Below, one piece after another: positions 1 through 64,000 of a stretch of DNA of 64,000 nt. Source of the stretch: Herpetosiphon aurantiacus DSM 785 (GTDB lineage Bacteria > Chloroflexota > Chloroflexia > Chloroflexales > Herpetosiphonaceae); NCBI GenBank assembly GCA_000018565.1, contig CP000875.1:5347199-5411198 (forward strand), written 5' to 3'. A model generated the notes under the pieces. It was not told where the DNA came from and searched no databases. It worked only from the letters and a program-made list of their open reading frames with translations. How positions within the stretch are numbered: the first letter of the stretch is position 1; every line of letters starts with the position of its first letter. The translations under genes and the position numbers were made by a program.

Positions 1-1093
1 CCAACGCTTGCCACAACAACATGGGGTTGAACGTCGCCAAGCTATGTTGCTCCAACATATAGTACTTATGCTCATCCTCATTTCAGTGATTGGCGTAATT
101 ACCGCACCGCTCACTAGTGGCTCTGCGAACCAACTACTTTTATCAATCGTGGGCTATAGTGTGCTAGGGTCGAGTTCATTGTTAGTATTATGGCGAATCC
201 GCTTTAATGCCCTGCAACAAGCAATTTTGATTTTACTTAGCAACTTTCTCATCCAATTATCGATTTCATTTTGGGCAATTGGGGTATATACTCAAGCGAT
301 TGGCTTTATCTTAGTTTCATTCTCGATGCCCATTGTGTTGGCTGGGTTACTACGCAATCGACGAGTTGTGCTAACCATGACCAGCCTATCGCTAGCGATT
401 TTTCTGTTGATTGGCTTAGCAGAATCGCGGGGCTTAGCTGGTAAATTATTACTGCCGATTAATCTCCAATCAATCATTGGTACATTTAGCTTGCTCACAA
501 TTCTTCAGGCAGTGATTGTTGATCGCTTTGGCAGTAATCTACGTCAGACCTTGCATGAAGCCTTAGATCGCGAAGTACGGCTGAATCAATTGCGTGATTC
601 ACTGGAAACCACGGTCAACGAGCGAACAGCCAGTCTAAGCCAAACGCTGGCTGAGCTTGAACAACGCGAGCTTGATTTACAACATACTTTAGCCACATTA
701 CAACAGAGCAAACAGATTTTTACCCAACTAAGTGCGCCCGTCTTACCTATTTTGCCAAGGATTTTGGTTATTCCTTTGGTTGGCGAGGTTTCAGGTGAAC
801 GGGCTGAGGCGTTTGCCGAGAATATTTTCAATGCGCTTGAAACCAACAAGGCCCATACAATTATTCTTGATGTCTCTGGCGTGACAACCATCGATACGTT
901 TATTGGCAAGGCCTTGCTACATATTGCCGGAACTGTGCGGTTTCTTGAAGTTCGCACTATTTTGGTTGGTTTACGGCCCGAAGTTGCCGAAACCCTGATC
1001 GCGCTCCACATTAATTTTCCAGCGATTGAAACCTTTGCCAATCTTGAACAAGCAGTTTTATCGCTGATCAATCAACGACGAGAATTGAACTAG
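1..1093 (+). CDS. Membrane-anchored STAS-domain regulator, 5' end outside window
   Basis: This is an RsbR-like regulator. The N-terminal ~170 residues are hydrophobic with about six membrane segments. A coiled coil rich in Leu/Gln/Glu follows (~180-240), then a C-terminal STAS domain (~250-355) with the conserved stretches ILDVSGVTTIDT and VGLRPEVAETL. In stressosome RsbR proteins such STAS positions carry the phosphorylated Thr residues; both regions keep Thr here. The frame is open to the left edge, and the residues before the first in-window start (QRLPQQHGVERRQA) align with FDQLPQTSLIERRQA of the next gene, so the true start lies upstream. It is 19 bp from its paralogue at 1113, probably one operon. 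No partner kinase is visible, so the signalling output is unknown. Confidence 0.8.
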   Translation, partial: QRLPQQHGVERRQAMLLQHIVLMLILISVIGVITAPLTSGSANQLLLSIVGYSVLGSSSLLVLWRIRFNALQQAILILLSNFLIQLSISFWAIGVYTQAIGFILVSFSMPIVLAGLLRNRRVVLTMTSLSLAIFLLIGLAESRGLAGKLLLPINLQSIIGTFSLLTILQAVIVDRFGSNLRQTLHEALDREVRLNQLRDSLETTVNERTASLSQTLAELEQRELDLQHTLATLQQSKQIFTQLSAPVLPILPRILVIPLVGEVSGERAEAFAENIFNALETNKAHTIILDVSGVTTIDTFIGKALLHIAGTVRFLEVRTILVGLRPEVAETLIALHINFPAIETFANLEQAVLSLINQRRELN

Positions 1094-1112
1094 CACCAAA
1101 GAGGAACAGGCT

Positions 1113-2255
1113 ATGCTGAGCCGCTGGCGCGTATGGTTTGATCAATTACCACAGACAAGTCTGATTGAACGTCGTCAAGCACGGGCATTTCAAGCAATTG
1201 TGCTCGGGTTAGTTGGAATTGCAATTGTTGGAGTGCTCAGTTCGGCGCTTATTTTCGTAACGTTTCCTTCTACATCCGATACGTTCAAACAGCTACTTAT
1301 GGCGATGGGAACTTATTCAACCATGGGCATTGGTGCAGCGATTGCGCTCCAGCAGCTACGCCGCAATCACTTGCAACGAGCAGCAATGATTGTAAGTGCC
1401 AGCATTCAATTGATGTTGCTGATAGGCTATGCGGTCGTTGGGATTTTACGTGAAAATAGTACCTATGGTTTTATCTTTTTCGCGATTCCTTTAATTATTA
1501 GTGCATTGCTAAATAACCGTAATGTCTTGATTTTGAATGTATGTATCTCAATTTTAATCGTAACATCAATTGGGATACTTGAATCGACTGAAATTTTACA
1601 GCCAATCGACATGATCGAAAATTTTTGGGTTATCTTCGTAACGATGACAATTGCCATTGTCAGCCAAGCTTTATTAGTTGAGCGATTTGGTAGCAGCTTG
1701 CATATGGAGATTTATAATTTAATCCAGCGTGAAGATGAATCACAACATTTGCAGCATTTATTAGAGCAAAAATTTGACGAACGCAACCAAAGTCTACAAA
1801 ATGCTCTAAATGAGCTAGCACAACGCGAAAAAGTTCTGCAACAAGCCCTCAGTGAATTACAAACGAGTCAAACAATTGTCGCTCAATTAAATATCCCAGT
1901 CATTCCAGTTTTGCCACGCGTGTTGATCGCGCCCTTGATTGGCGAAATGACCGCCGAACATGCACAAGGTCTGAAGCATGATATTTTTACAGCAATCGAA
2001 CGTTCGAGTGCGCATACGATCATTTTAGATATTACAGGTGTGTCATTGATCGATCGAGTCGTGGCTGAAACAATTATTCAAATTGCCAAGGCCGCTCAAT
2101 TGCTTGGCACCAAAACCATTTTGGTTGGCTTGCGCCCTGAAGTTGCCACCGCCTTAGTTTCGCTTGATATGCAGGCAAATTTGGTGAAAAATTATCTGAC
2201 GCTCGAAAAAGCCATCCAATCATTGCTCCAAACCCATATACGGCGAGCAGCTTAA
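1113..2255 (+). CDS. Membrane-anchored STAS-domain regulator (paralogue)
   Basis: 380 residues with the same architecture as the gene upstream: hydrophobic N-terminal half (~30-190), coiled coil (~200-255) and a C-terminal STAS domain (~265-370) with ILDITGVSLIDR and VGLRPEVATAL. The Thr that follows Asp in the paralogue (IDT) is Arg here (IDR), so one putative phosphosite is lost. An AGAGGAA ribosome site precedes the ATG. The stop codon lies inside a TTAA tetranucleotide shared with the stop of convergent recX. Tandem duplication followed by divergence is the simplest reading. It could act as an anti-anti-sigma-type or stressosome-like component at the membrane, which is inference. Confidence 0.8.
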   Translation: MLSRWRVWFDQLPQTSLIERRQARAFQAIVLGLVGIAIVGVLSSALIFVTFPSTSDTFKQLLMAMGTYSTMGIGAAIALQQLRRNHLQRAAMIVSASIQLMLLIGYAVVGILRENSTYGFIFFAIPLIISALLNNRNVLILNVCISILIVTSIGILESTEILQPIDMIENFWVIFVTMTIAIVSQALLVERFGSSLHMEIYNLIQREDESQHLQHLLEQKFDERNQSLQNALNELAQREKVLQQALSELQTSQTIVAQLNIPVIPVLPRVLIAPLIGEMTAEHAQGLKHDIFTAIERSSAHTIILDITGVSLIDRVVAETIIQIAKAAQLLGTKTILVGLRPEVATALVSLDMQANLVKNYLTLEKAIQSLLQTHIRRAA

Positions 2256-2938
2256 TCAATGTCGTCCGCTTCGGTTTCATCAGCTTCGCCATTTGATTGC
2301 AGCTCTTGCCAAAGTTGATCAAGCACAGGTTTGATTGTGTCAAAGCCAAAACCACGCCGTTGCAGCAAGCCCGCCATTTTGCGGCTAAAAGCCATTTTGG
2401 TTGGCTCGTTGGCGTAGCGCCGCAAAGCAGTACGCGCCACGCTGAAAGCTCGTTCTTGTTCCTCATCTTGGTCGGTTAGTTCATGCAACACTTCGCTAAT
2501 CAATTCGCGTTTGACCCCTTTTTGGCTCAGCTCTGCCTGAATCGCTCTGGCTCCCTTGGGACGATGTTGTTGGCGATTCTCGACCCAAAACCGCGCAAAG
2601 GCTTCGTCGTTAACCAAGCCAAGTTGAGCCAGTTTTTCAAGCGCAAAATCGATATGTTCATCGGGAAATTCACGTTGGCGCAGGCGGGTACGAATTTCTT
2701 GGCTAGAGCGTGGCCGCGCTGCCAGAAAAACCAAAGCCGCATTGTAGGCCTTATCGATCTCTTCAGCCTTGGCGATAGCTTGCCAATCGGCTTCACTTAG
2801 CACCTTGCCTTTGTATAAACCTTGCTGTTCCAGCGTGCGCAAGCTAATACCCAAGGCAAACACCGAATCAATGTACAAATTGACCCGTTCGTGATCGCGC
2901 TGTTGAATTTCGAGCATGGTAATGGTTCCAGTTGGCAT
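2252..2938 (-). CDS. recX: RecX regulatory protein
   Basis: 228 residues. RecX binds the RecA filament and modulates its recombinase and coprotease activity. The sequence has the RecX triple-helix repeats, including a central segment with AARPRSSQEIRTRLRQREF and GLVNDEAFARFWVENRQ, and a later KGVKRELISEVL repeat. The C-terminal tail is acidic (ends DETEADDID). It lies 69 bp downstream of recA on the same strand, the classical arrangement, with a hairpin plus T-run in the gap that probably limits its expression relative to recA. The start at 2938 is preceded by a GAGGAATT ribosome site. Its stop overlaps that of the convergent STAS gene by 4 bp. Confidence 0.92.
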   Translation of the reverse strand: MPTGTITMLEIQQRDHERVNLYIDSVFALGISLRTLEQQGLYKGKVLSEADWQAIAKAEEIDKAYNAALVFLAARPRSSQEIRTRLRQREFPDEHIDFALEKLAQLGLVNDEAFARFWVENRQQHRPKGARAIQAELSQKGVKRELISEVLHELTDQDEEQERAFSVARTALRRYANEPTKMAFSRKMAGLLQRRGFGFDTIKPVLDQLWQELQSNGEADETEADDID

Positions 2939-2953
2939 GGCAATTCCTCAAAC

Positions 2954-2982
2954 AAAAAGGCGCAGCACACCAATGCTACGCC
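2954..2982 (-). terminator. Attenuator-like hairpin between recA and recX
   Basis: On the minus strand GGCGTAGC and GCTGCGCC form an 8-bp stem (one G-U pair) with an 8-nt loop, followed at once by TTTTT. It sits between the recA stop and the recX ribosome site. A partial terminator here would make recX a read-through product of the recA transcript, as is known in E. coli. Confidence 0.7.
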
Positions 2983-3007
2983 CTCTGTAATCAATTGATA
3001 ACGCTGA

Positions 3008-4084
3008 CTATTCGTCGTCGAAAATCCCATCGCCATCATCGGCAGGCGCAGCACCGTTGGCAGCCGCCGCCCCAACAATGACTTTGGCGGTAGGAGCGCC
3101 TGGTGAAGCTGCCCGAATCATCTTTTCGATTTCATCGGCTAAAGCTGGATTATCCTTAAGGAATTGTTTGGCATTTTCGCGGCCTTGGCCCAAGCGATCA
3201 TCGCCAAGGTAGAACCAAGCCCCGCTCTTGCGCAGAATTTCCATGGTCACACCAACGTCAACAATATTGCCTTCGCGCGAGATGCCTTCGTTATACATAA
3301 TATCGAATTCAGCTTGACGGAAAGGTGGTGCAACTTTATTTTTAACAACTTTGACCCGTGCGCGAGCGCCAGTCACATCTTGACCTTGCTTGATACTTTC
3401 AACTTTGCGAATATCTAAGCGCACCGAGGCATAGAATTTGAGCGCATTGCCGCCGGTGGTAGTTTCAGGATTACCAAACATCACGCCGATTTTCATGCGC
3501 AATTGGTTGATGAAAATCAAAGCTGTGCGTGATTTGGAGACAGCACCTGAGAGCTTGCGCAAGGCTTGCGACATCAAACGGGCTTGCAAACCAACGTGTG
3601 AATCGCCCATGTCGCCTTCAATTTCGGCGCGTGGTACGAGCGCAGCTACCGAGTCAACCACAATCACATCGATTGCACCTGAGCGCACCAAAGTTTCACA
3701 AATTTCGAGCGCTTGCTCGCCAGTGTCAGGTTGTGAGACCAACAAGTCTTCAACGTTGACACCACAATTGGCGGCATAGACGGGATCAAAAGCATGTTCA
3801 GCATCGATAAAAGCAGCAACGCCACCCATTTTTTGAGTTTCGGCCACAATATGTTGGGTAAGGGTGGTTTTCCCTGAGCTTTCTGGACCATAAATTTCAA
3901 TCACCCGACCCCGTGGAATCCCGCCGACCCCAAGCGCCAAATCGAGCGCAATTGAGCCAGTTGGAATTGCTTCGATCGATAAGCGTTGATCGCTCATACG
4001 CATAATTGCGCCTTTACCAAATTGGCGATCAATCTGACTGAGGGCGGCGGCCAAAGCCTTTTCTTTTTCGGGTGAAATTGCCAT
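3008..4084 (-). CDS. recA: Recombinase RecA
   Basis: 358 residues, the usual RecA size. RecA forms filaments on single-stranded DNA, drives strand exchange and stimulates LexA self-cleavage. Visible features are the N-terminal oligomerisation region ([15 protein letters not shown]), Walker A GPESSGKT at residues 66-73, the conserved [19 protein letters not shown] segment, the L2-region [19 protein letters not shown], and an acidic C-terminus ([10 protein letters not shown]). The frame stays open 81 bp further upstream, but that extension runs through the promoter. The ATG at 4084 has an AAGGAG ribosome site and gives the family N-terminus. recX follows on the same strand. Confidence 0.98.
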
Positions 4085-4154
4085 TACTCGGACTCCTTGT
4101 AGATACTCTTGCTTACGAAAAAGTGCGGCAGACTTGCACGTCGCCACTGCAAGC

Positions 4155-4183
4155 CAGTATAGCACACTTGTTCGTCAAGTACA
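4155..4183 (-). promoter_or_regulatory. Candidate recA promoter with an inverted repeat in the spacer
   Basis: On the minus strand TTGTAC, a 17-bp spacer and TATACT resemble a sigma-70-type promoter about 75 bp before the recA ATG. The spacer overlaps a perfect inverted repeat ACTTG-ACGAA-CAAGT (4165-4179), an operator-like position. It does not match the Gram-positive SOS box GAAC-N4-GTTC, so a LexA assignment is not made. The -35 match is only 3 of 6. Confidence 0.4.
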
Positions 4184-4236
4184 AGGCTTTTTTTCCTAGT
4201 TTGGCTAGTACTTTTGCTTTAACCAAACATAATCCT

Positions 4237-4264
4237 TTGACTTTTAATCCTATAGCGGTATAAT
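4237..4264 (+). promoter_or_regulatory. Sigma-70-type promoter for the PHP phosphatase gene
   Basis: TTGACT (4237-4242), a 16-bp spacer and a perfect TATAAT (4259-4264) lie on the plus strand, predicting a start near 4271 and a leader of about 125 bases before the gene at 4397. The 312-bp recA/PHP interval is divergent; apart from this promoter and the recA control region I see nothing else in it. Confidence 0.65.
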
Positions 4265-4396
4265 CCATCACCTATAGAGATTAACTTAATTTTGTTAATT
4301 ACTACTCCATATCGTCCCCCCTAAATCACTCCTATGGGGCGATGGCATAGTGGTATACTTGCTTGGTCTGTTTGAAACTAAAACAAGGCGCACCCT

Positions 4397-5179
4397 ATGT
4401 ACGATTTACACTGTCATATTCTGCCTGGTATTGATGATGGCCCTGCCGATTGGAGTGGTTCGTTAGCAATTGCCCGCGCCTTAGTCGCCGAGGGTGTGAC
4501 GTGTGTGGCCGCTACTCCACACGGGCCTGGCTCTTCGCAATCGCGAATCTATCTACCATCACGCTTACGTGATTTGGTGGTGCAACTGCGCGAATATTTG
4601 CAACGTGCCAAATTAGGCTTGCAAGTCGTTTTAGGCACTGAAATGGTAGTTGCTAGCGATTTGACCGAGCGGTTGCGTCAAGGCGATCTGTTGGGCTATG
4701 GCACGAGTCGCGCCGTTTTGTTAGAAACGCCCGCGCATATTGTGATTGAACATTTGCAACGTTCGATTTTTGATTTACAACTGGCTGGTCATCGCGTTAT
4801 TCTGGCCCACCCCGAACGCACCCGCGTCTTCCAAGATAATCCTAATCTATTGATTCCATTAATTGAGCGTGGCGTAGTTGTGCAAATAACCGCCGCCAGT
4901 TTGGTTGGCTGGCACGGCCAGCGCTTGCAAGATATCACAACCCAAATGGTCTACCATAATTTGGCCCAAATTATTGCTAGCGATGCCCATGCGCCCACTG
5001 GTGCACGTGCGCCCGCAATGCGCGAGGCCTTTCAGGTGGCAACTCAATTGGTTGGCGAGCATCGAGCACGGCGGATGGTCGAAGAATTACCACACTTGCT
5101 GCTTTCTGATGCCCAAATTCCACTGGCTGAACCTTATTTCATCCAGCCCCAAAAGCAACGTTGGTGGCGACGACGTTAG
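4397..5179 (+). CDS. PHP-domain tyrosine-protein phosphatase, CpsB/YwqE-like
   Basis: 260 residues of the CpsB/CapC family. In Gram-positive capsule systems these metal-dependent PHP enzymes dephosphorylate the tyrosine autokinase controlling exopolysaccharide chain length. The metal-ligand motifs are visible: DLHCHILPGIDDGP at residues 3-16, a TPH motif near 41, a Glu in GTEMVV, AHPER near 137, and SDAHAP near 195. The start has AAGGCG upstream. No tyrosine kinase or capsule gene adjoins it here, although a sugar-phosphate transferase lies at 41.9 kb, so the substrate is inferred from the family only. Confidence 0.85.
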   Translation: MYDLHCHILPGIDDGPADWSGSLAIARALVAEGVTCVAATPHGPGSSQSRIYLPSRLRDLVVQLREYLQRAKLGLQVVLGTEMVVASDLTERLRQGDLLGYGTSRAVLLETPAHIVIEHLQRSIFDLQLAGHRVILAHPERTRVFQDNPNLLIPLIERGVVVQITAASLVGWHGQRLQDITTQMVYHNLAQIIASDAHAPTGARAPAMREAFQVATQLVGEHRARRMVEELPHLLLSDAQIPLAEPYFIQPQKQRWWRRR

Positions 5180-5220
5180 CCTTAATTCAACCACGAAAAC
5201 ACCAAGCGCTGTTTCGTATA

Positions 5221-5247
5221 AAGCTGCCTACGGGTAGCTTTTTCGTT
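5221..5247 (+). terminator. Rho-independent terminator after the PHP gene
   Basis: AAGCTGCC and GGTAGCTT form an 8-bp stem (one G-U pair) closed by a TACG tetraloop on a C-G pair, a very stable loop class. A T-rich tract TTTTTCGTTTT follows. It lies 42 bp after the stop codon. Confidence 0.8.
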
Positions 5248-5451
5248 TTAGTCTATTGGAACAAATAGTGCTAGTTTGTAGTATTAGTAGTGTGTACGAT
5301 GGTATGCGGAATATGGTACTATCAGCTTGATGACTAATGAGCTATAGAATATTAATCAAATTCTTATATTTATAGCCTAAATCAGCCAATGATTTATTAA
5401 GCTTGATATGATAGGATACAGCTAGGTATCCAGTTGTATGAAGGGTGTGTG

Positions 5452-5652
5452 ATGGTTATCTTTGCAGTGTTATTAATGCTCTTTGGTGGTGTGTTATTGG
5501 TTTCACGCCAATTTCGTGAGCAATGGTTTTATAACGATGCCCGCCGTGGCACAGATATGGTGTTTACGCAGCGCCTTCACCAAACCTTCCGCTCAGTCGG
5601 TGGCGCATTTATGGTTGTTGGCCTGATCATCGTGGTGATCAATACTATTTAA
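5452..5652 (+). CDS. Small two-helix membrane protein, unknown function
   Basis: I do not recognise this 66-residue protein. It starts at MVIFAVLLMLFGGVLLV, has one membrane helix at about residues 2-18, a basic/polar loop (FREQWFYNDARRGTD) and a second helix at the end (GGAFMVVGLIIVVI). The ATG at 5452 has GAAGGG upstream; an in-frame TTG 18 bp earlier has no ribosome site. It stands alone between two terminators. The 200 bp upstream are AT-rich and I found no convincing promoter there. Confidence 0.65.
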   Translation: MVIFAVLLMLFGGVLLVSRQFREQWFYNDARRGTDMVFTQRLHQTFRSVGGAFMVVGLIIVVINTI

Positions 5653-5658
5653 AAGTCA

Positions 5659-5705
5659 CTGCGCACAGAATTCCTCACCATCGGTTCTGTGCGCAGCGCA
5701 TTTTA
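5659..5705. terminator. Bidirectional terminator, small membrane gene / asd
   Basis: A perfect 12-bp stem, CTGCGCACAGAA (5659-5670) and TTCTGTGCGCAG (5685-5696), with a 14-nt loop lies between two convergent genes. TTTTA follows on the plus side and ACTTTTA on the minus side, so it can end both transcripts. Confidence 0.8.
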
Positions 5706-6758
5706 GGCTTTGATCAAGCCTTTGGCAACCATTAATTCAGCGTTGAGCAACGAACCCCCAGCGGCTCCGCGCAAGGTATTGTGCCCCAACAAAACTAATT
5801 TGTAATCAAGAATTGGGCAACGGCGAACGCGCCCAACGGTCGTCGCCATACCACGCTCAGCATCGCGATCACGGCGTGGCTGCGGGCCATCGGCCAATTC
5901 AGTTACCAAAATTGGGTGGGCTGGCGCACTTGGCAAATTGAGCGCTTGTGGTTCAGCCTTAAATTCACGCAAGACCGCGATCAATTCAGCTTCATCGGCG
6001 GGCGGACGCTCGAACGCCAATGATAAACACTCGGTATGGCCATCAATAACCGCCACCCGATTACAATGAGCGCTAATTGTGATTTGGGCTTCTTCCACGC
6101 CCTGAGCGCCAAGCGTACCCAAAAGCTTGCGTGGCTCCCACTCAACTTTTTCTTCTTCGCCTTTGATCAACGGCACAACATTGTCAATAATGTCGAGGCT
6201 TGGCACACCTGGATAGCCTGCGCCCGAAATTGCTTGCATGCTCACCAACAAAACCTTGGTGAGGCCAAAGGCATCGTGCAAAGCTCGCATTGGCAACACA
6301 GCATGGGTGGTTGTGCAGTTGGGGTTGGTCAAAATGCCGCCGCTCCAGCCATACTGTTGGCGTTGTAATTCCAACAAATTAACATGGTCAGGGTTGACTT
6401 CGGGCACTAACAGCGGCACAAGTGGATCGCGGCGATGTGCACCAGCATTTGAGAAAACCAACGCGCCTGATTTGGCCCAAGCAATTTCGGTCGGGCCAGC
6501 AGCATCACTGGGCAAGGCACTGAACACTAAGCCAACATCGCCAACCTGATCAACGGGCTGGACGGTCATCTTGGCAAATTGGCTAGGCATTTCGCCGCCG
6601 ATCATCCAGCGGCCAGCTTCGGCCAAGGTCTTACCAGCCGAACGCTCCGAAGCGGCAACTACCGTTACTTCAAAATAGGGGTGATCGATCAACAAACTCA
6701 AAAAGCGTTGTCCAACCATCCCTGTTGCGCCTAGCACACCAACAGGAATCTTCTTCAT
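5703..6758 (-). CDS. asd: Aspartate-semialdehyde dehydrogenase
   Basis: 351 residues. It reduces aspartyl phosphate to aspartate semialdehyde with NADPH, the branch point to Lys/diaminopimelate, Thr and Met. The Rossmann motif GVLGATGMVGQ begins at residue 7 and the catalytic Cys sits in NPNCTT (C148). GHTECLSLAF and a conserved C-terminal GHNTLRGAAGGS follow. Length and motifs fit the archaeal/fungal-type branch of the family. The ATG has a GGAGG ribosome site 8 bp upstream and stands alone with its own promoter. Confidence 0.95.
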   Translation of the reverse strand: MKKIPVGVLGATGMVGQRFLSLLIDHPYFEVTVVAASERSAGKTLAEAGRWMIGGEMPSQFAKMTVQPVDQVGDVGLVFSALPSDAAGPTEIAWAKSGALVFSNAGAHRRDPLVPLLVPEVNPDHVNLLELQRQQYGWSGGILTNPNCTTTHAVLPMRALHDAFGLTKVLLVSMQAISGAGYPGVPSLDIIDNVVPLIKGEEEKVEWEPRKLLGTLGAQGVEEAQITISAHCNRVAVIDGHTECLSLAFERPPADEAELIAVLREFKAEPQALNLPSAPAHPILVTELADGPQPRRDRDAERGMATTVGRVRRCPILDYKLVLLGHNTLRGAAGGSLLNAELMVAKGLIKA

Positions 6759-6827
6759 ACCAAAAGCCTCCGCAGTGGGAATGTATGTGAATTAGCACCA
6801 TTGCTCATCAGCGTCGTTGCTGCGGGC

Positions 6828-6855
6828 ATTATAGCAACTCCACACGACCCTGCAA
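6828..6855 (-). promoter_or_regulatory. Candidate asd promoter
   Basis: On the minus strand TTGCAG, a 16-bp spacer and a perfect TATAAT lie 70 bp before the asd ATG. The -35 is weak (3 of 6); the -10 is consensus. Confidence 0.5.
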
Positions 6856-6896
6856 CGTACCTAGGTTTGATGTTAATAGATTAGGGGGTTTTTAAA

Positions 6897-7334
6897 ATGA
6901 CAGATATAGATGCTCGTAACCGAATTACCCGCTTGGAAAAAGAGGTGGAGGCATTACGCCAAGAACTTAGTGTGCTTCGGGTTGAACTACGCCAGTTCAT
7001 TAAGCCTCGGACAACAACCAAACATCAACCAACATTTGAGCGCAATTTGGCTCCAGAACGCGAGCCAGAAGCCTTGGCTGATGTCGCCCAACAGCTTTCA
7101 GAGCAGGTTTCGAGCGAGGAAATTGGGGCGTATTTGAAGCGCCGCCGTGTAACCGCCAGCGACATTCAACTAACTGAGCAGGATTTGCAACGTAACCAAC
7201 CACGCAACCGCAGGGCACACCACGGCTATCCTAGCAAGCCCTATAATTTAGAGGCGTTCTATGGTAGTACTCAAACATTCATCGTATTATTTTGTTTGAT
7301 TGCCTTGCTCATGGTCTTGCTAACGATGCTTTAA
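6897..7334 (+). CDS. Coiled-coil protein with C-terminal membrane anchor, unknown function
   Basis: Not recognised. 145 residues: an N-terminal coiled coil (RITRLEKEVEALRQELSVLR, about residues 8-35), a polar, basic middle part, and a single C-terminal hydrophobic helix (FIVLFCLIALLMVLLTML) reaching the last residue, as in tail-anchored proteins. AGGGGG precedes the ATG by 9 bp. The stop codon shares a TTAA with the stop of the convergent TetR gene. Confidence 0.7.
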   Translation: MTDIDARNRITRLEKEVEALRQELSVLRVELRQFIKPRTTTKHQPTFERNLAPEREPEALADVAQQLSEQVSSEEIGAYLKRRRVTASDIQLTEQDLQRNQPRNRRAHHGYPSKPYNLEAFYGSTQTFIVLFCLIALLMVLLTML

Positions 7335-7906
7335 GCTGCTGCCAAGGTGGTTAGGCCAGCCAGATAGCTGCGCACTGCCAAATCGAAGGCGCTGCTTAAA
7401 TCGCCGCCACGCTGGAGTTGTTGATTGAGTTCGAGCAGCACAAAGCCATGAATCAGCCCCAATAAGCCGCGCAAAGCTGCCAGTGAATGCTCTTGACCAC
7501 TGATTTGGGCCATGATTGCCTGAATTGGCAATACCATTTCGACCAACAGCGCAGGATCAGCCCGTTGTTCAGGGCTTGCAGCGGTCAGGGCTAAAGCATA
7601 ATTTTTGGGCTGTGCATGGGCAAATTGGCGATGCCCATGGCTAATTGCCACCAACTGGCTTTGCGCATCGTTTGGGCTGGTAGCCAATACTTGATCATAC
7701 GCCGCAAACAATTGTTGAATTGTGACCGTGACCACGCCTTTGAGCAAAGCATTTTTGTTGGCCACATAGCGATAGAGCGATGGAGCTTTGATGCCAAGCT
7801 CGTTGGCAAGGCTGGCTAAGGCCAATTGCTCAACCCCATCGCGTTCAATCAAACGTTGGGCCGTACGAATAATTGTTGGATAATCGGTTTGGGCTGGGTA
7901 GGCCAT
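7331..7906 (-). CDS. TetR/AcrR-family transcriptional repressor
   Basis: 191 residues. The N-terminal DNA-binding domain has the TetR pattern, with LALASLANELGIKAPSLYR forming the helix-turn-helix at about 28-47 and YVANKNALL after it. The C-terminal ligand/dimer domain contains the LRGLLGLIHGFVLLEL helix seen in the WHG-type C-terminal family. It is 10 bp downstream of the DUF4260 gene on the same strand with an AGAGGAG ribosome site, so it is probably the second gene of a two-gene autoregulated operon. Three copies of an ACTAAT-N3-ATTAGT operator lie at the shared promoter. Ligand unknown. Confidence 0.88.
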   Translation of the reverse strand: MAYPAQTDYPTIIRTAQRLIERDGVEQLALASLANELGIKAPSLYRYVANKNALLKGVVTVTIQQLFAAYDQVLATSPNDAQSQLVAISHGHRQFAHAQPKNYALALTAASPEQRADPALLVEMVLPIQAIMAQISGQEHSLAALRGLLGLIHGFVLLELNQQLQRGGDLSSAFDLAVRSYLAGLTTLAAA

Positions 7907-7916
7907 TGCTGCTCCT

Positions 7917-8279
7917 CTAAACTCGCCCCAAATGGGTATCTTTGAACTGAGTTGGGTATTTTAGCCCATAGCCAAGCATGCGATCAAGCCCAATATGCGC
8001 CAACCAGATCAAGCCAATTTGCAGGCCGACTGGCCAATCGTTCAGCACTCCCAGCGCCAAAAAGCTCAACGGCCAGAGCGTAATATGGCCGAAATTATAG
8101 CAAAGGCTGCCGACTTTTGGCCCCCATAAATAGCCAAGCATCACCATATCGGGCACAAACAAAGCTAGGCCAAATTGCCACCAACTAAACCCTTGCCAAG
8201 CATATCCCAGCACCGCAATCAGCAATAAACCCAAGCCTTCGGCATGCAATAAGCGTTTAACCAAACTAGTATTTGACAT
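7917..8279 (-). CDS. DUF4260-family membrane protein
   Basis: 120 residues, mostly hydrophobic with about four membrane helices. It matches my recollection of the DUF4260 family (HAEGLGLLLIAVLGY near the start, FVPDMVMLGYLWGPKVGS in the middle, WLAHIGLDRMLGYGLKY at the end). The biochemical role of the family is not known. AGGTGAATC precedes the ATG. It is the first gene of an operon with the TetR gene, so its expression is likely what that repressor controls. Confidence 0.8.
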   Translation of the reverse strand: MSNTSLVKRLLHAEGLGLLLIAVLGYAWQGFSWWQFGLALFVPDMVMLGYLWGPKVGSLCYNFGHITLWPLSFLALGVLNDWPVGLQIGLIWLAHIGLDRMLGYGLKYPTQFKDTHLGRV

Positions 8280-8292
8280 GATTCACCTAAAG

Positions 8293-8363
8293 ACTAATTT
8301 CATTAGTTTTCAAGACTAATCATAATAGTCTTTAAATGATTTGTCAAGACTAAATCTATTAGT
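8293..8363 (-). promoter_or_regulatory. Promoter with three TetR-type operators
   Basis: On the minus strand TTGACA (8342-8347), a 17-bp spacer and TATGAT (8319-8324) form a strong promoter for the DUF4260-TetR operon. Three copies of one 15-bp palindrome surround it: ACTAATTTCATTAGT at 8293-8307 (perfect 6-3-6), ACTAATCATAATAGT at 8315-8329 (within AAGACTA-N7-TAGTCTT, covering the -10), and ACTAAATCTATTAGT at 8349-8363, just upstream of the -35. Occupancy of the middle copy would block polymerase directly. The binding protein is inferred from gene context. Confidence 0.75.
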
Positions 8364-8364
8364 T

Positions 8365-9375
8365 TTACGATTGGGCTTGGTATTTGCGTCGCCATTCGGC
8401 CACAGTCAGAATTTCTTCGCGTGGTTCTTGCGTGGCATCTGCCAAACAAGCATTAAAATGGTGGGTCAATTCAGCTGGATCAAAGCTATTGCTCCGGCCA
8501 ATTATCACAATTTGGCTGTACGGAGTGGCTGCGCCCCATGGCTCACTGAGCCGCAAACTAGTACGTTTGCCCGCCAACTGAACAATTGCGCGGCGTTCAG
8601 GTGCTTCGGCCAAATATACAATGCCTTTAGCACGAAAAATCGCGGTTGGCAATTGTTGGAAGGCTCGTTGCAGGCTGCTCATGGTAAAAGGCTGATCAGT
8701 TTGGTAATTCCAGGTTTGCCATTCTTCGTTATGTTGATGCTGGGTGGGATACGCTTCAGCCTGCAAATCGATGCGATATTGACCAACTCCCAGCAGCAAA
8801 TCAACCGGAACCTCGCCATATTCAGCGGTCAAAATTCGCGCCCGTGGCACAATCGTCTGAATCCAGGCAATCACCCGTTGCTGTTGGGCAGCATCAACCA
8901 AATCGATTTTATTGATCACAACAAGATCGGCGGCGGCAATTTGATCGACGACTTGAATCAATTGTTCACGTTGTTGGTGAATACTCTCAGCATCAACGAC
9001 CGCCACAATCGAATCGAGATTGATCAACGAGCGCAGGGCGGGCAAACGGAAGGTTAATGCCACCGAAACCGGGTCGGAAACGCCGCTGGCTTCGACGATG
9101 ATATATTCAGGTCGATCATCGCGCTCAAGCAATTCGAGGGTGGTGGTGAGTAAATCCTCGCGAATGGTGCAGCAAATACAGCCATTCGCCAAATTAATTA
9201 CAGCGTCATTTTCAACCCCAACTACCAACTGCGAGTCAATATTAATCTCGCCAAAATCGTTAACCAGCACCGCGATTTTGAGGCCATGCTGGGCACTAAG
9301 CAGCCGATTGAGCAACGTCGTTTTGCCTGCGCCCAAAAATCCGGTCAAAATCGTCATTGGAATCGGCGTGGTCAT
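8365..9375 (-). CDS. COG0523/CobW-family GTPase, putative zinc metallochaperone
   Basis: 336 residues of the G3E P-loop GTPase family, which includes CobW, YjiA and ZNG1 and delivers metals to client enzymes. Walker A is GFLGAGKTT (12-20). The metal-binding CxCC motif appears as GCICCT (C66, C68, C69). The Glu-rich switch region, NKID guanine motif and C-terminal CobW_C domain (IFRAKGIVYLAEAPERRA) are present. A His-rich stretch (HQHNEEW) near 230 may add metal sites. The ATG at 9375 has AAGGAG upstream; the frame extends 11 codons more without a ribosome site. Substrate metal is not determined, and I saw no clear Zur box. Confidence 0.87.
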   Translation of the reverse strand: MTTPIPMTILTGFLGAGKTTLLNRLLSAQHGLKIAVLVNDFGEINIDSQLVVGVENDAVINLANGCICCTIREDLLTTTLELLERDDRPEYIIVEASGVSDPVSVALTFRLPALRSLINLDSIVAVVDAESIHQQREQLIQVVDQIAAADLVVINKIDLVDAAQQQRVIAWIQTIVPRARILTAEYGEVPVDLLLGVGQYRIDLQAEAYPTQHQHNEEWQTWNYQTDQPFTMSSLQRAFQQLPTAIFRAKGIVYLAEAPERRAIVQLAGKRTSLRLSEPWGAATPYSQIVIIGRSNSFDPAELTHHFNACLADATQEPREEILTVAEWRRKYQAQS

Positions 9376-9391
9376 CAGACACTCCTTATTG

Positions 9392-9458
9392 TTAACCGCG
9401 AAGGACACGAAGTTTCACGAAATCGAGCTTCGTGGTTCTTCGTGTCCTTCGTGGTTAA
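9392..9458. repeat. CACGAAGGACACGAAG-family inverted repeat
   Basis: Two 21-bp arms (9392-9412 and 9438-9458) are reverse complements with one mismatch, giving a long hairpin with a 25-nt loop. Each arm is one copy of the dispersed AACCACGAAGGACACGAAG family also seen near 11.85, 16.63, 40.13 and 56.51 kb. It sits between two genes of the same direction. Confidence 0.85.
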
Positions 9459-9489
9459 TCAGCTGCTTGCTCGTGAGCCACAGCGCAAA

Positions 9490-10005
9490 TTAGCTGACGG
9501 TTACTTTGGTCATGCTATCGCCTTGGCGAATTGCATTGACCACATCTTGGCCCTCGGTGACTTTGCCAAACACGGTATGGCGGCCATCGAGGTGAGGTTG
9601 TGGGCTATGGGTGATGAAGAATTGTGAGCCATTGGTGTTGGCTCCAGCATTAGCCATCGAAAGCACACAGGTTTCGTGCTTAAGTGGATTGCCCTTGAAT
9701 TCATCTTCGAAGCGATAGCCTGGGCCACCTGTGCCCGTACCAGTTGGATCGCCACCTTGAATCATAAAGTTTGAGATCACGCGGTGGAAGACGATGCCAT
9801 CATAAAACCCTTCGTTGATCAAAAACACAAAGTTATTGACCGTTTTGGGTGCATACTCAGGATACAACTCAATTTTGATGGTGCCTTTGGTTGTTTCCAT
9901 GGTGACGACATAGTGCTTGGTGGTGTCAATCGACATCGCTGGCGCTGACTTCCATTGTTTTGCGGCCACGTGAGACCCCTTTCGACTAAAGAATCGTGAA
10001 AACAT
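9490..10005 (-). CDS. Peptidyl-prolyl cis-trans isomerase, cyclophilin type
   Basis: 171 residues. It catalyses isomerisation of X-Pro bonds and assists folding. Cyclophilin hallmarks are present: [19 protein letters not shown] with the catalytic Arg in [38 protein letters not shown], and [12 protein letters not shown]. The first ~30 residues are a non-conserved basic leader without a convincing signal peptide or lipobox, so a cytoplasmic location is likely. The ATG is preceded by AGGGTGAT. The HU gene lies upstream on the same strand, separated by a hairpin. Confidence 0.93.
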
Positions 10006-10031
10006 ATCACCCTAGGGTTATAACACAAGAA

Positions 10032-10058
10032 AGCGACCGCAAGCAATTGGCGGTCGCT
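10032..10058 (-). terminator. Terminator hairpin after the HU gene
   Basis: A perfect 9-bp stem, AGCGACCGC and GCGGTCGCT, with a 9-nt loop lies 27 bp after the HU stop. TTTCTTGTG follows on the minus strand, a weak T-tract, so termination may be partial into the cyclophilin gene. Confidence 0.6.
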
Positions 10059-10084
10059 CAAAGCAACATCTGCTACGACGCGTG

Positions 10085-10372
10085 CTACTCAGGCTTGCCT
10101 TGGCGAACCAGCAGTTTCAAGCTATTACTGGCCGAGAAGCCAGGGGTTTTGGTAGCTTCGATTGTCATACGTTCGCGGGTTTTGGGGTTGACCCCTTGGC
10201 GAGCTTGGCGCTCACGGACTTCAAAGGTACCAAACCCAGTCAAGACCACTTTTTCGCCAGCTTGCAAGCGCTCGCTGACCACATCCAACATAGCATCGAC
10301 AACGCGGCGTGCCTCTTTTTTAGAAATGCCGGTGCGTTCAGCGACCTCAGCAATGAACTCGATTTTTTGCAT
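10085..10372 (-). CDS. HU-family DNA-binding protein
   Basis: 95 residues, the normal HU/IHF length. It is a small basic dimer that bends DNA and organises the nucleoid. The sequence starts MQKIEFIAEVAERTGISKKEA and carries the family signature GFGTFEVRERQARQGVNPKT, whose arm inserts into the minor groove. AAGGAG lies upstream of the ATG, and a TATAAT -10 lies at 10416-10421 on the minus strand without a good -35. It is monocistronic or reads into the cyclophilin gene. Confidence 0.95.
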   Translation of the reverse strand: MQKIEFIAEVAERTGISKKEARRVVDAMLDVVSERLQAGEKVVLTGFGTFEVRERQARQGVNPKTRERMTIEATKTPGFSASNSLKLLVRQGKPE

Positions 10373-10488
10373 TGCACGCTCCTTAATCCTAGCGAAGCTA
10401 CAATCATTACCGTCGATTATACCATAAGGATTAAGCGCTGTGGAACATTTTAGCCCATTAGATAGGCCAATTTACTCATTATGGTTGC

Positions 10489-10517
10489 TTGCCCTGAATA
10501 CCGCAGCATGCTATACT
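10489..10517 (+). promoter_or_regulatory. Promoter for the ANTAR response regulator
   Basis: TTGCCC (10489-10494), a 17-bp spacer and TATACT (10512-10517) lie 53 bp before the ATG at 10571. The match is 4 of 6 and 5 of 6 to sigma-70 consensus. Confidence 0.55.
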
Positions 10518-10570
10518 TGCGTACATTCATCGAAGCTACGATGACCGATTAAGCACCCGGAGGAAACCGT

Positions 10571-11158
10571 ATGCCACAGACACGCATTGTCATCGCCGAT
10601 GACGAATCGCTGATTCGCATGAATCTGCGTGAAACGTTAGTTGGCCTCGGCTATCTTGTCGTTGGGGAAGCTGGTGATGGCGTGAGCGTTATCAACCTTG
10701 CCCGCGAACTACGCCCCGACGTAGTGGTGATGGACATCAAAATGCCCAAACTGGATGGTATCCAGGCAGCCAAAGTGCTGACTGAAGAGAAAATTGCCCC
10801 GGTCTTGCTCTTGACCGCCCACAGCGACAAAGAGTTGGTCGAGCGCGCCCGCGACGCTGGTGTTGTGGGGTATCTCAGCAAGCCCTTTCGCGATAGCGAT
10901 TTGATGCCAGCACTCGAAATTGCCCGCGCCCGTTTTGAAGAGTTCCTGACCCTCGAACAACAAGTCGGCGACCTGAAGGAAACGCTCGAAACTCGCAAGA
11001 TTATCGAACGCGCCAAGGGTATGTTAATGGATTCTCAAGGGCTGAAGGAGTCGGAAGCCTTCCGCAAGATTCAGCAGTTGAGCATGAATACCCGCAAGTC
11101 GATGCGCGAAGTTGCCTCGGCCTTGCTGTTGGCCAACCAGATGGAGCAACAAAAGTAA
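10571..11158 (+). CDS. Response regulator with ANTAR RNA-binding domain (PdtaR-like)
   Basis: 195 residues. Receiver domain at 1-120: acidic pair in IADDESLIR, phosphoacceptor Asp in VVMDIKMPKLDG, conserved Lys in YLSKPF. The C-terminal ANTAR domain (~130-190, IIERAKGMLMDSQGLKESEAF and REVASALLLANQ) binds tandem hairpins in nascent mRNA and prevents termination in this family. GGAGGAAAC precedes the ATG. No histidine kinase adjoins it. The next gene follows without a gap, so both are probably co-translated. Target RNAs are unknown. Confidence 0.92.
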   Translation: MPQTRIVIADDESLIRMNLRETLVGLGYLVVGEAGDGVSVINLARELRPDVVVMDIKMPKLDGIQAAKVLTEEKIAPVLLLTAHSDKELVERARDAGVVGYLSKPFRDSDLMPALEIARARFEEFLTLEQQVGDLKETLETRKIIERAKGMLMDSQGLKESEAFRKIQQLSMNTRKSMREVASALLLANQMEQQK

Positions 11159-11161
11159 GTG

Positions 11162-11737
11162 ATGCTGCGTCGCCCCTCTCAGCAACAACTGGTCGCTGTG
11201 CTGCGGGCGACGTTGCCTTTATTGCTGGCCGCCTTTTTGGGCGGCTTGTTGGCTTTAGCCCTCCAACCTGATCCACCCACTCAAACTATCATCCAAGTCG
11301 TTACCCCAACTGTGCTCAAGGCCGCTGCCACCGAAGTGCTGCCTGCCCCTGCCCCAACCCCGCTACCGGCCACGCCCACGGTTATCGTCTTCCCCGAAGA
11401 TACGATTTCCTTGGAGTTGGTAACGTTGCGCCGCGATTTGGAGTTTACGGTTGGGAGTTTACACTTGTTACGGGCCACCATCCGCATTCAAAATGCGCGG
11501 ATCGCCCACCACGATTTGCAAACCAGCAATGTTGAAGCGCAACTTGATTTGGCCCAAGCCGATTTAGATGCAGCTTTTCCCCTCGTTAGCGATGAAGTTC
11601 GCGCGGCCATCCAAGGCCTCAACGAGCAAATTAACTACTTACGCGACGATTTGGCAATTCGCCCCGAAACTATCGACTCGCGCCTCGCCGATTTAACCGA
11701 GCAAGTGCTGGTTTTGGCTAATCGCGATTTACCCTGA
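11162..11737 (+). CDS. Signal-anchored protein with Pro-rich linker, unknown function
   Basis: Not recognised. 191 residues: one N-terminal membrane helix (LRATLPLLLAAFLGGLLALAL, about 15-35), a Pro/Ala/Thr-rich linker (~55-80) and an outer helical domain with heptad-like leucines. The stop of the ANTAR regulator is immediately upstream (TAA GTG ATG); either GTG 11159 or ATG 11162 could start it, and translation is likely coupled. The context suggests an envelope partner of that regulator, but no domain supports a specific role. Confidence 0.65.
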   Translation: MLRRPSQQQLVAVLRATLPLLLAAFLGGLLALALQPDPPTQTIIQVVTPTVLKAAATEVLPAPAPTPLPATPTVIVFPEDTISLELVTLRRDLEFTVGSLHLLRATIRIQNARIAHHDLQTSNVEAQLDLAQADLDAAFPLVSDEVRAAIQGLNEQINYLRDDLAIRPETIDSRLADLTEQVLVLANRDLP

Positions 11738-11778
11738 GTAAGAACATAGAACATAGAGGCGGGATTAGGAACTGATAT

Positions 11779-11940
11779 TAACACAGAGGCGCAAGAATTA
11801 TACAGATCGGCTTATTTGGTTACTTTGTGCTCTTTGTTAAAGTATTGATCCACGAAGGACACGAAGAGCACGAATGCGGCTATTTCCCAAACCCGATCAC
11901 TTACCTCTACCTCTACGATACTCTGCGCCTCTGCGTTAAA
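11779..11940. repeat. Intergenic repeat block with inverted ends
   Basis: This 240-bp gap holds no gene. TTAACACAGAGGCGCAAGA at its left end and, inverted, CTCTGCGCCTCTGCGTTAAA at its right end make an imperfect inverted repeat. Between them lies one copy of the CACGAAGGACACGAAG family (11850-11875). The block looks like a degenerate small repeat element. Confidence 0.6.
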
Positions 11941-11977
11941 GCCTCGTCCTTTTTGACTTTTGACTTTTGAATTTCTT

Positions 11978-12430
11978 TCATACTTCATACTTTATATTTT
12001 CCCCAACGGTTGGGGTAACTTGAATAAAGCGTTGCTGCACGTTCTTGCGGGTCAGGCCGATGCCAGCGATTGAGCAAATTAGGCTGATTAACACTAAAAC
12101 GAGTACGAGGCGCAAAGCCCAAGGGTTGGGCGGAGTTTTGGGTTCAGAAGGTTGGCTGCGGCGAGGGGGAAACAAGATTTTTGGCGGAGCCAACAAACGC
12201 AATAATTCAAGTCGCGCTGCATCACCAAGCTCGCCCTCAGGGTCGGCAAACGAAACGTGCTCAAAATGGGATTGGGCTTGCTCGCGATCATTCAATTCGG
12301 CATATACGCGGCCACGCTCAACTAGCGCCGCCAGATTGGCTTGGTCAGCGGCGAGCAGTTGGTTCAATATCTGCATAGCGCTCGCATAATCGCCACGCAA
12401 ACGAGCATTTTGGGCAGTTTCAAGCGTCAT
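11978..12430 (-). CDS. TPR-like protein with a single membrane helix
   Basis: 150 residues. The N-terminal ~65 residues form two TPR-like helical repeats (LRGDYASAMQILNQLLAADQ and VERGRVYAELNDREQAQSHF). A Pro-rich linker, one membrane helix (LRLVLVLVLISLICSIAGIGL, ~107-127) and a short tail follow. No function can be assigned; TPR segments usually mediate protein contacts. It starts at the foot of the mdh terminator and I see no ribosome site, only AT-rich DNA, so expression may depend on read-through or be leaderless. Confidence 0.65.
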   Translation of the reverse strand: MTLETAQNARLRGDYASAMQILNQLLAADQANLAALVERGRVYAELNDREQAQSHFEHVSFADPEGELGDAARLELLRLLAPPKILFPPRRSQPSEPKTPPNPWALRLVLVLVLISLICSIAGIGLTRKNVQQRFIQVTPTVGENIKYEV

Positions 12431-12434
12431 TGTT

Positions 12435-12468
12435 TAAAAAAGGGCGCTGTGGCCAAAAACCACAGCGC
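12435..12468 (-). terminator. mdh terminator
   Basis: GCGCTGTGG and CCACAGCGC form a perfect 9-bp stem with a 7-nt loop; on the minus strand it is followed by CCTTTTTT. It lies 21 bp after the mdh stop and directly before the start of the TPR gene. Confidence 0.85.
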
Positions 12469-12489
12469 TGCTTGCAACCAAACGATCAA

Positions 12490-13461
<972 letters not shown>

Positions 13462-13528
13462 TTACGATTCAAGTGTCGGAGATGCGTCTACGACCCATCT
13501 CTCACGCTTGCGCCTTAACCGTAATAAG

Positions 13529-13630
13529 TTCCCTCACCCCCTAGCCCCTCTCCCGCCCAGCAGGCGAGGGGGAAGCACCTACCTAACTCCCCTCTCCCGC
13601 CGCAGTGGGAGAGGGGCTGGGGGTGAGGGA
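13529..13630. repeat. G-rich intergenic repeat (CCCTCACCCC family)
   Basis: CCCTCACCCCCTAGCCCCTC at the left and its near complement ending GGGGGTGAGGGA at the right flank an inner CCCCTCTCCCGCC/GGGAGAGGGG hairpin. Related copies lie near 18.0, 43.5, 48.0 and 56.7 kb. It sits between the carboxylase stop and the mdh start. Confidence 0.85.
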
Positions 13631-13646
13631 TTATCGATAGCCTCAT

Positions 13647-15413
13647 TTATGCTTCGAGGGTTGCTAGCACGCTGCCAGCCTCGATGCTTTTGCCAACCTC
13701 GGCATTGATTGTAGCAATTGTACCAGCCCGTGGAGTTGCGATTTCGTTCTCCATCTTCATTGCTTCGACGACAAACACCACTTGGCCAGCCTCAACCGCC
13801 GCGCCAACGCTGGTTTTAATCGCCACAATTGTACCTTGAATTGGACAAATCACTGCATTGGGATCTGTCGCAACTTCACGCTTTTTGTTGGCAGCGCGAT
13901 GGCGGGTTGGCGCAGCCGCTTTATTGCTAGCAATTGGTGTATTCAAACCTTCGCCAGCAACGCGCACAGCAAAGCGTCGCCCATTGACCTCAACCATTAA
14001 TTCGCGGCTAGGTTGCTCGGCGGCTGGCTCGGTAGTGCTCGGCGTGGCGCTTGGCAATTGCTTGAGTTTTGCTTCCAAATAGCGTGGAATAAAGCTCACC
14101 GTCACATCGCCATGCTCAAAAGCTGGCTCAGCCAAAGCCAATTTATGGAAAGGAATCACCGTGGTAATGCCTTCGATCGTGTAATCGTTGAGGGCACGGC
14201 GCATGCGTTGCAAGGCTTCGCCACGAGTTGCACCCCAAGTCACCAATTTGGCAAGCATCGAATCGTAGTATGGTGGAATGGTTGTGCCTTGCTCAACCCC
14301 AGCATCGACCCGCACGCCATAGCCTTTAGGTTCGTTGTAAGCGCTGATCGTGCCAAGCGCTGGGCGAAAACCTGCCGCCGCATCCTCAGCATTGATCCGG
14401 CATTGAATCGCATGGCCGCGTAGCTGAATTTCCTCTTGGGTGAACCAAAGCTTTTCGCCTTGGGCGATGCGGAGTTGGGCTTGCACCAAATCGATGCCCG
14501 TAACCATTTCGGTCACAGTATGCTCAACTTGAATCCGCGTGTTCATTTCGAGGAAATAGAATTGACCATCGGGGGCTAGCAAAAACTCCAAAGTGCCAGC
14601 GCCAACATAACTCGTTTCGCGGCATAAGCGCAAAGCACATTCGCCCATGGTGCGGCGCAATTCAGGCGAAACTGCTGGCGATGGAGTTTCTTCAATCAAT
14701 TTTTGGTGGCGACGCTGCACCGAACAATCGCGCTCGCCCAAATACACCACATTGCCATATTGATCAGCCAGAATCTGAATTTCAATGTGGCGTGGATCGA
14801 GCACATATTTTTCAACAAACAATTCGCCGTTTTTGAAAGCCGCTTCGGCCTCGCGACGTGCACTTTCGAAGGCAAATTCAACTTCTTCAGGCTGGTAGGC
14901 CACCTTCAAGCCACGGCCACCGCCGCCAGCACTAGCTTTGATGGCAATTGGGTAGCCATATTGTTCGCCAAGTTCAAGGGCTTCGGCGACACTTTCAACC
15001 GCCTCGGTTGTGCCTGGAACCAGCGGGACATGAGCACGTAAAGCCACTTGACGAGCGTGAATTTTACCGCCCATCAAATCCATGGCATCAGCGGTTGGCC
15101 CAATAAAGGCAATGCCCGCCGCATCACAAGTGCGCACAAAATCGGTATTTTCCGAGAGGAAGCCGTAGCCAGGGTGAATCGCGCCAGCGCCACTGCGCCG
15201 CGCAACATCGAGGATTGTTTCAGTTTGCAAATAACTTTGGACTGCTGGAGGGGGACCGATCAAAAAGGCATCGTCGGCATAACGGACGTGGAGCGAATCG
15301 CGATCCGCTTCTGAGTAGACGGCGACGGTGCGTAAACCTAATTCCTTGCATGCCCGCATCACGCGCAGGGCAATCTCGCCGCGATTGGCGATCAGCACTG
15401 TATCGAAACTCAT
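13647..15413 (-). CDS. Acyl-CoA carboxylase alpha chain: biotin carboxylase fused to BCCP
   Basis: 588 residues. It carboxylates biotin with ATP and bicarbonate, then presents carboxybiotin to a separate carboxyltransferase (acetyl- or propionyl-CoA). The biotin carboxylase domain (1-450) has IANRGEIALRVMRA, the ATP-grasp loop KASAGGGGRGLK, EMNTRIQVEHTVTE and RINAED. A Pro/Ala linker (~465-510) leads to a C-terminal BCCP domain with the biotinylation motif EAMKMEN. The fusion is the actinobacterial type rather than separate AccB/AccC. The ATG at 15413 is used; an upstream TTG is less likely. No carboxyltransferase beta subunit is present nearby, so the acyl substrate cannot be fixed. A tiny gene precedes it in the operon. 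Confidence 0.93.
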   Translation of the reverse strand: MSFDTVLIANRGEIALRVMRACKELGLRTVAVYSEADRDSLHVRYADDAFLIGPPPAVQSYLQTETILDVARRSGAGAIHPGYGFLSENTDFVRTCDAAGIAFIGPTADAMDLMGGKIHARQVALRAHVPLVPGTTEAVESVAEALELGEQYGYPIAIKASAGGGGRGLKVAYQPEEVEFAFESARREAEAAFKNGELFVEKYVLDPRHIEIQILADQYGNVVYLGERDCSVQRRHQKLIEETPSPAVSPELRRTMGECALRLCRETSYVGAGTLEFLLAPDGQFYFLEMNTRIQVEHTVTEMVTGIDLVQAQLRIAQGEKLWFTQEEIQLRGHAIQCRINAEDAAAGFRPALGTISAYNEPKGYGVRVDAGVEQGTTIPPYYDSMLAKLVTWGATRGEALQRMRRALNDYTIEGITTVIPFHKLALAEPAFEHGDVTVSFIPRYLEAKLKQLPSATPSTTEPAAEQPSRELMVEVNGRRFAVRVAGEGLNTPIASNKAAAPTRHRAANKKREVATDPNAVICPIQGTIVAIKTSVGAAVEAGQVVFVVEAMKMENEIATPRAGTIATINAEVGKSIEAGSVLATLEA

Positions 15414-15474
15414 ATGCCGTTGCAACTCCGTTGTGCTATGGCAAGTCTTACGTTAATCATTGCCGTATGCGAAA

Positions 15475-15732
15475 TTAGAGTCCCGTAATGCCGTAAAAGC
15501 CGCCAGCTGCTCGTCGGCGTAAACGTTCGATGGTGGCCCAGCGTGGCCGGACACCAGTGCGGGCTGGCCGCAGCCCTTGGCGTGAAAGCTTGGCTGAGGC
15601 TTGCCAGGTATTGGGCGCGACCGTGATCGCTGGCTCGGCTACAACCTCGGCCAACACACTGACAACTGCCGCACTGAGTGCCGCTAGTTCTGCATCGCTA
15701 GGCATTGTTGCGCTTGTCACAATCATATTCAT
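15475..15732 (-). CDS. Small acyl-CoA-carboxylase-associated (epsilon-like) protein
   Basis: 85 residues. The N-terminal half is a helix rich in Ala/Glu (DAELAALSAAVVSVLAEVV) and the C-terminal half is basic (WQASAKLSRQGLRPAR, RPRWATIERLRRR). This resembles small subunits or companion proteins encoded beside acyl-CoA and methylmalonyl-CoA carboxylases, which have an acidic/Ala helix and a Trp-Arg motif. The assignment is by analogy and context: it lies 61 bp upstream of the carboxylase alpha gene on the same strand. The ATG at 15732 has no usable ribosome site and coincides with the predicted transcription start, so it may be leaderless. Confidence 0.55.
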   Translation of the reverse strand: MNMIVTSATMPSDAELAALSAAVVSVLAEVVAEPAITVAPNTWQASAKLSRQGLRPARTGVRPRWATIERLRRRAAGGFYGITGL

Positions 15733-15738
15733 AGCGCT

Positions 15739-15767
15739 ATTATACTCCACTCGGCGGGGGATGCCAA
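15739..15767 (-). promoter_or_regulatory. Strong promoter with predicted start at the ATG
   Basis: On the minus strand TTGGCA (15762-15767), a 17-bp spacer and TATAAT (15739-15744) are nearly consensus. Transcription should begin about 7 bp after the -10, which is the A of the ATG at 15732, implying a leaderless mRNA for the carboxylase operon. Confidence 0.65.
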
Positions 15768-15842
15768 TATCCATCCATTGGTCCGATCTTTGCGTTAAAC
15801 CAATCAGAGCAAGCAGAATTTCAGTCAAATAAGGAGTCTCTG

Positions 15843-16616
15843 ATGAACAGCAAGGTTTTGCGCTTTGCCAATGTGGCAGCGATTATCGCGACGATTGTGA
15901 TCAACGCCTTAGCCAATATTTTGCCGATCAACGGGCTTGATACTGGCACGATCTCCGATTCGTTTCCAGTGCGTTTCGTGCCAGCGGGCTATGTTTTCAG
16001 CATTTGGGGCTTAATTTATTTGGGCCTTAGCGCCTTCGCAGTTTATCAAGCATTGCCTAAGCAGGCCAATAATCCAGCCATTGCTAAAATTGGCTGGTGG
16101 TTCGTGGCCTCATGTGGCTTCAATAGCGCTTGGATTTTCGCTTGGCACTATTTGCAATTCCCACTCACAATCGTGTTAATTATTGGTTTGTTAGTTTCGC
16201 TGATTATGATTTATCGCCAGTTGAGCAGCGTTCGTGCTGAAGCTAGCACCGCTGATCGTTGGCTGATTCATACGCCGTTTTCCATTTACTTGGGTTGGGC
16301 TACGGTGGCAACCATCGCCAATGCCACGATTGTGCTCTACGATGCTGGTTGGCGCGGCGGCCCACTCAGCGATTCAGTTTGGACGGTGATTTTGTTGGTA
16401 ATTGGGGTTTGTTTGGCAGCCTTCATTACCCTGCGCCAACGCGATATTGCCTATAATGGCGTGCTGTTGTGGGCGTTCATCGGCATTGCAGTTAAACAAG
16501 CAGCCTTCCCATTAGTGATGAATGCAGCAATTGTCGCGGCAGTTGCGATTGCCTTGTTGATTGGGCTGGCGCTCATTCGTAGCTTGCCAACGCAACGACG
16601 CAAAGCTATGGCGTAG
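15843..16616 (+). CDS. TspO/MBR-related tryptophan-rich membrane protein
   Basis: 257 residues, almost entirely hydrophobic with about seven membrane helices. Family landmarks are VFSIWGLIYLGL (~52-63), CGFNSAWIFAWHYL and PFSIYLGWATVATIAN. This is the longer branch of tryptophan-rich sensory/TspO-like proteins; TspO proteins bind porphyrins and lipophilic ligands, but this branch has no established ligand. AAGGAG lies before the ATG. It is divergent from the carboxylase operon and convergent with the VWA cluster. Confidence 0.8.
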   Translation: MNSKVLRFANVAAIIATIVINALANILPINGLDTGTISDSFPVRFVPAGYVFSIWGLIYLGLSAFAVYQALPKQANNPAIAKIGWWFVASCGFNSAWIFAWHYLQFPLTIVLIIGLLVSLIMIYRQLSSVRAEASTADRWLIHTPFSIYLGWATVATIANATIVLYDAGWRGGPLSDSVWTVILLVIGVCLAAFITLRQRDIAYNGVLLWAFIGIAVKQAAFPLVMNAAIVAAVAIALLIGLALIRSLPTQRRKAMA

Positions 16617-16620
16617 CTGA

Positions 16621-16690
16621 AACCACAAAGAACACCAAGAGCACGAAGAAATCTTTGACATTGATTTTTCGTGCTCTTGGCGTTCTTAGC
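16621..16690. terminator. Convergent hairpin built from CACGAAG-type repeats
   Basis: AAGAACACCAAGAGCACGAA (16628-16647) and its complement at 16668-16687 pair over 20 bp with one mismatch and a 20-nt loop. It lies between the convergent TspO-like and VWA genes and probably terminates both. The arms are a variant of the dispersed CACGAAG family. Confidence 0.65.
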
Positions 16691-16695
16691 GGTTA

Positions 16696-17961
16696 CTAAC
16701 TTTTTGGTAGATCCAAATCGCTGAGCCGCACGGTTTTGCGGGTACCAAATTTGATGGTTTTTTGACCAGCTGAGGTCATTTGCCCATTGGTTTGTAGATT
16801 TTCGATCTCTTGTTGCATGGTTTGGGCTAGCTCGGTTTCGCCTTGGTTGAGCAAGCGGGTCACAGCACCTTGAAGCTTTTGGGTCGCTGCACCAATATTG
16901 CCCTCGGCCAAATCTTCTAAGGCCCGAGTTTGCAGCTTGTGGGCGCTGACCTTTTCAACAATATTCATCACTTGGGGCACAACTCCGGTTGCCTGAGCCG
17001 GATCAGCCACAAAATTCAACATGACATCGTAGCGAGCTTTTTCGCCAACTACCTGCATTTGAGGAATATCGTAGTTGACCTCGATTTGGCCCAGCCGATA
17101 TTGGCCCGCCTGCTTGGGATCAACCAGCATTTCGATTAGCACCATCCGATGTTCGTCTTTGGAAATATCGCCGAGGCTCACGCCAACCGCCCGATCGCTA
17201 ATTGGCCGATAGGGCAATTGTTGAATTAATGGGGTTACTTGCCAAAGGGCGCGTGGCTCAACTCCCTGCACAAAGCGCAAGGTCAAGGCTGAGTTTTGCA
17301 CCACCGCCGATTGGGCTTGCTGCACCGCACCTTGGAAGAACGAGGCGATATCGTTGGGATTGCTGAAATATTCGGCAACGCCACCTGAGCGATTCGCCAT
17401 TTCGATCAACAGATCTTCGTTCCAATCGTCGCCAACGCCCAGTGCCGTCAATGGCACACTAGCTTTGCCAATTTCCTCGGCCAAGCGCAAACAATCGCGT
17501 TCGCCCTCGGTTTGACCGTCGGTCAGCAAAATAATGCGGCTGATCGTATTGGCATTTTGGCTACGGCGAATTTCATTCAAGGCAGCTTCGAGCGCAGGTG
17601 CGATTTTTGTACCACCTGCATCTTTGATTTTACCAACTTCAGCTTGTAAGGCAGCAACGTTGCGAACAGGCTGAGCACTGATAATCGTTTCGCGGCGATG
17701 GTCGAAAATCACCACCGAAACAATATCTTGCGGCCCCATCAAGCCCAGAGCGCGTTGGGTAGCTTCGCGCACACAGCGCATTTTGTCGCCCTTCATCGAG
17801 CCACTATGATCGAGCACGAAGCTCACATTAACTGGCATTTGAACGTGAGCAACCGCTGGTGTTGCCGTAATATCCAGCAGTAAATAAACAACCTGCTGGG
17901 TTTGCAAGGCTGGCAACGCCGGTCGAGCCAACGTACCAGTTAATTGAACTTCACCTGCCAT
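16696..17961 (-). CDS. von Willebrand factor A domain protein (VWA-1)
   Basis: 421 residues. A short N-terminal beta region precedes a VWA domain (~45-220) with the MIDAS motif DHSGSMKGDK (D52, S54, S56 region), the second-site Thr in GGTKIAPAL and LLTDGQTEGE. A beta-rich middle and a helical C-terminal domain (~340-410, HKLQTRALEDLAEGNIGAA) are shared with the two other VWA genes of this cluster. There is no signal peptide, so it is cytoplasmic. AAAGGAG precedes the ATG. A 227-bp gap with a repeat separates it from VWA-2. It is probably a metal-dependent adhesion-type scaffold in a phosphorylation pathway, inferred from the adjacent PP2C gene. Confidence 0.85.
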   Translation of the reverse strand: MAGEVQLTGTLARPALPALQTQQVVYLLLDITATPAVAHVQMPVNVSFVLDHSGSMKGDKMRCVREATQRALGLMGPQDIVSVVIFDHRRETIISAQPVRNVAALQAEVGKIKDAGGTKIAPALEAALNEIRRSQNANTISRIILLTDGQTEGERDCLRLAEEIGKASVPLTALGVGDDWNEDLLIEMANRSGGVAEYFSNPNDIASFFQGAVQQAQSAVVQNSALTLRFVQGVEPRALWQVTPLIQQLPYRPISDRAVGVSLGDISKDEHRMVLIEMLVDPKQAGQYRLGQIEVNYDIPQMQVVGEKARYDVMLNFVADPAQATGVVPQVMNIVEKVSAHKLQTRALEDLAEGNIGAATQKLQGAVTRLLNQGETELAQTMQQEIENLQTNGQMTSAGQKTIKFGTRKTVRLSDLDLPKS

Positions 17962-18010
17962 TGGTGATCTCCTTTATAGAGAACATAGAACATAGATTGA
18001 GTGTTCTCGT

Positions 18011-18148
18011 TCCCTCACCCCGACCCCTCGCCCACGGCGGCGGGAGAGGGGAGAAATCCTGGAGTGGTTCCCCCTCGCCTCGCGTGCGGGAGAGGGGGTC
18101 AGGGGGTGAGGGAACGCTGGCCGTTGTTAATGCGACAAACTATTACAC
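18011..18148. repeat. Composite G-rich repeat element
   Basis: TCCCTCACCCC at the left, inner CCCCTC/GAGGGG hairpins and GGGGGTGAGGGA at the right, followed by the conserved non-G-rich tail GCTGGCCGTTGTTAATGCGA and TATTACA. The same tail follows the copies at 48.1 and 56.8 kb. It fills the gap between two VWA genes. Confidence 0.85.
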
Positions 18149-18188
18149 ATAGCCAACAGCCCAATAGCCCAAAGTCTATAGCCCTCGA

Positions 18189-19436
18189 TTACTCTTCTAA
18201 TTTTTGGGTTAGTTTGCGGGTGGCGTAGCGCAGGGCTTTTTGATCAGCGGCTGCGATTTGACCACCAGCCTCAAGTTGTTGGGCACTTTGTTCCATGGTT
18301 TGGGCCAACTCAGTTTCGCCTAAATCGAGCAAACGGGTGGCGGCGGCGCGTAATTTTTGGGTTGCGCTGCCAATATTGCCGGCCTCGGCCTCGGAAAGTG
18401 CCCGTGTTTGCAATTTGAAGGCGGTCACTTTTTCGACCGTGTTCATAATTGGCGGATTGACCACGCTGGCCTTGGGATCGACGTTAAAGCTCAAAGGAAT
18501 GTCAATTTTAATTTTGCCTTCTTTGATACCAAGCACTGGGGCATCGTATTGCAATTCAGCTTGGGCGATGCGGAACGTACCCGCTTCACGCTCTGGCAGC
18601 ATCACATCGACCAAAACACTGGCTCCATCGCCAGCAATTTCGCCAATGCTGACCGTGACTTCGCGTTCACCAATCGGCTTGTAGCCAAGGTTGGCGATCG
18701 TTGGCTGGACGCGATAAACTGCGCGTGGGGTAACTCCAGGCAGCAAACGCAACAGCAACCGCGCATTGACCACGGTGGTAGTTTGGGCGCTTTGCAAGGT
18801 TTGTTGGAAATATTTGCTAATTTGGCTGGGGTCGGCAATATAATCCGATTCGCCGTTGGATGCGGTAGCCAAATCGTCGAGCAAGGCCTCGTTCCATTCA
18901 GTGCCCAAGCCCAGTGCTGTGATCGAAACGCCTAAATCGCCAATTTGTTTGGCTAAATCGCGGCAGGTATCTTCATCGCCCCAGGTTTGGCCGTCGGTCA
19001 AAAGCAGCACGCGGCCAACTCGATCGGCGGCCTGGAATTTTTGCAATTCGGCAAGGCCTGCTTGCAAGCCCAACGACATGGCCGTGCCACCTTGCTCGCC
19101 GATTGATTCGATCGCATTTTGCAAGGCTGGGAGATCGTCGGCCAAACGGGCTGGCACGAGAACTTCCAAGGTATCATCGAACAACACAATGCTCACGGCA
19201 TCGATTGGACGTAAGTTGGCCACAATTTCACGCACAGCTTCGCGCAAATGTTGAATTTTATCGCCAGCCATCGAACCAGAGCGATCAAGCACCAAACAAA
19301 AGTTGAGTGGCGGAGCCGCTTGGACAGTCGGCACATGATGTGGTTTGGCCTGAATCAAGACATAATTAACTTGGCTGGTGCCGCTTGGCAAAGGTTCGCG
19401 GCTCCAAACTGCTGAAAGTGCTACAGGTTCAGTCAT
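18189..19436 (-). CDS. von Willebrand factor A domain protein (VWA-2)
   Basis: 415 residues, paralogous to VWA-1 over its full length. The MIDAS motif is DRSGSMAGDK near residue 50, GGTAMSLGLQAG carries the conserved Thr, and LLTDGQTWGDED follows. The same helical C-terminal domain appears (FKLQTRALSEAEAGNIGSA, then ATRLLDLGETELAQTM). No signal peptide. AGAGGA precedes the ATG, which lies 12 bp from the PP2C stop, so the two are co-transcribed. A role alongside the phosphatase is inferred from this spacing. Confidence 0.85.
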   Translation of the reverse strand: MTEPVALSAVWSREPLPSGTSQVNYVLIQAKPHHVPTVQAAPPLNFCLVLDRSGSMAGDKIQHLREAVREIVANLRPIDAVSIVLFDDTLEVLVPARLADDLPALQNAIESIGEQGGTAMSLGLQAGLAELQKFQAADRVGRVLLLTDGQTWGDEDTCRDLAKQIGDLGVSITALGLGTEWNEALLDDLATASNGESDYIADPSQISKYFQQTLQSAQTTTVVNARLLLRLLPGVTPRAVYRVQPTIANLGYKPIGEREVTVSIGEIAGDGASVLVDVMLPEREAGTFRIAQAELQYDAPVLGIKEGKIKIDIPLSFNVDPKASVVNPPIMNTVEKVTAFKLQTRALSEAEAGNIGSATQKLRAAATRLLDLGETELAQTMEQSAQQLEAGGQIAAADQKALRYATRKLTQKLEE

Positions 19437-19448
19437 TATTCCATCCTC

Positions 19449-21095
19449 TTAGTGTTGAACTATTGGAAGGGCATCAAAACGCACCACCACCACGCTGATA
19501 TTATCTTCGCCGCCACCAGCATTACCAGCCTCAATCAAGGCATCGCAGAGATCGGCGGGGTTGGCATGTTCAGCGAAAAGTGCCGCCATTTTGGGGTCGC
19601 GCACCATTTCCCACATGCCGTCAGAGCAGAGAAATAGCGCATCGTTAGGCTGTAATTGCACCTCGAACGTGTCGGTGCCAGGGTCGCCGCTATCGCCAAG
19701 CGATTTGAGAATGGCGTTGCGTTGGGGGTGGGTGTAAATATCATCAGGATCAAGTTGGCCAATATCGATTAGGCGCTGGACTAACGAGTGATCTTTGCTG
19801 ATGCGCTGCAATTTGCCATCGCGATAAAGGTAAGTCCGACTATCGCCAACGTTGCCAACAATCGCCCGATCGCCGATAACCACCGCCATGGTCAGGGTCG
19901 TACCCATATCGTTTTTGCGGCGCACGCTTTCTTCGTAAACCGCTTGGTTGGCTTGAAATGCTGCTTGCTTGACCAATTCGGCGAGGTGTTTGCTCGAAAC
20001 TGGCCCAGCATGTAACTGCGGATCAAGCAAGGTTGGCACGAGGGTTTGAGCAGTAGTCGTGATCGCCAAACCGCTAGCAACCTCGCCGCCTTCGTGACCA
20101 CCCATACCATCAGCCACTACATACAGACCAACGTTGACTGGCTTGGCATCCCAGTTCAGGCGTAAATCCCAGGTCAGCACGCTATCTTCGTTATGATCGC
20201 GAATCATGCCAACATCGGTAGCATAGCCAGTCCGTACTCGCAAACTGATCGGCGTAGCTTGTTCGGCCAGCAGGGTTTCGAGGGTTTGGGCCAAAATGCT
20301 AGCATCGGTGATGCGCTTGGCGCGGAGATCACTCAAAATTGTGGCAAAAGCGCTATCGAGCGGCGAAGGATTATTCGAATCATCAAGGCGGCGAGTTTGG
20401 CGCTGAATTCCCGCCATTTTTTCTAGCACCAAACCTAAATGCTCAACATCATCAAGTTGATCTTCTTTGCCCAACGAACGGCGAATCGCGCCAGCATCAG
20501 CCAGTTTAATTTCGCGCTTGTTGGTCAAAGCCAAATCAGCTAAGGTTAATTGGCCTAGCGCCAACCCGTGGCGATGCAAATAGGCTAAGGCGCGGGCTAC
20601 TTGAATTCCAATATCAACAGCATCAGTTTGATCAACAAAGGTATTTGGTTCGCTCAGCAACGTGTCGAAACGCACTAAGCTCGTACCATCGGGCAGCACC
20701 GCAAACCGTGAATCTTCGCCCACAAAGACCTCGCGCACGGTGGGCAAGGCAGCGCGGGCGGGGTCATCGGGTAAATCATCAAGCAAAGCTGCGCCAATTG
20801 GCTGGGCCGCCGGAGTTTCTTGTAACAGAGCAGTTTGTTCTTCGACCTGCGCCCCGCACTCTTCGCAAAACTGATCGCTCGCTTGTAAGGCTGCGCCACA
20901 ACGAGCGCAATGATCCCATGGCTCCAACAGCGCCACGCGATAGACGCGCAAGGTTGGAGTATCGGTCAGCAAGGCGGTTACCCGATAAATATCCTTCAAC
21001 ACAGTGCCAATCGCAAAGGGTTCGTGTTCCTCTGGCTGGTTGACGGGGTTGAGAGGTTGGGTTCCACCAGTCATCGGTTGAGTCGGCTCAGACAC
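19449..21095 (-). CDS. PP2C phosphatase with N-terminal zinc ribbon and pseudokinase-like region
   Basis: 548 residues. A zinc ribbon (C63, C66, C77, C80) is followed by a region resembling a Ser/Thr kinase C-lobe (ARALAYLHRHGLALGQLTLADL, then IKLADAG). The HRD-type catalytic Asp and the DFG motif are absent (DAG instead), and there is no glycine loop, so it is probably a dead kinase. The C-terminal PP2C domain (~300-545) keeps its metal ligands: RDHNEDS, VVADGMGGHEGGEVAS, NVGDSRTYLYRDG, LFLCSDGMWE and GGEDNISVV. It should remove phosphate from Ser/Thr of target proteins. GTG start with AGGAG 8 bp upstream. It lies between VWA-3 and VWA-2. Confidence 0.9.
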   Translation of the reverse strand: MSEPTQPMTGGTQPLNPVNQPEEHEPFAIGTVLKDIYRVTALLTDTPTLRVYRVALLEPWDHCARCGAALQASDQFCEECGAQVEEQTALLQETPAAQPIGAALLDDLPDDPARAALPTVREVFVGEDSRFAVLPDGTSLVRFDTLLSEPNTFVDQTDAVDIGIQVARALAYLHRHGLALGQLTLADLALTNKREIKLADAGAIRRSLGKEDQLDDVEHLGLVLEKMAGIQRQTRRLDDSNNPSPLDSAFATILSDLRAKRITDASILAQTLETLLAEQATPISLRVRTGYATDVGMIRDHNEDSVLTWDLRLNWDAKPVNVGLYVVADGMGGHEGGEVASGLAITTTAQTLVPTLLDPQLHAGPVSSKHLAELVKQAAFQANQAVYEESVRRKNDMGTTLTMAVVIGDRAIVGNVGDSRTYLYRDGKLQRISKDHSLVQRLIDIGQLDPDDIYTHPQRNAILKSLGDSGDPGTDTFEVQLQPNDALFLCSDGMWEMVRDPKMAALFAEHANPADLCDALIEAGNAGGGEDNISVVVVRFDALPIVQH

Positions 21096-21175
21096 AGGTC
21101 AACTCCTCTGAATAGGTCTAGAACAACAAAAAATTCCTTGTTCTTGGACGAATAACATGACTTGAATGTTTCTGA

Positions 21176-22543
21176 TTATCGTTCTTCTGTCAATCTTCTG
21201 GTTGCATAGCGCAAGGTTTTGGTTTGCTCAGGGTTAATTTGGCCAGTTTCTTGCAAGGTTTGGCTGGCCGCAGCAGTTTGTTTGGCTAATTCATGCTCGC
21301 CCAAATCGACCAAGCGGGTGACTGCGGCCTGCAATTGGCGAGTTGCTCCAGCTTGATCACCCTGAGCAGCTTGCTCCAGCGCTTTGTTTTGCAAGCGCCA
21401 TGCCGTCACCCGTTCCAAAATCGCTACAAGCTCTGGGTTGAGCGCCTGGTCGGCATTCGGATGATATTCGACCACCACATCGCGGTTAATTGGCTCCAAA
21501 CTTTGGCCTTGGGGATCGTCGGCCTGCAACGAAAGCCGCAACAAACGATAAATATTTGGCACATGATCAGGGATGCGCAGTTCGAGTAACCAAGCAGCTT
21601 TAGCCCGTTGTTCGATTGAGCCTAAACTTAAACTGCCCGAACCAGCCTCAAATTCAGGGATTGGTACTTCGCCCAAGGCTGGCCTAATGCGTAAAATTCG
21701 TTTGATATGGACATCGTGAGCGAGCCGCAAATCAAGCCGCGCCTTTTGAGCGATAATCGCATGGGCCTTGCCAAACTCCACATCAAGCAAATTAGGCAGG
21801 TCGCTGGGGTCGGTGATAAAACTGGATTGACCACCGCTCTGATCAGCAAAGCTCATCAGCAATTGCTCTTGAAACTCAACCCCCAGGCCAATCGTCGAGA
21901 CCGGAATTGAGCGGGCAGCCAGATGGCGAGCATAGGCAAAGGCTTGTTGTTCATCTTCAACAAAGCCATCAGTTAGCACAACGATCCGTTGTGAAAAACC
22001 AGTGCTGGGCATGCTATCAAGCAGATCGATCGTGCTGCGCAAGCCTGGAGCCAGCCGGGTGCTCCGGCCAAGATCGCCGCGTTCAAGAATGGCGACTGAG
22101 CCTTCCAAGCGCACCACATCGGTTGGCGATTTGGCTTTGAGCACTGCATGAGCTTTTTCAGCAAAGCCGATGATCGAAAGTTGATCATCGGCATTTAGGC
22201 GCTCAGCTGCGCCACGCACGGCCTGCCCCAGCCAACGACTTGGGCTTTGAGCGCGTCGCCGCACCTCATCCATCAAATCATCGCGAATTTTCCAGACTGG
22301 CACGCCATCGAGCATAACCTCATGGGCAGCACCACGGCGCATTAATTCGCGAAACAAGGCCGCATCAGCGATTGGCACACGCATTGAGGGCGAACAATCG
22401 ACCAACAACACACAATGCACCGGCGCACGCTGGTTGGTTTTGCCTTGACCAACAACCTCAGCTAAAACATACAAAACTTGTTCGCCAGTGTTTGCGGGCA
22501 CGCTGCTACGTGAAAGGGTGAGCCTGAGATCTAAGCTCGTCAT
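21176..22543 (-). CDS. von Willebrand factor A domain protein (VWA-3)
   Basis: 455 residues, the most divergent of the three VWA paralogues. The MIDAS motif is LLVDCSPSMRVP, with a ~50-residue insertion after it (FRELMRRGAAHEVMLDGVPV), and a later VVLTDGFVEDEQQ. Its C-terminal domain (AWRLQNKALEQAAQGDQAGA, TRLVDLGEHELAKQ) clearly matches VWA-1 and VWA-2. The ATG lies 4 bp after the murI stop, so it may be translated from the same message as murI. The insertion may give it a different partner. Confidence 0.82.
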   Translation of the reverse strand: MTSLDLRLTLSRSSVPANTGEQVLYVLAEVVGQGKTNQRAPVHCVLLVDCSPSMRVPIADAALFRELMRRGAAHEVMLDGVPVWKIRDDLMDEVRRRAQSPSRWLGQAVRGAAERLNADDQLSIIGFAEKAHAVLKAKSPTDVVRLEGSVAILERGDLGRSTRLAPGLRSTIDLLDSMPSTGFSQRIVVLTDGFVEDEQQAFAYARHLAARSIPVSTIGLGVEFQEQLLMSFADQSGGQSSFITDPSDLPNLLDVEFGKAHAIIAQKARLDLRLAHDVHIKRILRIRPALGEVPIPEFEAGSGSLSLGSIEQRAKAAWLLELRIPDHVPNIYRLLRLSLQADDPQGQSLEPINRDVVVEYHPNADQALNPELVAILERVTAWRLQNKALEQAAQGDQAGATRQLQAAVTRLVDLGEHELAKQTAAASQTLQETGQINPEQTKTLRYATRRLTEER

Positions 22544-22547
22544 AGGC

Positions 22548-23312
22548 TTACTCGATTTCTAAACATTGCCGAATCTTAGCAAAATGGGCCGGATCGCCAC
22601 TGGTGAGCCATTCGATGCTGCCTTGCGATGTTTGTGGGTTGAGCAAATCGGCTGCTGCCAACAAGCGTTGGGTTTGGCGGGCTACCGCCGCACCCGTATC
22701 GAGCAAGGCGACGTTTGGCCCAGCAACATCGGCAATCAACGAGCGCAAAAATGGATAATGGGTGCAGCCCAACACAATCGTATCAGCACCTGCCTTGAGC
22801 AATGGTGCAACATAACGGGCGACAGCATCGCGAGTTGTTTCACTTTGTAACTCGCCAGCCTCGATTAATTCGACCAAACCTGGACAGGCTTGCGGCACAA
22901 CCTGCACATCGCCTGCATAACGGGCAATCAAGCGCTGAAATCGTTCACCTGCAACGGTGGCTTGGGTCGCCATCACACCAACCACACCAGTTTTGGTTTG
23001 GGCAATCGCAGGCTTGATGCCTGGCTCCATGCCGACGAAACTGATACTGAAATGTTCGCGCAAATAATCAACGGCATGCAGCGTCGCAGTGTTGCAGGCT
23101 ACCACAATCAATTTAACCCCGCGTTCGAGTAAAATATAGGTGATGCGCTCAGATAAGGCCACAATTTCTTCGTGGGAACGCCCGCCATACGGACAATTAC
23201 CAGTATCGGCGTAGTAAATAATATCTTCGTGCGGCAAAAGTGCCCGCAGATCACGCAAGGTCGATAAGCCACCAACCCCTGAATCGAACATGCCAATTGG
23301 TTGGTCTTTCAT
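22548..23312 (-). CDS. murI: Glutamate racemase
   Basis: 254 residues. It makes D-glutamate for peptidoglycan. Both catalytic cysteines are present, in VVACNTATLHAV and VLGCTHYPFLRS, and the N-terminus has the substrate motif GMFDSGVGGLSTLRDL. The ATG at 23312 overlaps the stop of the C26 peptidase gene (ATGA), giving translational coupling; the frame extends 8 codons further upstream. The following VWA-3 gene begins 4 bp after the stop. Confidence 0.95.
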   Translation of the reverse strand: MKDQPIGMFDSGVGGLSTLRDLRALLPHEDIIYYADTGNCPYGGRSHEEIVALSERITYILLERGVKLIVVACNTATLHAVDYLREHFSISFVGMEPGIKPAIAQTKTGVVGVMATQATVAGERFQRLIARYAGDVQVVPQACPGLVELIEAGELQSETTRDAVARYVAPLLKAGADTIVLGCTHYPFLRSLIADVAGPNVALLDTGAAVARQTQRLLAAADLLNPQTSQGSIEWLTSGDPAHFAKIRQCLEIE

Positions 23313-24070
23313 GCCTGAATCGCCTCGTTGCGACATGCTTTGGCAGCTTCAACAAAGGCCTTGAAAATTGCCTGCCAGCGCAAATCCTCGCCGCGCACCA
23401 TTTCTTCGGGGTGGCATTGCACGCCCACAACCCATGGCCGCTGCGGATCTTCGACCGCTTCGATTAGGCCATCATCCGACCAACCGACTGCCTGTAGCTC
23501 ATTCCCCAGATCTTTGACCCCTTGATGATGCATGGTGTTGACGGCAAAGGGCGTTGTGCCCAGCAATTCAGCCAATTTGGAATCATTGGCGAGGCGTAAG
23601 CCGTGGGCTGGCAAATCGCGTTGTTGGCGGGTAAACGATTCATCGTGGTTGAGATTTGGCTGATACTGCGAGGGTAAATCTTGATAGAGCGTGCCGCCAT
23701 AGGCCACATTCAACAACTGAAAACCGCGGCAGATGGCAAAAACTGGCTTATGAAATTGCTTGGCCCAAGCCAACAGCTGCATCTCAACCCGATCTTGTTC
23801 GCGGTTGACCGAGCCAAGCGCTGGATGCGGCTCCTCGCTATAGTAAGCTGGGTCGAGATCAACGCCGCCAGCGAATAACAACCCATCGACAGCCTGAAAT
23901 GCCGCTAACAGCGTGGCCTCGTGCTGCACCAAAGGAATTAAGAGCGGCACGCCACCTGCAACTTCAACTGCCCGAATATAGGTTTCGTTATTGCCATGAG
24001 CGAGAGGATAGGGATGTGGTCGGGCATAGGTTGCGCACGGTATCCCAATAATCGGCAAAGTTGATGGCAT
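23309..24070 (-). CDS. Gamma-glutamyl-GABA hydrolase-like class I amidotransferase (peptidase C26)
   Basis: 253 residues of the PuuD/C26 glutamine-amidotransferase-like family, which hydrolyses gamma-glutamyl bonds. The nucleophile Cys is in FAICRGFQLLNV, preceded by LLFAGGVDLDPAYY; the catalytic His and Glu are in GVQCHPEEM. Other family marks are SFTRQQRDLPAHGL and NTMHHQGVKDLG. AAGGAG precedes the ATG. It overlaps murI by 4 bp, hinting at gamma-glutamyl peptide or D-Glu recycling. The substrate is not certain. Confidence 0.88.
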   Translation of the reverse strand: MPSTLPIIGIPCATYARPHPYPLAHGNNETYIRAVEVAGGVPLLIPLVQHEATLLAAFQAVDGLLFAGGVDLDPAYYSEEPHPALGSVNREQDRVEMQLLAWAKQFHKPVFAICRGFQLLNVAYGGTLYQDLPSQYQPNLNHDESFTRQQRDLPAHGLRLANDSKLAELLGTTPFAVNTMHHQGVKDLGNELQAVGWSDDGLIEAVEDPQRPWVVGVQCHPEEMVRGEDLRWQAIFKAFVEAAKACRNEAIQA

Positions 24071-24130
24071 AGTACACTCCTTGGTTGTGTTGCTCTTGCC
24101 ATTCTAGCACGACCGCAAAAAACCTGACGA

Positions 24131-26284
24131 TTATGGGACGCTGATAACCAGATTACGCCCAGAATTTTTGGCGCGATAAAGCGCTTGATCAGCTTGATCG
24201 TGCAACGTGTGGGCATCCCAATTGTTGTTGAGGGTGGCAACGCCGACGCTAACCGTAATATGGCCTTGACCAAAAAGATGTTCGGCAGTGCGAACTCGCA
24301 GCCGTTCGGCTAACAACACTGCACCTGCTTGATCAGTTTTGGGCAAAATGATTGTAAATTCTTCGCCACCGTTGCGCGAAACAATATCAACATCGCGTAC
24401 ATTTTCGCAAATGAGCCGGGCAAAATCGCGCAGCAGCACATTGCCAACCAAGTGGCCATAGTTATCATTATATTGCTTGAAATAATCAATATCCAAAGCT
24501 AATAACGATAATGGATAATTATAGCGATAGGCCAAGGCCACTTCACGATCAAGCATCGTCATAAAATGGCGTTGATTGAACAAGCCAGTTAAGCCATCGG
24601 TGATGGCTAATTGTTGGGTAATTGTATATAAATGGGCGTTTTCAATCGCGATTGCTGCTTGAGTGGCAAAAATTTCTAGTACCTGCACCGATTCAAACGA
24701 TGGTTTCCGCCGATCACGTGGATCATCAACTGAGAGAATACTAATTAAATTATTATCAGAATCGTACAATGGCACGAACAAGGCATCATCTTGATGCCAT
24801 TCATGTGGACGACGCTCACCTAAATCAGGTCGATACGTATCACTGTTATTGCCCCAAATGGCGGTATAGCTGGTATGGCTATGCGGAATATAATACGAGC
24901 GGCTAATCCGAAATTCTTCGCGCATTACGCTGCGATACCATTCAATTGGCACTAATTGATCACGTAATTCAAACCAGCGTTCATCAGGCACACCAACCAC
25001 GGCACGGCGACGCATAAAGGTTGGTCGTTCTTGATCAACTAAACTCAGCAAGGCAATATTGAAACCCAAACTTGCTTGAATTGCTCGAACAATTTCTGGC
25101 AGCAGATCATTTAAATTAAGGTTGGCGCTTAATGCTTGGCTGATACGCAGCACTTCGTTGAGTTGTTGTGAGCGTTGAGCCAACAACGCTTGTTGTTCAA
25201 CTGCTTGCTGATGAATACGCGCATTATGAATTGAAAGCGCCGCATGATCAGCAATTTGGCTGACAAAGCGCGTCGTATCATCATTAAATGTGCCAACTCG
25301 ATCACTTTCGAGAATCATTACACCTAGAACTTTGCCACTATGCACAATTGGCACAGTCATTTGGCTCAATGTAGTTGGCCGCGAATTAACATAGTAACTC
25401 GAATTACGAATATCAGCAGTCCAATCAGGTTGACCGGTACGTGCAACTAAGCCCGCAATGCCACGATCAATTGGCCAACCTTCAAATTGAAAACGCCGAA
25501 CTTCAGCTGGATAGCCCTGAATTGCGCGGATAAACATCCGTTGCTGTTCGGTATCAAGCAAACAAACCATCCCAGCATCAGCATGCATAATCGGCTGGAT
25601 ACGGTCAAGTAAGCGATTCAGAATTGTATCAACATCGAGGGTTTCATTTAAATCGCGGATGGTTGCTTCGAGGGTTTCAAGTTGAGCAACGCGGGCTTGC
25701 AACTGTTGATCAACGGCGGCAAAGCGCTTGGCATGGGCAATCGCGACAGCGGCCTGATCGGCGATCATGGTCAAAATTTGTTCATCGTGGGCAGAATAGG
25801 CCTCGGCTCGTTCGACCGATTGCACACTCATAACCCCAAGAACCTGCTCACCAAGCACAATTGGAACCCCTAAAAATGATTGGACAGGCTGCCCAACAAT
25901 AATCGGTGCAACCGCAGGATCAAGGTTATGGGCGTTGATCCGCAGGGGGCGGCGATGTTGCAAAATCCATTCGGTTAAACCATTGGCATAGGGGCGGGCG
26001 GGCCAAGAGACGCGCTGGCCATTTTCAACTGCCAAGGCAAACTCGATCAATTCTTGTTCAGGCGAGTATAACGCCAAGTAAAATTGGCGGGTATCCATTA
26101 ATCGCGATGTTTGACTATAAATCTCCTCAAGCACCGTATCCAATTCCAAGGCCTGGTTAATCGCGTGGCGAATCTCGTGTAGCGCATGCAACTCAGTGAT
26201 CATGCGCCGAATTCGCCAAGGATTGGCTTGAAAGTGAGTTCGTTGCCGCGAGGAGATCCGTAGCACGGATCGTCGCTTGGTCAT
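24131..26284 (-). CDS. Diguanylate cyclase with three GAF domains
   Basis: 717 residues. Three GAF sensor domains (~35-180, 205-350, 385-550) precede a GGDEF domain (~555-715). The active loop is GGEEF, with an intact product-inhibition site RDVD five residues before it, so an active, feedback-inhibited c-di-GMP synthase is predicted. There are no membrane segments. A GTG 36 bp upstream is an alternative start; neither start has a strong ribosome site, and I prefer the ATG at 26284, which has GGA 8 bp upstream. It is monocistronic and divergent from mgtE. Confidence 0.88.
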   Translation of the reverse strand: MTKRRSVLRISSRQRTHFQANPWRIRRMITELHALHEIRHAINQALELDTVLEEIYSQTSRLMDTRQFYLALYSPEQELIEFALAVENGQRVSWPARPYANGLTEWILQHRRPLRINAHNLDPAVAPIIVGQPVQSFLGVPIVLGEQVLGVMSVQSVERAEAYSAHDEQILTMIADQAAVAIAHAKRFAAVDQQLQARVAQLETLEATIRDLNETLDVDTILNRLLDRIQPIMHADAGMVCLLDTEQQRMFIRAIQGYPAEVRRFQFEGWPIDRGIAGLVARTGQPDWTADIRNSSYYVNSRPTTLSQMTVPIVHSGKVLGVMILESDRVGTFNDDTTRFVSQIADHAALSIHNARIHQQAVEQQALLAQRSQQLNEVLRISQALSANLNLNDLLPEIVRAIQASLGFNIALLSLVDQERPTFMRRRAVVGVPDERWFELRDQLVPIEWYRSVMREEFRISRSYYIPHSHTSYTAIWGNNSDTYRPDLGERRPHEWHQDDALFVPLYDSDNNLISILSVDDPRDRRKPSFESVQVLEIFATQAAIAIENAHLYTITQQLAITDGLTGLFNQRHFMTMLDREVALAYRYNYPLSLLALDIDYFKQYNDNYGHLVGNVLLRDFARLICENVRDVDIVSRNGGEEFTIILPKTDQAGAVLLAERLRVRTAEHLFGQGHITVSVGVATLNNNWDAHTLHDQADQALYRAKNSGRNLVISVP

Positions 26285-26809
26285 GTCGCGTCCAGGTCGT
26301 TTTGTGCGATTAGTAAACACCGTTATGGCCTATTATAACAGGTTGATTTTCGGCTTGTCTATGCTATTCCAGCAGCGGGCATACCCCTTCTCATGGCTGT
26401 ATTGTAGCCTACCACGCAAGCGAAGATTGTGCCTGGTTGGCCCAATATAACTCGCTAAAGCAGACTTCATGCCACTGGTTCGGGCCTGAATATCGGCTTT
26501 AATCCAGTTTTGGCATCAATCGTTGCAACTATTGTTTAATTGTTTTAATTACTATGGCCTATTGTACACTATGTCACGTAGTACATCCGCGTGCTTAAGA
26601 CAGTACCAAAGTCATAACCCATCTGGGGTGCATGCTCGCTAGGCTAAGCCAGACTTGGAAGGTAATTAACCCATGGTATACTGCCGAGGTATGAGTACAG
26701 ATGGTTCTACAACCAAAGATGACACAGAGCAAGCGGAATTACCTCTGATTGGCTAGACCAGTGAGCGGGAATTCCCGCTCGTTGTGTGTTTGCCACATGG
26801 AGGTGTCCG
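26285..26809 (+). promoter_or_regulatory. mgtE upstream region: candidate promoter and structured leader
   Basis: This 525-bp gap has no gene. TTGGAA, a 16-bp spacer and TATACT (26677-26682) may start a ~120-base leader. The leader ends in a palindrome GAGCGGGAATTCCCGCTC (26763-26780; 7-bp stem) followed by GTTGTGTGTTTG, just before the GGAGGTG ribosome site. A magnesium-dependent attenuator is a reasonable idea for mgtE, but I could not fit the M-box consensus. The rest (26285-26640) shows nothing I can interpret. Confidence 0.4.
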
Positions 26810-28168
26810 ATGACCAAAATCCTCGATATTCGGCCAGCCTTAGACGACGTGCGGGCTGCGCTCGACGCTGGTTCAATTGACCAAGCAACCCTATTAGTAG
26901 CCAGCCTGCATCCGGCTGATGCAGCTGCCATCCTCGATGAACTCGAATCTGATGAATTGTATGAGGTGTTTGCTCGCCTCAACCTCGAACATGGCGCAGA
27001 TGTTTTAATCGAGCTTGATACTGATTCGCAGGTGGAACTGGCCGAAACCCTCACCAGCGATCAACTCTCCGATTTGCTTGAGCAGATGGAGCCAGACGAT
27101 GCTGCCGATGTGTTGGTCGAGCTTGAGCCAGCGCAAATTGCCGCAACCCTCGCTGCAATGGACCCTGAAGATTCCGACGATGTACGCCAATTGATGGAGC
27201 ACGACGAGGAGAGCGCTGGCGGTTTGATGACCTCACACGTTGTGACCTTGCGCGATCGATTAAACGCCCAGCAAGCAATCGATTTACTGCGTGGTTTGCA
27301 GCCAGAAGACGAATCGGTCTACTATTTATATGTAGTTGATGCCAATGATGGCTTGGTTGGGGTAGTCAGTTTGCGCTCGTTGGTAATGGCTCCAGCGCAA
27401 ACCTTGCTCAGCGAGATTATGGATCGCAACGTCATTACCGCCAGCGTTGAGACCGACCAAGAAGAATGTGCCCGTTTGTTGGCGCGGTACGACTTGTTGG
27501 CCCTACCAGTAGTTGATGCGCAACGGCGGATTGTTGGGGCAGTAACTGCCGACGATATTATCGACGTAATCGAAGAAGAAGCTACCGAGGATATGTATCG
27601 TTTGGCCAACTTGCCGCAAGATGAAGATGTTGAAGATTCATTATTTCGTTCATCGCGGCGGCGTTTATTTTGGCTATTTATCAATTTGCCCACAGCAATT
27701 TTGGCCGCCTGGGTGGTAAGCCAATTTGATGGCACAGTCGAGAAAGTAACAGCATTAGTGCCATTTATGCCAATTATTGCTGGCATGGGTGGTAACGCTG
27801 GCATTCAAACCTTGACCTTGATTGTGCGTTCGATTGCCTTGGGCGAGGTGGCAACTGGCCAAGGCTTTCGTGCCTTAGGTCGTGAGGTTGGCATTGGAGC
27901 AATCAACGGTGTAGCGTTTGGCAGTGCAATTGGTTTGCTTGGTTGGTTATGGCAAGGGAAGCCAATGTTAGGGGTGGTTGCAGGCTGTGCGATGTTGCTG
28001 AATTTAGTATCGGCGGCAATTGCCGGAACCGTCGTACCGCTGACGCTCAAGCTCTTTCGGGTTGACCCAGCCTTGGCTTCCGGCGTGATCGTAACCACGG
28101 TAACCGATGTAACTGGCTACAGCTGCCTGCTTGGTTTAGCCACAATCTTGATTCGCTATTTAATCTAG
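26810..28168 (+). CDS. mgtE: Magnesium transporter MgtE
   Basis: 452 residues, the standard MgtE length. It is a homodimeric magnesium channel gated by cytoplasmic magnesium. The N-terminal superhelical domain with acidic repeats (LHPADAAAILDELESDELYE) spans ~25-130. A CBS pair follows (~135-265, with SEIMDRNVITASVETDQEE), then five membrane helices (~290-450) with the pore motif FMPIIAGMGGNAGIQTLT. The ATG at 26810 has GGAGGTG upstream; an upstream in-frame ATG has no such site. Confidence 0.95.
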   Translation: MTKILDIRPALDDVRAALDAGSIDQATLLVASLHPADAAAILDELESDELYEVFARLNLEHGADVLIELDTDSQVELAETLTSDQLSDLLEQMEPDDAADVLVELEPAQIAATLAAMDPEDSDDVRQLMEHDEESAGGLMTSHVVTLRDRLNAQQAIDLLRGLQPEDESVYYLYVVDANDGLVGVVSLRSLVMAPAQTLLSEIMDRNVITASVETDQEECARLLARYDLLALPVVDAQRRIVGAVTADDIIDVIEEEATEDMYRLANLPQDEDVEDSLFRSSRRRLFWLFINLPTAILAAWVVSQFDGTVEKVTALVPFMPIIAGMGGNAGIQTLTLIVRSIALGEVATGQGFRALGREVGIGAINGVAFGSAIGLLGWLWQGKPMLGVVAGCAMLLNLVSAAIAGTVVPLTLKLFRVDPALASGVIVTTVTDVTGYSCLLGLATILIRYLI

Positions 28169-28176
28169 GAGCATGT

Positions 28177-28209
28177 ATGTCTAACGATAACGACCCGCCA
28201 GACCAGTAG
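28177..28209 (+). CDS. Possible 10-codon micro-ORF after mgtE
   Basis: ATG TCT AAC GAT AAC GAC CCG CCA GAC CAG TAG, with TAGGAG 7 bp upstream, lies 8 bp after the mgtE stop and directly before the terminator. It would encode MSNDNDPPDQ. The ribosome site is good but so short a frame can arise by chance. Confidence 0.2.
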   Translation: MSNDNDPPDQ

Positions 28210-28257
28210 AACGGCACGAGTTGCAAGAATCAATTGCCTCGTGCCGTTCGTGTTTTT
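28210..28257 (+). terminator. mgtE terminator
   Basis: AACGGCACGAG (28210-28220) and CTCGTGCCGTT (28238-28248) form a perfect 11-bp stem with a 17-nt loop, followed by CGTGTTTTT. Confidence 0.85.
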
Positions 28258-28267
28258 AGCACCAAAT

Positions 28268-28915
28268 TTATTGAGCTGGCACCAAAAATTGAGCTGAACA
28301 CCACCCCTCAATCTGCGTCTCGACCTCGCGAACCTGATACCACAGAATTCCATTGATATCTTGCTCACTCAGTTTGGTTAGCTGGGTTCCTTCAGGCATG
28401 GTTTTAACGATATTACCGCCTGGCTGATCGCGCAGGAACAAGCCATCGCTACCAGTGCCAGTTACCGCAAAAATTGGGCCTTCACTGGGGATTTGGGTAT
28501 TATCGGTGGGAATCAAGCCCTCAGGAGTGGGTGATGGCCCAACGATAATTTCAGCAGTTGGTTGGTTGGGTAGATTCAATCCTGTATTATTGCCATTAGG
28601 ATCATCAGTTTGCCCAGGGCGATTGGAATACAAGATGAAAATGATCAGTACAATCACCACGACTGTGGCAATGACAACATAGCGATAACCACCTTTACTC
28701 AGCCAAGAGGCAACCCCTTGGGTATTAAAGGTATCGATTGGGCTGGTGCGGCTGGTACTGACGCGGCGGCGATCCGAGCGCCAATCATTGTTGACCATAC
28801 CTTGCCACGACTGATCATCTTTGCGTAACTCGGCTTGGTCGATCCGACGGGTAGGGGCGGTTGGGCTGGTCTCGTCATCTGGACGGTCATAGGGACGAAA
28901 GCGGTTTTGGCTCAT
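28268..28915 (-). CDS. Membrane-anchored protein with C-terminal SH3b-like domain
   Basis: 215 residues. A cytoplasmic Arg/Asp-rich N-terminus (~1-75), one membrane helix (YVVIATVVVIVLIIFILY, ~80-100), a Pro/Thr/Asn-rich outer linker and a C-terminal bacterial SH3-like domain (~158-215: GLFLRDQPGGNIVKTMPEGT, WYQVREV and EGWCSAQFL). SH3b domains often bind cell-wall peptides. I start it at 28915, where AAGGA lies 9 bp upstream; the open frame extends 61 codons further without support. No catalytic domain is present. Confidence 0.75.
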   Translation of the reverse strand: MSQNRFRPYDRPDDETSPTAPTRRIDQAELRKDDQSWQGMVNNDWRSDRRRVSTSRTSPIDTFNTQGVASWLSKGGYRYVVIATVVVIVLIIFILYSNRPGQTDDPNGNNTGLNLPNQPTAEIIVGPSPTPEGLIPTDNTQIPSEGPIFAVTGTGSDGLFLRDQPGGNIVKTMPEGTQLTKLSEQDINGILWYQVREVETQIEGWCSAQFLVPAQ

Positions 28916-29103
28916 CGCCGTCATCCTTTCATCGCTGCAACTACGCGAGGTCGCGTTACTAGTCCGTATTATCAATGAATTTGGTTGTTTGGGCAAGAAG
29001 CGAGTAGGATACTGTATGAATGACGAATTATGAGGGAGGAAGGTCAAGCCAAACGCCAATAGCCTTACTTCGTGGTTCATATCATTAACAAGGAGCAATC
29101 ACC

Positions 29104-30081
29104 ATGCGCTATCGCAAATTAGGCCGAACTGGACTCAAAGTTTCGGAATTATGTTTGGGAACAATGACCTTTGGCTGGAGTGTTGAAGAGCCAGAATCGT
29201 TCGCGATTATGAGCCAAGCGCTGGATGCAGGCATTAATTTCTTCGATACTGCCGATGTTTATTCGCGTTGGGACCCCCGTTCATATGCTGGCAAAACCGA
29301 GGAAATTATCGGGCGTTGGTTGGCCGAGGAGCCAAGTCGTCGCGATAAAGTGGTGTTAGCAACCAAAGTTCGTGGCCAAATGGGCGATCAGCCGAACGAT
29401 CAAGGGCTGTCGCGCAAACATATTATTGCAGCGGTTGATGCCAGCTTGCGGCGCTTGCAAACAGATTATATCGACCTCTATCAAACCCACTTTCCCGATA
29501 GCGAAGTGCCAATCGAAGAAACCTTGCGGGCGCTTGATGATTTGGTACGAGCTGGTAAAGTGCGCTATATCGGCTGCTCGAATTACCGCGCATGGCAATT
29601 GATCGAAGCCCTGTGGACAAGCGATAAACTGAATCTCGCCCGTTACGATTCGCTGCAACCACATTATCATTTGCTCAATCGAGCCGAGTTTGAGCGCGAA
29701 TTACAACCAGTTTGCGCCAAGTATGGCGTGGGCGTGATTGTCTATAGCCCGTTGGCGGGTGGCTTATTGACTGGCAAGTTTCGGCGTGGCCAGCCTATCC
29801 CCGAGGGCACACGGGTTGCTGAACGTGGCCGTGACGACAAACGCCTGAGCGAACCATTGTGGAAATTAATCGATCAGCTGGAAGTGTTAGCTGAGAAGCA
29901 CCAAAAAACCATTCCCCAACTGGCAGTGGCATGGGTCACGGGTGCACCAGCGATCACCTCGGCGATTATTGGGGCAACCAGCAGTGGGCAACTCCACGAT
30001 ACCTTGGGTGCAGCCGATTTTGAGTTGAGTAGCGAAGATCGGGCCATTTTAGACAACCTAAGTGCTTGGGAGAACGTCTAA
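29104..30081 (+). CDS. Aldo/keto reductase
   Basis: 325 residues of the AKR superfamily, NADPH-dependent carbonyl reductases with a TIM barrel. The tetrad is visible: Asp and Tyr in FFDTADVYS, Lys in VLATKVRG and His in LYQTHFPD. IGCSNYRAWQ and YSPLAGGLLTGKF are cofactor-side family motifs. The subgroup resembles YajO/Tas-like or general stress AKRs. AAGGAG precedes the ATG. Physiological substrate unknown. Confidence 0.92.
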   Translation: MRYRKLGRTGLKVSELCLGTMTFGWSVEEPESFAIMSQALDAGINFFDTADVYSRWDPRSYAGKTEEIIGRWLAEEPSRRDKVVLATKVRGQMGDQPNDQGLSRKHIIAAVDASLRRLQTDYIDLYQTHFPDSEVPIEETLRALDDLVRAGKVRYIGCSNYRAWQLIEALWTSDKLNLARYDSLQPHYHLLNRAEFERELQPVCAKYGVGVIVYSPLAGGLLTGKFRRGQPIPEGTRVAERGRDDKRLSEPLWKLIDQLEVLAEKHQKTIPQLAVAWVTGAPAITSAIIGATSSGQLHDTLGAADFELSSEDRAILDNLSAWENV

Positions 30082-30216
30082 ACATCATTCGGATGGCCGA
30101 CGAAGCTCCATCGTAAGATTGGTTTTTGCTGAGAAACGTTGCCAAGGCGTAGGGGCAATGATACAATACCACGGGCAACTACATCGCATCTTCCATGTCG
30201 AAGGAGTCTGATCGCG

Positions 30217-30750
30217 ATGAACTCTCCCGTACTCGTCCTCAACCATAATTACGAGCCACTCAATATCTGCTCTGCACGTCGTGCCTTGATGCTTGTGTTG
30301 GGTGGTAAAGCCGAAGTGTTGGAACACAACCACGCCGTGTTGCACACGACCAACGACACCATTGCTTGTCCGTCGGTCATCCGACTGGGCCATATGATTC
30401 GTCGTCCCTTGCCCAATGTTAAGCTTTCTCGCCGTGAAATTTTCCGTCGCGATCACTACACCTGCCAATATTGTAATCGGAGCAGTGCTGATCTCACGCT
30501 TGACCATGTGTTGCCGCGCCATCGCGGTGGTGCCCATAGCTGGGAAAATCTGGTAAGCGCCTGCCGAACGTGTAATCATCGCAAAGGTGGGCGAACTCCC
30601 GAGGAGGCACGAATGCGCTTAATTCGGCCACCCTTTCGCCCGTTTGCTAGCCCATACTATTTAATCGAACGCCGAATGCATGGGCTTGGTCTTGAAGAAT
30701 GGCGTAAATTTCTGCCTGCGTCCTTTCAGACTGTGGAGGACGATCAATAA
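30217..30750 (+). CDS. HNH endonuclease family protein
   Basis: 177 residues. An N-terminal ~75-residue part (PVLVLNHNYEPLNICSARRA) is typical of bacterial HNH proteins found in Chloroflexota, Actinobacteria and cyanobacteria. The HNH domain (~85-140) has CQYC and CRTC zinc pairs, LDHVLPRHRGG with the catalytic His, and SWENLVSACRTCNHRKGG. The ATG at 30217 has AAGGAG upstream; the open frame begins 26 codons earlier without support. It is 11 bp from the next response regulator, so probably co-transcribed. Role not known: repair-like or housekeeping rather than mobile, as no intein or intron is nearby. Confidence 0.88.
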   Translation: MNSPVLVLNHNYEPLNICSARRALMLVLGGKAEVLEHNHAVLHTTNDTIACPSVIRLGHMIRRPLPNVKLSRREIFRRDHYTCQYCNRSSADLTLDHVLPRHRGGAHSWENLVSACRTCNHRKGGRTPEEARMRLIRPPFRPFASPYYLIERRMHGLGLEEWRKFLPASFQTVEDDQ

Positions 30751-30761
30751 GGAGTTGTGGT

Positions 30762-31154
30762 ATGTTACAGCGCATAGCGGTGGTCGATGATTCGAGTGAA
30801 TTTCAACAGTTAATTGATGTGATGTTGCAATACCTTGGCATTCAGGAAATTCACCACTGGGCTTCGAGCCTCGAAGCATTGCCAAAGTTGTTACAAAACC
30901 CACCAGAACTCCTGGTTCTTGATGTGATGATGTCGGGAATGGATGGGTTGAACGTTTGGCGTGAATTGCGTGCTCAGCCCCAAACCCACAGCCTACCAGT
31001 GATCATCTGTACCGCTGCGATTAATAGCATCGTGCATCAAGAAGCTGATCTCAACAACGATCCATTAACTGTAGTTTTGCCAAAACCGTTTACACTTGAT
31101 GAATTGCGTCAGGCCATAGGGCGGGTCGCACCACTTTGGCAAGTGGCAGCCTAA
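30762..31154 (+). CDS. Single-domain response regulator
   Basis: 130 residues, one receiver domain and no output domain. Acidic pair in AVVDDSSEF, phosphoacceptor in LVLDVMMSGMDG, Thr in ICTAAIN, Lys in VLPKPF. AAGGAG precedes the ATG and it lies 11 bp after the HNH gene. Stand-alone receivers act by protein contact; in a gliding bacterium motility control is possible, and the scaffold gene begins 210 bp downstream, but nothing here proves a link. Confidence 0.9.
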   Translation: MLQRIAVVDDSSEFQQLIDVMLQYLGIQEIHHWASSLEALPKLLQNPPELLVLDVMMSGMDGLNVWRELRAQPQTHSLPVIICTAAINSIVHQEADLNNDPLTVVLPKPFTLDELRQAIGRVAPLWQVAA

Positions 31155-31252
31155 CGACAAAAAGCCGTAGTTAATTTGGCCTAAAAATGCGAATTAGCGC
31201 ACTGTAATGCTATTTCTGCTTGCGTAGCATCAACGGGTACGCTATAATACTT

Positions 31253-31258
31253 TCGCAT
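31253..31258 (+). promoter_or_regulatory. Candidate -10 of the repeat-protein operon
   Basis: A perfect TATAAT lies 107 bp before the ATG at 31365. No good -35 sits at the expected distance, so this is tentative. Confidence 0.35.
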
Positions 31259-31364
31259 TTTACGCCATTATTCTTTAGCAATTCGCCCAAATCCACGATC
31301 TATAAATTAATTGATCGACACGGATTATCAGATGCGCTGGATGCACAGCGCAGGGAGGAGCGGC

Positions 31365-34300
31365 ATGGCTCTCACCACGATCCAAGCACTCTACGATGAA
31401 GCACGGTCTGCTCTCGAAACAGGGAAGGAGGAGCGTGCCATTGGTGCGAGTGAGCATCTGCTTGAATCGTTTCCCTATTATCTTGAAGCGTACCGTATCC
31501 TCGGCGAATCGTATCTTAACCGCCAAGATTTAGCCAAAGCCGTCGAAGCCTTTGAACGGGTCTTACGTTCTGACCCCGAAAATATCCCTGTCCATGTGGG
31601 CTTGGGGGTAACTTACGAGCGTCAAGGTAACCTCGCAGCGGCGATCCGCGAGTTTGAGCAAGCATTTGAAATTAAGCCCGATTTGCCTGAGTTGCGCTCG
31701 CAAGTGTTGCGTTTGTATACCGAGGCTTGGGGTAGCGAAAACGCCCGAATCTTGCTGAAAAAGGCAGGTCTCGGGCGTATGTATGTGCGCGGACGACGCT
31801 TCGATAAGGCGATTCAGGAATTTAACGATGTGCTCGCCGATGACCCCAAACGGGTGGATATTGCGGTTGCGCTGGCTGAAGCACTCTGGCGTAACGGCCA
31901 AGAGGCTGAAGCCGCCGAAGTTGCCAGCGATATTCTGCGCGATTACCCCGATATGCTCAAGGCTAACTTGATTTTGGGCTATCATTTGTTGGCCGCTGGC
32001 GACCCCAAAGGCCGCAAGTTGTGGCAACATGCCCAGCAACTCGACCCCAGTCAAGGCGTGGCCTATGCCTTATTCGATGGCATGCTGCCACCAGTCGAAG
32101 CCCCCGATACCAAAATCGAGGCCTTCGATGAAGCCGCTTGGAAAGCCAAAAAAGCTGAAAAGGCCGAAAAAGAGCGGCTTGCCCGCGAAGCTGCCGAACA
32201 AGCCGAGCGCGATCGCTTGGCCGCCGAGCAAGCGAGCAAAGCGCCAGCCGCCTCTTGGTTGGCCGAAGTTGAGGCTGCCCCGGTTGCAGTCGGGGTTGCG
32301 GCTAACGCCGATGATGATTTCTTGCGTAGCTTGTTGTTTGGCGATTTTGGGGCAGCTCCTGCTAGTCCTGCACCCACAGCGGTTGCAATCGCCGAGCCAG
32401 AATACGATGTCGATTTCAATCTCGACGACTTGGGCTTAGATCTTCAGCCCTTCTCGCTCGATGAAGTTGATGACACCCCCAGCAATAAAGCGCCAACGCC
32501 TGCGCCCGAGCCTGTGGTTGCTCCAACCAAGCCTGCTCCTGAGCCAGTAGTTGCCAGCAATGATGATTTTGAGTTGCCGGGCGATCTAACGCCCTTCAGT
32601 TTTGGCGATTGGGATGAAAGCAGCATCGATGATATTCCGGGCACTGGCGCGGATACTGGCAAGTTGCCTGAGCAATTGCAGCCATTCTCCTTGGAAAATT
32701 TTGATGATGTACAACCTGAAACCAGCTCGAAAGCCCAAGATGATGATTTGGCTTTACCAAATACCTTAAAGCCATTCTCACTTGATGAACTGAGCTTTGA
32801 TTCAATCGACACACCATCAGAGCCAAGCATGCCCTTCAGCCGCGATTTACCCAGCTTCCCCGATACCGATCAAGAATCAGGTGGTTTTAGCTGGCAACAA
32901 CCACGTTCACGTTCGCGCTCGATTTTTGGGGCACAACCTGAACCAGAGTTCAACCAAGATGAAGAAGATGATGCTGGAATTTTCAACCGCATGGTGATCA
33001 AGAAGCAGACGCAAACCCTGCCACCATTGGTTGAGCCAGTCTATGATCCTGCCGATTCTGACGATGAGGCAATGAATTTCTTCTCGAATGATGATGTTGA
33101 TTTGCGTAATTACGATGAGCATGATCTGCACACTGCTGATACTGAGCCAGCAATTACGCCATTCTCATTAACTGAATTGGGCTTGGATGCTGATGAAATT
33201 GCTGATTACAATGCCATGGGCAATCTCAGCCAACCGCAAACCCAAGTCGATGAAGAATTGGAAATTAAGCCCTTCTCGCTGACTGAACTTGGCTTGAGCG
33301 ACGATGAAATTGCCTTGCTGCAAGCTGGCGAAGATAGCGCTTTGCCCACCGATCCAACTAACGATGAATCGGGCTTAACCCCATTTTCCTTAAATGAATT
33401 TGGTTTTGACACGCCTGCGACTAACGATGATCAAGGCTTCAACTTCGATGAGCCAAGTATCACGCCATTCTCGCTCGATAATTTAGGGCTTGATCCTGAG
33501 GAGCAAGCGCTTTATTCAGGCGAGTTCAATCCAGCACCTGTGGCTGAACCCACGCCCAAGGTGGAAGAAGAGCCAAATATGACTCCCTTCTCCTTGACCG
33601 ATTTGGGACTTGATGCTGATGAAATTGCTCAATTTGAAGCAATGAATCAAGCACCAGCTGCCATCGATGATGATGGTTTTGATGGTGGTTTGCAGCCATT
33701 CTCGCTCGATGATTTGGGCTTTGATCAAGAACCTCAAGCCTATGAAGAGCCAGTGCGCGAACTAAGTGATAGCTCACAACCCTTCTCCTTGAACGATATT
33801 GGTTTATCGGCAGAGGAAATTGCGGCAATCGAGCAAGCTGGCCAAAATCAAAGCGATGATCCAATCTTTGATGCGCTTTTGGGAATTGGTCAACAGCAAG
33901 GCTATGTCGATTTGACCGATATCATCAATCAATTCGATGATCCTGAATCGCAAACCGAGGAAATCGACCGCATCGCTTTGGCCTTGCACGATAATGGTAT
34001 TCAAATTCGCGATGGCGATGAAGTGATTAATATGGACGAGGAGTTCTCTGGTGACGAGGCTGAAGCCTACGAAACCGAAGAACCACTTGAAAACTTCATT
34101 GCTGGCGATTTCGACCAGCCAACTGCTGAAGTCGAGCCAGAAATGACTCCGTTCTCGTTGACCGATTTGGGCTTGAGTGCCGAAGAAATCGCGATGTTGA
34201 ATGGCGAAACCAGCGAAGCGCCGACTGAAGAGCCAGCACCATTCTCCTTCGATAATTTCGAGCTTGAGCAACCCAGTGCCGAAGTCGAGCCGGAAATGAC

Positions 34301-36638
34301 TCCGTTCTCGTTGACCGATTTGGGCTTGAGTGCCGAAGAAATTGCGATGTTGAATGGCGAAACCAGTGAGCCTGCTGCCGAAGAACCAGCACCATTCTCC
34401 TTCGATAACTTTGAGCTTGAGCAACCCGCAACGGACGCTGAGCCAGAAATGACTCCGTTCTCGCTGACCGATTTGGGCTTGAGCGCCGAAGAAATTGCCA
34501 TGTTGAATGGTGAAACCAGCGAAGCGGCGGCAGAAGAACCAGCGCCATTCTCCTTCGATAATTTCGAGCTTGACCAACCCGCAACGGATGCTGAGCCAGA
34601 AATGACTCCGTTCTCGCTGACCGATTTGGGCTTGAGCGCTGAAGAAATCGCCATGTTGAATGGCGAAACCAGCGAAGCGGCGGCAGAAGAACCAGCACCA
34701 TTCTTCTTCGATAATTTCGAGCTTGAGCAACCCGCAACGGACGCTGAGCCAGAAATGACTCCGTTCTCGCTGACCGATTTGGGCTTGAGCGCCGAAGAAA
34801 TTGCGATGTTGAATGGCGATACCAGCGAAGCGGCGACCGAAGAGCCAGCACCATTCTCCTTCGATAATTTCGAGCTTGACCAACCTGCAACGGATGCTGA
34901 GCCAGAAATGACTCCGTTCTCACTGACCGATTTGGGCTTGAGCGCTGAAGAAATCGCGATGTTGAATGGCGAAACCAGCGAAGCAGCGGCGGAAGAACCA
35001 GCACCATTCTCCTTCGATAATTTCGAGCTTGACCAACCCGCAACGGATGCTGAGCCAGAAATGACTCCGTTCTCGTTGACCGATTTGGGCTTGAGCGCCG
35101 AAGAAATCGCAATGCTGAATGGTGAAACCAGCGAAGTGGCGGCGGAAGAACCAGCACCATTCTCGTTTGATAATTTCGAACTTGAGCAACCAAGTGCGGA
35201 AGCCGAGCCAGAAATGACTCCGTTCTCGCTGACCGATTTGGGCTTGAGCGCCGAAGAAATCGCGATGCTGAATGGCGAAACGAGCGAAGCGGCGGCAGAA
35301 GAACCAGCACCATTCTCCTTCGATAATTTTGAGCTTGACCAACCCGCAACGGACGCTGAGCCAGAAATGACTCCGTTCTCGTTGACCGATTTGGGCTTGA
35401 GTGCCGAAGAAATTGCCATGCTGAATGGTGAAACCAGCGAAGCGGCGGCAGAAGAACCAGCTCGATTCGCATTCGATGATTTTGAGTTTGAGCAACCAAG
35501 TGCCGAAGCTGAGCCAGAAATGACTCCGTTCTCGCTGACCGATTTGGGCTTGAGCGCCGAAGAAATTGCTGCTCTGGAAGGCACAAGCGCACCTGAACCT
35601 GAGATTGAAGCTGAAGAGCCTGATATGTCGCCCTTCACCTTTGATCAACTAGGCTTGAGCGCCGAAGAAATTGCCGCATTGGAAGGTAACGAGGCTCCAG
35701 CAGCCGAGCCAGCCAGCGAGCTAGAGCCTGATCTCACGCCATTCTCGCTAGCCGATTTGGGCTTGAGCGATGATGAAATTGCTTCATTGCAACAAGGCGA
35801 CGATGATCGGAGCTTGAAGCTGAGCGAAGAAGAATTGATGGGCATCGATTTTGCTTTGCCAAGCGCCGAGCCAGAACCAGAGCCAGTGGTCGAAGCAGCG
35901 CCAGCCGAACCCGAAATGACCCCATTCTCGTGGGAAGATTTGGGCTTGAGCGACGACGAAATTGCCATAATTGAATCGCCAGCCGAGCCAGTGGTTGAGG
36001 TTACGCCAGTTGTGGTCGTGCCAACGCCGCCTGCAATTGTCGAAACCCCACCAGCAATTAGCGCTACACCAACGCCAAAAGCTGAGCCAGAGGCTGATAA
36101 CAAACGTGCTCCGTTGTATCCAGTTTCATCACGGCCACGTGAAGAAGAACAACGCCCACGCGCACCGTTGTATAACGTCTCGCCACGCCGTGAACCAAAA
36201 CCAGCGGCTGAAACGCCAGTGGTTGAAACCTCACCCGTGGTGGCTCAAACCCCAACACCAGTAGCAGTAGCACCTGTGGCTAGCCCAACAGTTACGCCAA
36301 GCAGTGGTGGGGCCAGCGGCGATGGCCCAGACTTTAGCGAATACTACCAACAACTTGAGGCCGACCCAAACAACCATGGCTTGCGAATGGCCTTGGCGCG
36401 GATGATTAGTCAGACCGCCTCGGTTGATCAAGCCTTAAACGAATACAAACGGCTGATTAAACAAAATCAACTGATGGATCAAGTAGTTGATGATCTGCAA
36501 GATCTGATTGAGTCGCACGATGACCCAGGCTTGCTCCAACGGCTGCACCGTGCTTTAGGTGATGCCTATTCTAAGCAAGGACGCTGGCGTGAAGCGATGG
36601 ATGAGTATGGCTGGGTGCTAAATAAACCACGTCGTTAA
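31365..36638 (+). CDS. Giant TPR protein with PFSL-x-x-LGL repeat region
   Basis: 1757 residues, unrecognised as a whole. N-terminal TPRs (~1-250, e.g. AYRILGESYLNRQDLAKAVE) are followed by a charged helix (KAEKAEKERLAREAAEQAER). A strongly acidic, low-complexity region (~310-1560) has about 25 copies of the motif PFSLTDLGLSAEEIA, ten of them in a 51-residue tandem array (from ~924). A Pro/Ala/Val linker (~1560-1655) leads to a C-terminal TPR-like domain (HRALGDAYSKQGRWREAMDE). No signal peptide or membrane helix, so it is cytoplasmic. The start at 31365 has GGAGGAG; the frame is open 18 codons earlier. The Roadblock gene follows 32 bp later. A scaffold presenting many copies of one short binding motif is inferred. 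Confidence 0.85.
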   Translation: MALTTIQALYDEARSALETGKEERAIGASEHLLESFPYYLEAYRILGESYLNRQDLAKAVEAFERVLRSDPENIPVHVGLGVTYERQGNLAAAIREFEQAFEIKPDLPELRSQVLRLYTEAWGSENARILLKKAGLGRMYVRGRRFDKAIQEFNDVLADDPKRVDIAVALAEALWRNGQEAEAAEVASDILRDYPDMLKANLILGYHLLAAGDPKGRKLWQHAQQLDPSQGVAYALFDGMLPPVEAPDTKIEAFDEAAWKAKKAEKAEKERLAREAAEQAERDRLAAEQASKAPAASWLAEVEAAPVAVGVAANADDDFLRSLLFGDFGAAPASPAPTAVAIAEPEYDVDFNLDDLGLDLQPFSLDEVDDTPSNKAPTPAPEPVVAPTKPAPEPVVASNDDFELPGDLTPFSFGDWDESSIDDIPGTGADTGKLPEQLQPFSLENFDDVQPETSSKAQDDDLALPNTLKPFSLDELSFDSIDTPSEPSMPFSRDLPSFPDTDQESGGFSWQQPRSRSRSIFGAQPEPEFNQDEEDDAGIFNRMVIKKQTQTLPPLVEPVYDPADSDDEAMNFFSNDDVDLRNYDEHDLHTADTEPAITPFSLTELGLDADEIADYNAMGNLSQPQTQVDEELEIKPFSLTELGLSDDEIALLQAGEDSALPTDPTNDESGLTPFSLNEFGFDTPATNDDQGFNFDEPSITPFSLDNLGLDPEEQALYSGEFNPAPVAEPTPKVEEEPNMTPFSLTDLGLDADEIAQFEAMNQAPAAIDDDGFDGGLQPFSLDDLGFDQEPQAYEEPVRELSDSSQPFSLNDIGLSAEEIAAIEQAGQNQSDDPIFDALLGIGQQQGYVDLTDIINQFDDPESQTEEIDRIALALHDNGIQIRDGDEVINMDEEFSGDEAEAYETEEPLENFIAGDFDQPTAEVEPEMTPFSLTDLGLSAEEIAMLNGETSEAPTEEPAPFSFDNFELEQPSAEVEPEMTPFSLTDLGLSAEEIAMLNGETSEPAAEEPAPFSFDNFELEQPATDAEPEMTPFSLTDLGLSAEEIAMLNGETSEAAAEEPAPFSFDNFELDQPATDAEPEMTPFSLTDLGLSAEEIAMLNGETSEAAAEEPAPFFFDNFELEQPATDAEPEMTPFSLTDLGLSAEEIAMLNGDTSEAATEEPAPFSFDNFELDQPATDAEPEMTPFSLTDLGLSAEEIAMLNGETSEAAAEEPAPFSFDNFELDQPATDAEPEMTPFSLTDLGLSAEEIAMLNGETSEVAAEEPAPFSFDNFELEQPSAEAEPEMTPFSLTDLGLSAEEIAMLNGETSEAAAEEPAPFSFDNFELDQPATDAEPEMTPFSLTDLGLSAEEIAMLNGETSEAAAEEPARFAFDDFEFEQPSAEAEPEMTPFSLTDLGLSAEEIAALEGTSAPEPEIEAEEPDMSPFTFDQLGLSAEEIAALEGNEAPAAEPASELEPDLTPFSLADLGLSDDEIASLQQGDDDRSLKLSEEELMGIDFALPSAEPEPEPVVEAAPAEPEMTPFSWEDLGLSDDEIAIIESPAEPVVEVTPVVVVPTPPAIVETPPAISATPTPKAEPEADNKRAPLYPVSSRPREEEQRPRAPLYNVSPRREPKPAAETPVVETSPVVAQTPTPVAVAPVASPTVTPSSGGASGDGPDFSEYYQQLEADPNNHGLRMALARMISQTASVDQALNEYKRLIKQNQLMDQVVDDLQDLIESHDDPGLLQRLHRALGDAYSKQGRWREAMDEYGWVLNKPRR
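34134..35663 (+). repeat. 153-bp tandem repeat array inside the giant gene
   Basis: Ten units begin at 34134, 34287, 34440, 34593, 34746, 34899, 35052, 35205, 35358 and 35511, exactly 153 bp apart; the last degenerates after about 60 bp. Each unit encodes 51 residues, EPEMTPFSLTDLGLSAEEIA followed by a PAPFSFDNFEL half. Units 3, 6 and 8 are identical in protein. Older, diverged copies flank the array on both sides. Confidence 0.97.
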
Positions 36639-36670
36639 CGCACCAAGCAACTGAAGAAAGGCTAGACCCT

Positions 36671-37018
36671 ATGCGTCATATCGTTGAGGACTTAATTCGG
36701 GTTGAAGGGGTTATCGGCAGCCTCTTAGTGGGCCGCGATGGTTTGGTTATCGCCAGCACTTTAATCGAAGATGAAGATGCTGAAGTATTGGGCGCGATGT
36801 CGGCAGCAGTGTTCGGCGAAATTGATAAAGCGACCAAACGGATTGGGATTGGCACGTTGGTTGATGCAATTATTGATGCCAAAGATGGTTCGATTCTGTT
36901 GCTCGAAGCTCGTGATGTGATTCTGACGGTGGTAACGCAACGAATGGTTAATCTTGGTTTGGTCAAGATTGAAATGCGCCGCGCTGCCAAAAATATTAGC
37001 AAGGCCGTGCCGATTTAA
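36671..37018 (+). CDS. Roadblock/LC7-domain protein (MglB-like)
   Basis: 115 residues, one Roadblock/LC7 domain with EDLIRVEGVIGSLLVGRDG near the start and MVNLGLVKIEMRRAA at the end. Bacterial members such as MglB act on Ras-like GTPases (MglA) that control polarity and gliding. No MglA is visible in this window. AAAGG precedes the ATG, 32 bp after the giant TPR gene, with one terminator behind both, so the two form an operon. Physical association with the scaffold is inferred from that. Confidence 0.88.
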   Translation: MRHIVEDLIRVEGVIGSLLVGRDGLVIASTLIEDEDAEVLGAMSAAVFGEIDKATKRIGIGTLVDAIIDAKDGSILLLEARDVILTVVTQRMVNLGLVKIEMRRAAKNISKAVPI

Positions 37019-37038
37019 ATTTGTTCGATGTTTGATTT

Positions 37039-37071
37039 GCGAGCTACCTTGATTGGTGGCTCGCTTTTTTT
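37039..37071 (+). terminator. Terminator of the scaffold-Roadblock operon
   Basis: GCGAGCTACC and GGTGGCTCGC form a 10-bp stem (one G-U pair) with a 6-nt loop, followed by TTTTTTT, 20 bp after the stop. Confidence 0.9.
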
Positions 37072-37160
37072 ATGGCCGCTTGGCTAAATATGCTACAATG
37101 CCCACGGTCGTGTAAACGATTCTTTCTTTGATTAACGAAGCATAATGGAGGCATTTCCCT

Positions 37161-37610
37161 GTGGAAAAGTCATTGATCATCTTAAAGCCTGATGCAGTTC
37201 AACGTGGTTTAATTGGGCCAATTTTGACCCGCTTGGAAGCTCGCGGCTTGAAATTTATCGGCATCAAATTGTCGCAAGTTAGCAGCGAGTTGGCCCACAA
37301 GCACTATGGCGTACACGAAGGCAAGCCATTTTTCGCTGGCTTAGTTTCGTACATTACCTCAGGCCCAGTGCTGGTTGTTGCAGTTGAAGGCAAAGATGTG
37401 ATCGAAATTGTGCGCTCAACCGTTGGCGCAACCAATCCCGTCAAGGCTGCCCCTGGCACAATCCGTGGCGATTTTGGTGTGAACATCGGGCGCAACTTGA
37501 TCCACGCCTCAGACTCACCTGAAAATGGCGATCATGAAGTGGCCTTGTTCTTCAGCAGCGAAGAATTGATCCGCTCAGAACGCTCAGTCGATCAATGGAT
37601 TACCGAGTAA
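37161..37610 (+). CDS. ndk: Nucleoside-diphosphate kinase
   Basis: 149 residues. It transfers the gamma phosphate between NTPs and NDPs through a phosphohistidine. The catalytic His is H115 in NLIHASDSPE. Other family motifs are LIILKPDAVQRGLIG, GKPFFAGLVSYITSGPV and GATNPVKAAPGTIRGDFG. GTG start with GGAGG 10 bp upstream. It stands alone, with a strong terminator behind it. Confidence 0.97.
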   Translation: MEKSLIILKPDAVQRGLIGPILTRLEARGLKFIGIKLSQVSSELAHKHYGVHEGKPFFAGLVSYITSGPVLVVAVEGKDVIEIVRSTVGATNPVKAAPGTIRGDFGVNIGRNLIHASDSPENGDHEVALFFSSEELIRSERSVDQWITE

Positions 37611-37626
37611 TCTAGCTGGTTGATAC

Positions 37627-37660
37627 GCCTTGGGATGTACATCCCAAGGCTTTTTATTTT
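37627..37660 (+). terminator. ndk terminator
   Basis: A perfect palindrome reads GCCTTGGGATGT then its complement, 24 bp in all, followed by TTTTTATTTT. Confidence 0.9.
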
Positions 37661-37822
37661 AATTCGACCATAATTTAGATGTTTCGGGTGAAGCAGTGAT
37701 TAATCAGCATTCACCACCCTTCCGTCCCACCTCAAGGCGGGAGACGCAGGAGGGTTTTCATCCCCCTGCACCCCCTAAAGCACGATTTGCGATCGATATT
37801 AAAATCTATAGAACAGACAATC

Positions 37823-40027
37823 CTATTTAATTTCGACCCGATCAAGCTGAAAGCCCAATAAGCGCAATGGGTCGGAGGCTCGCGAACTGACCCGCGTTGC
37901 TAAATCTTCGGGGCCGCTGACAAAGGTGCTACTAGTAAATTCAATCAGCAAATCGCTGCCTTGCGGTTGGGCAGGTAAAGCAATTTCCAGCCAGTGCCAA
38001 TCGGGTTTGAGTTGATAGCTATCGATCAATTGGCCATTGAGGCTAATGCTGATGCGGGTTGGTTGCCAATCGTTGGTAAAGCCATTCAGATGTAAGCGCA
38101 GGGTTTGCGCTTGACCAGTCGCCGCTTGCGGTAAACGCAAAGCCGAGGCTTGGCTGCTCCAGCGAAAATCTGGTTGATTATGCTCGCTCTGATAAAATCC
38201 GCGCACATAGCCATAATCCAAGCCAGAGCCAAGATCGATGGTGGTGGTTGGCACAACGGTCAAATAATCCCACGCCCAAGCCAGATCATTAATAATTTCG
38301 ACATCGCGGAAATTAAAACGGGCGACTGCTGCGCTAAGTTGGCCTTGGCGTTGCAGCAAATTGCCTTCGAGCATCAAAATGCGGGCCGATTGCACCGGAT
38401 TATTTTTGGGATTAGCCTGTTGGTAGAAGGCCAAGGCTTGCTCTGGTTTAGCTTCGGCTTCGAGCAATTGGCCGTTGATCAAGGCCAAGCAGCGCCGCCC
38501 AGTATAGCCACTAACGCTAGTATTTTCGCTGCGACCCTCGGCATCAATGCGGTCGTGCAGTTGGCGAGCTGCCACTACATCGCCAGCTTGCAATAGCTCA
38601 CGAATTGCCTGGCATTGGTTGGCTTGTTGCACGCCAGCAAAGCCCAAACGCACATCTTGCCAAACGCTGCGTACCCCGACCGATTCTGGTAAATACAGAT
38701 ACGATGGCAACACAATCAGCCACAACAAGCAAGCACTAGCCCAAGCATAACGCTGCTGACGGCTGCTGGCCCAAGCTTGCGACCACTGCACGATTGCCAA
38801 GGCGGCATAGATGATCACGAAGGGAATCAGCGGTTGACGAAAACGGGCAATTGCAAAAATCAACGAGCCAACAATAATGTTATAGCCCAACCAACCAAGC
38901 ACCAAGCCTTTGCCAGCAACCGCTTGCTTGCGCCAAAACCCAAGCACCGCCAAGCCTACAAGCACTACATACAGCGTGTCGTCGAGCAACAAGCCCAAGA
39001 GATGGGGCACTGGCACGCGGCCATCAACATAGCCATCGGTCAAATGTTCAGCGCTATCAAAGCGCACTTGTAAAATATCTAATAATTCAAGCGCCGTTTT
39101 GCTGATAAAGCGCTGTGGATTTTCGCCTAGCCACTCAAACCCTTGGGCATACGCTTGATTTTGCCGTGCTGCCTGCGAGCCTTGGCAAACTAAGCCATTG
39201 CCACCACACAAAATCTCGGCTAGGCGGGTGCCATTACGGCCATCAGGCGTGGCAATTTGCGCACCGAGGGCAAAATTATACCCACCAGTCGTATCGACCA
39301 AAATTAAGCCATCGCCGTTGCTCCAACGATTGGTTGCAAAGGCTGTCCACGGCAAGACAATTACACAAACGCTGAGCGTAAAGCCAAGCACTGGTTTAAT
39401 CATGGCTTGCCAGCGTGGGCGCTGAGTGCGCCAAATTTGCCAAGCAATCCACAAGGCGGGCAACGGCAGCCATGTTAAAATGATCGCTCGGGTCAGGGCA
39501 GCAAAGCCAAAGCCTACCCCAGCCAAGAGCAAATCGCGCCAATGGCGGGTGCTAGCCCAGCGCAACAACAATAAATTCGCCGCCAAGAAGATGCTCAAAA
39601 ACAACGTTTCTGAAAGCATAAAATAGCTGAATGCAGCAAATGAATAGCCCAGCGCCATCAGCCAGCCAGCAATTAAGCTAACCCGTGCTTGGTGTTCAGT
39701 TGGAGTGAGCCGCTTGGCAATCCGCATGGTTAGCCAAACGCTCAAAACGCTGATCAAGGCTTGGCTCAGGCGGGGAGCCCACAACGCGCTATTGCCAAAA
39801 AGCTTGATATGCGCCGCCAAAAAACTAATATACAGCGGCGGGCGTGTCCAGATCCAGCTATCGAAAAACTGAAATTCGCGGCCTTGCGCTAGCCAGATAG
39901 CAGCACCCCAATATTCGCCTTCGTCACTAATCCAATCGTTATAGGGCAAAAGCCACCATGTGGCGAGGCGCAGGCCCAAAGCAACCGCCAAAATGATGCA
40001 GGTATGCAGCGTGTATCGTTTCATCAT
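37823..40027 (-). CDS. GT39/ArnT-like membrane glycosyltransferase
   Basis: 734 residues. The N-terminal ~450 residues have about 11-12 membrane helices. The first outer loop has the acidic pair WISDEGEYWGAAIWL that binds the lipid-phosphate sugar in the PMT/ArnT superfamily, with WTRPPLYISFLAAHIKLFG after it. A periplasmic tail (~470-734) has a TPR-like part (AKPEQALAFYQQANPKNN) and a beta-sandwich (LRLHLNGFTNDWQPTRISIS). It should glycosylate an envelope acceptor from polyprenyl-phosphate sugar; neither donor nor acceptor is known. No clear ribosome site; ATG at 40027 or 40024. Confidence 0.82.
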   Translation of the reverse strand: MMKRYTLHTCIILAVALGLRLATWWLLPYNDWISDEGEYWGAAIWLAQGREFQFFDSWIWTRPPLYISFLAAHIKLFGNSALWAPRLSQALISVLSVWLTMRIAKRLTPTEHQARVSLIAGWLMALGYSFAAFSYFMLSETLFLSIFLAANLLLLRWASTRHWRDLLLAGVGFGFAALTRAIILTWLPLPALWIAWQIWRTQRPRWQAMIKPVLGFTLSVCVIVLPWTAFATNRWSNGDGLILVDTTGGYNFALGAQIATPDGRNGTRLAEILCGGNGLVCQGSQAARQNQAYAQGFEWLGENPQRFISKTALELLDILQVRFDSAEHLTDGYVDGRVPVPHLLGLLLDDTLYVVLVGLAVLGFWRKQAVAGKGLVLGWLGYNIIVGSLIFAIARFRQPLIPFVIIYAALAIVQWSQAWASSRQQRYAWASACLLWLIVLPSYLYLPESVGVRSVWQDVRLGFAGVQQANQCQAIRELLQAGDVVAARQLHDRIDAEGRSENTSVSGYTGRRCLALINGQLLEAEAKPEQALAFYQQANPKNNPVQSARILMLEGNLLQRQGQLSAAVARFNFRDVEIINDLAWAWDYLTVVPTTTIDLGSGLDYGYVRGFYQSEHNQPDFRWSSQASALRLPQAATGQAQTLRLHLNGFTNDWQPTRISISLNGQLIDSYQLKPDWHWLEIALPAQPQGSDLLIEFTSSTFVSGPEDLATRVSSRASDPLRLLGFQLDRVEIK

Positions 40028-40130
40028 ATTCGCAAGATCATCGCTGATCGTTGATCACTAAAATGCATGTCAAGGCTGCAAGCGTAGACCAGATGCCCGA
40101 AATATGCAAATAGCTGCCGTAGAGGATGTT

Positions 40131-40158
40131 AACCACGAAGGACACGAAGAACACTAAG
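40131..40158. repeat. CACGAAGGACACGAAG-family copy
   Basis: AACCACGAAGGACACGAAGA followed by ACACTAAG, a single arm without a partner. It lies in the 270-bp divergent gap between the glycosyltransferase and the small acidic gene; the gap also has AT-rich DNA but nothing else clear. Confidence 0.7.
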
Positions 40159-40297
40159 TTTAGGTTTTTGGCTACAAATTCCACGAATCGTATAGCTTCA
40201 TCCCTCATAATTCATAATTCATCCTTCCAACATTCATGGCATAGGGCTTGCATAGAGCTTGGGTAGATATTCTTTTGTTTAGTTTGGAGTTGCTACG

Positions 40298-40489
40298 ATG
40301 ACCGACCCACAAGCCCAAACCACCGCTGAAGATAAGACGATTCGGCCAGATGAAAACGAGGTTGATGGTAGCCATGGCGCAACCGAAGATCAAGTTGTGC
40401 CAGTCGGTGGCCCACAGTCAGATTCTGATGCTAGCGACGGCGCAGATGAGTTGGGCATTGAACCAGCCGAAGAAATCACCCCAGGTTAG
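40298..40489 (+). CDS. Small acidic, probably disordered protein
   Basis: Not recognised. 63 residues, rich in Asp, Glu, Gln, Ser and Gly, with no hydrophobic core (VPVGGPQSDSDASDGADELG), so probably disordered. TGGAG lies 8 bp before the ATG and a terminator follows the stop, which supports a real gene. It lies 147 bp upstream of obgE but is separated by that terminator. Confidence 0.55.
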   Translation: MTDPQAQTTAEDKTIRPDENEVDGSHGATEDQVVPVGGPQSDSDASDGADELGIEPAEEITPG

Positions 40490-40517
40490 GCCAAATTATG
40501 GTATAGTTATAGCTATT

Positions 40518-40542
40518 CGGCGCTCGCGAGAGCGTCGTTTTT
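40518..40542 (+). terminator. Terminator after the small acidic gene
   Basis: CGGCGCTC and GAGCGTCG pair over 8 bp (one G-U) around a GCGA tetraloop of the GNRA class, followed by TTTTT. Confidence 0.8.
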
Positions 40543-40635
40543 GTGTCTAAACGCATTGGACAGCATGCGATTCTTCATGTATCCTGCGTTACAATCACAA
40601 TTGAATAATTAACCACACGAAGCGGGTGACTTTTT

Positions 40636-41949
40636 ATGTCTGATTTTATAGATCGTGCGCTGATTACAGTCAAAGCTGGTGATGGTGGCGATGGTATGGC
40701 CACCTTCCGCCGAGAAAAATATGTTCCGCGTGGCGGCCCCGATGGTGGCGATGGTGGCCGTGGCGGGAGTGTCTATCTTGAGGTAAGCCCCCATTTAAAT
40801 ACGCTATTGCCTTTTCGTTTTGAAACTCATTTTGAAGCCGATAAGGGCTTGAACGCTGGTCGGCAGCGCAAACGTGGCCGTACAGGCGAAGATACGTTTA
40901 TTCGTGTGCCACCTGGTACGATTGTGAGTGCCGAAATCGAAGGCGAAGTTCAAACTGTCGATTTGCTGTTTCCTGGCCAAAAATTGTTGGTAGCGCGGGG
41001 CGGCAAGGGCGGCTTGGGCAATACCCACTTTGCCACTGCCTCGAATCAAGTGCCACGGATTGCCGAGCTTGGCCAGCCTGGCGAAGAGCGTGAACTACAA
41101 CTTGAATTAAAAGTCATTGCTGATGTTGGCTTGGTCGGCTTCCCCAACGCAGGCAAATCGACCTTGCTCTCGATGGTCAGCGCTGCGCGTCCGAAAATTG
41201 CTAATTATCCATTTACCACACTTTCGCCCAATTTAGGCGTAGCCGAATTCAACGATTTTACCTTTGTGGTAGCCGATATTCCAGGTTTGATCGAAGGAGC
41301 CAGCCGTGGGGTTGGGCTAGGTCACGATTTCTTGCGCCATATCGAGCGCACTCGCATTTTGGTGCATGTGCTCGATGCTGCTGGCACTGAAGGCCGCGAT
41401 CCCTTTGAAGATTTCTTGACGATCAACGCTGAACTCAAGGCTTACTCCAGCGAATTGGCGCAACGCCCGCAACTGGTCGCCTTGAACAAAACCGATATTC
41501 CCGATGCCGAGGCTTTTGACGAATTGATGCGTCCGCAAATTATCGCTTGGGGCATTGATCCGGAAAATATCTTTCCAATTTCGGCAGCAACCAACCAAGG
41601 CCTGCAACCGTTGCAACGCCGGATTGTTGATATTCTACGTGAAATGCCCGAACGGATTACCCGCCTGCCGTACAGTGAGGAAATTCTGACCTTCCGCTTC
41701 AGCAATATCGACCCGAATGATTTCTGGCTCGAAACTGAGGAAGATGGTGTGTTACGTGTCCATGGCGAGAAAATTGAACGGCTTGTTTCAATGACGAACT
41801 TTGCCCAAAGCGAATCGCTCGAACGACTCCAACGAGTGTTGGAAGCGATGGGCGTTTCAGCAGCGTTGTTTGCTGCTGGTGTGCGCCATGGCGATCCTGT
41901 GCGGATTGAAAAAGCTGAGTTGTTATGGCAAGACGAGTCGATTGGATGA
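40636..41949 (+). CDS. obgE: Obg GTPase (CgtA)
   Basis: 437 residues. An essential GTPase bound to the 50S ribosomal subunit, linked to ribosome assembly and the stringent response. The Obg glycine-rich fold (1-158: [32 protein letters not shown]) precedes the G domain (~160-330) with GFPNAGKST, the switch threonines in [18 protein letters not shown] and NKTD, and a C-terminal OCT domain (~345-425). The overlap ATGA with the next gene couples their translation. Confidence 0.96.
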
Positions 41950-43427
41950 TGAGCGATTGGTCTACCAGCCAACCGATTTTTTCGCAGCGCGATGTGCGTC
42001 AAACCACATCGCGGCTGGCTCTGACCTTGCTCGATGGATGTTTGATTTTGCTAGCCTTTGCCGTAGCGCACTGGCTGCGTTACGATGTCCGCTTAGGCCG
42101 CGATATTTACGACCCAGCTTCATATCGCCAACTCTCGGCCTTCTACCCGATGATGTTGGTGTTTATGCTGACGCTGATTAGCACGTTGCACTGGCGCGGG
42201 TTTTATCGCCTGCCCCGTTCAGCCTCAGCCTTCGATTCATTTAGTATTATCGTTACCAGCACCACGATTGCCCTTGCCCTCACGGTCATGTGGCTGTTTA
42301 TCAATCGCGCCGATTTATGGTCGCGCTTGATTATGGTGTTTGTTTGGTTCTGCGTAATTGTGGCGCTGACGCTGGGTCGGATTAGTTTGCGCATGCTGAG
42401 GCGTTGGGCTTGGCGACGCGGCGTTGGCTTAGAGCAAGTCGTGGTGGTTGGCAATCGTGGCCTAGCCAAACAGGTGATGGAAGAATTGCAGTATACGCTC
42501 GATCATGGCCATCATTTGTTGGGTTATGTCGAAGGACCGCCTGATGATCGCGACGATGTAGCCGCACCAGGTGAGCAATTTCGCTGGCTTGGCACGCTCA
42601 GCCAATTCGAGCAGATTATGCGTCAGCGCCATGTCGATCAAGTGATTATTGCCTTGCCATTTTGGGCGCACACCAGCCTACCCGAAGTTGTGGCAATTTG
42701 CCGTAAGTTCAACATTGAATTTCGCGTCGCCCCCGATTTATATGAACTCAGCTTCGATCGCGTCAGCATTCAGCGCTTGAGCACGATTCCCCTGTTGCGC
42801 TTGAAAAAGAATGTGATTCGCGGCTGGAATTATGTGTTCAAACGCAGCACCGATTTGCTGATGATTGGCCTGACTGCGCCGATTTGGGCCACAATTTGGG
42901 GCTTGGCCGCCTTGATGATCAAACTTTCTGATCCACAAGCGCCGGTAGTGTTTCGCCAACCACGCATCGGCAAGCATGGCCAAACATTTATGGTCTACAA
43001 ATTACGCACGATGGTGCCCAATGCCGAGGCGCTCAAAAAGAGCCTGATGGATCAAAATGAGGCCGAGGGAGCACTGTTCAAAATCAAAGACGACCCACGA
43101 GTCACCCGCTTAGGCCGGATTTTACGCAAACTGAGCATCGATGAACTGCCCCAACTCTACAATGTGCTACGCGGCGAAATGAGCCTGGTTGGCCCACGCC
43201 CGCAAGTGCCCGACGAAGTAGCCCAATATCAAGAATGGCACTATCGCCGTTTGGAAGTGACCCCAGGTTTGACTGGTTTATGGCAAGCCTCAGGCCGCTC
43301 CAACACCACCTTCGATGATATGGTGCGCTTGGATATTTACTACACCGAGCACTGGTCGCTCTGGCTTGATCTGCGGATTATGATCATGACGATTCCAGCG
43401 GTGCTATTTGGTCGTGGCGCATACTAA
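41946..43427 (+). CDS. Polyprenyl-phosphate sugar-phosphate transferase (WbaP/WcaJ family)
   Basis: 493 residues. It starts exopolysaccharide or glycan synthesis by moving a hexose phosphate from UDP-hexose to undecaprenyl phosphate. Four membrane helices (~25-145) and a Rossmann-like CoA-binding region ([17 protein letters not shown]) precede a membrane helix and the catalytic Bac_transf domain (~300-493). The latter contains [52 protein letters not shown] and [15 protein letters not shown]. The start at 41946 overlaps the obgE stop. No other glycan genes adjoin it. Confidence 0.92.
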
Positions 43428-43433
43428 ATATTC

Positions 43434-43566
43434 CCTCACCCCAACCCCTCGCCCGTAGCGCGGGCGAGGGGCTTTTTAATTTGGTGGTTTTGACATGGAT
43501 CGCCGTAGAAACATTTGGTGGCTCCCCTCGCCCGCATTTAGTGGGAGAGGGGCTGGGGGTGAGGGA
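43434..43566. repeat. G-rich intergenic repeat with built-in terminator
   Basis: CCCTCACCCC at the left and GGGGGTGAGGGA at the right bracket inner arms. CCCCTCGCCCG and CGGGCGAGGGG (43445-43471, 5-nt loop) are followed by CTTTTT, so the left half can terminate the transferase transcript. It occupies much of the 250-bp gap before the phospholipase D gene. Confidence 0.85.
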
Positions 43567-43677
43567 ACTTAATCACCAGTGTTGTTTAAGCGTGGCCGTG
43601 CTATAGTGGTGGCATTGGAATTGCGACAAGCAAGCTTGGCCTCGGCAATTTGAGGCTAAAGCTGCGAAAGGATCGCT

Positions 43678-44931
43678 ATGCGTTGGCTCAAAGCTGGGTT
43701 ATGGTTTCTGACTGAGTGGGTGCTTTCGCTGCCACGTTTGCTGCTGGCCAGCATTCTGGCTCAATTGGGCTTGATGGGTGCGCTGATGGCTTACGCTAAG
43801 TTGCGCAATCGCAGCGTCGAAAATAGCTTTCCCCAGCTTGATTTGCCGCCAATCGATTTGGGCGAGCATAGCGTGCAATTATTTGATGATGGTGGCTCAG
43901 TCTTTCGCCAAATGCTGTTTGATATTTCCCTAGCCAAAGAATCGATTTTGCTCGAAAGCTATATTTTCGAGCGTGATGAGGTTGGGCTAGCCTTCAAACG
44001 GGCATTAATTCGCAAAGCCCGCGAAGGTGTGAAAATTTATGTAACCTTCGATGGCATTGGCACGTTGCATGTGCCCGAACGCTTTAAGTTATTTGGCAAG
44101 CGCCGCAATATTCGGGTCTTTGAATTTGGCCGCCTCAAATCAATTCGCTCATTTTTCGATACGAACATGTGGATTCGCACCCATCGCAAAATTTTGGTGA
44201 TCGATGGCAAAATTGGCTATTTAGGCGGCATGAATATTGGCCGCAACTATGCCCGAACTTGGCGTGATACTCATTTAAAAATTGAAGGCCCAATCGCAGC
44301 CAATATTGCCGAAGAATTTATCGCTCTGTGGAATAAATACAATAAAAAACATAAAATCAATTTAAGTTACGCAACTACTAGCGATCAACAAGTGGGAATT
44401 TGTGCCAACGACCCAATTGAATATCAACTGCCGATTCGCCAAACCTATCTTGATGCAATTAATGATGCCAAACACTATATTTACATTTCAAATGCCTATT
44501 TCTTGCCCGACCCGCTGATTCGAGCAACGCTGATTGATGCAGCCAAACGCGGGGTCGATATTCAAATTATGGTGCCCGAAATCTCCGATAATATCGTAGT
44601 CGATTGGATTTGTCGCGGTTTATTGGGAGAATTAATGGAGCATGGCGCACGGGTGCTGCTCTATCGTGGCACCATGATTCACGCCAAAACCATGACCGTT
44701 GATGGGTTGTGGTCAACCGTGGGTAGCGCTAATTTAGATACCCGCAGTTTGGCCGCGAATTACGAAATCAACGCCACGATCAAGCATCCAGCTTTTGCCC
44801 GCCAAATGGAAGCCATGTTTTTGAATGATCGAGCGCAATCGCGTGAAATTAATTATCAAACCTGGCGTAGTCGTTCGATTTTTATTCACCTCGGCGAGCA
44901 AGTGCTGCAACCAGCGCGAGGCCTGTTTTAG
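43678..44931 (+). CDS. Cardiolipin synthase / phospholipase D-like protein
   Basis: 417 residues with two PLDc HKD motifs: HRKILVIDGKIGYLGGMN near 163 and HAKTMTVDGLWSTVGSANLD near 340. It has one N-terminal hydrophobic helix (~18-40) instead of the usual two. Cardiolipin synthases of this class join two phosphatidylglycerols or act on PE; the double motif forms one active site. AAAGGATCG precedes the ATG. Monocistronic, convergent with the ABC genes. Confidence 0.88.
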   Translation: MRWLKAGLWFLTEWVLSLPRLLLASILAQLGLMGALMAYAKLRNRSVENSFPQLDLPPIDLGEHSVQLFDDGGSVFRQMLFDISLAKESILLESYIFERDEVGLAFKRALIRKAREGVKIYVTFDGIGTLHVPERFKLFGKRRNIRVFEFGRLKSIRSFFDTNMWIRTHRKILVIDGKIGYLGGMNIGRNYARTWRDTHLKIEGPIAANIAEEFIALWNKYNKKHKINLSYATTSDQQVGICANDPIEYQLPIRQTYLDAINDAKHYIYISNAYFLPDPLIRATLIDAAKRGVDIQIMVPEISDNIVVDWICRGLLGELMEHGARVLLYRGTMIHAKTMTVDGLWSTVGSANLDTRSLAANYEINATIKHPAFARQMEAMFLNDRAQSREINYQTWRSRSIFIHLGEQVLQPARGLF

Positions 44932-45025
44932 CAAGGCAAACATCAAAAATCAAAGGGCAAAAAAGCAGAAGCCAAAAAGCGAAGCAATACTACTTTTGCT
45001 TTTTGACTTCTGCCTTTTGATTTTC

Positions 45026-46153
45026 TTAGCGGGCTTCCCACTTGAAGAAGCGGATTGAGAGTACGGTCATCACAATCAGCCACGCTGCTTGAACGAGCAA
45101 ATTAACCAGTGGCGTACTAATTGGCGGCGCGTTGATCATCACCTGCTTCAAGGCATCAACCGTATAGGTCAAGGGGAAGGCCTTAACCACTACTTGCAAC
45201 CAATCGGGCAAGCCCGTCACGGGGAAGAACACCCCTGAGAGAAACAACATTGGGAAGTTGATTAACTGGGTGATGGCATTGCCGCTTTCTTCGGTTTTGG
45301 CAATTGCAGCCACAAAGAAGCCAATGGCAATAAACATCAAAATGCTCAGCAAGAGCCAACCAATCAACACAAAGATATTGCCCAAAATTGCCACATCAAA
45401 CATCAGCTTGCCGACTGCGATGATAATGATGGTTTGCAACAAACCAATGGTTAAACGCATCGCTACATAGCTTATCAAGAGCATCCAACGCGGCAAGGGG
45501 GTTGCATTGAAGCGTTTCAACACCCCTTGAGTACGCATGGCAATCATCGGTTGAGCCGTGGCAAACAAGCCAAGCTGCATAATCGACATCGCCAAAATCC
45601 CAGGAATCAAGAGGTCGATGCCACGGATTTGGCTCGAAAGCACCGATTGAACTTGCATTGTCAGCATTGGCTTGGATTGAGTAATATTTTGATCAACCGA
45701 TGCGATGATGTTATCAACCACGCCTTGGAAGAAGGGGGCAAAGACTTGACTGGTCTGATCCACTTTGACGGTAACGCTAGCTGACTGACCACTGGTAATA
45801 CTATCGCTCAGACCAGCCGGAATAATCACTAAGGCTTGCAAATCGCCATTTTGCAATTGAGCCTCAAGCTCGTTGGCCGTGCCACGGCTAAACTTCATGT
45901 CCGAAAAGACATTTTCATCAGGATCTTGGCCATCGGGAGTTTTGGTTAAGCCTTCAATCGCGCTAGCGATTTGTGGGCCGATTGGGCCTTGATCTTCCAA
46001 CACAATCCCGACTTTCTCGTCGAATTTGCTACCGCCGCTATAGAGCAAGCCGAAAATGCTGATAAAAATCAGCGGAAACAGAATCGTAAAAAACAGTGCC
46101 ATTCGGTCGCGGGAAAATTCGCGCCATTGCGATAGATAGAGTTGCACAAACAT
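45026..46153 (-). CDS. ABC-2 type transporter permease
   Basis: 375 residues. One N-terminal helix (MALFFTILFPLIFISIFGLLY), a large outer domain (~45-185) and five further helices (~190-370), the ABC-2 exporter layout with the conserved LSGVFFPVTGLPDWLQ near the end. It forms a heteromeric exporter with the ATPase encoded 19 bp upstream. The substrate is unknown; drugs, lipids or antibiotics are typical. Confidence 0.9.
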   Translation of the reverse strand: MFVQLYLSQWREFSRDRMALFFTILFPLIFISIFGLLYSGGSKFDEKVGIVLEDQGPIGPQIASAIEGLTKTPDGQDPDENVFSDMKFSRGTANELEAQLQNGDLQALVIIPAGLSDSITSGQSASVTVKVDQTSQVFAPFFQGVVDNIIASVDQNITQSKPMLTMQVQSVLSSQIRGIDLLIPGILAMSIMQLGLFATAQPMIAMRTQGVLKRFNATPLPRWMLLISYVAMRLTIGLLQTIIIIAVGKLMFDVAILGNIFVLIGWLLLSILMFIAIGFFVAAIAKTEESGNAITQLINFPMLFLSGVFFPVTGLPDWLQVVVKAFPLTYTVDALKQVMINAPPISTPLVNLLVQAAWLIVMTVLSIRFFKWEAR

Positions 46154-46172
46154 TATTTGGTTGCTCCCACAC

Positions 46173-47087
46173 TTAGTCGCGAATCCGCCGACCAGTCAAT
46201 TTCAAAAACACATCTTCCAAAGTTGCCGCCCGAATCGTAAAACCGCGCAGCTCGGTTTGTTGCTGCTCAACCAACGCCATCAAGGCATTGGTGGTGCGGG
46301 CAACCCCAGTTGAATAAAGCGTGGTGATGCCATCTTCATTTTGCACCCGCTCAACTGCTGGAAGGCTAGTCAACAATTGTTCAGGCAAACGCTCATCATC
46401 GGAAAATTCGAGCGCCGTTTCATGGAAGTTATCGTGAATTAGGGTTTGTGGTTTGCCTAAGGCGATAATTTTGCCATGATCAACCACGGCCACCCGATCG
46501 CATAAACGCTCAGCTTCTTCCATATAGTGGGTAGTCAAAAAGACCGTTTTGCCGCGTTTTTGCAAATTGGACACAACGTCCCACATCGAGCGACGCGCCT
46601 GTGGGTCAAGCCCCGTCGTTGGCTCATCGAGGAAGATAATATCGGGGTCGTTGATTAGGGCGATTGCCACTGCAAGGCGTTGGCGTTGGCCACCCGAAAG
46701 ATCTTTCGAGGCCGTGTTAACCTTTTCTTCTAAGTTAACCAAGCCTATCACTTCATCAATCGGCAGGGTATTTTTAAAAAACGAGGCAAATAATTTAACC
46801 AGTTCGCGGGTGGTTAATTTTTGAAATAACGATGTTGTTTGCAGCTGAATCCCAATCCGTTGCTTGATTGGCTCGATATTCTTCAACACATCGTGACCCA
46901 AAACATGAATGTTGCCAGCGTCGGGCTTGCGTAAGCCCTCGATCATTTCGGTGGTTGTACTTTTGCCGGCCCCGTTTGGCCCAAGCATCCCAAAGACCTC
47001 GCCTTTAGCTACTTCAAAGCTAATGCCATCGACAGCTCGCAATGAGCCATAGATTTTTACGAGGTTCTCAACCTGAATTGCGGTCAT
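46173..47087 (-). CDS. ABC transporter ATP-binding protein
   Basis: 304 residues, DrrA/CcmA-type exporter ATPase. Walker A GPNGAGKST, Q-loop IQLQTT, signature LSGGQRQRLAVAI, Walker B IIFLDEPTTGLDP and the switch His in LTTHYMEEAE are all intact, with a ~70-residue C-terminal regulatory tail. I start it at MTAIQVENL (47087), which has GGAG upstream; the frame is open 7 codons further. First gene of a two-gene operon with the permease. Confidence 0.93.
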   Translation of the reverse strand: MTAIQVENLVKIYGSLRAVDGISFEVAKGEVFGMLGPNGAGKSTTTEMIEGLRKPDAGNIHVLGHDVLKNIEPIKQRIGIQLQTTSLFQKLTTRELVKLFASFFKNTLPIDEVIGLVNLEEKVNTASKDLSGGQRQRLAVAIALINDPDIIFLDEPTTGLDPQARRSMWDVVSNLQKRGKTVFLTTHYMEEAERLCDRVAVVDHGKIIALGKPQTLIHDNFHETALEFSDDERLPEQLLTSLPAVERVQNEDGITTLYSTGVARTTNALMALVEQQQTELRGFTIRAATLEDVFLKLTGRRIRD

Positions 47088-47235
47088 AGATTGTCGCTCC
47101 ACACACACCTAGCTAGCCGATTATTGCAAATCAGCATTGCATTGATCATCTTCTTGTGATAATTCTAGGTGATACTACGATATATGATGAGGGTTCGTTG
47201 CGCATCGCCCTTAAGCATTAGAAGGAGCAAAGCCA

Positions 47236-47940
47236 ATGCATGAATCGGATCTTATTCGCCATTATGCCACTATTCCGGTTGGCACGAGTTTTGTGCGGCC
47301 CGTTGATGTATTACATTTGCTTCAAAACCAGCCGATTGCCGCCAAGCCTCGGATCTTTGACGTTGGTTGTGGCCAAGGACAGGTAGCAATTGCCATGGCC
47401 CAAGCTTGGCCCGATGCCGAAATTATCGCGATTGATCTATCACCTGAGCAAATTGTCAAAGCCCGCCAAGCCGCCGCCCAAGCAGGCATCAACACAATCC
47501 AGTTTGGAGCTGCCGATTGGCGTGAGTTTGAGTTGCCGCGTAGCGGCGTTGACATTATCGTCGCAACCCAAGTTATTCAATTTATGCCCGATGAACATGC
47601 CTTCGTGGAATATTTGGCTGATGCGCTGGCGCTCGATGGTCAATTGCTCTTACGCAGCGTTTTGCTACCCGAAGAAGAACCTGGTCGCTCATTTGTTGAG
47701 CAAGTTGTTCAACAATGGATTGCCCATTCCATTCGCTTTTATAGCGAGCGCAATTTGACCGATTTGCTGCGTGAATGTGGCTTAAGCCGCTTGCGCATTG
47801 ATAAAGAGGAAATGTGGTTGGACAATCTGCCTGCCGAGCGTCAAGCGAGCCTCAACCGTGCACTGCAACAGCATAGCCTCGGCATCGACGATGTGCAGCA
47901 ATGGTTTTGGTCGGGAAGTATCAGCGGAGTGCGGCGCTAA
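47236..47940 (+). CDS. Class I SAM-dependent methyltransferase
   Basis: 234 residues. The SAM-binding motif I is IFDVGCGQGQVAIAMA (~39-54), followed by an acidic residue in IIAIDLSPEQIVKAR and motif IV in VDIIVATQVIQFM. The fold is a plain Rossmann methyltransferase (Methyltransf_25-like); the small C-terminal part gives no substrate hint. AAGGAG precedes the ATG. Divergent from the ABC operon. Confidence 0.85.
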   Translation: MHESDLIRHYATIPVGTSFVRPVDVLHLLQNQPIAAKPRIFDVGCGQGQVAIAMAQAWPDAEIIAIDLSPEQIVKARQAAAQAGINTIQFGAADWREFELPRSGVDIIVATQVIQFMPDEHAFVEYLADALALDGQLLLRSVLLPEEEPGRSFVEQVVQQWIAHSIRFYSERNLTDLLRECGLSRLRIDKEEMWLDNLPAERQASLNRALQQHSLGIDDVQQWFWSGSISGVRR

Positions 47941-47967
47941 ATAAGGCAAATACGAAGGATGAAGGCT

Positions 47968-48145
47968 AGCTGTAATGGCTCATTCGATTGGCAACCATGG
48001 TTCATTCCCTCACCCCCGGCCCCTCTCCCACGGCGGCGGGCGAGGGGAACACCCCTGGCGCGGTTCCCCCCTCGCCTCGCATGCGGGAGAGGGGGTAGGG
48101 GGTGAGGGAACGCTGGCGGTTGTTAATCTATGAACCATTACAGCT
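47968..48145. repeat. Composite repeat element with terminal inverted repeats
   Basis: The ends are AGCTGTAATGG (47968-47978) and CCATTACAGCT (48135-48145), perfect inverted repeats that continue imperfectly inward (CTCATTCGATTGGCAACC against TTCATAGATTAACAACC). The core is the CCCTCACCCC/GGGGTGAGGG G-rich repeat. Outside it lies a further inverted pair GATGAAGGCTA (47958) and TAGCCTTCATC (48189). It fills most of the 358-bp gap between the methyltransferase and PadR genes. Confidence 0.8.
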
Positions 48146-48233
48146 ATAGGCTGTTGTTTATAATCCTACAAAACTTCCGATAGCCGATAGCCTTCATCCC
48201 TCATCATTCCAACGCTTCCCCCCTGAAATCACC

Positions 48234-48260
48234 TTGACAAACCGCCGATTGTTCAATAAT
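48234..48260 (+). promoter_or_regulatory. Candidate promoter of the PadR gene
   Basis: A consensus TTGACA (48234-48239), a short 15-bp spacer and AATAAT (48255-48260) lie 38 bp before the ATG. An imperfect palindrome around AGATAG-ACA-CTATTC sits just downstream and may be the autoregulatory operator. Confidence 0.45.
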
Positions 48261-48298
48261 CTAGATAGACACTATTCTACTACTAGGATATACGTGCT

Positions 48299-48844
48299 AT
48301 GAAAAAGTTGACTCAGGCTGAGGCGGCGATTTTAAGCTTGTTGGCAGAGCAGCCACGCTATGGCTATGAGCTCGAACAAATTATTCAGGCGCGGGGGATG
48401 CGCTCGTGGACGGAAATTGCTTTTTCGTCGATCTATTATTTGCTCAAAAAGCTTGAGCAAGCGCAATTGGTCGCGGGCGAAACATCTCAGGGCGATGGGC
48501 GACCATCACGTATGGTCTACAACATTCTACCAAGTGGGCGGGTTGCTTTGCAAGAGAGCCTACGCACAATGCTGAGTGTGCCACAACAACGCTATTCGGC
48601 CTTGCTATTGGGTATGGCCAATTTACCCTTGCTTGAGCTAAGCGAGGTTGTGGTGGCTTTGGAGCAATATTGTGAGGAGTTACGGGCGCAAATCGGGCGG
48701 GTGCAACAACGTCGTGCCGAAGAACAAACTCAATCTTGGCATATTCAAGGCTTATTTGACTATACCGAAACCATGATTCAGGCTGAACATGATTGGCTAA
48801 CCAAGTATTTAGCCCAGATTCGCCAGCAACTTAACCAAGCTTAG
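48299..48844 (+). CDS. PadR-family transcriptional regulator
   Basis: 181 residues. The N-terminal winged helix (LTQAEAAILSLLAEQPRYGY, SIYYLLKKLEQAQLV, GRPSRMVYNILPSG) is the PadR signature; the C-terminal helical domain (EQYCEELRAQIGRVQQRRAE) forms the dimer. PadR proteins usually repress themselves and an efflux or stress gene. No obvious target adjoins it; the ABC-2 exporter 1.2 kb upstream is a candidate. AGGA upstream of the ATG is a weak ribosome site. Confidence 0.9.
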   Translation: MKKLTQAEAAILSLLAEQPRYGYELEQIIQARGMRSWTEIAFSSIYYLLKKLEQAQLVAGETSQGDGRPSRMVYNILPSGRVALQESLRTMLSVPQQRYSALLLGMANLPLLELSEVVVALEQYCEELRAQIGRVQQRRAEEQTQSWHIQGLFDYTETMIQAEHDWLTKYLAQIRQQLNQA

Positions 48845-48854
48845 ACCAAACAGC

Positions 48855-48888
48855 ACCCACGCTACTTGAGTTACCAAGCAGCGTGGGT
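48855..48888. terminator. Hairpin between padR-like and secreted-protein genes
   Basis: ACCCACGCT and AGCGTGGGT form a 9-bp stem with a 16-nt loop between convergent genes. There is no long T-tract, so efficiency is uncertain. Confidence 0.5.
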
Positions 48889-48900
48889 CGCTAACTAAAA

Positions 48901-51051
48901 TTATTTGACAACTTGGGGAATGAACAATTGATAGGGTAGTGGTTCAGGTTCAGCGGCAAGCTGAAAGCTGGCCACACCTAAACTTGGGTTTGCGCCAATA
49001 TGGGTAAAATTACCACTCAAATAGAGATAGTTTTCGGTAATTGCCATGTGTTCAACTGTGCCGTTGGGCGTTTGGCTTGGAGCTTGCCAGCTATTGCCAT
49101 TCCAGCGCACAATGCTACCAAGCTGTTGCTCACCGACTTTGCTAAATGCCCCGCCAACATATAAATAGCGATCGTTGATGTTGGCAAGTTGCAATGGCGC
49201 ACCATCAAACTCAAATACCATGCTATTGCCAGTATTTTCGAGCCGATGCAACTGATTGCCGTTGGTAAAATACAGCTGATTGCGCCAGGTTACAAATTGT
49301 GGAATCGAGCCATTGCTTTGTACAAACAACCCAGTAAAATCAACCCAAGCAGTGCCATTCCAAGTGTCAATATCAATCTCCCACCAATCATGGTTTTGGG
49401 TGATCATCAGCGCATAGATACGATTATTGGCATAATAGATCTTGCGAAAATTGGTGTTTAGCCCTAATTCACGCCATTCAGTGCCATTCAGCGCCACGGC
49501 CCCACTGATTGGTTGGCTGTTAATCATCGTTATGCCATTAGCCAAAAGCTCGGTTCCTGAAAGCGTCCAGGTGGTTGCCTGACCAATCAATTGCAAGGGA
49601 GCAGTCAACGCGCCAGTCGAATCAAATTGCCACAGCGAACTGCTCAATGAACCAGCGGTTTGATATGGATAAGGGTAAGCCAAATAGGCACGATCATCAC
49701 TGGTGGCGAAAAGGCTAGCCATCCCCTGTAATGCGTAGCTTGTTTGCCAGGTTTGACCATCCCACTGCTTGAGCACATTCGGCCAATTTGGTTTGATAAT
49801 TGGCAGACCTTGAACGCCGGTTATTTCATCAAGCCGTGGATAAACGCTGGTGCTGGCAAGTGGCGTGAGCGTTGTACCATTCCAATGCACCAATTGCACG
49901 GCGTTGCCATCAACTTCAAAATTACCAGCGAGATACAACCCATTGTCATTGCCAACAACTGTATTAATAGAGTTGATCGTCATTGGCAGATTGACCAATT
50001 GCCATTGGTTGCCAACTAAGCGCCATAGATCGCTGATAGTATAGGCATATAAATCGTTGCTTTGCGCCACACCAAGCACAAATTCATCGATCCAGCTGCC
50101 AAACGCTTGCCACTGATTAGCATTCCAGCGATACATCATGGTTTGTCGCGGATCATAGTTATTGGCCCAGGTATAGAGCGTCGTCCCAATTCGCCCTATT
50201 TGATCACGGGCGGCATTTGAGCCTGGCAAGCTGGAGTTTTGCCAGGTTGTGCCATTCCATAAGCCTAAACCTTGAATTGAGGTTTGATTGACGCGGCTTA
50301 CACTGCCACCAGCAAAAAGCGTATTGGGAATTGCATCGAGATCGCTGATTACGCCATTAAAATCGCCAAACTCGCCAAAGCCGGTCGGTCGCCAGTAGGC
50401 TGTGCCGTGGGCATCGAGGCCATTAAATGTATCAAAGTTGCCACCGAGATACAGCGTATCACTCAGGACTTCAATATCATAGACCTGCGAAATAATATTG
50501 TTGCGATATGAATCGTTGATGCCACTAACGCCAGTGCCAAAGGCTTGAAATTGGCTACCATCCCAACGGGCAAGGCCATTCGTGGTTTGGTTCGCCAATT
50601 GGCGAAAACGCCCAGCCACCACCAATTGGTTTTGGTAGCTATCGAGGGCATTGATCGTATCCACATCATTGGCTTGCAAGCCATAGCCTTGCCAAGTTGT
50701 ACCATTCCATGCGGCTAGCCCATTAAACAATTGCCCATTGAGGTAATTGAATTTACCAGCGACATACAAACGATTATTGGCATCAAGATGCAACTTGGTG
50801 ATCGTGCCAGCGGTCGCTAAACTATTGCCAAAGCTCGTATCCCAGGTGCCACTAATCACGCTGCTGTTGGTTAAGGTTAAGGGCGAGGATTGGATGGTTG
50901 TTGGTTCAAAAGCCCTGTCTGTCGCTGAGCTGAGCAGCCGCTTTGGCTGAGATTGGGGCTGTTGGGCTTTGACTGTGCCCAAATTGAGCAGGATACCAAT
51001 TAAGATTAAATAAAATCCGATTCTGTTTCCGACGATCCGTTTCCGCGCCAT
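48901..51051 (-). CDS. Secreted repeat protein, predicted beta-propeller
   Basis: 716 residues. An N-terminal signal peptide (basic MARKR, hydrophobic FYLILIGILLNLG, AQQ cleavage region) is followed by about eleven repeats of roughly 45-55 residues. Each pairs an LYVAGKF/LYLGGNF strand with an AxWNGTTWQ strand, for example LAAWNGTTWQGYG, LARWDGSQFQAFG and IVRWNGNSWQAPS. This pattern suggests beta-propeller or delta-60-like repeats. There is no enzyme motif or membrane anchor. The C-terminus (PYQLFIPQVVK) resembles the short LPYQLFLP-type end of secreted Herpetosiphon proteins. Role in surface or predatory interactions is only a guess. Confidence 0.75.
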   Translation of the reverse strand: MARKRIVGNRIGFYLILIGILLNLGTVKAQQPQSQPKRLLSSATDRAFEPTTIQSSPLTLTNSSVISGTWDTSFGNSLATAGTITKLHLDANNRLYVAGKFNYLNGQLFNGLAAWNGTTWQGYGLQANDVDTINALDSYQNQLVVAGRFRQLANQTTNGLARWDGSQFQAFGTGVSGINDSYRNNIISQVYDIEVLSDTLYLGGNFDTFNGLDAHGTAYWRPTGFGEFGDFNGVISDLDAIPNTLFAGGSVSRVNQTSIQGLGLWNGTTWQNSSLPGSNAARDQIGRIGTTLYTWANNYDPRQTMMYRWNANQWQAFGSWIDEFVLGVAQSNDLYAYTISDLWRLVGNQWQLVNLPMTINSINTVVGNDNGLYLAGNFEVDGNAVQLVHWNGTTLTPLASTSVYPRLDEITGVQGLPIIKPNWPNVLKQWDGQTWQTSYALQGMASLFATSDDRAYLAYPYPYQTAGSLSSSLWQFDSTGALTAPLQLIGQATTWTLSGTELLANGITMINSQPISGAVALNGTEWRELGLNTNFRKIYYANNRIYALMITQNHDWWEIDIDTWNGTAWVDFTGLFVQSNGSIPQFVTWRNQLYFTNGNQLHRLENTGNSMVFEFDGAPLQLANINDRYLYVGGAFSKVGEQQLGSIVRWNGNSWQAPSQTPNGTVEHMAITENYLYLSGNFTHIGANPSLGVASFQLAAEPEPLPYQLFIPQVVK

Positions 51052-51262
51052 TGCTGAACTCCAATAGGCATCTGCATGCCACTAGCTATTCCTAGCCAGG
51101 TGTAGTTGGACTATAACATATCAACTATGACTACTACCTTGCCTCGTAATTAGTATAGAAAGTCTGTCAATGATTTTATTAAAACCGCTAAATTTTATTA
51201 CGCCAATTATTAATAAAATAGCTAGCTCTATTTAATTTATTATGTTAGGTTGATTAAATAAA
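51052..51262. other. AT-rich interval without a gene
   Basis: About 210 bp of very AT-rich DNA between the secreted-protein start and the terminator of the AAA+ gene. It should hold the promoter of the secreted-protein gene, but I could not single out boxes. Confidence 0.4.
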
Positions 51263-51289
51263 AACAGCCTGTGAATACAACAGGCTGTT
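51263..51289 (-). terminator. Terminator of the AAA+ ATPase gene
   Basis: AACAGCCTGT and ACAGGCTGTT form a perfect 10-bp stem with a 7-nt loop; on the minus strand TTTTTATTT follows. Confidence 0.9.
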
Positions 51290-51312
51290 CAATAATGATC
51301 TGACGAAACTGA

Positions 51313-52923
51313 TTAATCGAGGCGAACTTTGGCACCGAAGTTTTTGGCTTCTTTGCTGACAAAGTACGTGCCACACGCTGCATCAATCAAATCGGGATTA
51401 AAGGTGACTTGTTCCATATTATATTTGGCGATGCTGATCATCTGATCGAGAATATCGCGCGGTTGGCACATACGGAAAGGCCGATCATCGGGCTTGTACC
51501 ATTTTTCCACCAAATAATCTAAGCCCTTGGGGTCGAGGTTAATTTTGCGGCCTTTACAAACCAACGACCAAATTTGTCGCCATTGCGATTCATCGGGGTC
51601 GCGCACCTCAATTTTGAATTTGATCCGGCGCAAGAAGGCTTCGTCAGCCACTTGGCTAGGGTCGAGGTTGGTCGAAAAAATCAGCAATTGATCGAATGGA
51701 ACTTCGATTTTTTGGCCAGTAATCGTGGTCAAATAATCGTAGCGCTTTTCGAGCGGCACAATCCAGCGGTTCAGCAAGTCCATCGGGCGACATTGTTGGC
51801 GACCAAAGTCGTCGATCAAGAAAATCCCGCCGTTGGCTTTCATCTGGAAGGGTGCTTCATAAAAACGGCCTGCTTCGTTGAACGTCAAATCGAGCGCTTC
51901 AAGCGTTAGTTCGCCCCCGACCACCACCACAGGCCGTTTGATTTTAGCCCAGCGCAGATCATAGGCCGAAGTTCCGATATTGGCCTCTTTATCGACCAAC
52001 GTATGCACAATGCTATCGTAAACTTTGATAATTTGGCCATCGGCATCTACCGCATACGGCACGAAAATATCATCACCCATCAGGCGGGTGATGCGTTCGG
52101 CGATACTGGTTTTGCCATTGCCAGGGTAGCCAAACAAGAAGATCGACGCGCCCGAGTTGACCGCTGGCCCAACTTCGTTCAGCACTTGGTCGGTGATAAT
52201 CAAATCGCTAAAGGCTTTGCGAATATTGCGCCGTGTGATCACCATATTTTTGATCGTTTGAGCCTTGACCGATTCGAGAAATTGAGCAAAAGGAACTGGA
52301 GCTGGCCCGCTATAGTTGCTTTTCTTCATGGCATCTTCGGCAGCTTGCGAGCCACGCGGAGTCAAAATATATTCGTAATTGGTATCGCCAAAGCCACGTT
52401 GCCCAGCAATATCGATATATTCCGAGTTGCGCATTTGGGTGATCACCGGATCGACCACGCTATAGAACAAGCGTACTTCTTGGGCTAGCTCCATGCCAGT
52501 GACCCGCGAACGGTTATAAATTACCCGTAGCAATTGGTCCTGAATTTGGGTTCGATTCAGGCCAGTTTCTTCAATCGTGGTTGGTACTTGGGGGTGATAG
52601 CTATTCCCCGATGGGGCTGACCCGTCATCGTTCGGCACATCCCCCCCAAGTACCCGCGCACCGCTCAATTTGCCACTGGCTTGGGCCTCAGCCACCAGCG
52701 CATCAAGCTGTTGTTTGTGCATATTTAAGTGGCGCGTCGCCTCATAATCATTCTTCTCACGCGCTTCCTTCAAGCAATCATACAAGGCACGGGCGACGGC
52801 ATACTTAATCCCATCGACATACATATGATGCAAATATTCGCCCGGTCGCACGTAGCAGTCGGGTGTATGATCATTGCGGGCTTTCATTTCGTCATACGAA
52901 CGCGCATCGAGTAAAAATCGCAT
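51313..52923 (-). CDS. AAA+ ATPase with winged-helix domain
   Basis: 536 residues. An N-terminal helical region (1-90) and a winged-helix-like domain (~120-205: QIQDQLLRVIYNRSRVTGME, YEYILTPRGSQAAEDA) precede an AAA+ module (~225-480). Walker A is FGYPGNGKTS, Walker B GGIFLIDDFGR and sensor 1 LLIFSTNLD; an Arg-finger candidate is FLRRIKFKIEV. MoxR-like or pilus-associated ATPases of Chloroflexota resemble it in my memory, but the function is not established. Weak AGGGATGTGAGG upstream. Stand-alone gene with a palindrome in its 5' region. Confidence 0.8.
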   Translation of the reverse strand: MRFLLDARSYDEMKARNDHTPDCYVRPGEYLHHMYVDGIKYAVARALYDCLKEAREKNDYEATRHLNMHKQQLDALVAEAQASGKLSGARVLGGDVPNDDGSAPSGNSYHPQVPTTIEETGLNRTQIQDQLLRVIYNRSRVTGMELAQEVRLFYSVVDPVITQMRNSEYIDIAGQRGFGDTNYEYILTPRGSQAAEDAMKKSNYSGPAPVPFAQFLESVKAQTIKNMVITRRNIRKAFSDLIITDQVLNEVGPAVNSGASIFLFGYPGNGKTSIAERITRLMGDDIFVPYAVDADGQIIKVYDSIVHTLVDKEANIGTSAYDLRWAKIKRPVVVVGGELTLEALDLTFNEAGRFYEAPFQMKANGGIFLIDDFGRQQCRPMDLLNRWIVPLEKRYDYLTTITGQKIEVPFDQLLIFSTNLDPSQVADEAFLRRIKFKIEVRDPDESQWRQIWSLVCKGRKINLDPKGLDYLVEKWYKPDDRPFRMCQPRDILDQMISIAKYNMEQVTFNPDLIDAACGTYFVSKEAKNFGAKVRLD

Positions 52924-53269
52924 GCCTCACATCCCTTCGTTTGCTGCGCTTGCAGCAAGCGTTGCTAAATTCTCAAAATCATCTAGGTTAATTATAGGGG
53001 GCAAAAATCACCCCATGCAAGCACGACTTTGGGGGGAAATGGTTAAAGTACCTTAATCCCCTCTGCTTGGCCTACTATCGCCGATGACCATAACAGGCCA
53101 ATACTGCTAATTGTGGATGGGGGGTTTATGCCAACCAACGACTCGCCGCAATATGCTATCGTATAGTCATTATTGTACTACTACATCATATCGTAATTAT
53201 TCACGATTCTTTAACCACAAGACCATGAGTTGCTAAAGAACTCGTGTAGGATGAGCAAGGAGCGCCAGT
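52924..53269. other. Divergent intergenic region, AAA+ gene / response regulator
   Basis: 346 bp without a gene. Near the AAA+ start lies a perfect palindrome GCTTGC-A-GCAAGC (52948-52960), part of TTGCTG-N6-CAGCAA (52941-52958). Near the other side is TCGT-AATTATTC-ACGA. No confident promoter boxes were found. Confidence 0.4.
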
Positions 53270-53647
53270 ATGTTTAAATCAACGCCGCAAAGCGCACAAA
53301 TTGTGATTATTGAAGATAGCGCGACCGTGCGCGATATGCTTGCGCATATCATCCGCGACGATGGCTATCAGGTTGCAACCTACACAACTGCCGTGGATGG
53401 GTTAAAATACCTCCAGTCCAGCCAACCGCCGCGTCTGATTTTGCTTGATCGGGTCTTGCCCTATATGTCGTCGGAAGAATTTCTTGAGGCATTGCAAGCC
53501 GAGCCACGGCTCAGCGCGATTCCAGTTGTGATTATTTCAACCTATTTATACGACGAACCAGCGCCGCTCCCATACACGGTTGGCTATCTCGAAAAGCCAA
53601 TCGCGATCGACGATTTGATGCGTGTGGTGCGTCGCTATTGTGATTAG
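53270..53647 (+). CDS. Single-domain response regulator
   Basis: 125 residues, one receiver domain. Acidic pair in VIIEDSATVRD, phosphoacceptor in ILLDRVLPYMS, the Ser/Thr position in VVIISTYLY, conserved Lys in GYLEKPI. The usual D-x-x-M-P after the phosphoacceptor reads DRVLP. AAGGAG precedes the ATG. It is 39 bp upstream of ppc on the same strand, so the two are likely co-transcribed; a regulatory link to anaplerosis is inferred from position only. Confidence 0.9.
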   Translation: MFKSTPQSAQIVIIEDSATVRDMLAHIIRDDGYQVATYTTAVDGLKYLQSSQPPRLILLDRVLPYMSSEEFLEALQAEPRLSAIPVVIISTYLYDEPAPLPYTVGYLEKPIAIDDLMRVVRRYCD

Positions 53648-53686
53648 GCTGCGGCCAGCGTGCCGCTTATGGTTTGGAGTGTGGCG

Positions 53687-56476
53687 ATGTATACACCTGA
53701 AACCGACCGCACGCCGCTTTCAATGCTGATCCATTCCCTCGGGAATGTGCTTGGCGATGTGATTGTGGCCCAAGATGGGGTGTCAGCGTTTGAGCTTGAA
53801 GAAGATGTGCGCCAACGCACCAAGCAACGCCGAAGCGATGGAACATTGCAAGAGACTCAAACCCTGACTGAGTTGATTAGTCAATTGCCAGTTGCCCAAC
53901 TCATGGGGCTGATTAAGGCCTTTACTCATTATTTTGGCTTGGTCAATTTGGCCGAAAGCGTTGAGCGCCTACGAGTGCTGGCCGAACGCGACCGCCAAAA
54001 TGGCGATGCACCACGCTCTGAATCGGTCGAATTGGCATTGCAAGAGTTGCGTGATCGTGGCATTACCGCCCAGCAAGTGCAAGATTTGCTTGATCATGCC
54101 GAGATTCGGCCAGTTTTTACTGCCCACCCGACCGAGGCCAAACGCCGAACGACGCTCAAAAAGCACCATCGCATTGCAGGGGCGGCGCGGCAATTAACCG
54201 CCGATACGACCTTTCAACGCCAGCGCGAACGCTTGCTCGAATCAATTCGTGAGGAAGTGATCTCGCTCTGGCAAAGCGATGAGGTGCGGATTATCAAGCC
54301 AACCGTGATCGACGAAGTGAAGAATAATCTCTATTACTTCGAAGAATCGCTGTTCGATATGATTCCGCAACTCTACCGTGATACCGAGGCCTCGTTGCGC
54401 CAAATTTACCCTGAGCACGAATGGCGTGTGCCAGCCTTCCTGCGCTTTGGCTCATGGGTTGGCGGCGATCGCGATGGCAATCCCTTTGTAATTCCCTCGG
54501 TCACGGTTGAAACGCTTAAACTGTTGATGGGCCGTTCGTTGCGTGAGCATATTCATTCAGTTGAGCGCTTGAGTCATCGTTTAAGCCAATCGTCGCGCCA
54601 AGTACCAATTAGCGAAGAATTAGCCCAATCGCTAATCCATGATGCGCCGTTGTTCCCCGAATTGGCCCAAGTGCTGGAGCGGCGCAATCCGCATGAGCCA
54701 TATCGCCAAAAATGCTCCTACATTCACGCCAAATTGCATGCCACCTTGGCCTATGTTGAGCGCTACGAGCCAGATTGGGCACGCGGCGGCCATCGCCCAG
54801 CTGAAGGCACCTGGTATGCCAATGCCAACCAATATCTCGCCGATTTAGCAACCATGGAATATAGCTTGCGCACCAATGGCGCGGCCTCAGTCGCCGATGG
54901 CTTTTTGCGCGATATCCAATGCTCGGCCAAAGTCTTTGGTTTGCACACCGCCACCCTCGATATTCGCCAACACAGCAGCCGCCACACCAACGCCCTGAGC
55001 GAAATTTTTGAATATGCAGGCATCTGCGACGATTACGCCAGCCTGAGCCAAGCCGAACGCACGGCTGTATTGGAACGCGAGCTAGCCAATAATCGTCCGT
55101 TGATTCCAACTCATCTCTACTACAGCCCCGAAACCGTTGAGATTATCGAAACCTTCCGCACAATTCGCGCAGTGCTTTCCGATTTAAATGCTGAGGCCAT
55201 CGAAACTTACATCATTTCGATGACCGAAGGCCCAAGCGATATTTTGGCGGTGCTGTTGCTGGCTCGCGAGGCGGGCATTTATCAGCCAGGTGAGCATAGT
55301 TGGCTGAATATTGTGCCATTATTTGAAACCGGAGCCGACCTCATCGCCGCGCCGGAGATAATGCACACGCTGCTTTCGAGCGAAGCCTATCGCCAACATT
55401 TGGTGTTGCGCAACGATGTGCAAGAAATTATGTTGGGCTACAGCGATTCCAACAAAGATGGTGGTTTTGCCGATGCGCACTGGGCGCTCTATCTCGCTCA
55501 AGTGGCCTTGGCCGAAACCTGTTTCCGACATCGAGTGGCCATGCGGCTGTTCCATGGCCGTGGTGGGGCGGTTGGCCGTGGTGGCGGGCCTGCCAACCGT
55601 GCGATTTTGGGTCAACCACCAGGCACAGTCGGTGGGCGGATCAAAATCACTGAACAAGGCGAAGTGATTAGCGATCGTTATGCCGAGCCAGAAACGGCCT
55701 ATCGCCATCAAGAGCAAATTATCAACGCAGTATTGCGCTCATCGTTAGGCGTGAGCATCGCGCATATCAGCCAAGAATGGCACGACGCGATGAGTAGTTT
55801 GGCCAAGGTTTCGCGTAAAGTCTATCGCGGCTTGGTCTACGATCATCCGCACTTCTTGGAATACTTCCGCAATGCTACGCCGATTACCGAAATTAGCCGC
55901 TTGAACATTGGCTCACGCCCAGCCAGCCGCAAAGCCAGTGACCGGATCGAAGATTTGCGAGCGATTCCCTGGGTTTTTAGTTGGATGCAAAGTCGGCATA
56001 CCTTGCCAGGTTGGTATGGCTTGGGCAGTGCCTTGGAGCATTTAATCCAAGCTGATGCCAATGGCTTGACCACCTTGCAGGGAATGTACAACGATTGGCC
56101 ATTTTTCCGCACCATGCTGGATAATGCCCAAATGATTTTATCCAAGGCTGATATGGATATTGCGGCGCAATATGCCCTGCTTGTGCCCGACCAAGCCTTA
56201 GCCAACGAAATCTTTGGCCTGATCAAAGCTGAATACACCCGCACCGTTAAATGGATTTGCGAGGTGGCGCAAATTAATGAGCTGCTGGATACTAGCCCAA
56301 TTTTGCAGCACTCAATTAAGCAGCGCAACCCGTATGTTGACCCATTAAGTTTCGTACAAATCGAATTGCTCCGGCGTTTGCGCACCGATCCCGATGGACT
56401 TGAGCATAGCGATCTTGAAGATGCAATTTTGTTAAGTATCAACGGGATTGCCGCAGGCTTGAAAAATACGGGTTAG
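53687..56476 (+). CDS. ppc: Phosphoenolpyruvate carboxylase
   Basis: 929 residues. It carboxylates PEP with bicarbonate to oxaloacetate, feeding the TCA cycle beside mdh. The catalytic His is in VFTAHPTEAKRRTTL, the PEP-site loops are GSWVGGDRDGNP and GYSDSNKDGGF, and the mobile-loop motif is FHGRGGAVGRGGGP. The C-terminus ends in NTG, as in intact enzymes. The ATG at 53687 has GGAG upstream; an in-frame start 27 bp earlier is less likely. Full-length and intact. Confidence 0.97.
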   Translation: MYTPETDRTPLSMLIHSLGNVLGDVIVAQDGVSAFELEEDVRQRTKQRRSDGTLQETQTLTELISQLPVAQLMGLIKAFTHYFGLVNLAESVERLRVLAERDRQNGDAPRSESVELALQELRDRGITAQQVQDLLDHAEIRPVFTAHPTEAKRRTTLKKHHRIAGAARQLTADTTFQRQRERLLESIREEVISLWQSDEVRIIKPTVIDEVKNNLYYFEESLFDMIPQLYRDTEASLRQIYPEHEWRVPAFLRFGSWVGGDRDGNPFVIPSVTVETLKLLMGRSLREHIHSVERLSHRLSQSSRQVPISEELAQSLIHDAPLFPELAQVLERRNPHEPYRQKCSYIHAKLHATLAYVERYEPDWARGGHRPAEGTWYANANQYLADLATMEYSLRTNGAASVADGFLRDIQCSAKVFGLHTATLDIRQHSSRHTNALSEIFEYAGICDDYASLSQAERTAVLERELANNRPLIPTHLYYSPETVEIIETFRTIRAVLSDLNAEAIETYIISMTEGPSDILAVLLLAREAGIYQPGEHSWLNIVPLFETGADLIAAPEIMHTLLSSEAYRQHLVLRNDVQEIMLGYSDSNKDGGFADAHWALYLAQVALAETCFRHRVAMRLFHGRGGAVGRGGGPANRAILGQPPGTVGGRIKITEQGEVISDRYAEPETAYRHQEQIINAVLRSSLGVSIAHISQEWHDAMSSLAKVSRKVYRGLVYDHPHFLEYFRNATPITEISRLNIGSRPASRKASDRIEDLRAIPWVFSWMQSRHTLPGWYGLGSALEHLIQADANGLTTLQGMYNDWPFFRTMLDNAQMILSKADMDIAAQYALLVPDQALANEIFGLIKAEYTRTVKWICEVAQINELLDTSPILQHSIKQRNPYVDPLSFVQIELLRRLRTDPDGLEHSDLEDAILLSINGIAAGLKNTG

Positions 56477-56507
56477 GGTTCAGGGTCTAGGATTCAGGGG
56501 TCAGATC

Positions 56508-56580
56508 TACGAAGGACACGAAGAAAAGGCTATAGGCGATGGGCTATCGGAACAATTCTCCATCGCCTATAGCCTATAGC
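56508..56580. repeat. CACGAAG copy plus TATAGCC inverted repeat
   Basis: CTACGAAGGACACGAAGA (from 56508) is a single arm of the dispersed family. Next to it GGCTATAGGCGATGG and CCATCGCCTATAGCC form an inverted repeat. Both lie in the 386-bp gap after ppc. Confidence 0.7.
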
Positions 56581-56593
56581 CATCAGCTATAAA

Positions 56594-56820
56594 TGCTCAT
56601 GGTTTATTCGGTTTGCAACCAGTTTTCGTTCCCTCACCCCCTAGCCCCCTCTCCCGCCGAGCGAGGCGAGGGGGAAACCCTTGATCATGATCATTGGAAC
56701 TCCCCTCTCCGCCGCAGTGGGAGAGGGGTCGGGGGTGAGGGATCTTAAAACCTACCCTTGAAGGAGAGGGGGCAGGGGGTGAGGGCATGCTGGCCGTTGT
56801 TAATGCGATAAACCATTACA
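56594..56820. repeat. Composite G-rich repeat element
   Basis: Second copy with recognisable ends: ATGGTTTAT near 56599 and ATAAACCAT at 56808-56816 are complementary. Inside are several CCCTCACCCCC/GGGGGTGAGGG and CTCTCCCGCC blocks, and the tail GCTGGCCGTTGTTAATGCGA shared with the 18-kb copy. The copy has an extra internal block compared with the others. Confidence 0.8.
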
Positions 56821-56862
56821 TCTATGTTCTTCTGCCCCTCCGCTCTCATCTCTCACTTGGGC

Positions 56863-58446
56863 TTAGCGTAATTCGCGTTTGAGAATCTTGCCAGTGGCGC
56901 TAATTGGCAATTGATCGCGGAATTCGACGAGGCGTGGGTATTTGTAGGCGGCGAATTGATCGCGACACCATGCCACTACTTCTTCCTCGGTTGCTTCGGC
57001 TCCTGGTTTTTTGACGATAAAAGCCTTGACTTCTTCGCCCAGTTTTTCGTCGGGCACACCCAAGACTGCGACCAACGAAACTGCTGGGTGGGTCATCAGC
57101 ACTTCTTCTAGCTCACGTGGATAGACGTTGTAGCCACCACGCAAAATCATATCTTTTTTGCGATCAACGATTGCTAGATAACCCTCTTCATCGATCACCC
57201 CAACGTCGCCAGTGTGGAGCCAGCCATCTTGCAGCGCGGCGGCGGTGGCATCGGGGCGCTTGTAGTAGCCCTTCATCACATTATGGCCACGAATCAGAAT
57301 CTCGCCCTTTTCGCCAGCTGGCACAGGATTACCAGCATCATCAACACAGCAAACTTCTACGCCCCAAACTGGTTGACCAACCGTTCCTGGCTTTGAGGGC
57401 AGATCGATATGATTGAAGGTGGCAATCGGTGAACATTCCGAAAGCCCATAGCCTTCGAGCACCCGCACGCCAAAGGTTTCTTCAAATTGGCGCATTACTT
57501 CGACCGGCATGGGCGCACCACCAGATGAGGTTAGGCGCAAGTTGGCAGCAATCGGCGTGGGATCGATCTTATTGGCAGCGATGTATTGCAAGAGTGCCCA
57601 GAACATGGTTGGCACGCCTGTCCAAAGGTTGACTTTATCGCGCTCCATGACGGCCAAAACAGCGGCTGGCTCGAAACGGGGCAGCAAGGTCAGGGTTGCA
57701 CCAGCAAAAATATTGGCGTTCATCTGAGCTGTTTGGCCCGTTGAGTGGAATAATGGCAGGGTAATCAGCACCACATTTGAGCCATCGAGGCTGTTATCAA
57801 GAATTGGCCAGGCCAAATCGCGGGCAACCATGGCGTTGAAAAACATATTGGCGTGGGTTAATTCAGCGCCTTTGGGTTGGCCAGTTGTGCCCGAAGTATA
57901 AAAAATTACCGCCGTATCATCGGCTTTGGTGGCGTGGGTGGTAAAACTTGGGGCTTGATTGTACATCAATTGACCCAAGGTTTTAACGCCTTCGATTGGC
58001 GATGGAGCCGCCGGATTGGTCGTCAGCATAATCATATGCTCACAGTTTGGCGCTTCATCAAAGCCAGCTTTGCCCATTTGACCCAGCGGCAACTCGGCAG
58101 TGCCTTCAAAACAGAAGAAGGCCTTGGCATCACAATCGCTCAAGTGGTAGGCGATTTCGCGCGGCTTCAACATAATATTCAAACAGATGATCACTGCGCC
58201 AACTTTGAGCGCCGCATAATACACCATGGGGAAATAGGGCAAGTTGGGGCAGGAAAGTGCTACATGATCACCTGGCTTGATGCCCAACGCAACCATACCA
58301 TTGGCAATTTGGTTGGTCATGGCATTGAGTTGAGCATAGCTGAAGCGCATATCGTTGAAAATGAGGGCAGTGCGGTTGGGGCGTTTCCGGGCATGATCTT
58401 CGAGCATTGTGGCCAAATTAAGCGTCGTAGCCGTCTGGGGAATCAT
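56863..58446 (-). CDS. Acyl-CoA synthetase (long-chain fatty acid-CoA ligase type)
   Basis: 527 residues of the ANL adenylate-forming family. It activates a carboxylic acid to acyl-AMP and then acyl-CoA. The P-loop-like motif is FYTSGTTGQPKGAEL, followed by YGLSECSPIATFN, the DGWLHTGDVG hinge region, DRKKDMILRGGYNVYPRE and the catalytic Lys in ATGKILKREL. The ATG at 58446 has AGGAGG 9 bp upstream; the TTG before it is not used. It lies 58 bp after a response regulator on the same strand, the last gene of a possible four-gene operon. Chain-length preference unknown. Confidence 0.92.
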   Translation of the reverse strand: MIPQTATTLNLATMLEDHARKRPNRTALIFNDMRFSYAQLNAMTNQIANGMVALGIKPGDHVALSCPNLPYFPMVYYAALKVGAVIICLNIMLKPREIAYHLSDCDAKAFFCFEGTAELPLGQMGKAGFDEAPNCEHMIMLTTNPAAPSPIEGVKTLGQLMYNQAPSFTTHATKADDTAVIFYTSGTTGQPKGAELTHANMFFNAMVARDLAWPILDNSLDGSNVVLITLPLFHSTGQTAQMNANIFAGATLTLLPRFEPAAVLAVMERDKVNLWTGVPTMFWALLQYIAANKIDPTPIAANLRLTSSGGAPMPVEVMRQFEETFGVRVLEGYGLSECSPIATFNHIDLPSKPGTVGQPVWGVEVCCVDDAGNPVPAGEKGEILIRGHNVMKGYYKRPDATAAALQDGWLHTGDVGVIDEEGYLAIVDRKKDMILRGGYNVYPRELEEVLMTHPAVSLVAVLGVPDEKLGEEVKAFIVKKPGAEATEEEVVAWCRDQFAAYKYPRLVEFRDQLPISATGKILKRELR

Positions 58447-58504
58447 CAATGAAACCTCCTAAAAAGCCCAATATAGAAAAAGCTACCACCGCACTGCTCA
58501 AACC

Positions 58505-58885
58505 TTAGCTTGCCAGCGCCGCAGCAATTGTTGATTCAATTTCTCGAATATCAAAGGGTTTGGTAAGATACCGCCAGCAGCCCGCTTGCAAAGCCCGATC
58601 ACGATCGTGACTATGGGCACGGGCACTCACGCCAGCCACCCGCATTTGTTGGCGTTGTGGGTGCTGGGCTAGCTCTTGCAAAAATTCAAAGCCATCCATC
58701 TCTGGCATCATCATGTCAAGCAAAATCAGGCTCGGCAGCTTGCTCTGACCCATGATCCAATTGAGTGCTTCACGCCCATTGGTGGTTTCGACAATCACAC
58801 AATCGGCGTAATCCTCAAGAATTTCGCGCAAAATATCACGGTTGTATGGATCGTCTTCGACCAGCAAGAAAACTGGTGTGTTCAT
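58505..58885 (-). CDS. Single-domain response regulator
   Basis: 126 residues, one receiver domain: VEDDPYNRDILREIL, phosphoacceptor in ILLDMMMPEMDGFE, Ser/Thr in VAGVSARAHS, Lys in YLTKPFDI. Its ATG overlaps the stop of the hybrid kinase (ATGA), so it is translationally coupled and is presumably a phosphotransfer partner of that kinase. Confidence 0.93.
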   Translation of the reverse strand: MNTPVFLLVEDDPYNRDILREILEDYADCVIVETTNGREALNWIMGQSKLPSLILLDMMMPEMDGFEFLQELAQHPQRQQMRVAGVSARAHSHDRDRALQAGCWRYLTKPFDIREIESTIAAALAS

Positions 58886-61800
58886 GGGGTATCCGATTCC
58901 TTCAACGGGGCAAACCGTTGGACTTCAGCAACCAGCTTACGCATACTGAGGGTATGTTTGGTCTGAATGGCTTGCGCAGCTTGGCGCAATTGGCGAATTT
59001 CTTCATTGGTTAAGTCACGGGCAGTCACAATGATCACGGGAATATTACGAGTTTCAGGATTTGCCCGCAGTTTTTCGAGTAGCTGAAAGCCGTCAACCTC
59101 TGGCATCATCAAATCAAGCAAAATTAGTTGGGGATAATTGCCCTGTTGAATCAGATCGAGCGCCGCCGCCCCATCGTATGAGGCTTGGGTAACGTAGCCA
59201 TGCTCTTGCAAAGTAGCACACAGCAGTTCGGCCATATCATAATCATCATCAACCACCAAGATAAACCCTGTTTGGCCTTGAGCCCCAATCAGTTGACGAA
59301 TAATCCGAATCAGAATTTGGCTATCAATTGGCTTGACTACATATGTGGAGACACCAACCCCTGGTAGCTCATTGTATACCGAAGCATCGCTTGCGATCAA
59401 GACGGGAACTTGCGCTAAATGGTCAATTTCGCGCAAGGCTGCCAAGGTTTCCCAGCTTTCGCTATTGGGCATGAGCAAATCGAGGGTGATTGCCGCTGGT
59501 GAATGATCTTTGGCCCAAGTCAAGGCACTATGATGATCAGTCGCCACAATCACTTCAAAACCAGCCGCTTGCAATTGTTCTTCCAAATATTGGGCCGTTT
59601 GGTGATCGTTTTCAATCACCAAAATCGAACGCCGTAAGCCTTGAGTGAGGCTCACAAATTGGGCACCGCGGCTGACTGGCAACATAATTGTGAAGCTGCT
59701 GCCTTGATTTTCGCCTGCGCTAGTCGCCCATGTCCGTCCACCATGTAATTCAACTAATTGCTGAACGATCGATAAACCTAAGCCTGTGCCCCCAAAACGG
59801 CGCGTCGAGCCACCCTCAACTTGATAAAAACGATCCCACAATTTTACGAGCGCTTCGGCTGGCACGCCCACCCCACTATCGCTGACCTGAATCAAGACAT
59901 ATTGGCCTGCCAACATCGGCGGCACTTCGGTCGCCAACACTTGATCCAGCCAGTCAATTTGGCCATGCTCATCAATGTTCAAGGCGGTTGAGGCTAAGGT
60001 GATTGTACCTTGCTCTGGCGTAAATTTAATGGCGTTACTCAACAAATTGGTCACTGCTTGGCCAATCCGCTCAGGATCGATCATGAGCAAGGGGATGTGC
60101 TGGCCCAGTTGCAAGGTGAGGGTTTGCTGTTTCTCGCGAAGCATCGGCTGCAAAATCGCCACTTGCTCTTGCAACAAGCTATTAATGATGGTGGTTTGGC
60201 GTTGCAACTCGATGCGGCCAGCATCAAGCTTGGCAATATCTAGCAGATCGTTGACGAGGCTCAGCAAACGCTGGCCGCCAGTGCGAATCCCCTCAATCTT
60301 GGTGGTATGCCAAGGCGTAAGCACTTCGGTGCGGCGTTTGAGCAGCAATTCGCTATAGCCCAAAATGGCAGTGAGCGGCGTGCGCAACTCGTGGCTCATA
60401 TTGGCAACAAGTTCTTCTTTGAGCCGATCAAGCTCCTTGCGAGCGCTCAAATCTCGCGCCACCAGCACAATGCCTTCAATTGAACCATCGGCAGATCGCA
60501 GCGGCGAAACGCTGACTTCGTGAATAATCGGCACACCATCGGAGCGTGATAACGAAACTTCAACATCACGCACGGTTGTGCCAGCCAACGCCTGCTGAAT
60601 CGGATGCTCATCGAAGCCCAATACATTGCCCTTAGCCGTGCGCCAAACCAAATTATTGGAGAGAAAATCAAAGTGGCGACCAGCAAAAAACTGCGTGCCA
60701 GCCTCGTTGATTCGCGTTTGATGACCACGGCTATCGTAGGAAACTACAATATCGTCGAGGCTATCGAAGCTCGTTTGCAGCTCGTTGGCCTGTTGTTTGA
60801 GCAAATAAAATAATTGAATATTTTCAAGCCAAGCGGCCAAACGATCAGCGACTTGGCGCACAAACAAGGTTTGATCATGGTCAAACAGCCGTTCAGGCGA
60901 ATCTGAGGCTGCCGAAATCAGGCCAACTGCTTCATCCTGAATTTTAATCGGCACAGCGATATACGAATAGAGCGTGAATGGCTCCAAGTGTTCGCGAACC
61001 TCGTTGGTCAAATAGTTGGGGTGACGTTGCTCAACGGGCACATTGAAGAGTTCAACCAAGGGAGCATGCTGGGTAAAGACTGGCGAATACAGACCATTAT
61101 CGATGCGAAATTGGACTGTTTGCACCATTTGGTCGATGTAGGCTTGGCGACTGGGCAACGAATGATATGAAGCCACCACATCGAGAAATTCCTCGCGGGG
61201 CGGGGGCAAACGCAGCGCAATGCTACACCAGGTATTCAGCACATTACCAACAGTTTGCGCCACAAAGCTATAGGCCTCAGCGGGGGTAGGATTATTGACC
61301 AAATAATCGCTGATTTCGCGCAACACCCGCGACTCGTTGATCCGCACGCCCAAAATACTGTTGATAATTGAAAGTTGATTGGTATTGAAATTTAATTCAT
61401 GGTTGCTTTGCAGCAGTTGACTGCCTTTATCTTCAATTTCGTGAATTAAGTGCTGTTGGGTGCGCCAGAAGCGCACTGTCACAATCATCGAAACCACAAT
61501 TAATGCTGAGAGCAAACCAATCGAGGCCAGTTTAATCCAATTGTAAGTATCAATTTGGTTGCGATAATCTTCCGAGCGCTGGCGCAATTCAGTGCGCAAG
61601 CTGGTTGTCGTGTTAACTACCGCCTCGATTTGTGGGCGACCTTGCTCAAGCGTCAATTCGGCCAACAGCATTTCTTGGTTGGCCACTGCATCCAGCACTG
61701 GCTGATAGGTATTGAGCAGCCATTGATCGACTTGCTCAGCGACTTGGGGCAAGCTCGGGTCGGGCGGGTTGACTAAGAGAAATTGCAAACCCTCGGTAAC

Positions 61801-62076
61801 AACTGCCTGTTCTTTTTGAATTTCCGCGTAGAAAATATCTGAGCCAGTGCTGGTATAGCCGCGCAAATTGTTGTGCAACGATAACAGAGCAATATTAACG
61901 TCATTTAAACGCACCCGATAGCTCAGCAACGTTTCATCACGATCGCGTAAACGGTTCATGCCAACCGTCAAGAGGGTTGAGGCGATCAGCAACACAACCA
62001 CCAAGACCGCTTGAATGCCCATTAACCAGATAAAGCGTGAGCGTTGTTGATCTGAGCTATACAGGTTAGCTAGCAC
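58882..62076 (-). CDS. Hybrid histidine kinase with extracellular sensor, GAF, PAS and two receivers
   Basis: 1064 residues. Two membrane helices (~17-40 and ~186-208) flank a helical outer domain of CHASE3-like type. Then come a coiled coil, GAF (~245-410), PAS (~430-545), HisKA with the phosphorylated His in ANMSHELRTPL (~575), HATPase with NLLSNAIKFTPE and GGTGLGLSIVQQL, and two receivers (DLLMPNSESW; DLMMPEVDGF). The second receiver lacks the usual Lys-Pro after the third strand. GTG start with AAAGGA; it lies 3 bp from the hydratase gene. Signal unknown. Confidence 0.93.
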   Translation of the reverse strand: MLANLYSSDQQRSRFIWLMGIQAVLVVVLLIASTLLTVGMNRLRDRDETLLSYRVRLNDVNIALLSLHNNLRGYTSTGSDIFYAEIQKEQAVVTEGLQFLLVNPPDPSLPQVAEQVDQWLLNTYQPVLDAVANQEMLLAELTLEQGRPQIEAVVNTTTSLRTELRQRSEDYRNQIDTYNWIKLASIGLLSALIVVSMIVTVRFWRTQQHLIHEIEDKGSQLLQSNHELNFNTNQLSIINSILGVRINESRVLREISDYLVNNPTPAEAYSFVAQTVGNVLNTWCSIALRLPPPREEFLDVVASYHSLPSRQAYIDQMVQTVQFRIDNGLYSPVFTQHAPLVELFNVPVEQRHPNYLTNEVREHLEPFTLYSYIAVPIKIQDEAVGLISAASDSPERLFDHDQTLFVRQVADRLAAWLENIQLFYLLKQQANELQTSFDSLDDIVVSYDSRGHQTRINEAGTQFFAGRHFDFLSNNLVWRTAKGNVLGFDEHPIQQALAGTTVRDVEVSLSRSDGVPIIHEVSVSPLRSADGSIEGIVLVARDLSARKELDRLKEELVANMSHELRTPLTAILGYSELLLKRRTEVLTPWHTTKIEGIRTGGQRLLSLVNDLLDIAKLDAGRIELQRQTTIINSLLQEQVAILQPMLREKQQTLTLQLGQHIPLLMIDPERIGQAVTNLLSNAIKFTPEQGTITLASTALNIDEHGQIDWLDQVLATEVPPMLAGQYVLIQVSDSGVGVPAEALVKLWDRFYQVEGGSTRRFGGTGLGLSIVQQLVELHGGRTWATSAGENQGSSFTIMLPVSRGAQFVSLTQGLRRSILVIENDHQTAQYLEEQLQAAGFEVIVATDHHSALTWAKDHSPAAITLDLLMPNSESWETLAALREIDHLAQVPVLIASDASVYNELPGVGVSTYVVKPIDSQILIRIIRQLIGAQGQTGFILVVDDDYDMAELLCATLQEHGYVTQASYDGAAALDLIQQGNYPQLILLDLMMPEVDGFQLLEKLRANPETRNIPVIIVTARDLTNEEIRQLRQAAQAIQTKHTLSMRKLVAEVQRFAPLKESDTP

Positions 62077-62079
62077 GAG

Positions 62080-62865
62080 TTATCGTCCTTTCCACACAGG
62101 TGGGCGTTTTTGCAAGAAGGCCTGAAAGCCTTCAAAGCCATCCTCGCTATTAAAAATTTCGCGTTGATATTCGGCTTCACGACGTAGCGCATCGGCAAAA
62201 CTTTGATCATTTTGGGCGGCCAACATTGCGCGTTTACCACGGGTTAACGCCAAAGGAGCTTGTGCCGCAATCGTCGCAGCATAAGCTTGCACCTCGTTGG
62301 CAAAATTTGCTTCATCAAAGACTGCATTGGCCATACCCCAAGCCAAAGCTCGTTCAGCCTCTACCATCGCCCCGGTAAACATCAATTCCATCGCCCGCCC
62401 AAGGCCAATCAGGCGCGGCAACGAATAGGTTCCACCGCCATCGGGAATTAAGCCAACTTTGATAAAAATTTCTGAGAAGCGCCCACGGCTCGAAACCAAG
62501 CGCAAATCGCAGGCCAACGCCAAATCTGAGCCAATACCAGCCGCTACGCCATCGACGGCAGCAATCACAGGCCACGACGATTGGCGAATTGCTAACAGCG
62601 TTGGGCCATACGATTCAGTTAAAACCCGATATACATCATTTGCCGTGCCACCAGATTGGAGCGCCGCCATAATATCGGCTCCCGATGAAAATGCCCCACC
62701 AGCACCAGCAATCACAATACAGCGAGTGCCATCATGCTCGCAAGCCTCAATTTCCGCTCGCAGCGCATCCATGGTTGGCTGATCGACGGCATTGCGTACC
62801 GCTGGGCGATTAATCGTGAGAGTGGTTACATTGTCGGCTTTGCTAATCAGAAGCGTGTCAGTCAT
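62080..62865 (-). CDS. Enoyl-CoA hydratase/isomerase family protein
   Basis: 261 residues of the crotonase fold. The oxyanion-hole loops are GGAFSSGADIM and GVAAGIGSDLALACDL; FSEIFIKVGLIPDGGG contains the acid/base region. In place of the usual Glu pair the active site reads VGLIPDGGG (an Asp), as in several crotonase subfamilies such as PaaG-like enzymes, so isomerase or hydratase cannot be separated. AAAGGAAG precedes the ATG. First gene of the operon with the hybrid kinase, response regulator and acyl-CoA ligase. Confidence 0.9.
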   Translation of the reverse strand: MTDTLLISKADNVTTLTINRPAVRNAVDQPTMDALRAEIEACEHDGTRCIVIAGAGGAFSSGADIMAALQSGGTANDVYRVLTESYGPTLLAIRQSSWPVIAAVDGVAAGIGSDLALACDLRLVSSRGRFSEIFIKVGLIPDGGGTYSLPRLIGLGRAMELMFTGAMVEAERALAWGMANAVFDEANFANEVQAYAATIAAQAPLALTRGKRAMLAAQNDQSFADALRREAEYQREIFNSEDGFEGFQAFLQKRPPVWKGR

Positions 62866-62995
62866 TGACGATCTTCCTTTGTGCTAAAGAATTTGGTGTT
62901 AAACAGCGAGGAAAAGGCAGTGGTTTGGCCTTATCATAGGCCATCTTACGCAGAGCGTCAACGCAAGCAGCAACCCCAAAAAATGCTGATTCCGT

Positions 62996-63001
62996 TATAA
63001 T
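62996..63001 (+). promoter_or_regulatory. Candidate -10 of carA
   Basis: A perfect TATAAT lies 58 bp before the carA ATG. I see no -35 at 16-18 bp and no evident pyrimidine attenuator, so it is tentative. Confidence 0.4.
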
Positions 63002-63059
63002 ACTCGGTTGGTACTCAGTTTTGGCTGAACCACCCGATTGCTTCTAGCTTGGAGTTGCC

Positions 63060-64000
63060 ATGACACGCGCATTACTGGCATTGGAAGATGGACGCACCTT
63101 TTGGGGGCGGGCTGTCGGTGCACGCGGCGAACGTGCAGGTGAAGTTGTATTCAATACCAGCATGACTGGCTACGCTGAAATTTTGACCGATCCTTCATAT
63201 CGCGGTCAGTTAGTAACCTTAACCGCCTCGCATATTGGCAATTATGGCATTGACGAGGTTGATCTTGAGGCAGCCATGCCTTGGGCCGAAGCCTTGATCG
63301 TGCGTTCATTTACCGAGCGGCCATCCAATTGGCGTTCGCGCGAATCTCTCAGCGAGCTATTAGCACGGCGCGGTGTTATGGCGGTGGCTGATTTAGATAC
63401 CCGAGCCTTGACTCGCCATATTCGGGCAGCCGGCGCAATGCGGGCGGTGCTCTCAACCGAAGATCTTGATCCGGCTAGTTTGGTCGCCAAAGCTCAAGCC
63501 ATCCCGGTGATGGAAGGCCGCGATTTGGCTAGCGACGTGGGAACCCAAAGCATTTATGAGTGGAATGAAGGCACACCTGCCGATTTCACTACCTTACAAC
63601 TAGCGATTCCTGAACAATTGCACAACCGCCATGTCGTAGTTTACGATTTTGGGGTCAAACGCAACACCCTGCGGCGCTTGGTCGATCTTGGTTGTAAGGT
63701 CACAGTTGTGCCCAATCGCACTTCAGCCGAAGCGACCCTAGCCTTAAAACCTGATGGTATTTTGATTTCAAATGGCCCAGGCGACCCTGCCACCTTGGAG
63801 TATGCGGTCGAAACGATTCGCCAGTTGATCGGCAATGTGCCAGTGTTTGGCATCTGCCTTGGGCATCAATTGATTGGCCAAGCCTTGGGTGGTACAACCT
63901 TCAAATTGCCTTTTGGTCATCATGCTGGCAATCACCCAGTGTGCGATACCAGCACTGGCAAAGTCCGAATCACTGCTCAAAATCATGGCTTTGCCCTCGA
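63060..64000 (+). CDS. carA: Carbamoyl-phosphate synthase small subunit, 3' end outside window
   Basis: The first 313 codons of the glutaminase subunit, which supplies ammonia to CarB for arginine and pyrimidine synthesis. It starts MTRALLALEDGRTFWGRA, with FNTSMTGYAEILTDPSYRGQ and DLDTRALTRHIR in the N-terminal domain. The class I glutaminase domain begins near 190, with VVVYDFGVKRN, LISNGPGDP and the nucleophile Cys in FGICLGHQLIGQALGG. Glutaminase His/Glu residues lie beyond the edge. The ATG at 63060 has TGGAG upstream. The frame is open to the last base and ends mid-gene, before the expected ~380 residues. Confidence 0.95.
   Translation, partial: MTRALLALEDGRTFWGRAVGARGERAGEVVFNTSMTGYAEILTDPSYRGQLVTLTASHIGNYGIDEVDLEAAMPWAEALIVRSFTERPSNWRSRESLSELLARRGVMAVADLDTRALTRHIRAAGAMRAVLSTEDLDPASLVAKAQAIPVMEGRDLASDVGTQSIYEWNEGTPADFTTLQLAIPEQLHNRHVVVYDFGVKRNTLRRLVDLGCKVTVVPNRTSAEATLALKPDGILISNGPGDPATLEYAVETIRQLIGNVPVFGICLGHQLIGQALGGTTFKLPFGHHAGNHPVCDTSTGKVRITAQNHGFAL

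Follow-up and report, generated by a model that had tools for sequence, protein, structure and literature searches.

The window analysed here is a 64,000-nucleotide stretch of Herpetosiphon aurantiacus DSM 785 (CP000875.1, positions 5,347,199 to 5,411,198), and all coordinates given are positions within it. On the forward strand an open reading frame at 31365–36638 encodes a 1757-residue protein, which we call the TPR-PFSL scaffold; the gene starts with ATG and has a Shine-Dalgarno sequence, GGGAGGA, at 31353–31359. A gene for a 115-aa Roadblock/LC7 protein (36671–37018, forward strand, Pfam PF03259) starts 32 nt past the scaffold stop and encodes the proposed docking partner. A terminator-like stem-loop followed by a T run (37039–37064, forward strand) separates this gene pair from an NDK gene at 37161–37610, which is found downstream of the TPR gene, or of the TPR-Roadblock pair, class-wide and adjoins the TPR gene even where the Roadblock is lost. 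On the other side a single-domain response regulator (30762–31154) lies between an HNH gene and the TPR gene; its syntenic matches are limited to family f1 (Herpetosiphonaceae).

The scaffold is capped at both ends by TPRs, as the sequence-only reading had proposed for a protein of this length. Pfam TPR matches define an N-terminal domain (aa 1–245, 31365–32099, forward strand), and TPR_20 and TPR_7 matches define a C-terminal TPR-like domain (about aa 1652–1749, 36318–36611, forward strand), which AlphaFold2 models in the homologue L090 as a helical solenoid whose pLDDT exceeds 90. The acidic region described between them was borne out, with a pI of 4.05 for the protein and a net charge of about −291 for aa 246–1650. 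Outside its domains the scaffold is acidic and proline-rich and, to judge by composition, probably disordered. The layout first described had omitted a domain resembling sigma-70 region 1.1 (aa 836–905, 33870–34079, forward strand; Pfam PF03979, 24.9 bits against a cut-off of 22.5), sitting immediately N-terminal of the tandem array. The same domain occurs in L090 (slightly under the cut-off), L100, L079 and L073, and in L073 it persists in the motif-less orthologue of genome G050. The scaffold does not classify as a sigma-70 factor, PF03979 being matched alone with no regions 2 to 4 in Pfam.

The earlier statement that no named family has this layout held up in profile searches. The scaffold fell under all curated NCBIfam equivalog cut-offs, the best being PrsT (93.4 against 312.2), while MamA scored 64.9 against a cut-off of 200 and PilW and the other TPR equivalogs likewise fell short. 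No description of the scaffold appeared in the published literature searched. Matches to DUF1127 were judged not to mark a domain but to add up from weak similarity to the LGLSxEEI portion of the repeated motifs, and long antisense open reading frames across the tandem array were rejected as repeat by-products.

The region between the TPR caps carries 32 copies of PF[STF][LFWI], with PFSLTDLGL and PFSFDNFEL as the two main flavours, confirming the repetition seen at first reading, although not the count of about 25. A motif peptide of the scaffold is PFSLTDLGLSAEEIAML. With the nine-residue canonical pattern 28 motifs were detected, compared with a mean of 0.008 and a maximum of 1 in 2000 shuffles. 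Four diverged copies make up a first cluster (aa 362–488, 32448–32828, forward strand) and seven copies a second (aa 599–822, 33159–33830, forward strand), so 11 copies precede the array where about 12 had been estimated; the three further copies expected after it are present (aa 1423–1535, 35631–35970, forward strand). The tandem array itself (34134–35566, forward strand; TRF and unit comparison) comprises 9.4 units of 153 bp, or 51 aa. It carries PFSLTDLGLSAEEIA, and most units also contain PFSFDNFEL. The array had been called perfect, but its units are only about 90% identical (TRF) and most hold both motif flavours.

Variation among nine array units is partitioned between motif and linker. 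Motif codons show eight positions with synonymous-only variation and none that change an amino acid, whereas linker codons show six synonymous and nine amino-acid-changing positions (Fisher p 0.007, motif versus linker). This codon pattern indicates that the motif is under purifying selection. The motif has also been re-expanded genus by genus with differing unit length and linker, the unit being 51 aa in Herpetosiphon, 34–36 aa in genus g12 and 33–39 aa in several other genera, and array copy number and length differ between species. Across 21 genomes scanned, a degenerate DNA pattern for the motif was concentrated in the scaffold gene, and matches elsewhere were about as frequent as in the reversed control. 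As the motif is confined to the scaffold gene, a dedicated partner is implied. Several of the pattern matches elsewhere in Herpetosiphon are TTTTGAC-type repeats; a short tract of this type, which looks non-coding, lies at 11948–11973 and at other sites in the genome.

The product of 36671–37018 belongs to the Roadblock/LC7 proteins, with a PF03259 score of 60.1 bits against 23 and a Roadblock fold in the model of its L090 counterpart. This model matched Roadblock and MglB structures with TM scores, by target length, of about 0.8–0.9, and its Foldseek matches were Asgard Roadblocks, MglB and Ragulator subunits. The protein thus resembles bacterial MglB, a Roadblock GAP for MglA, in its predicted fold, but it differs in scoring 17.6 bits against 200 on the curated MglB equivalog model (NF052242) and in not being encoded beside mglA, located more than 2 Mb distant on the same chromosome.

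For structure prediction with AlphaFold2 we used a natural stop-readthrough single chain from L090, which contains three motifs, the C-terminal TPR and the Roadblock. The chain had a pTM of 0.33. Its motifs were predicted as small helix-turn-helices (pLDDT about 78–90), its linkers had pLDDT mostly under 50 and its Roadblock about 90. In a Roadblock-less control, which had a smaller alignment, motif pLDDT was about 74–84. Comparing the chain with and without the Roadblock, AlphaFold2 gave no confident docking of motif on Roadblock, in a single-chain format that cannot form a Roadblock dimer.

A docking role would sit badly with a gene missing from close relatives. The scaffold orthologue was found in 60/60 searched genomes of the order, with the motif conserved across the order, and also in much of the class, where the N-terminal TPR was matched in 98 of 158 genomes and is kept even where motif and Roadblock are lost. 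When a single protein was searched against the genome contigs, it matched five loci of Herpetosiphonaceae and, weakly, three distant TPRs. The adjacent Roadblock is present in most genomes of the order, at mostly 78–84% identity beyond the genus and nearest family members, and the gene order TPR-Roadblock-NDK is kept in those Roadblock-bearing loci of the order where the contig covers this stretch. In several further families of the class the TPR gene precedes the Roadblock, usually with NDK next, and the PF motifs are more diverged. Five genomes of other families in the class that bear a Roadblock have one minimal motif only, which is near chance.

The motif and the Roadblock are also lost together. 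In genus g6 (11 genomes searched, ~3 Mb) and in g19 (two genomes) neither a Roadblock gene nor MglA was found, and at the loci that reach NDK the TPR and NDK genes adjoin directly. The seven TPR proteins examined there (six from g6, one from g19) are shortened, with open frames of about 650–900 residues; no canonical motif was present in them, and a relaxed minimal motif gave zero or one copy. Both TPR regions nevertheless persist in the motif-less g6 and G050 proteins, so the pairing of motif and TPR is not obligate and the TPR backbone must have some other role. Genome G050, of g19, is the sister of G052, which has the Roadblock and about ten motifs, and it is placed far from g6, hence two independent losses occurred within the order. 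Outside the order, genome G101, from another family, has a 344-residue TPR frame running into NDK and no match for motif, Roadblock or MglA, and is probably a third case. On the class tree there are three independent changes in the Roadblock and the motif never changes in the opposite direction, although these events are too few for a sign test to reach significance.

Identity of the N-terminal TPR is 0.35–0.41 in g6 compared with about 0.52–0.64 in the rest of the order, and that of the g6 NDK is 0.70. These values indicate that the g6 TPR diverged after the loss while NDK did not. Genome G012 has lost the adjacent Roadblock and keeps MglA and three canonical motifs, the lowest number among apparently complete orthologues of the order that keep any, which resembles decay; its NDK has also diverged, so G012 does not speak for a specific effect. 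Conversely, in G109 (98% complete) the adjacent Roadblock and minimal PF motifs occur with no MglA match. The loss extends to Tad/T2SSE ATPases (PF00437), with none over the cut-off in ten g6 genomes, one distant match in G050 and strong matches in the other 49. PF00437 was used because TIGR01420 gave no match over its cut-off in any relative. Genus g6 (G010, G029, G039, G042, G054, G056 and others), which has no Roadblock, MglA or T2SSE ATPase over cut-off, is probably non-gliding. Since MglA, other Roadblocks and the Tad ATPase are lost together, the identity of the motif partner is confounded.

We interpret the scaffold as a multivalent platform that docks Roadblock dimers, as part of an MglA polarity module in control of surface (Tad-pilus) motility, with a rough probability of 0.52; the binding, its stoichiometry and the link to motility are what we infer. 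A multivalent docking platform had been proposed from the sequence alone, and the idea gains indirect support from the operon, the synteny, the selection on the motif and the co-loss with Roadblock and MglA, but not from AlphaFold2. The gene pair at 31365–37018 would encode scaffold and client, the scaffold having two TPR caps with an acidic, putatively largely disordered chain of some 1400 residues between them. The chain would bear about 30 short acidic helix-turn-helix motifs (PFSLxxLGLSxEEIA), each docking on a Roadblock dimer in the manner of the C-terminal helix of RomR in the MglC cleft, or of the dynein intermediate chain with LC7. A bivalent dimer on a chain with many sites could produce a high-avidity Roadblock cluster in which scaffold copies are cross-linked. 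Via the Roadblock, the cluster may concentrate or regulate an MglA-type GTPase, other Roadblocks and the surface-motility apparatus, probably the Tad pilus, with the TPR and region-1.1-like domains anchoring it to other partners. In a more specific version, a polybivalent Roadblock ladder, Roadblock dimers would hold two or more scaffold chains together through their many near-identical docking sites, and the resulting duplex or condensate would place the MglA switch and the Tad pili and so govern Chloroflexota gliding. This is a tentative proposal that we consider rather doubtful as it stands.

The closest parallels come from known polarity and light-chain systems. In Myxococcus xanthus, residues 371–420 of RomR bind MglC with a KD of 2.6 nM, and modelling with mutagenesis places the RomR helix in a positively charged cleft at the MglC dimer interface (PMC12719032). 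RomR-MglC/MglB is alike in joining a disordered chain with a Roadblock-dimer-binding helix to an MglA polarity system, binding that the scaffold would share. RomR, however, combines a folded receiver domain at its N-terminus with a single C-terminal helix, whereas the scaffold has TPRs and about 30 short motifs and no Response_reg match in Pfam. SgmX (PMC7668184) and Bd2492 (PMC3983030) are cytoplasmic TPR proteins that link MglA to pili. SgmX consists solely of 14 TPRs; in the scaffold Pfam finds TPRs only at aa 1–245 and about 1652–1749, as two caps flanking a long, probably disordered motif array and a region-1.1-like domain, and its genomic partner is a Roadblock. The dynein intermediate chain is a disordered chain with multivalent sites for LC7/Roadblock and two other dimeric light chains, LC8 and Tctex (PMC9771362). 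The motif array and the Roadblock gene would fit such a hub, with disorder suggested by composition and the low pLDDT of the L090 linkers. The intermediate chain is eukaryotic and has one LC7 site per chain among three different light chains, whereas the scaffold has up to about 30 near-identical candidate sites and no motor link, and we claim no homology. The parts are of known kinds; a many-copy scaffold associated with a Roadblock is new, as far as we can tell.

The direct partner could be the adjacent Roadblock, MglA or another member of the co-lost module, with G109 favouring the Roadblock and G012 favouring MglA or decay. The best-surviving alternative, though unlikely, is that the motif docks MglA, or the complex of MglA with its associated Roadblock of ~166 aa, the adjacent Roadblock being a co-regulated subunit. 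Loss of the motif coincides with loss of MglA in g6, g19 and G101, G012 retains both MglA and motifs although its adjacent Roadblock is gone, and TPR proteins are known to interact with MglA, namely SgmX and Bd2492 (PMC7668184, PMC3983030). On the other hand, G109 has the reverse combination, the few motifs of G012 look like decay, and mglA is distant whereas the adjacent Roadblock shares the operon of the scaffold.

Barely less probable is that the motif binds another part of the surface-motility machinery, such as a Tad pilus component, and that its co-loss with the Roadblock reflects loss of motility. T2SSE/Tad ATPases do vanish with Roadblock and MglA, and the group includes known gliders (PMC13104615, PMC7332563), gliding being reported for Herpetosiphon and Chloroflexus (PMC13104615), with Chloroflexales genomes that were examined having Tad pili only, proposed as the drivers of gliding (PMC7332563). 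The operon nonetheless holds no motility gene, and what is cleanly absent from a syntenic position is the Roadblock.

We think it less likely still that the motif binds the TPR grooves of the scaffold itself, in autoinhibition or self-assembly with no recruitment of Roadblock. Short peptides are often bound by TPR grooves, and the motif occurs only in this TPR protein, yet both TPR regions are kept in the g6 and G050 proteins without it. A low-complexity acidic repeat that lacks a specific partner and has expanded neutrally would account for the differences between species in array copy number and length, but is highly improbable given that motif codons change only synonymously while linkers change at the amino-acid level, and that the motif survives in independently expanded arrays and is near absent from the rest of the scanned genomes.

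Docking of Roadblock dimers by the scaffold would bear on the control of gliding in Chloroflexota, which is largely uncharacterised and for which the scaffold-Roadblock pair is a concrete, class-wide candidate complex. It would also point to a bacterial multivalent Roadblock scaffold, eukaryotic members of the Roadblock family sitting in dynein and the Ragulator complex. As MglA, Roadblock proteins, scaffold motifs and Tad ATPases form one co-lost set, the motility question can be tested by comparing lineages.

A separate MglA cluster was located at L107 (G000:C1:1060000-1073000, about 4504–7016), comprising a 121-aa protein, a Roadblock-like 167-aa protein, MglA and a downstream gene of 268 aa; for MglA and the 167-aa protein, Herpetosiphon and G028 share 79–81% identity. 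A role for the motif in serving a 122-aa Roadblock paralogue was discarded, genome G009 keeping its motifs with only the adjacent and the MglA-linked Roadblock.
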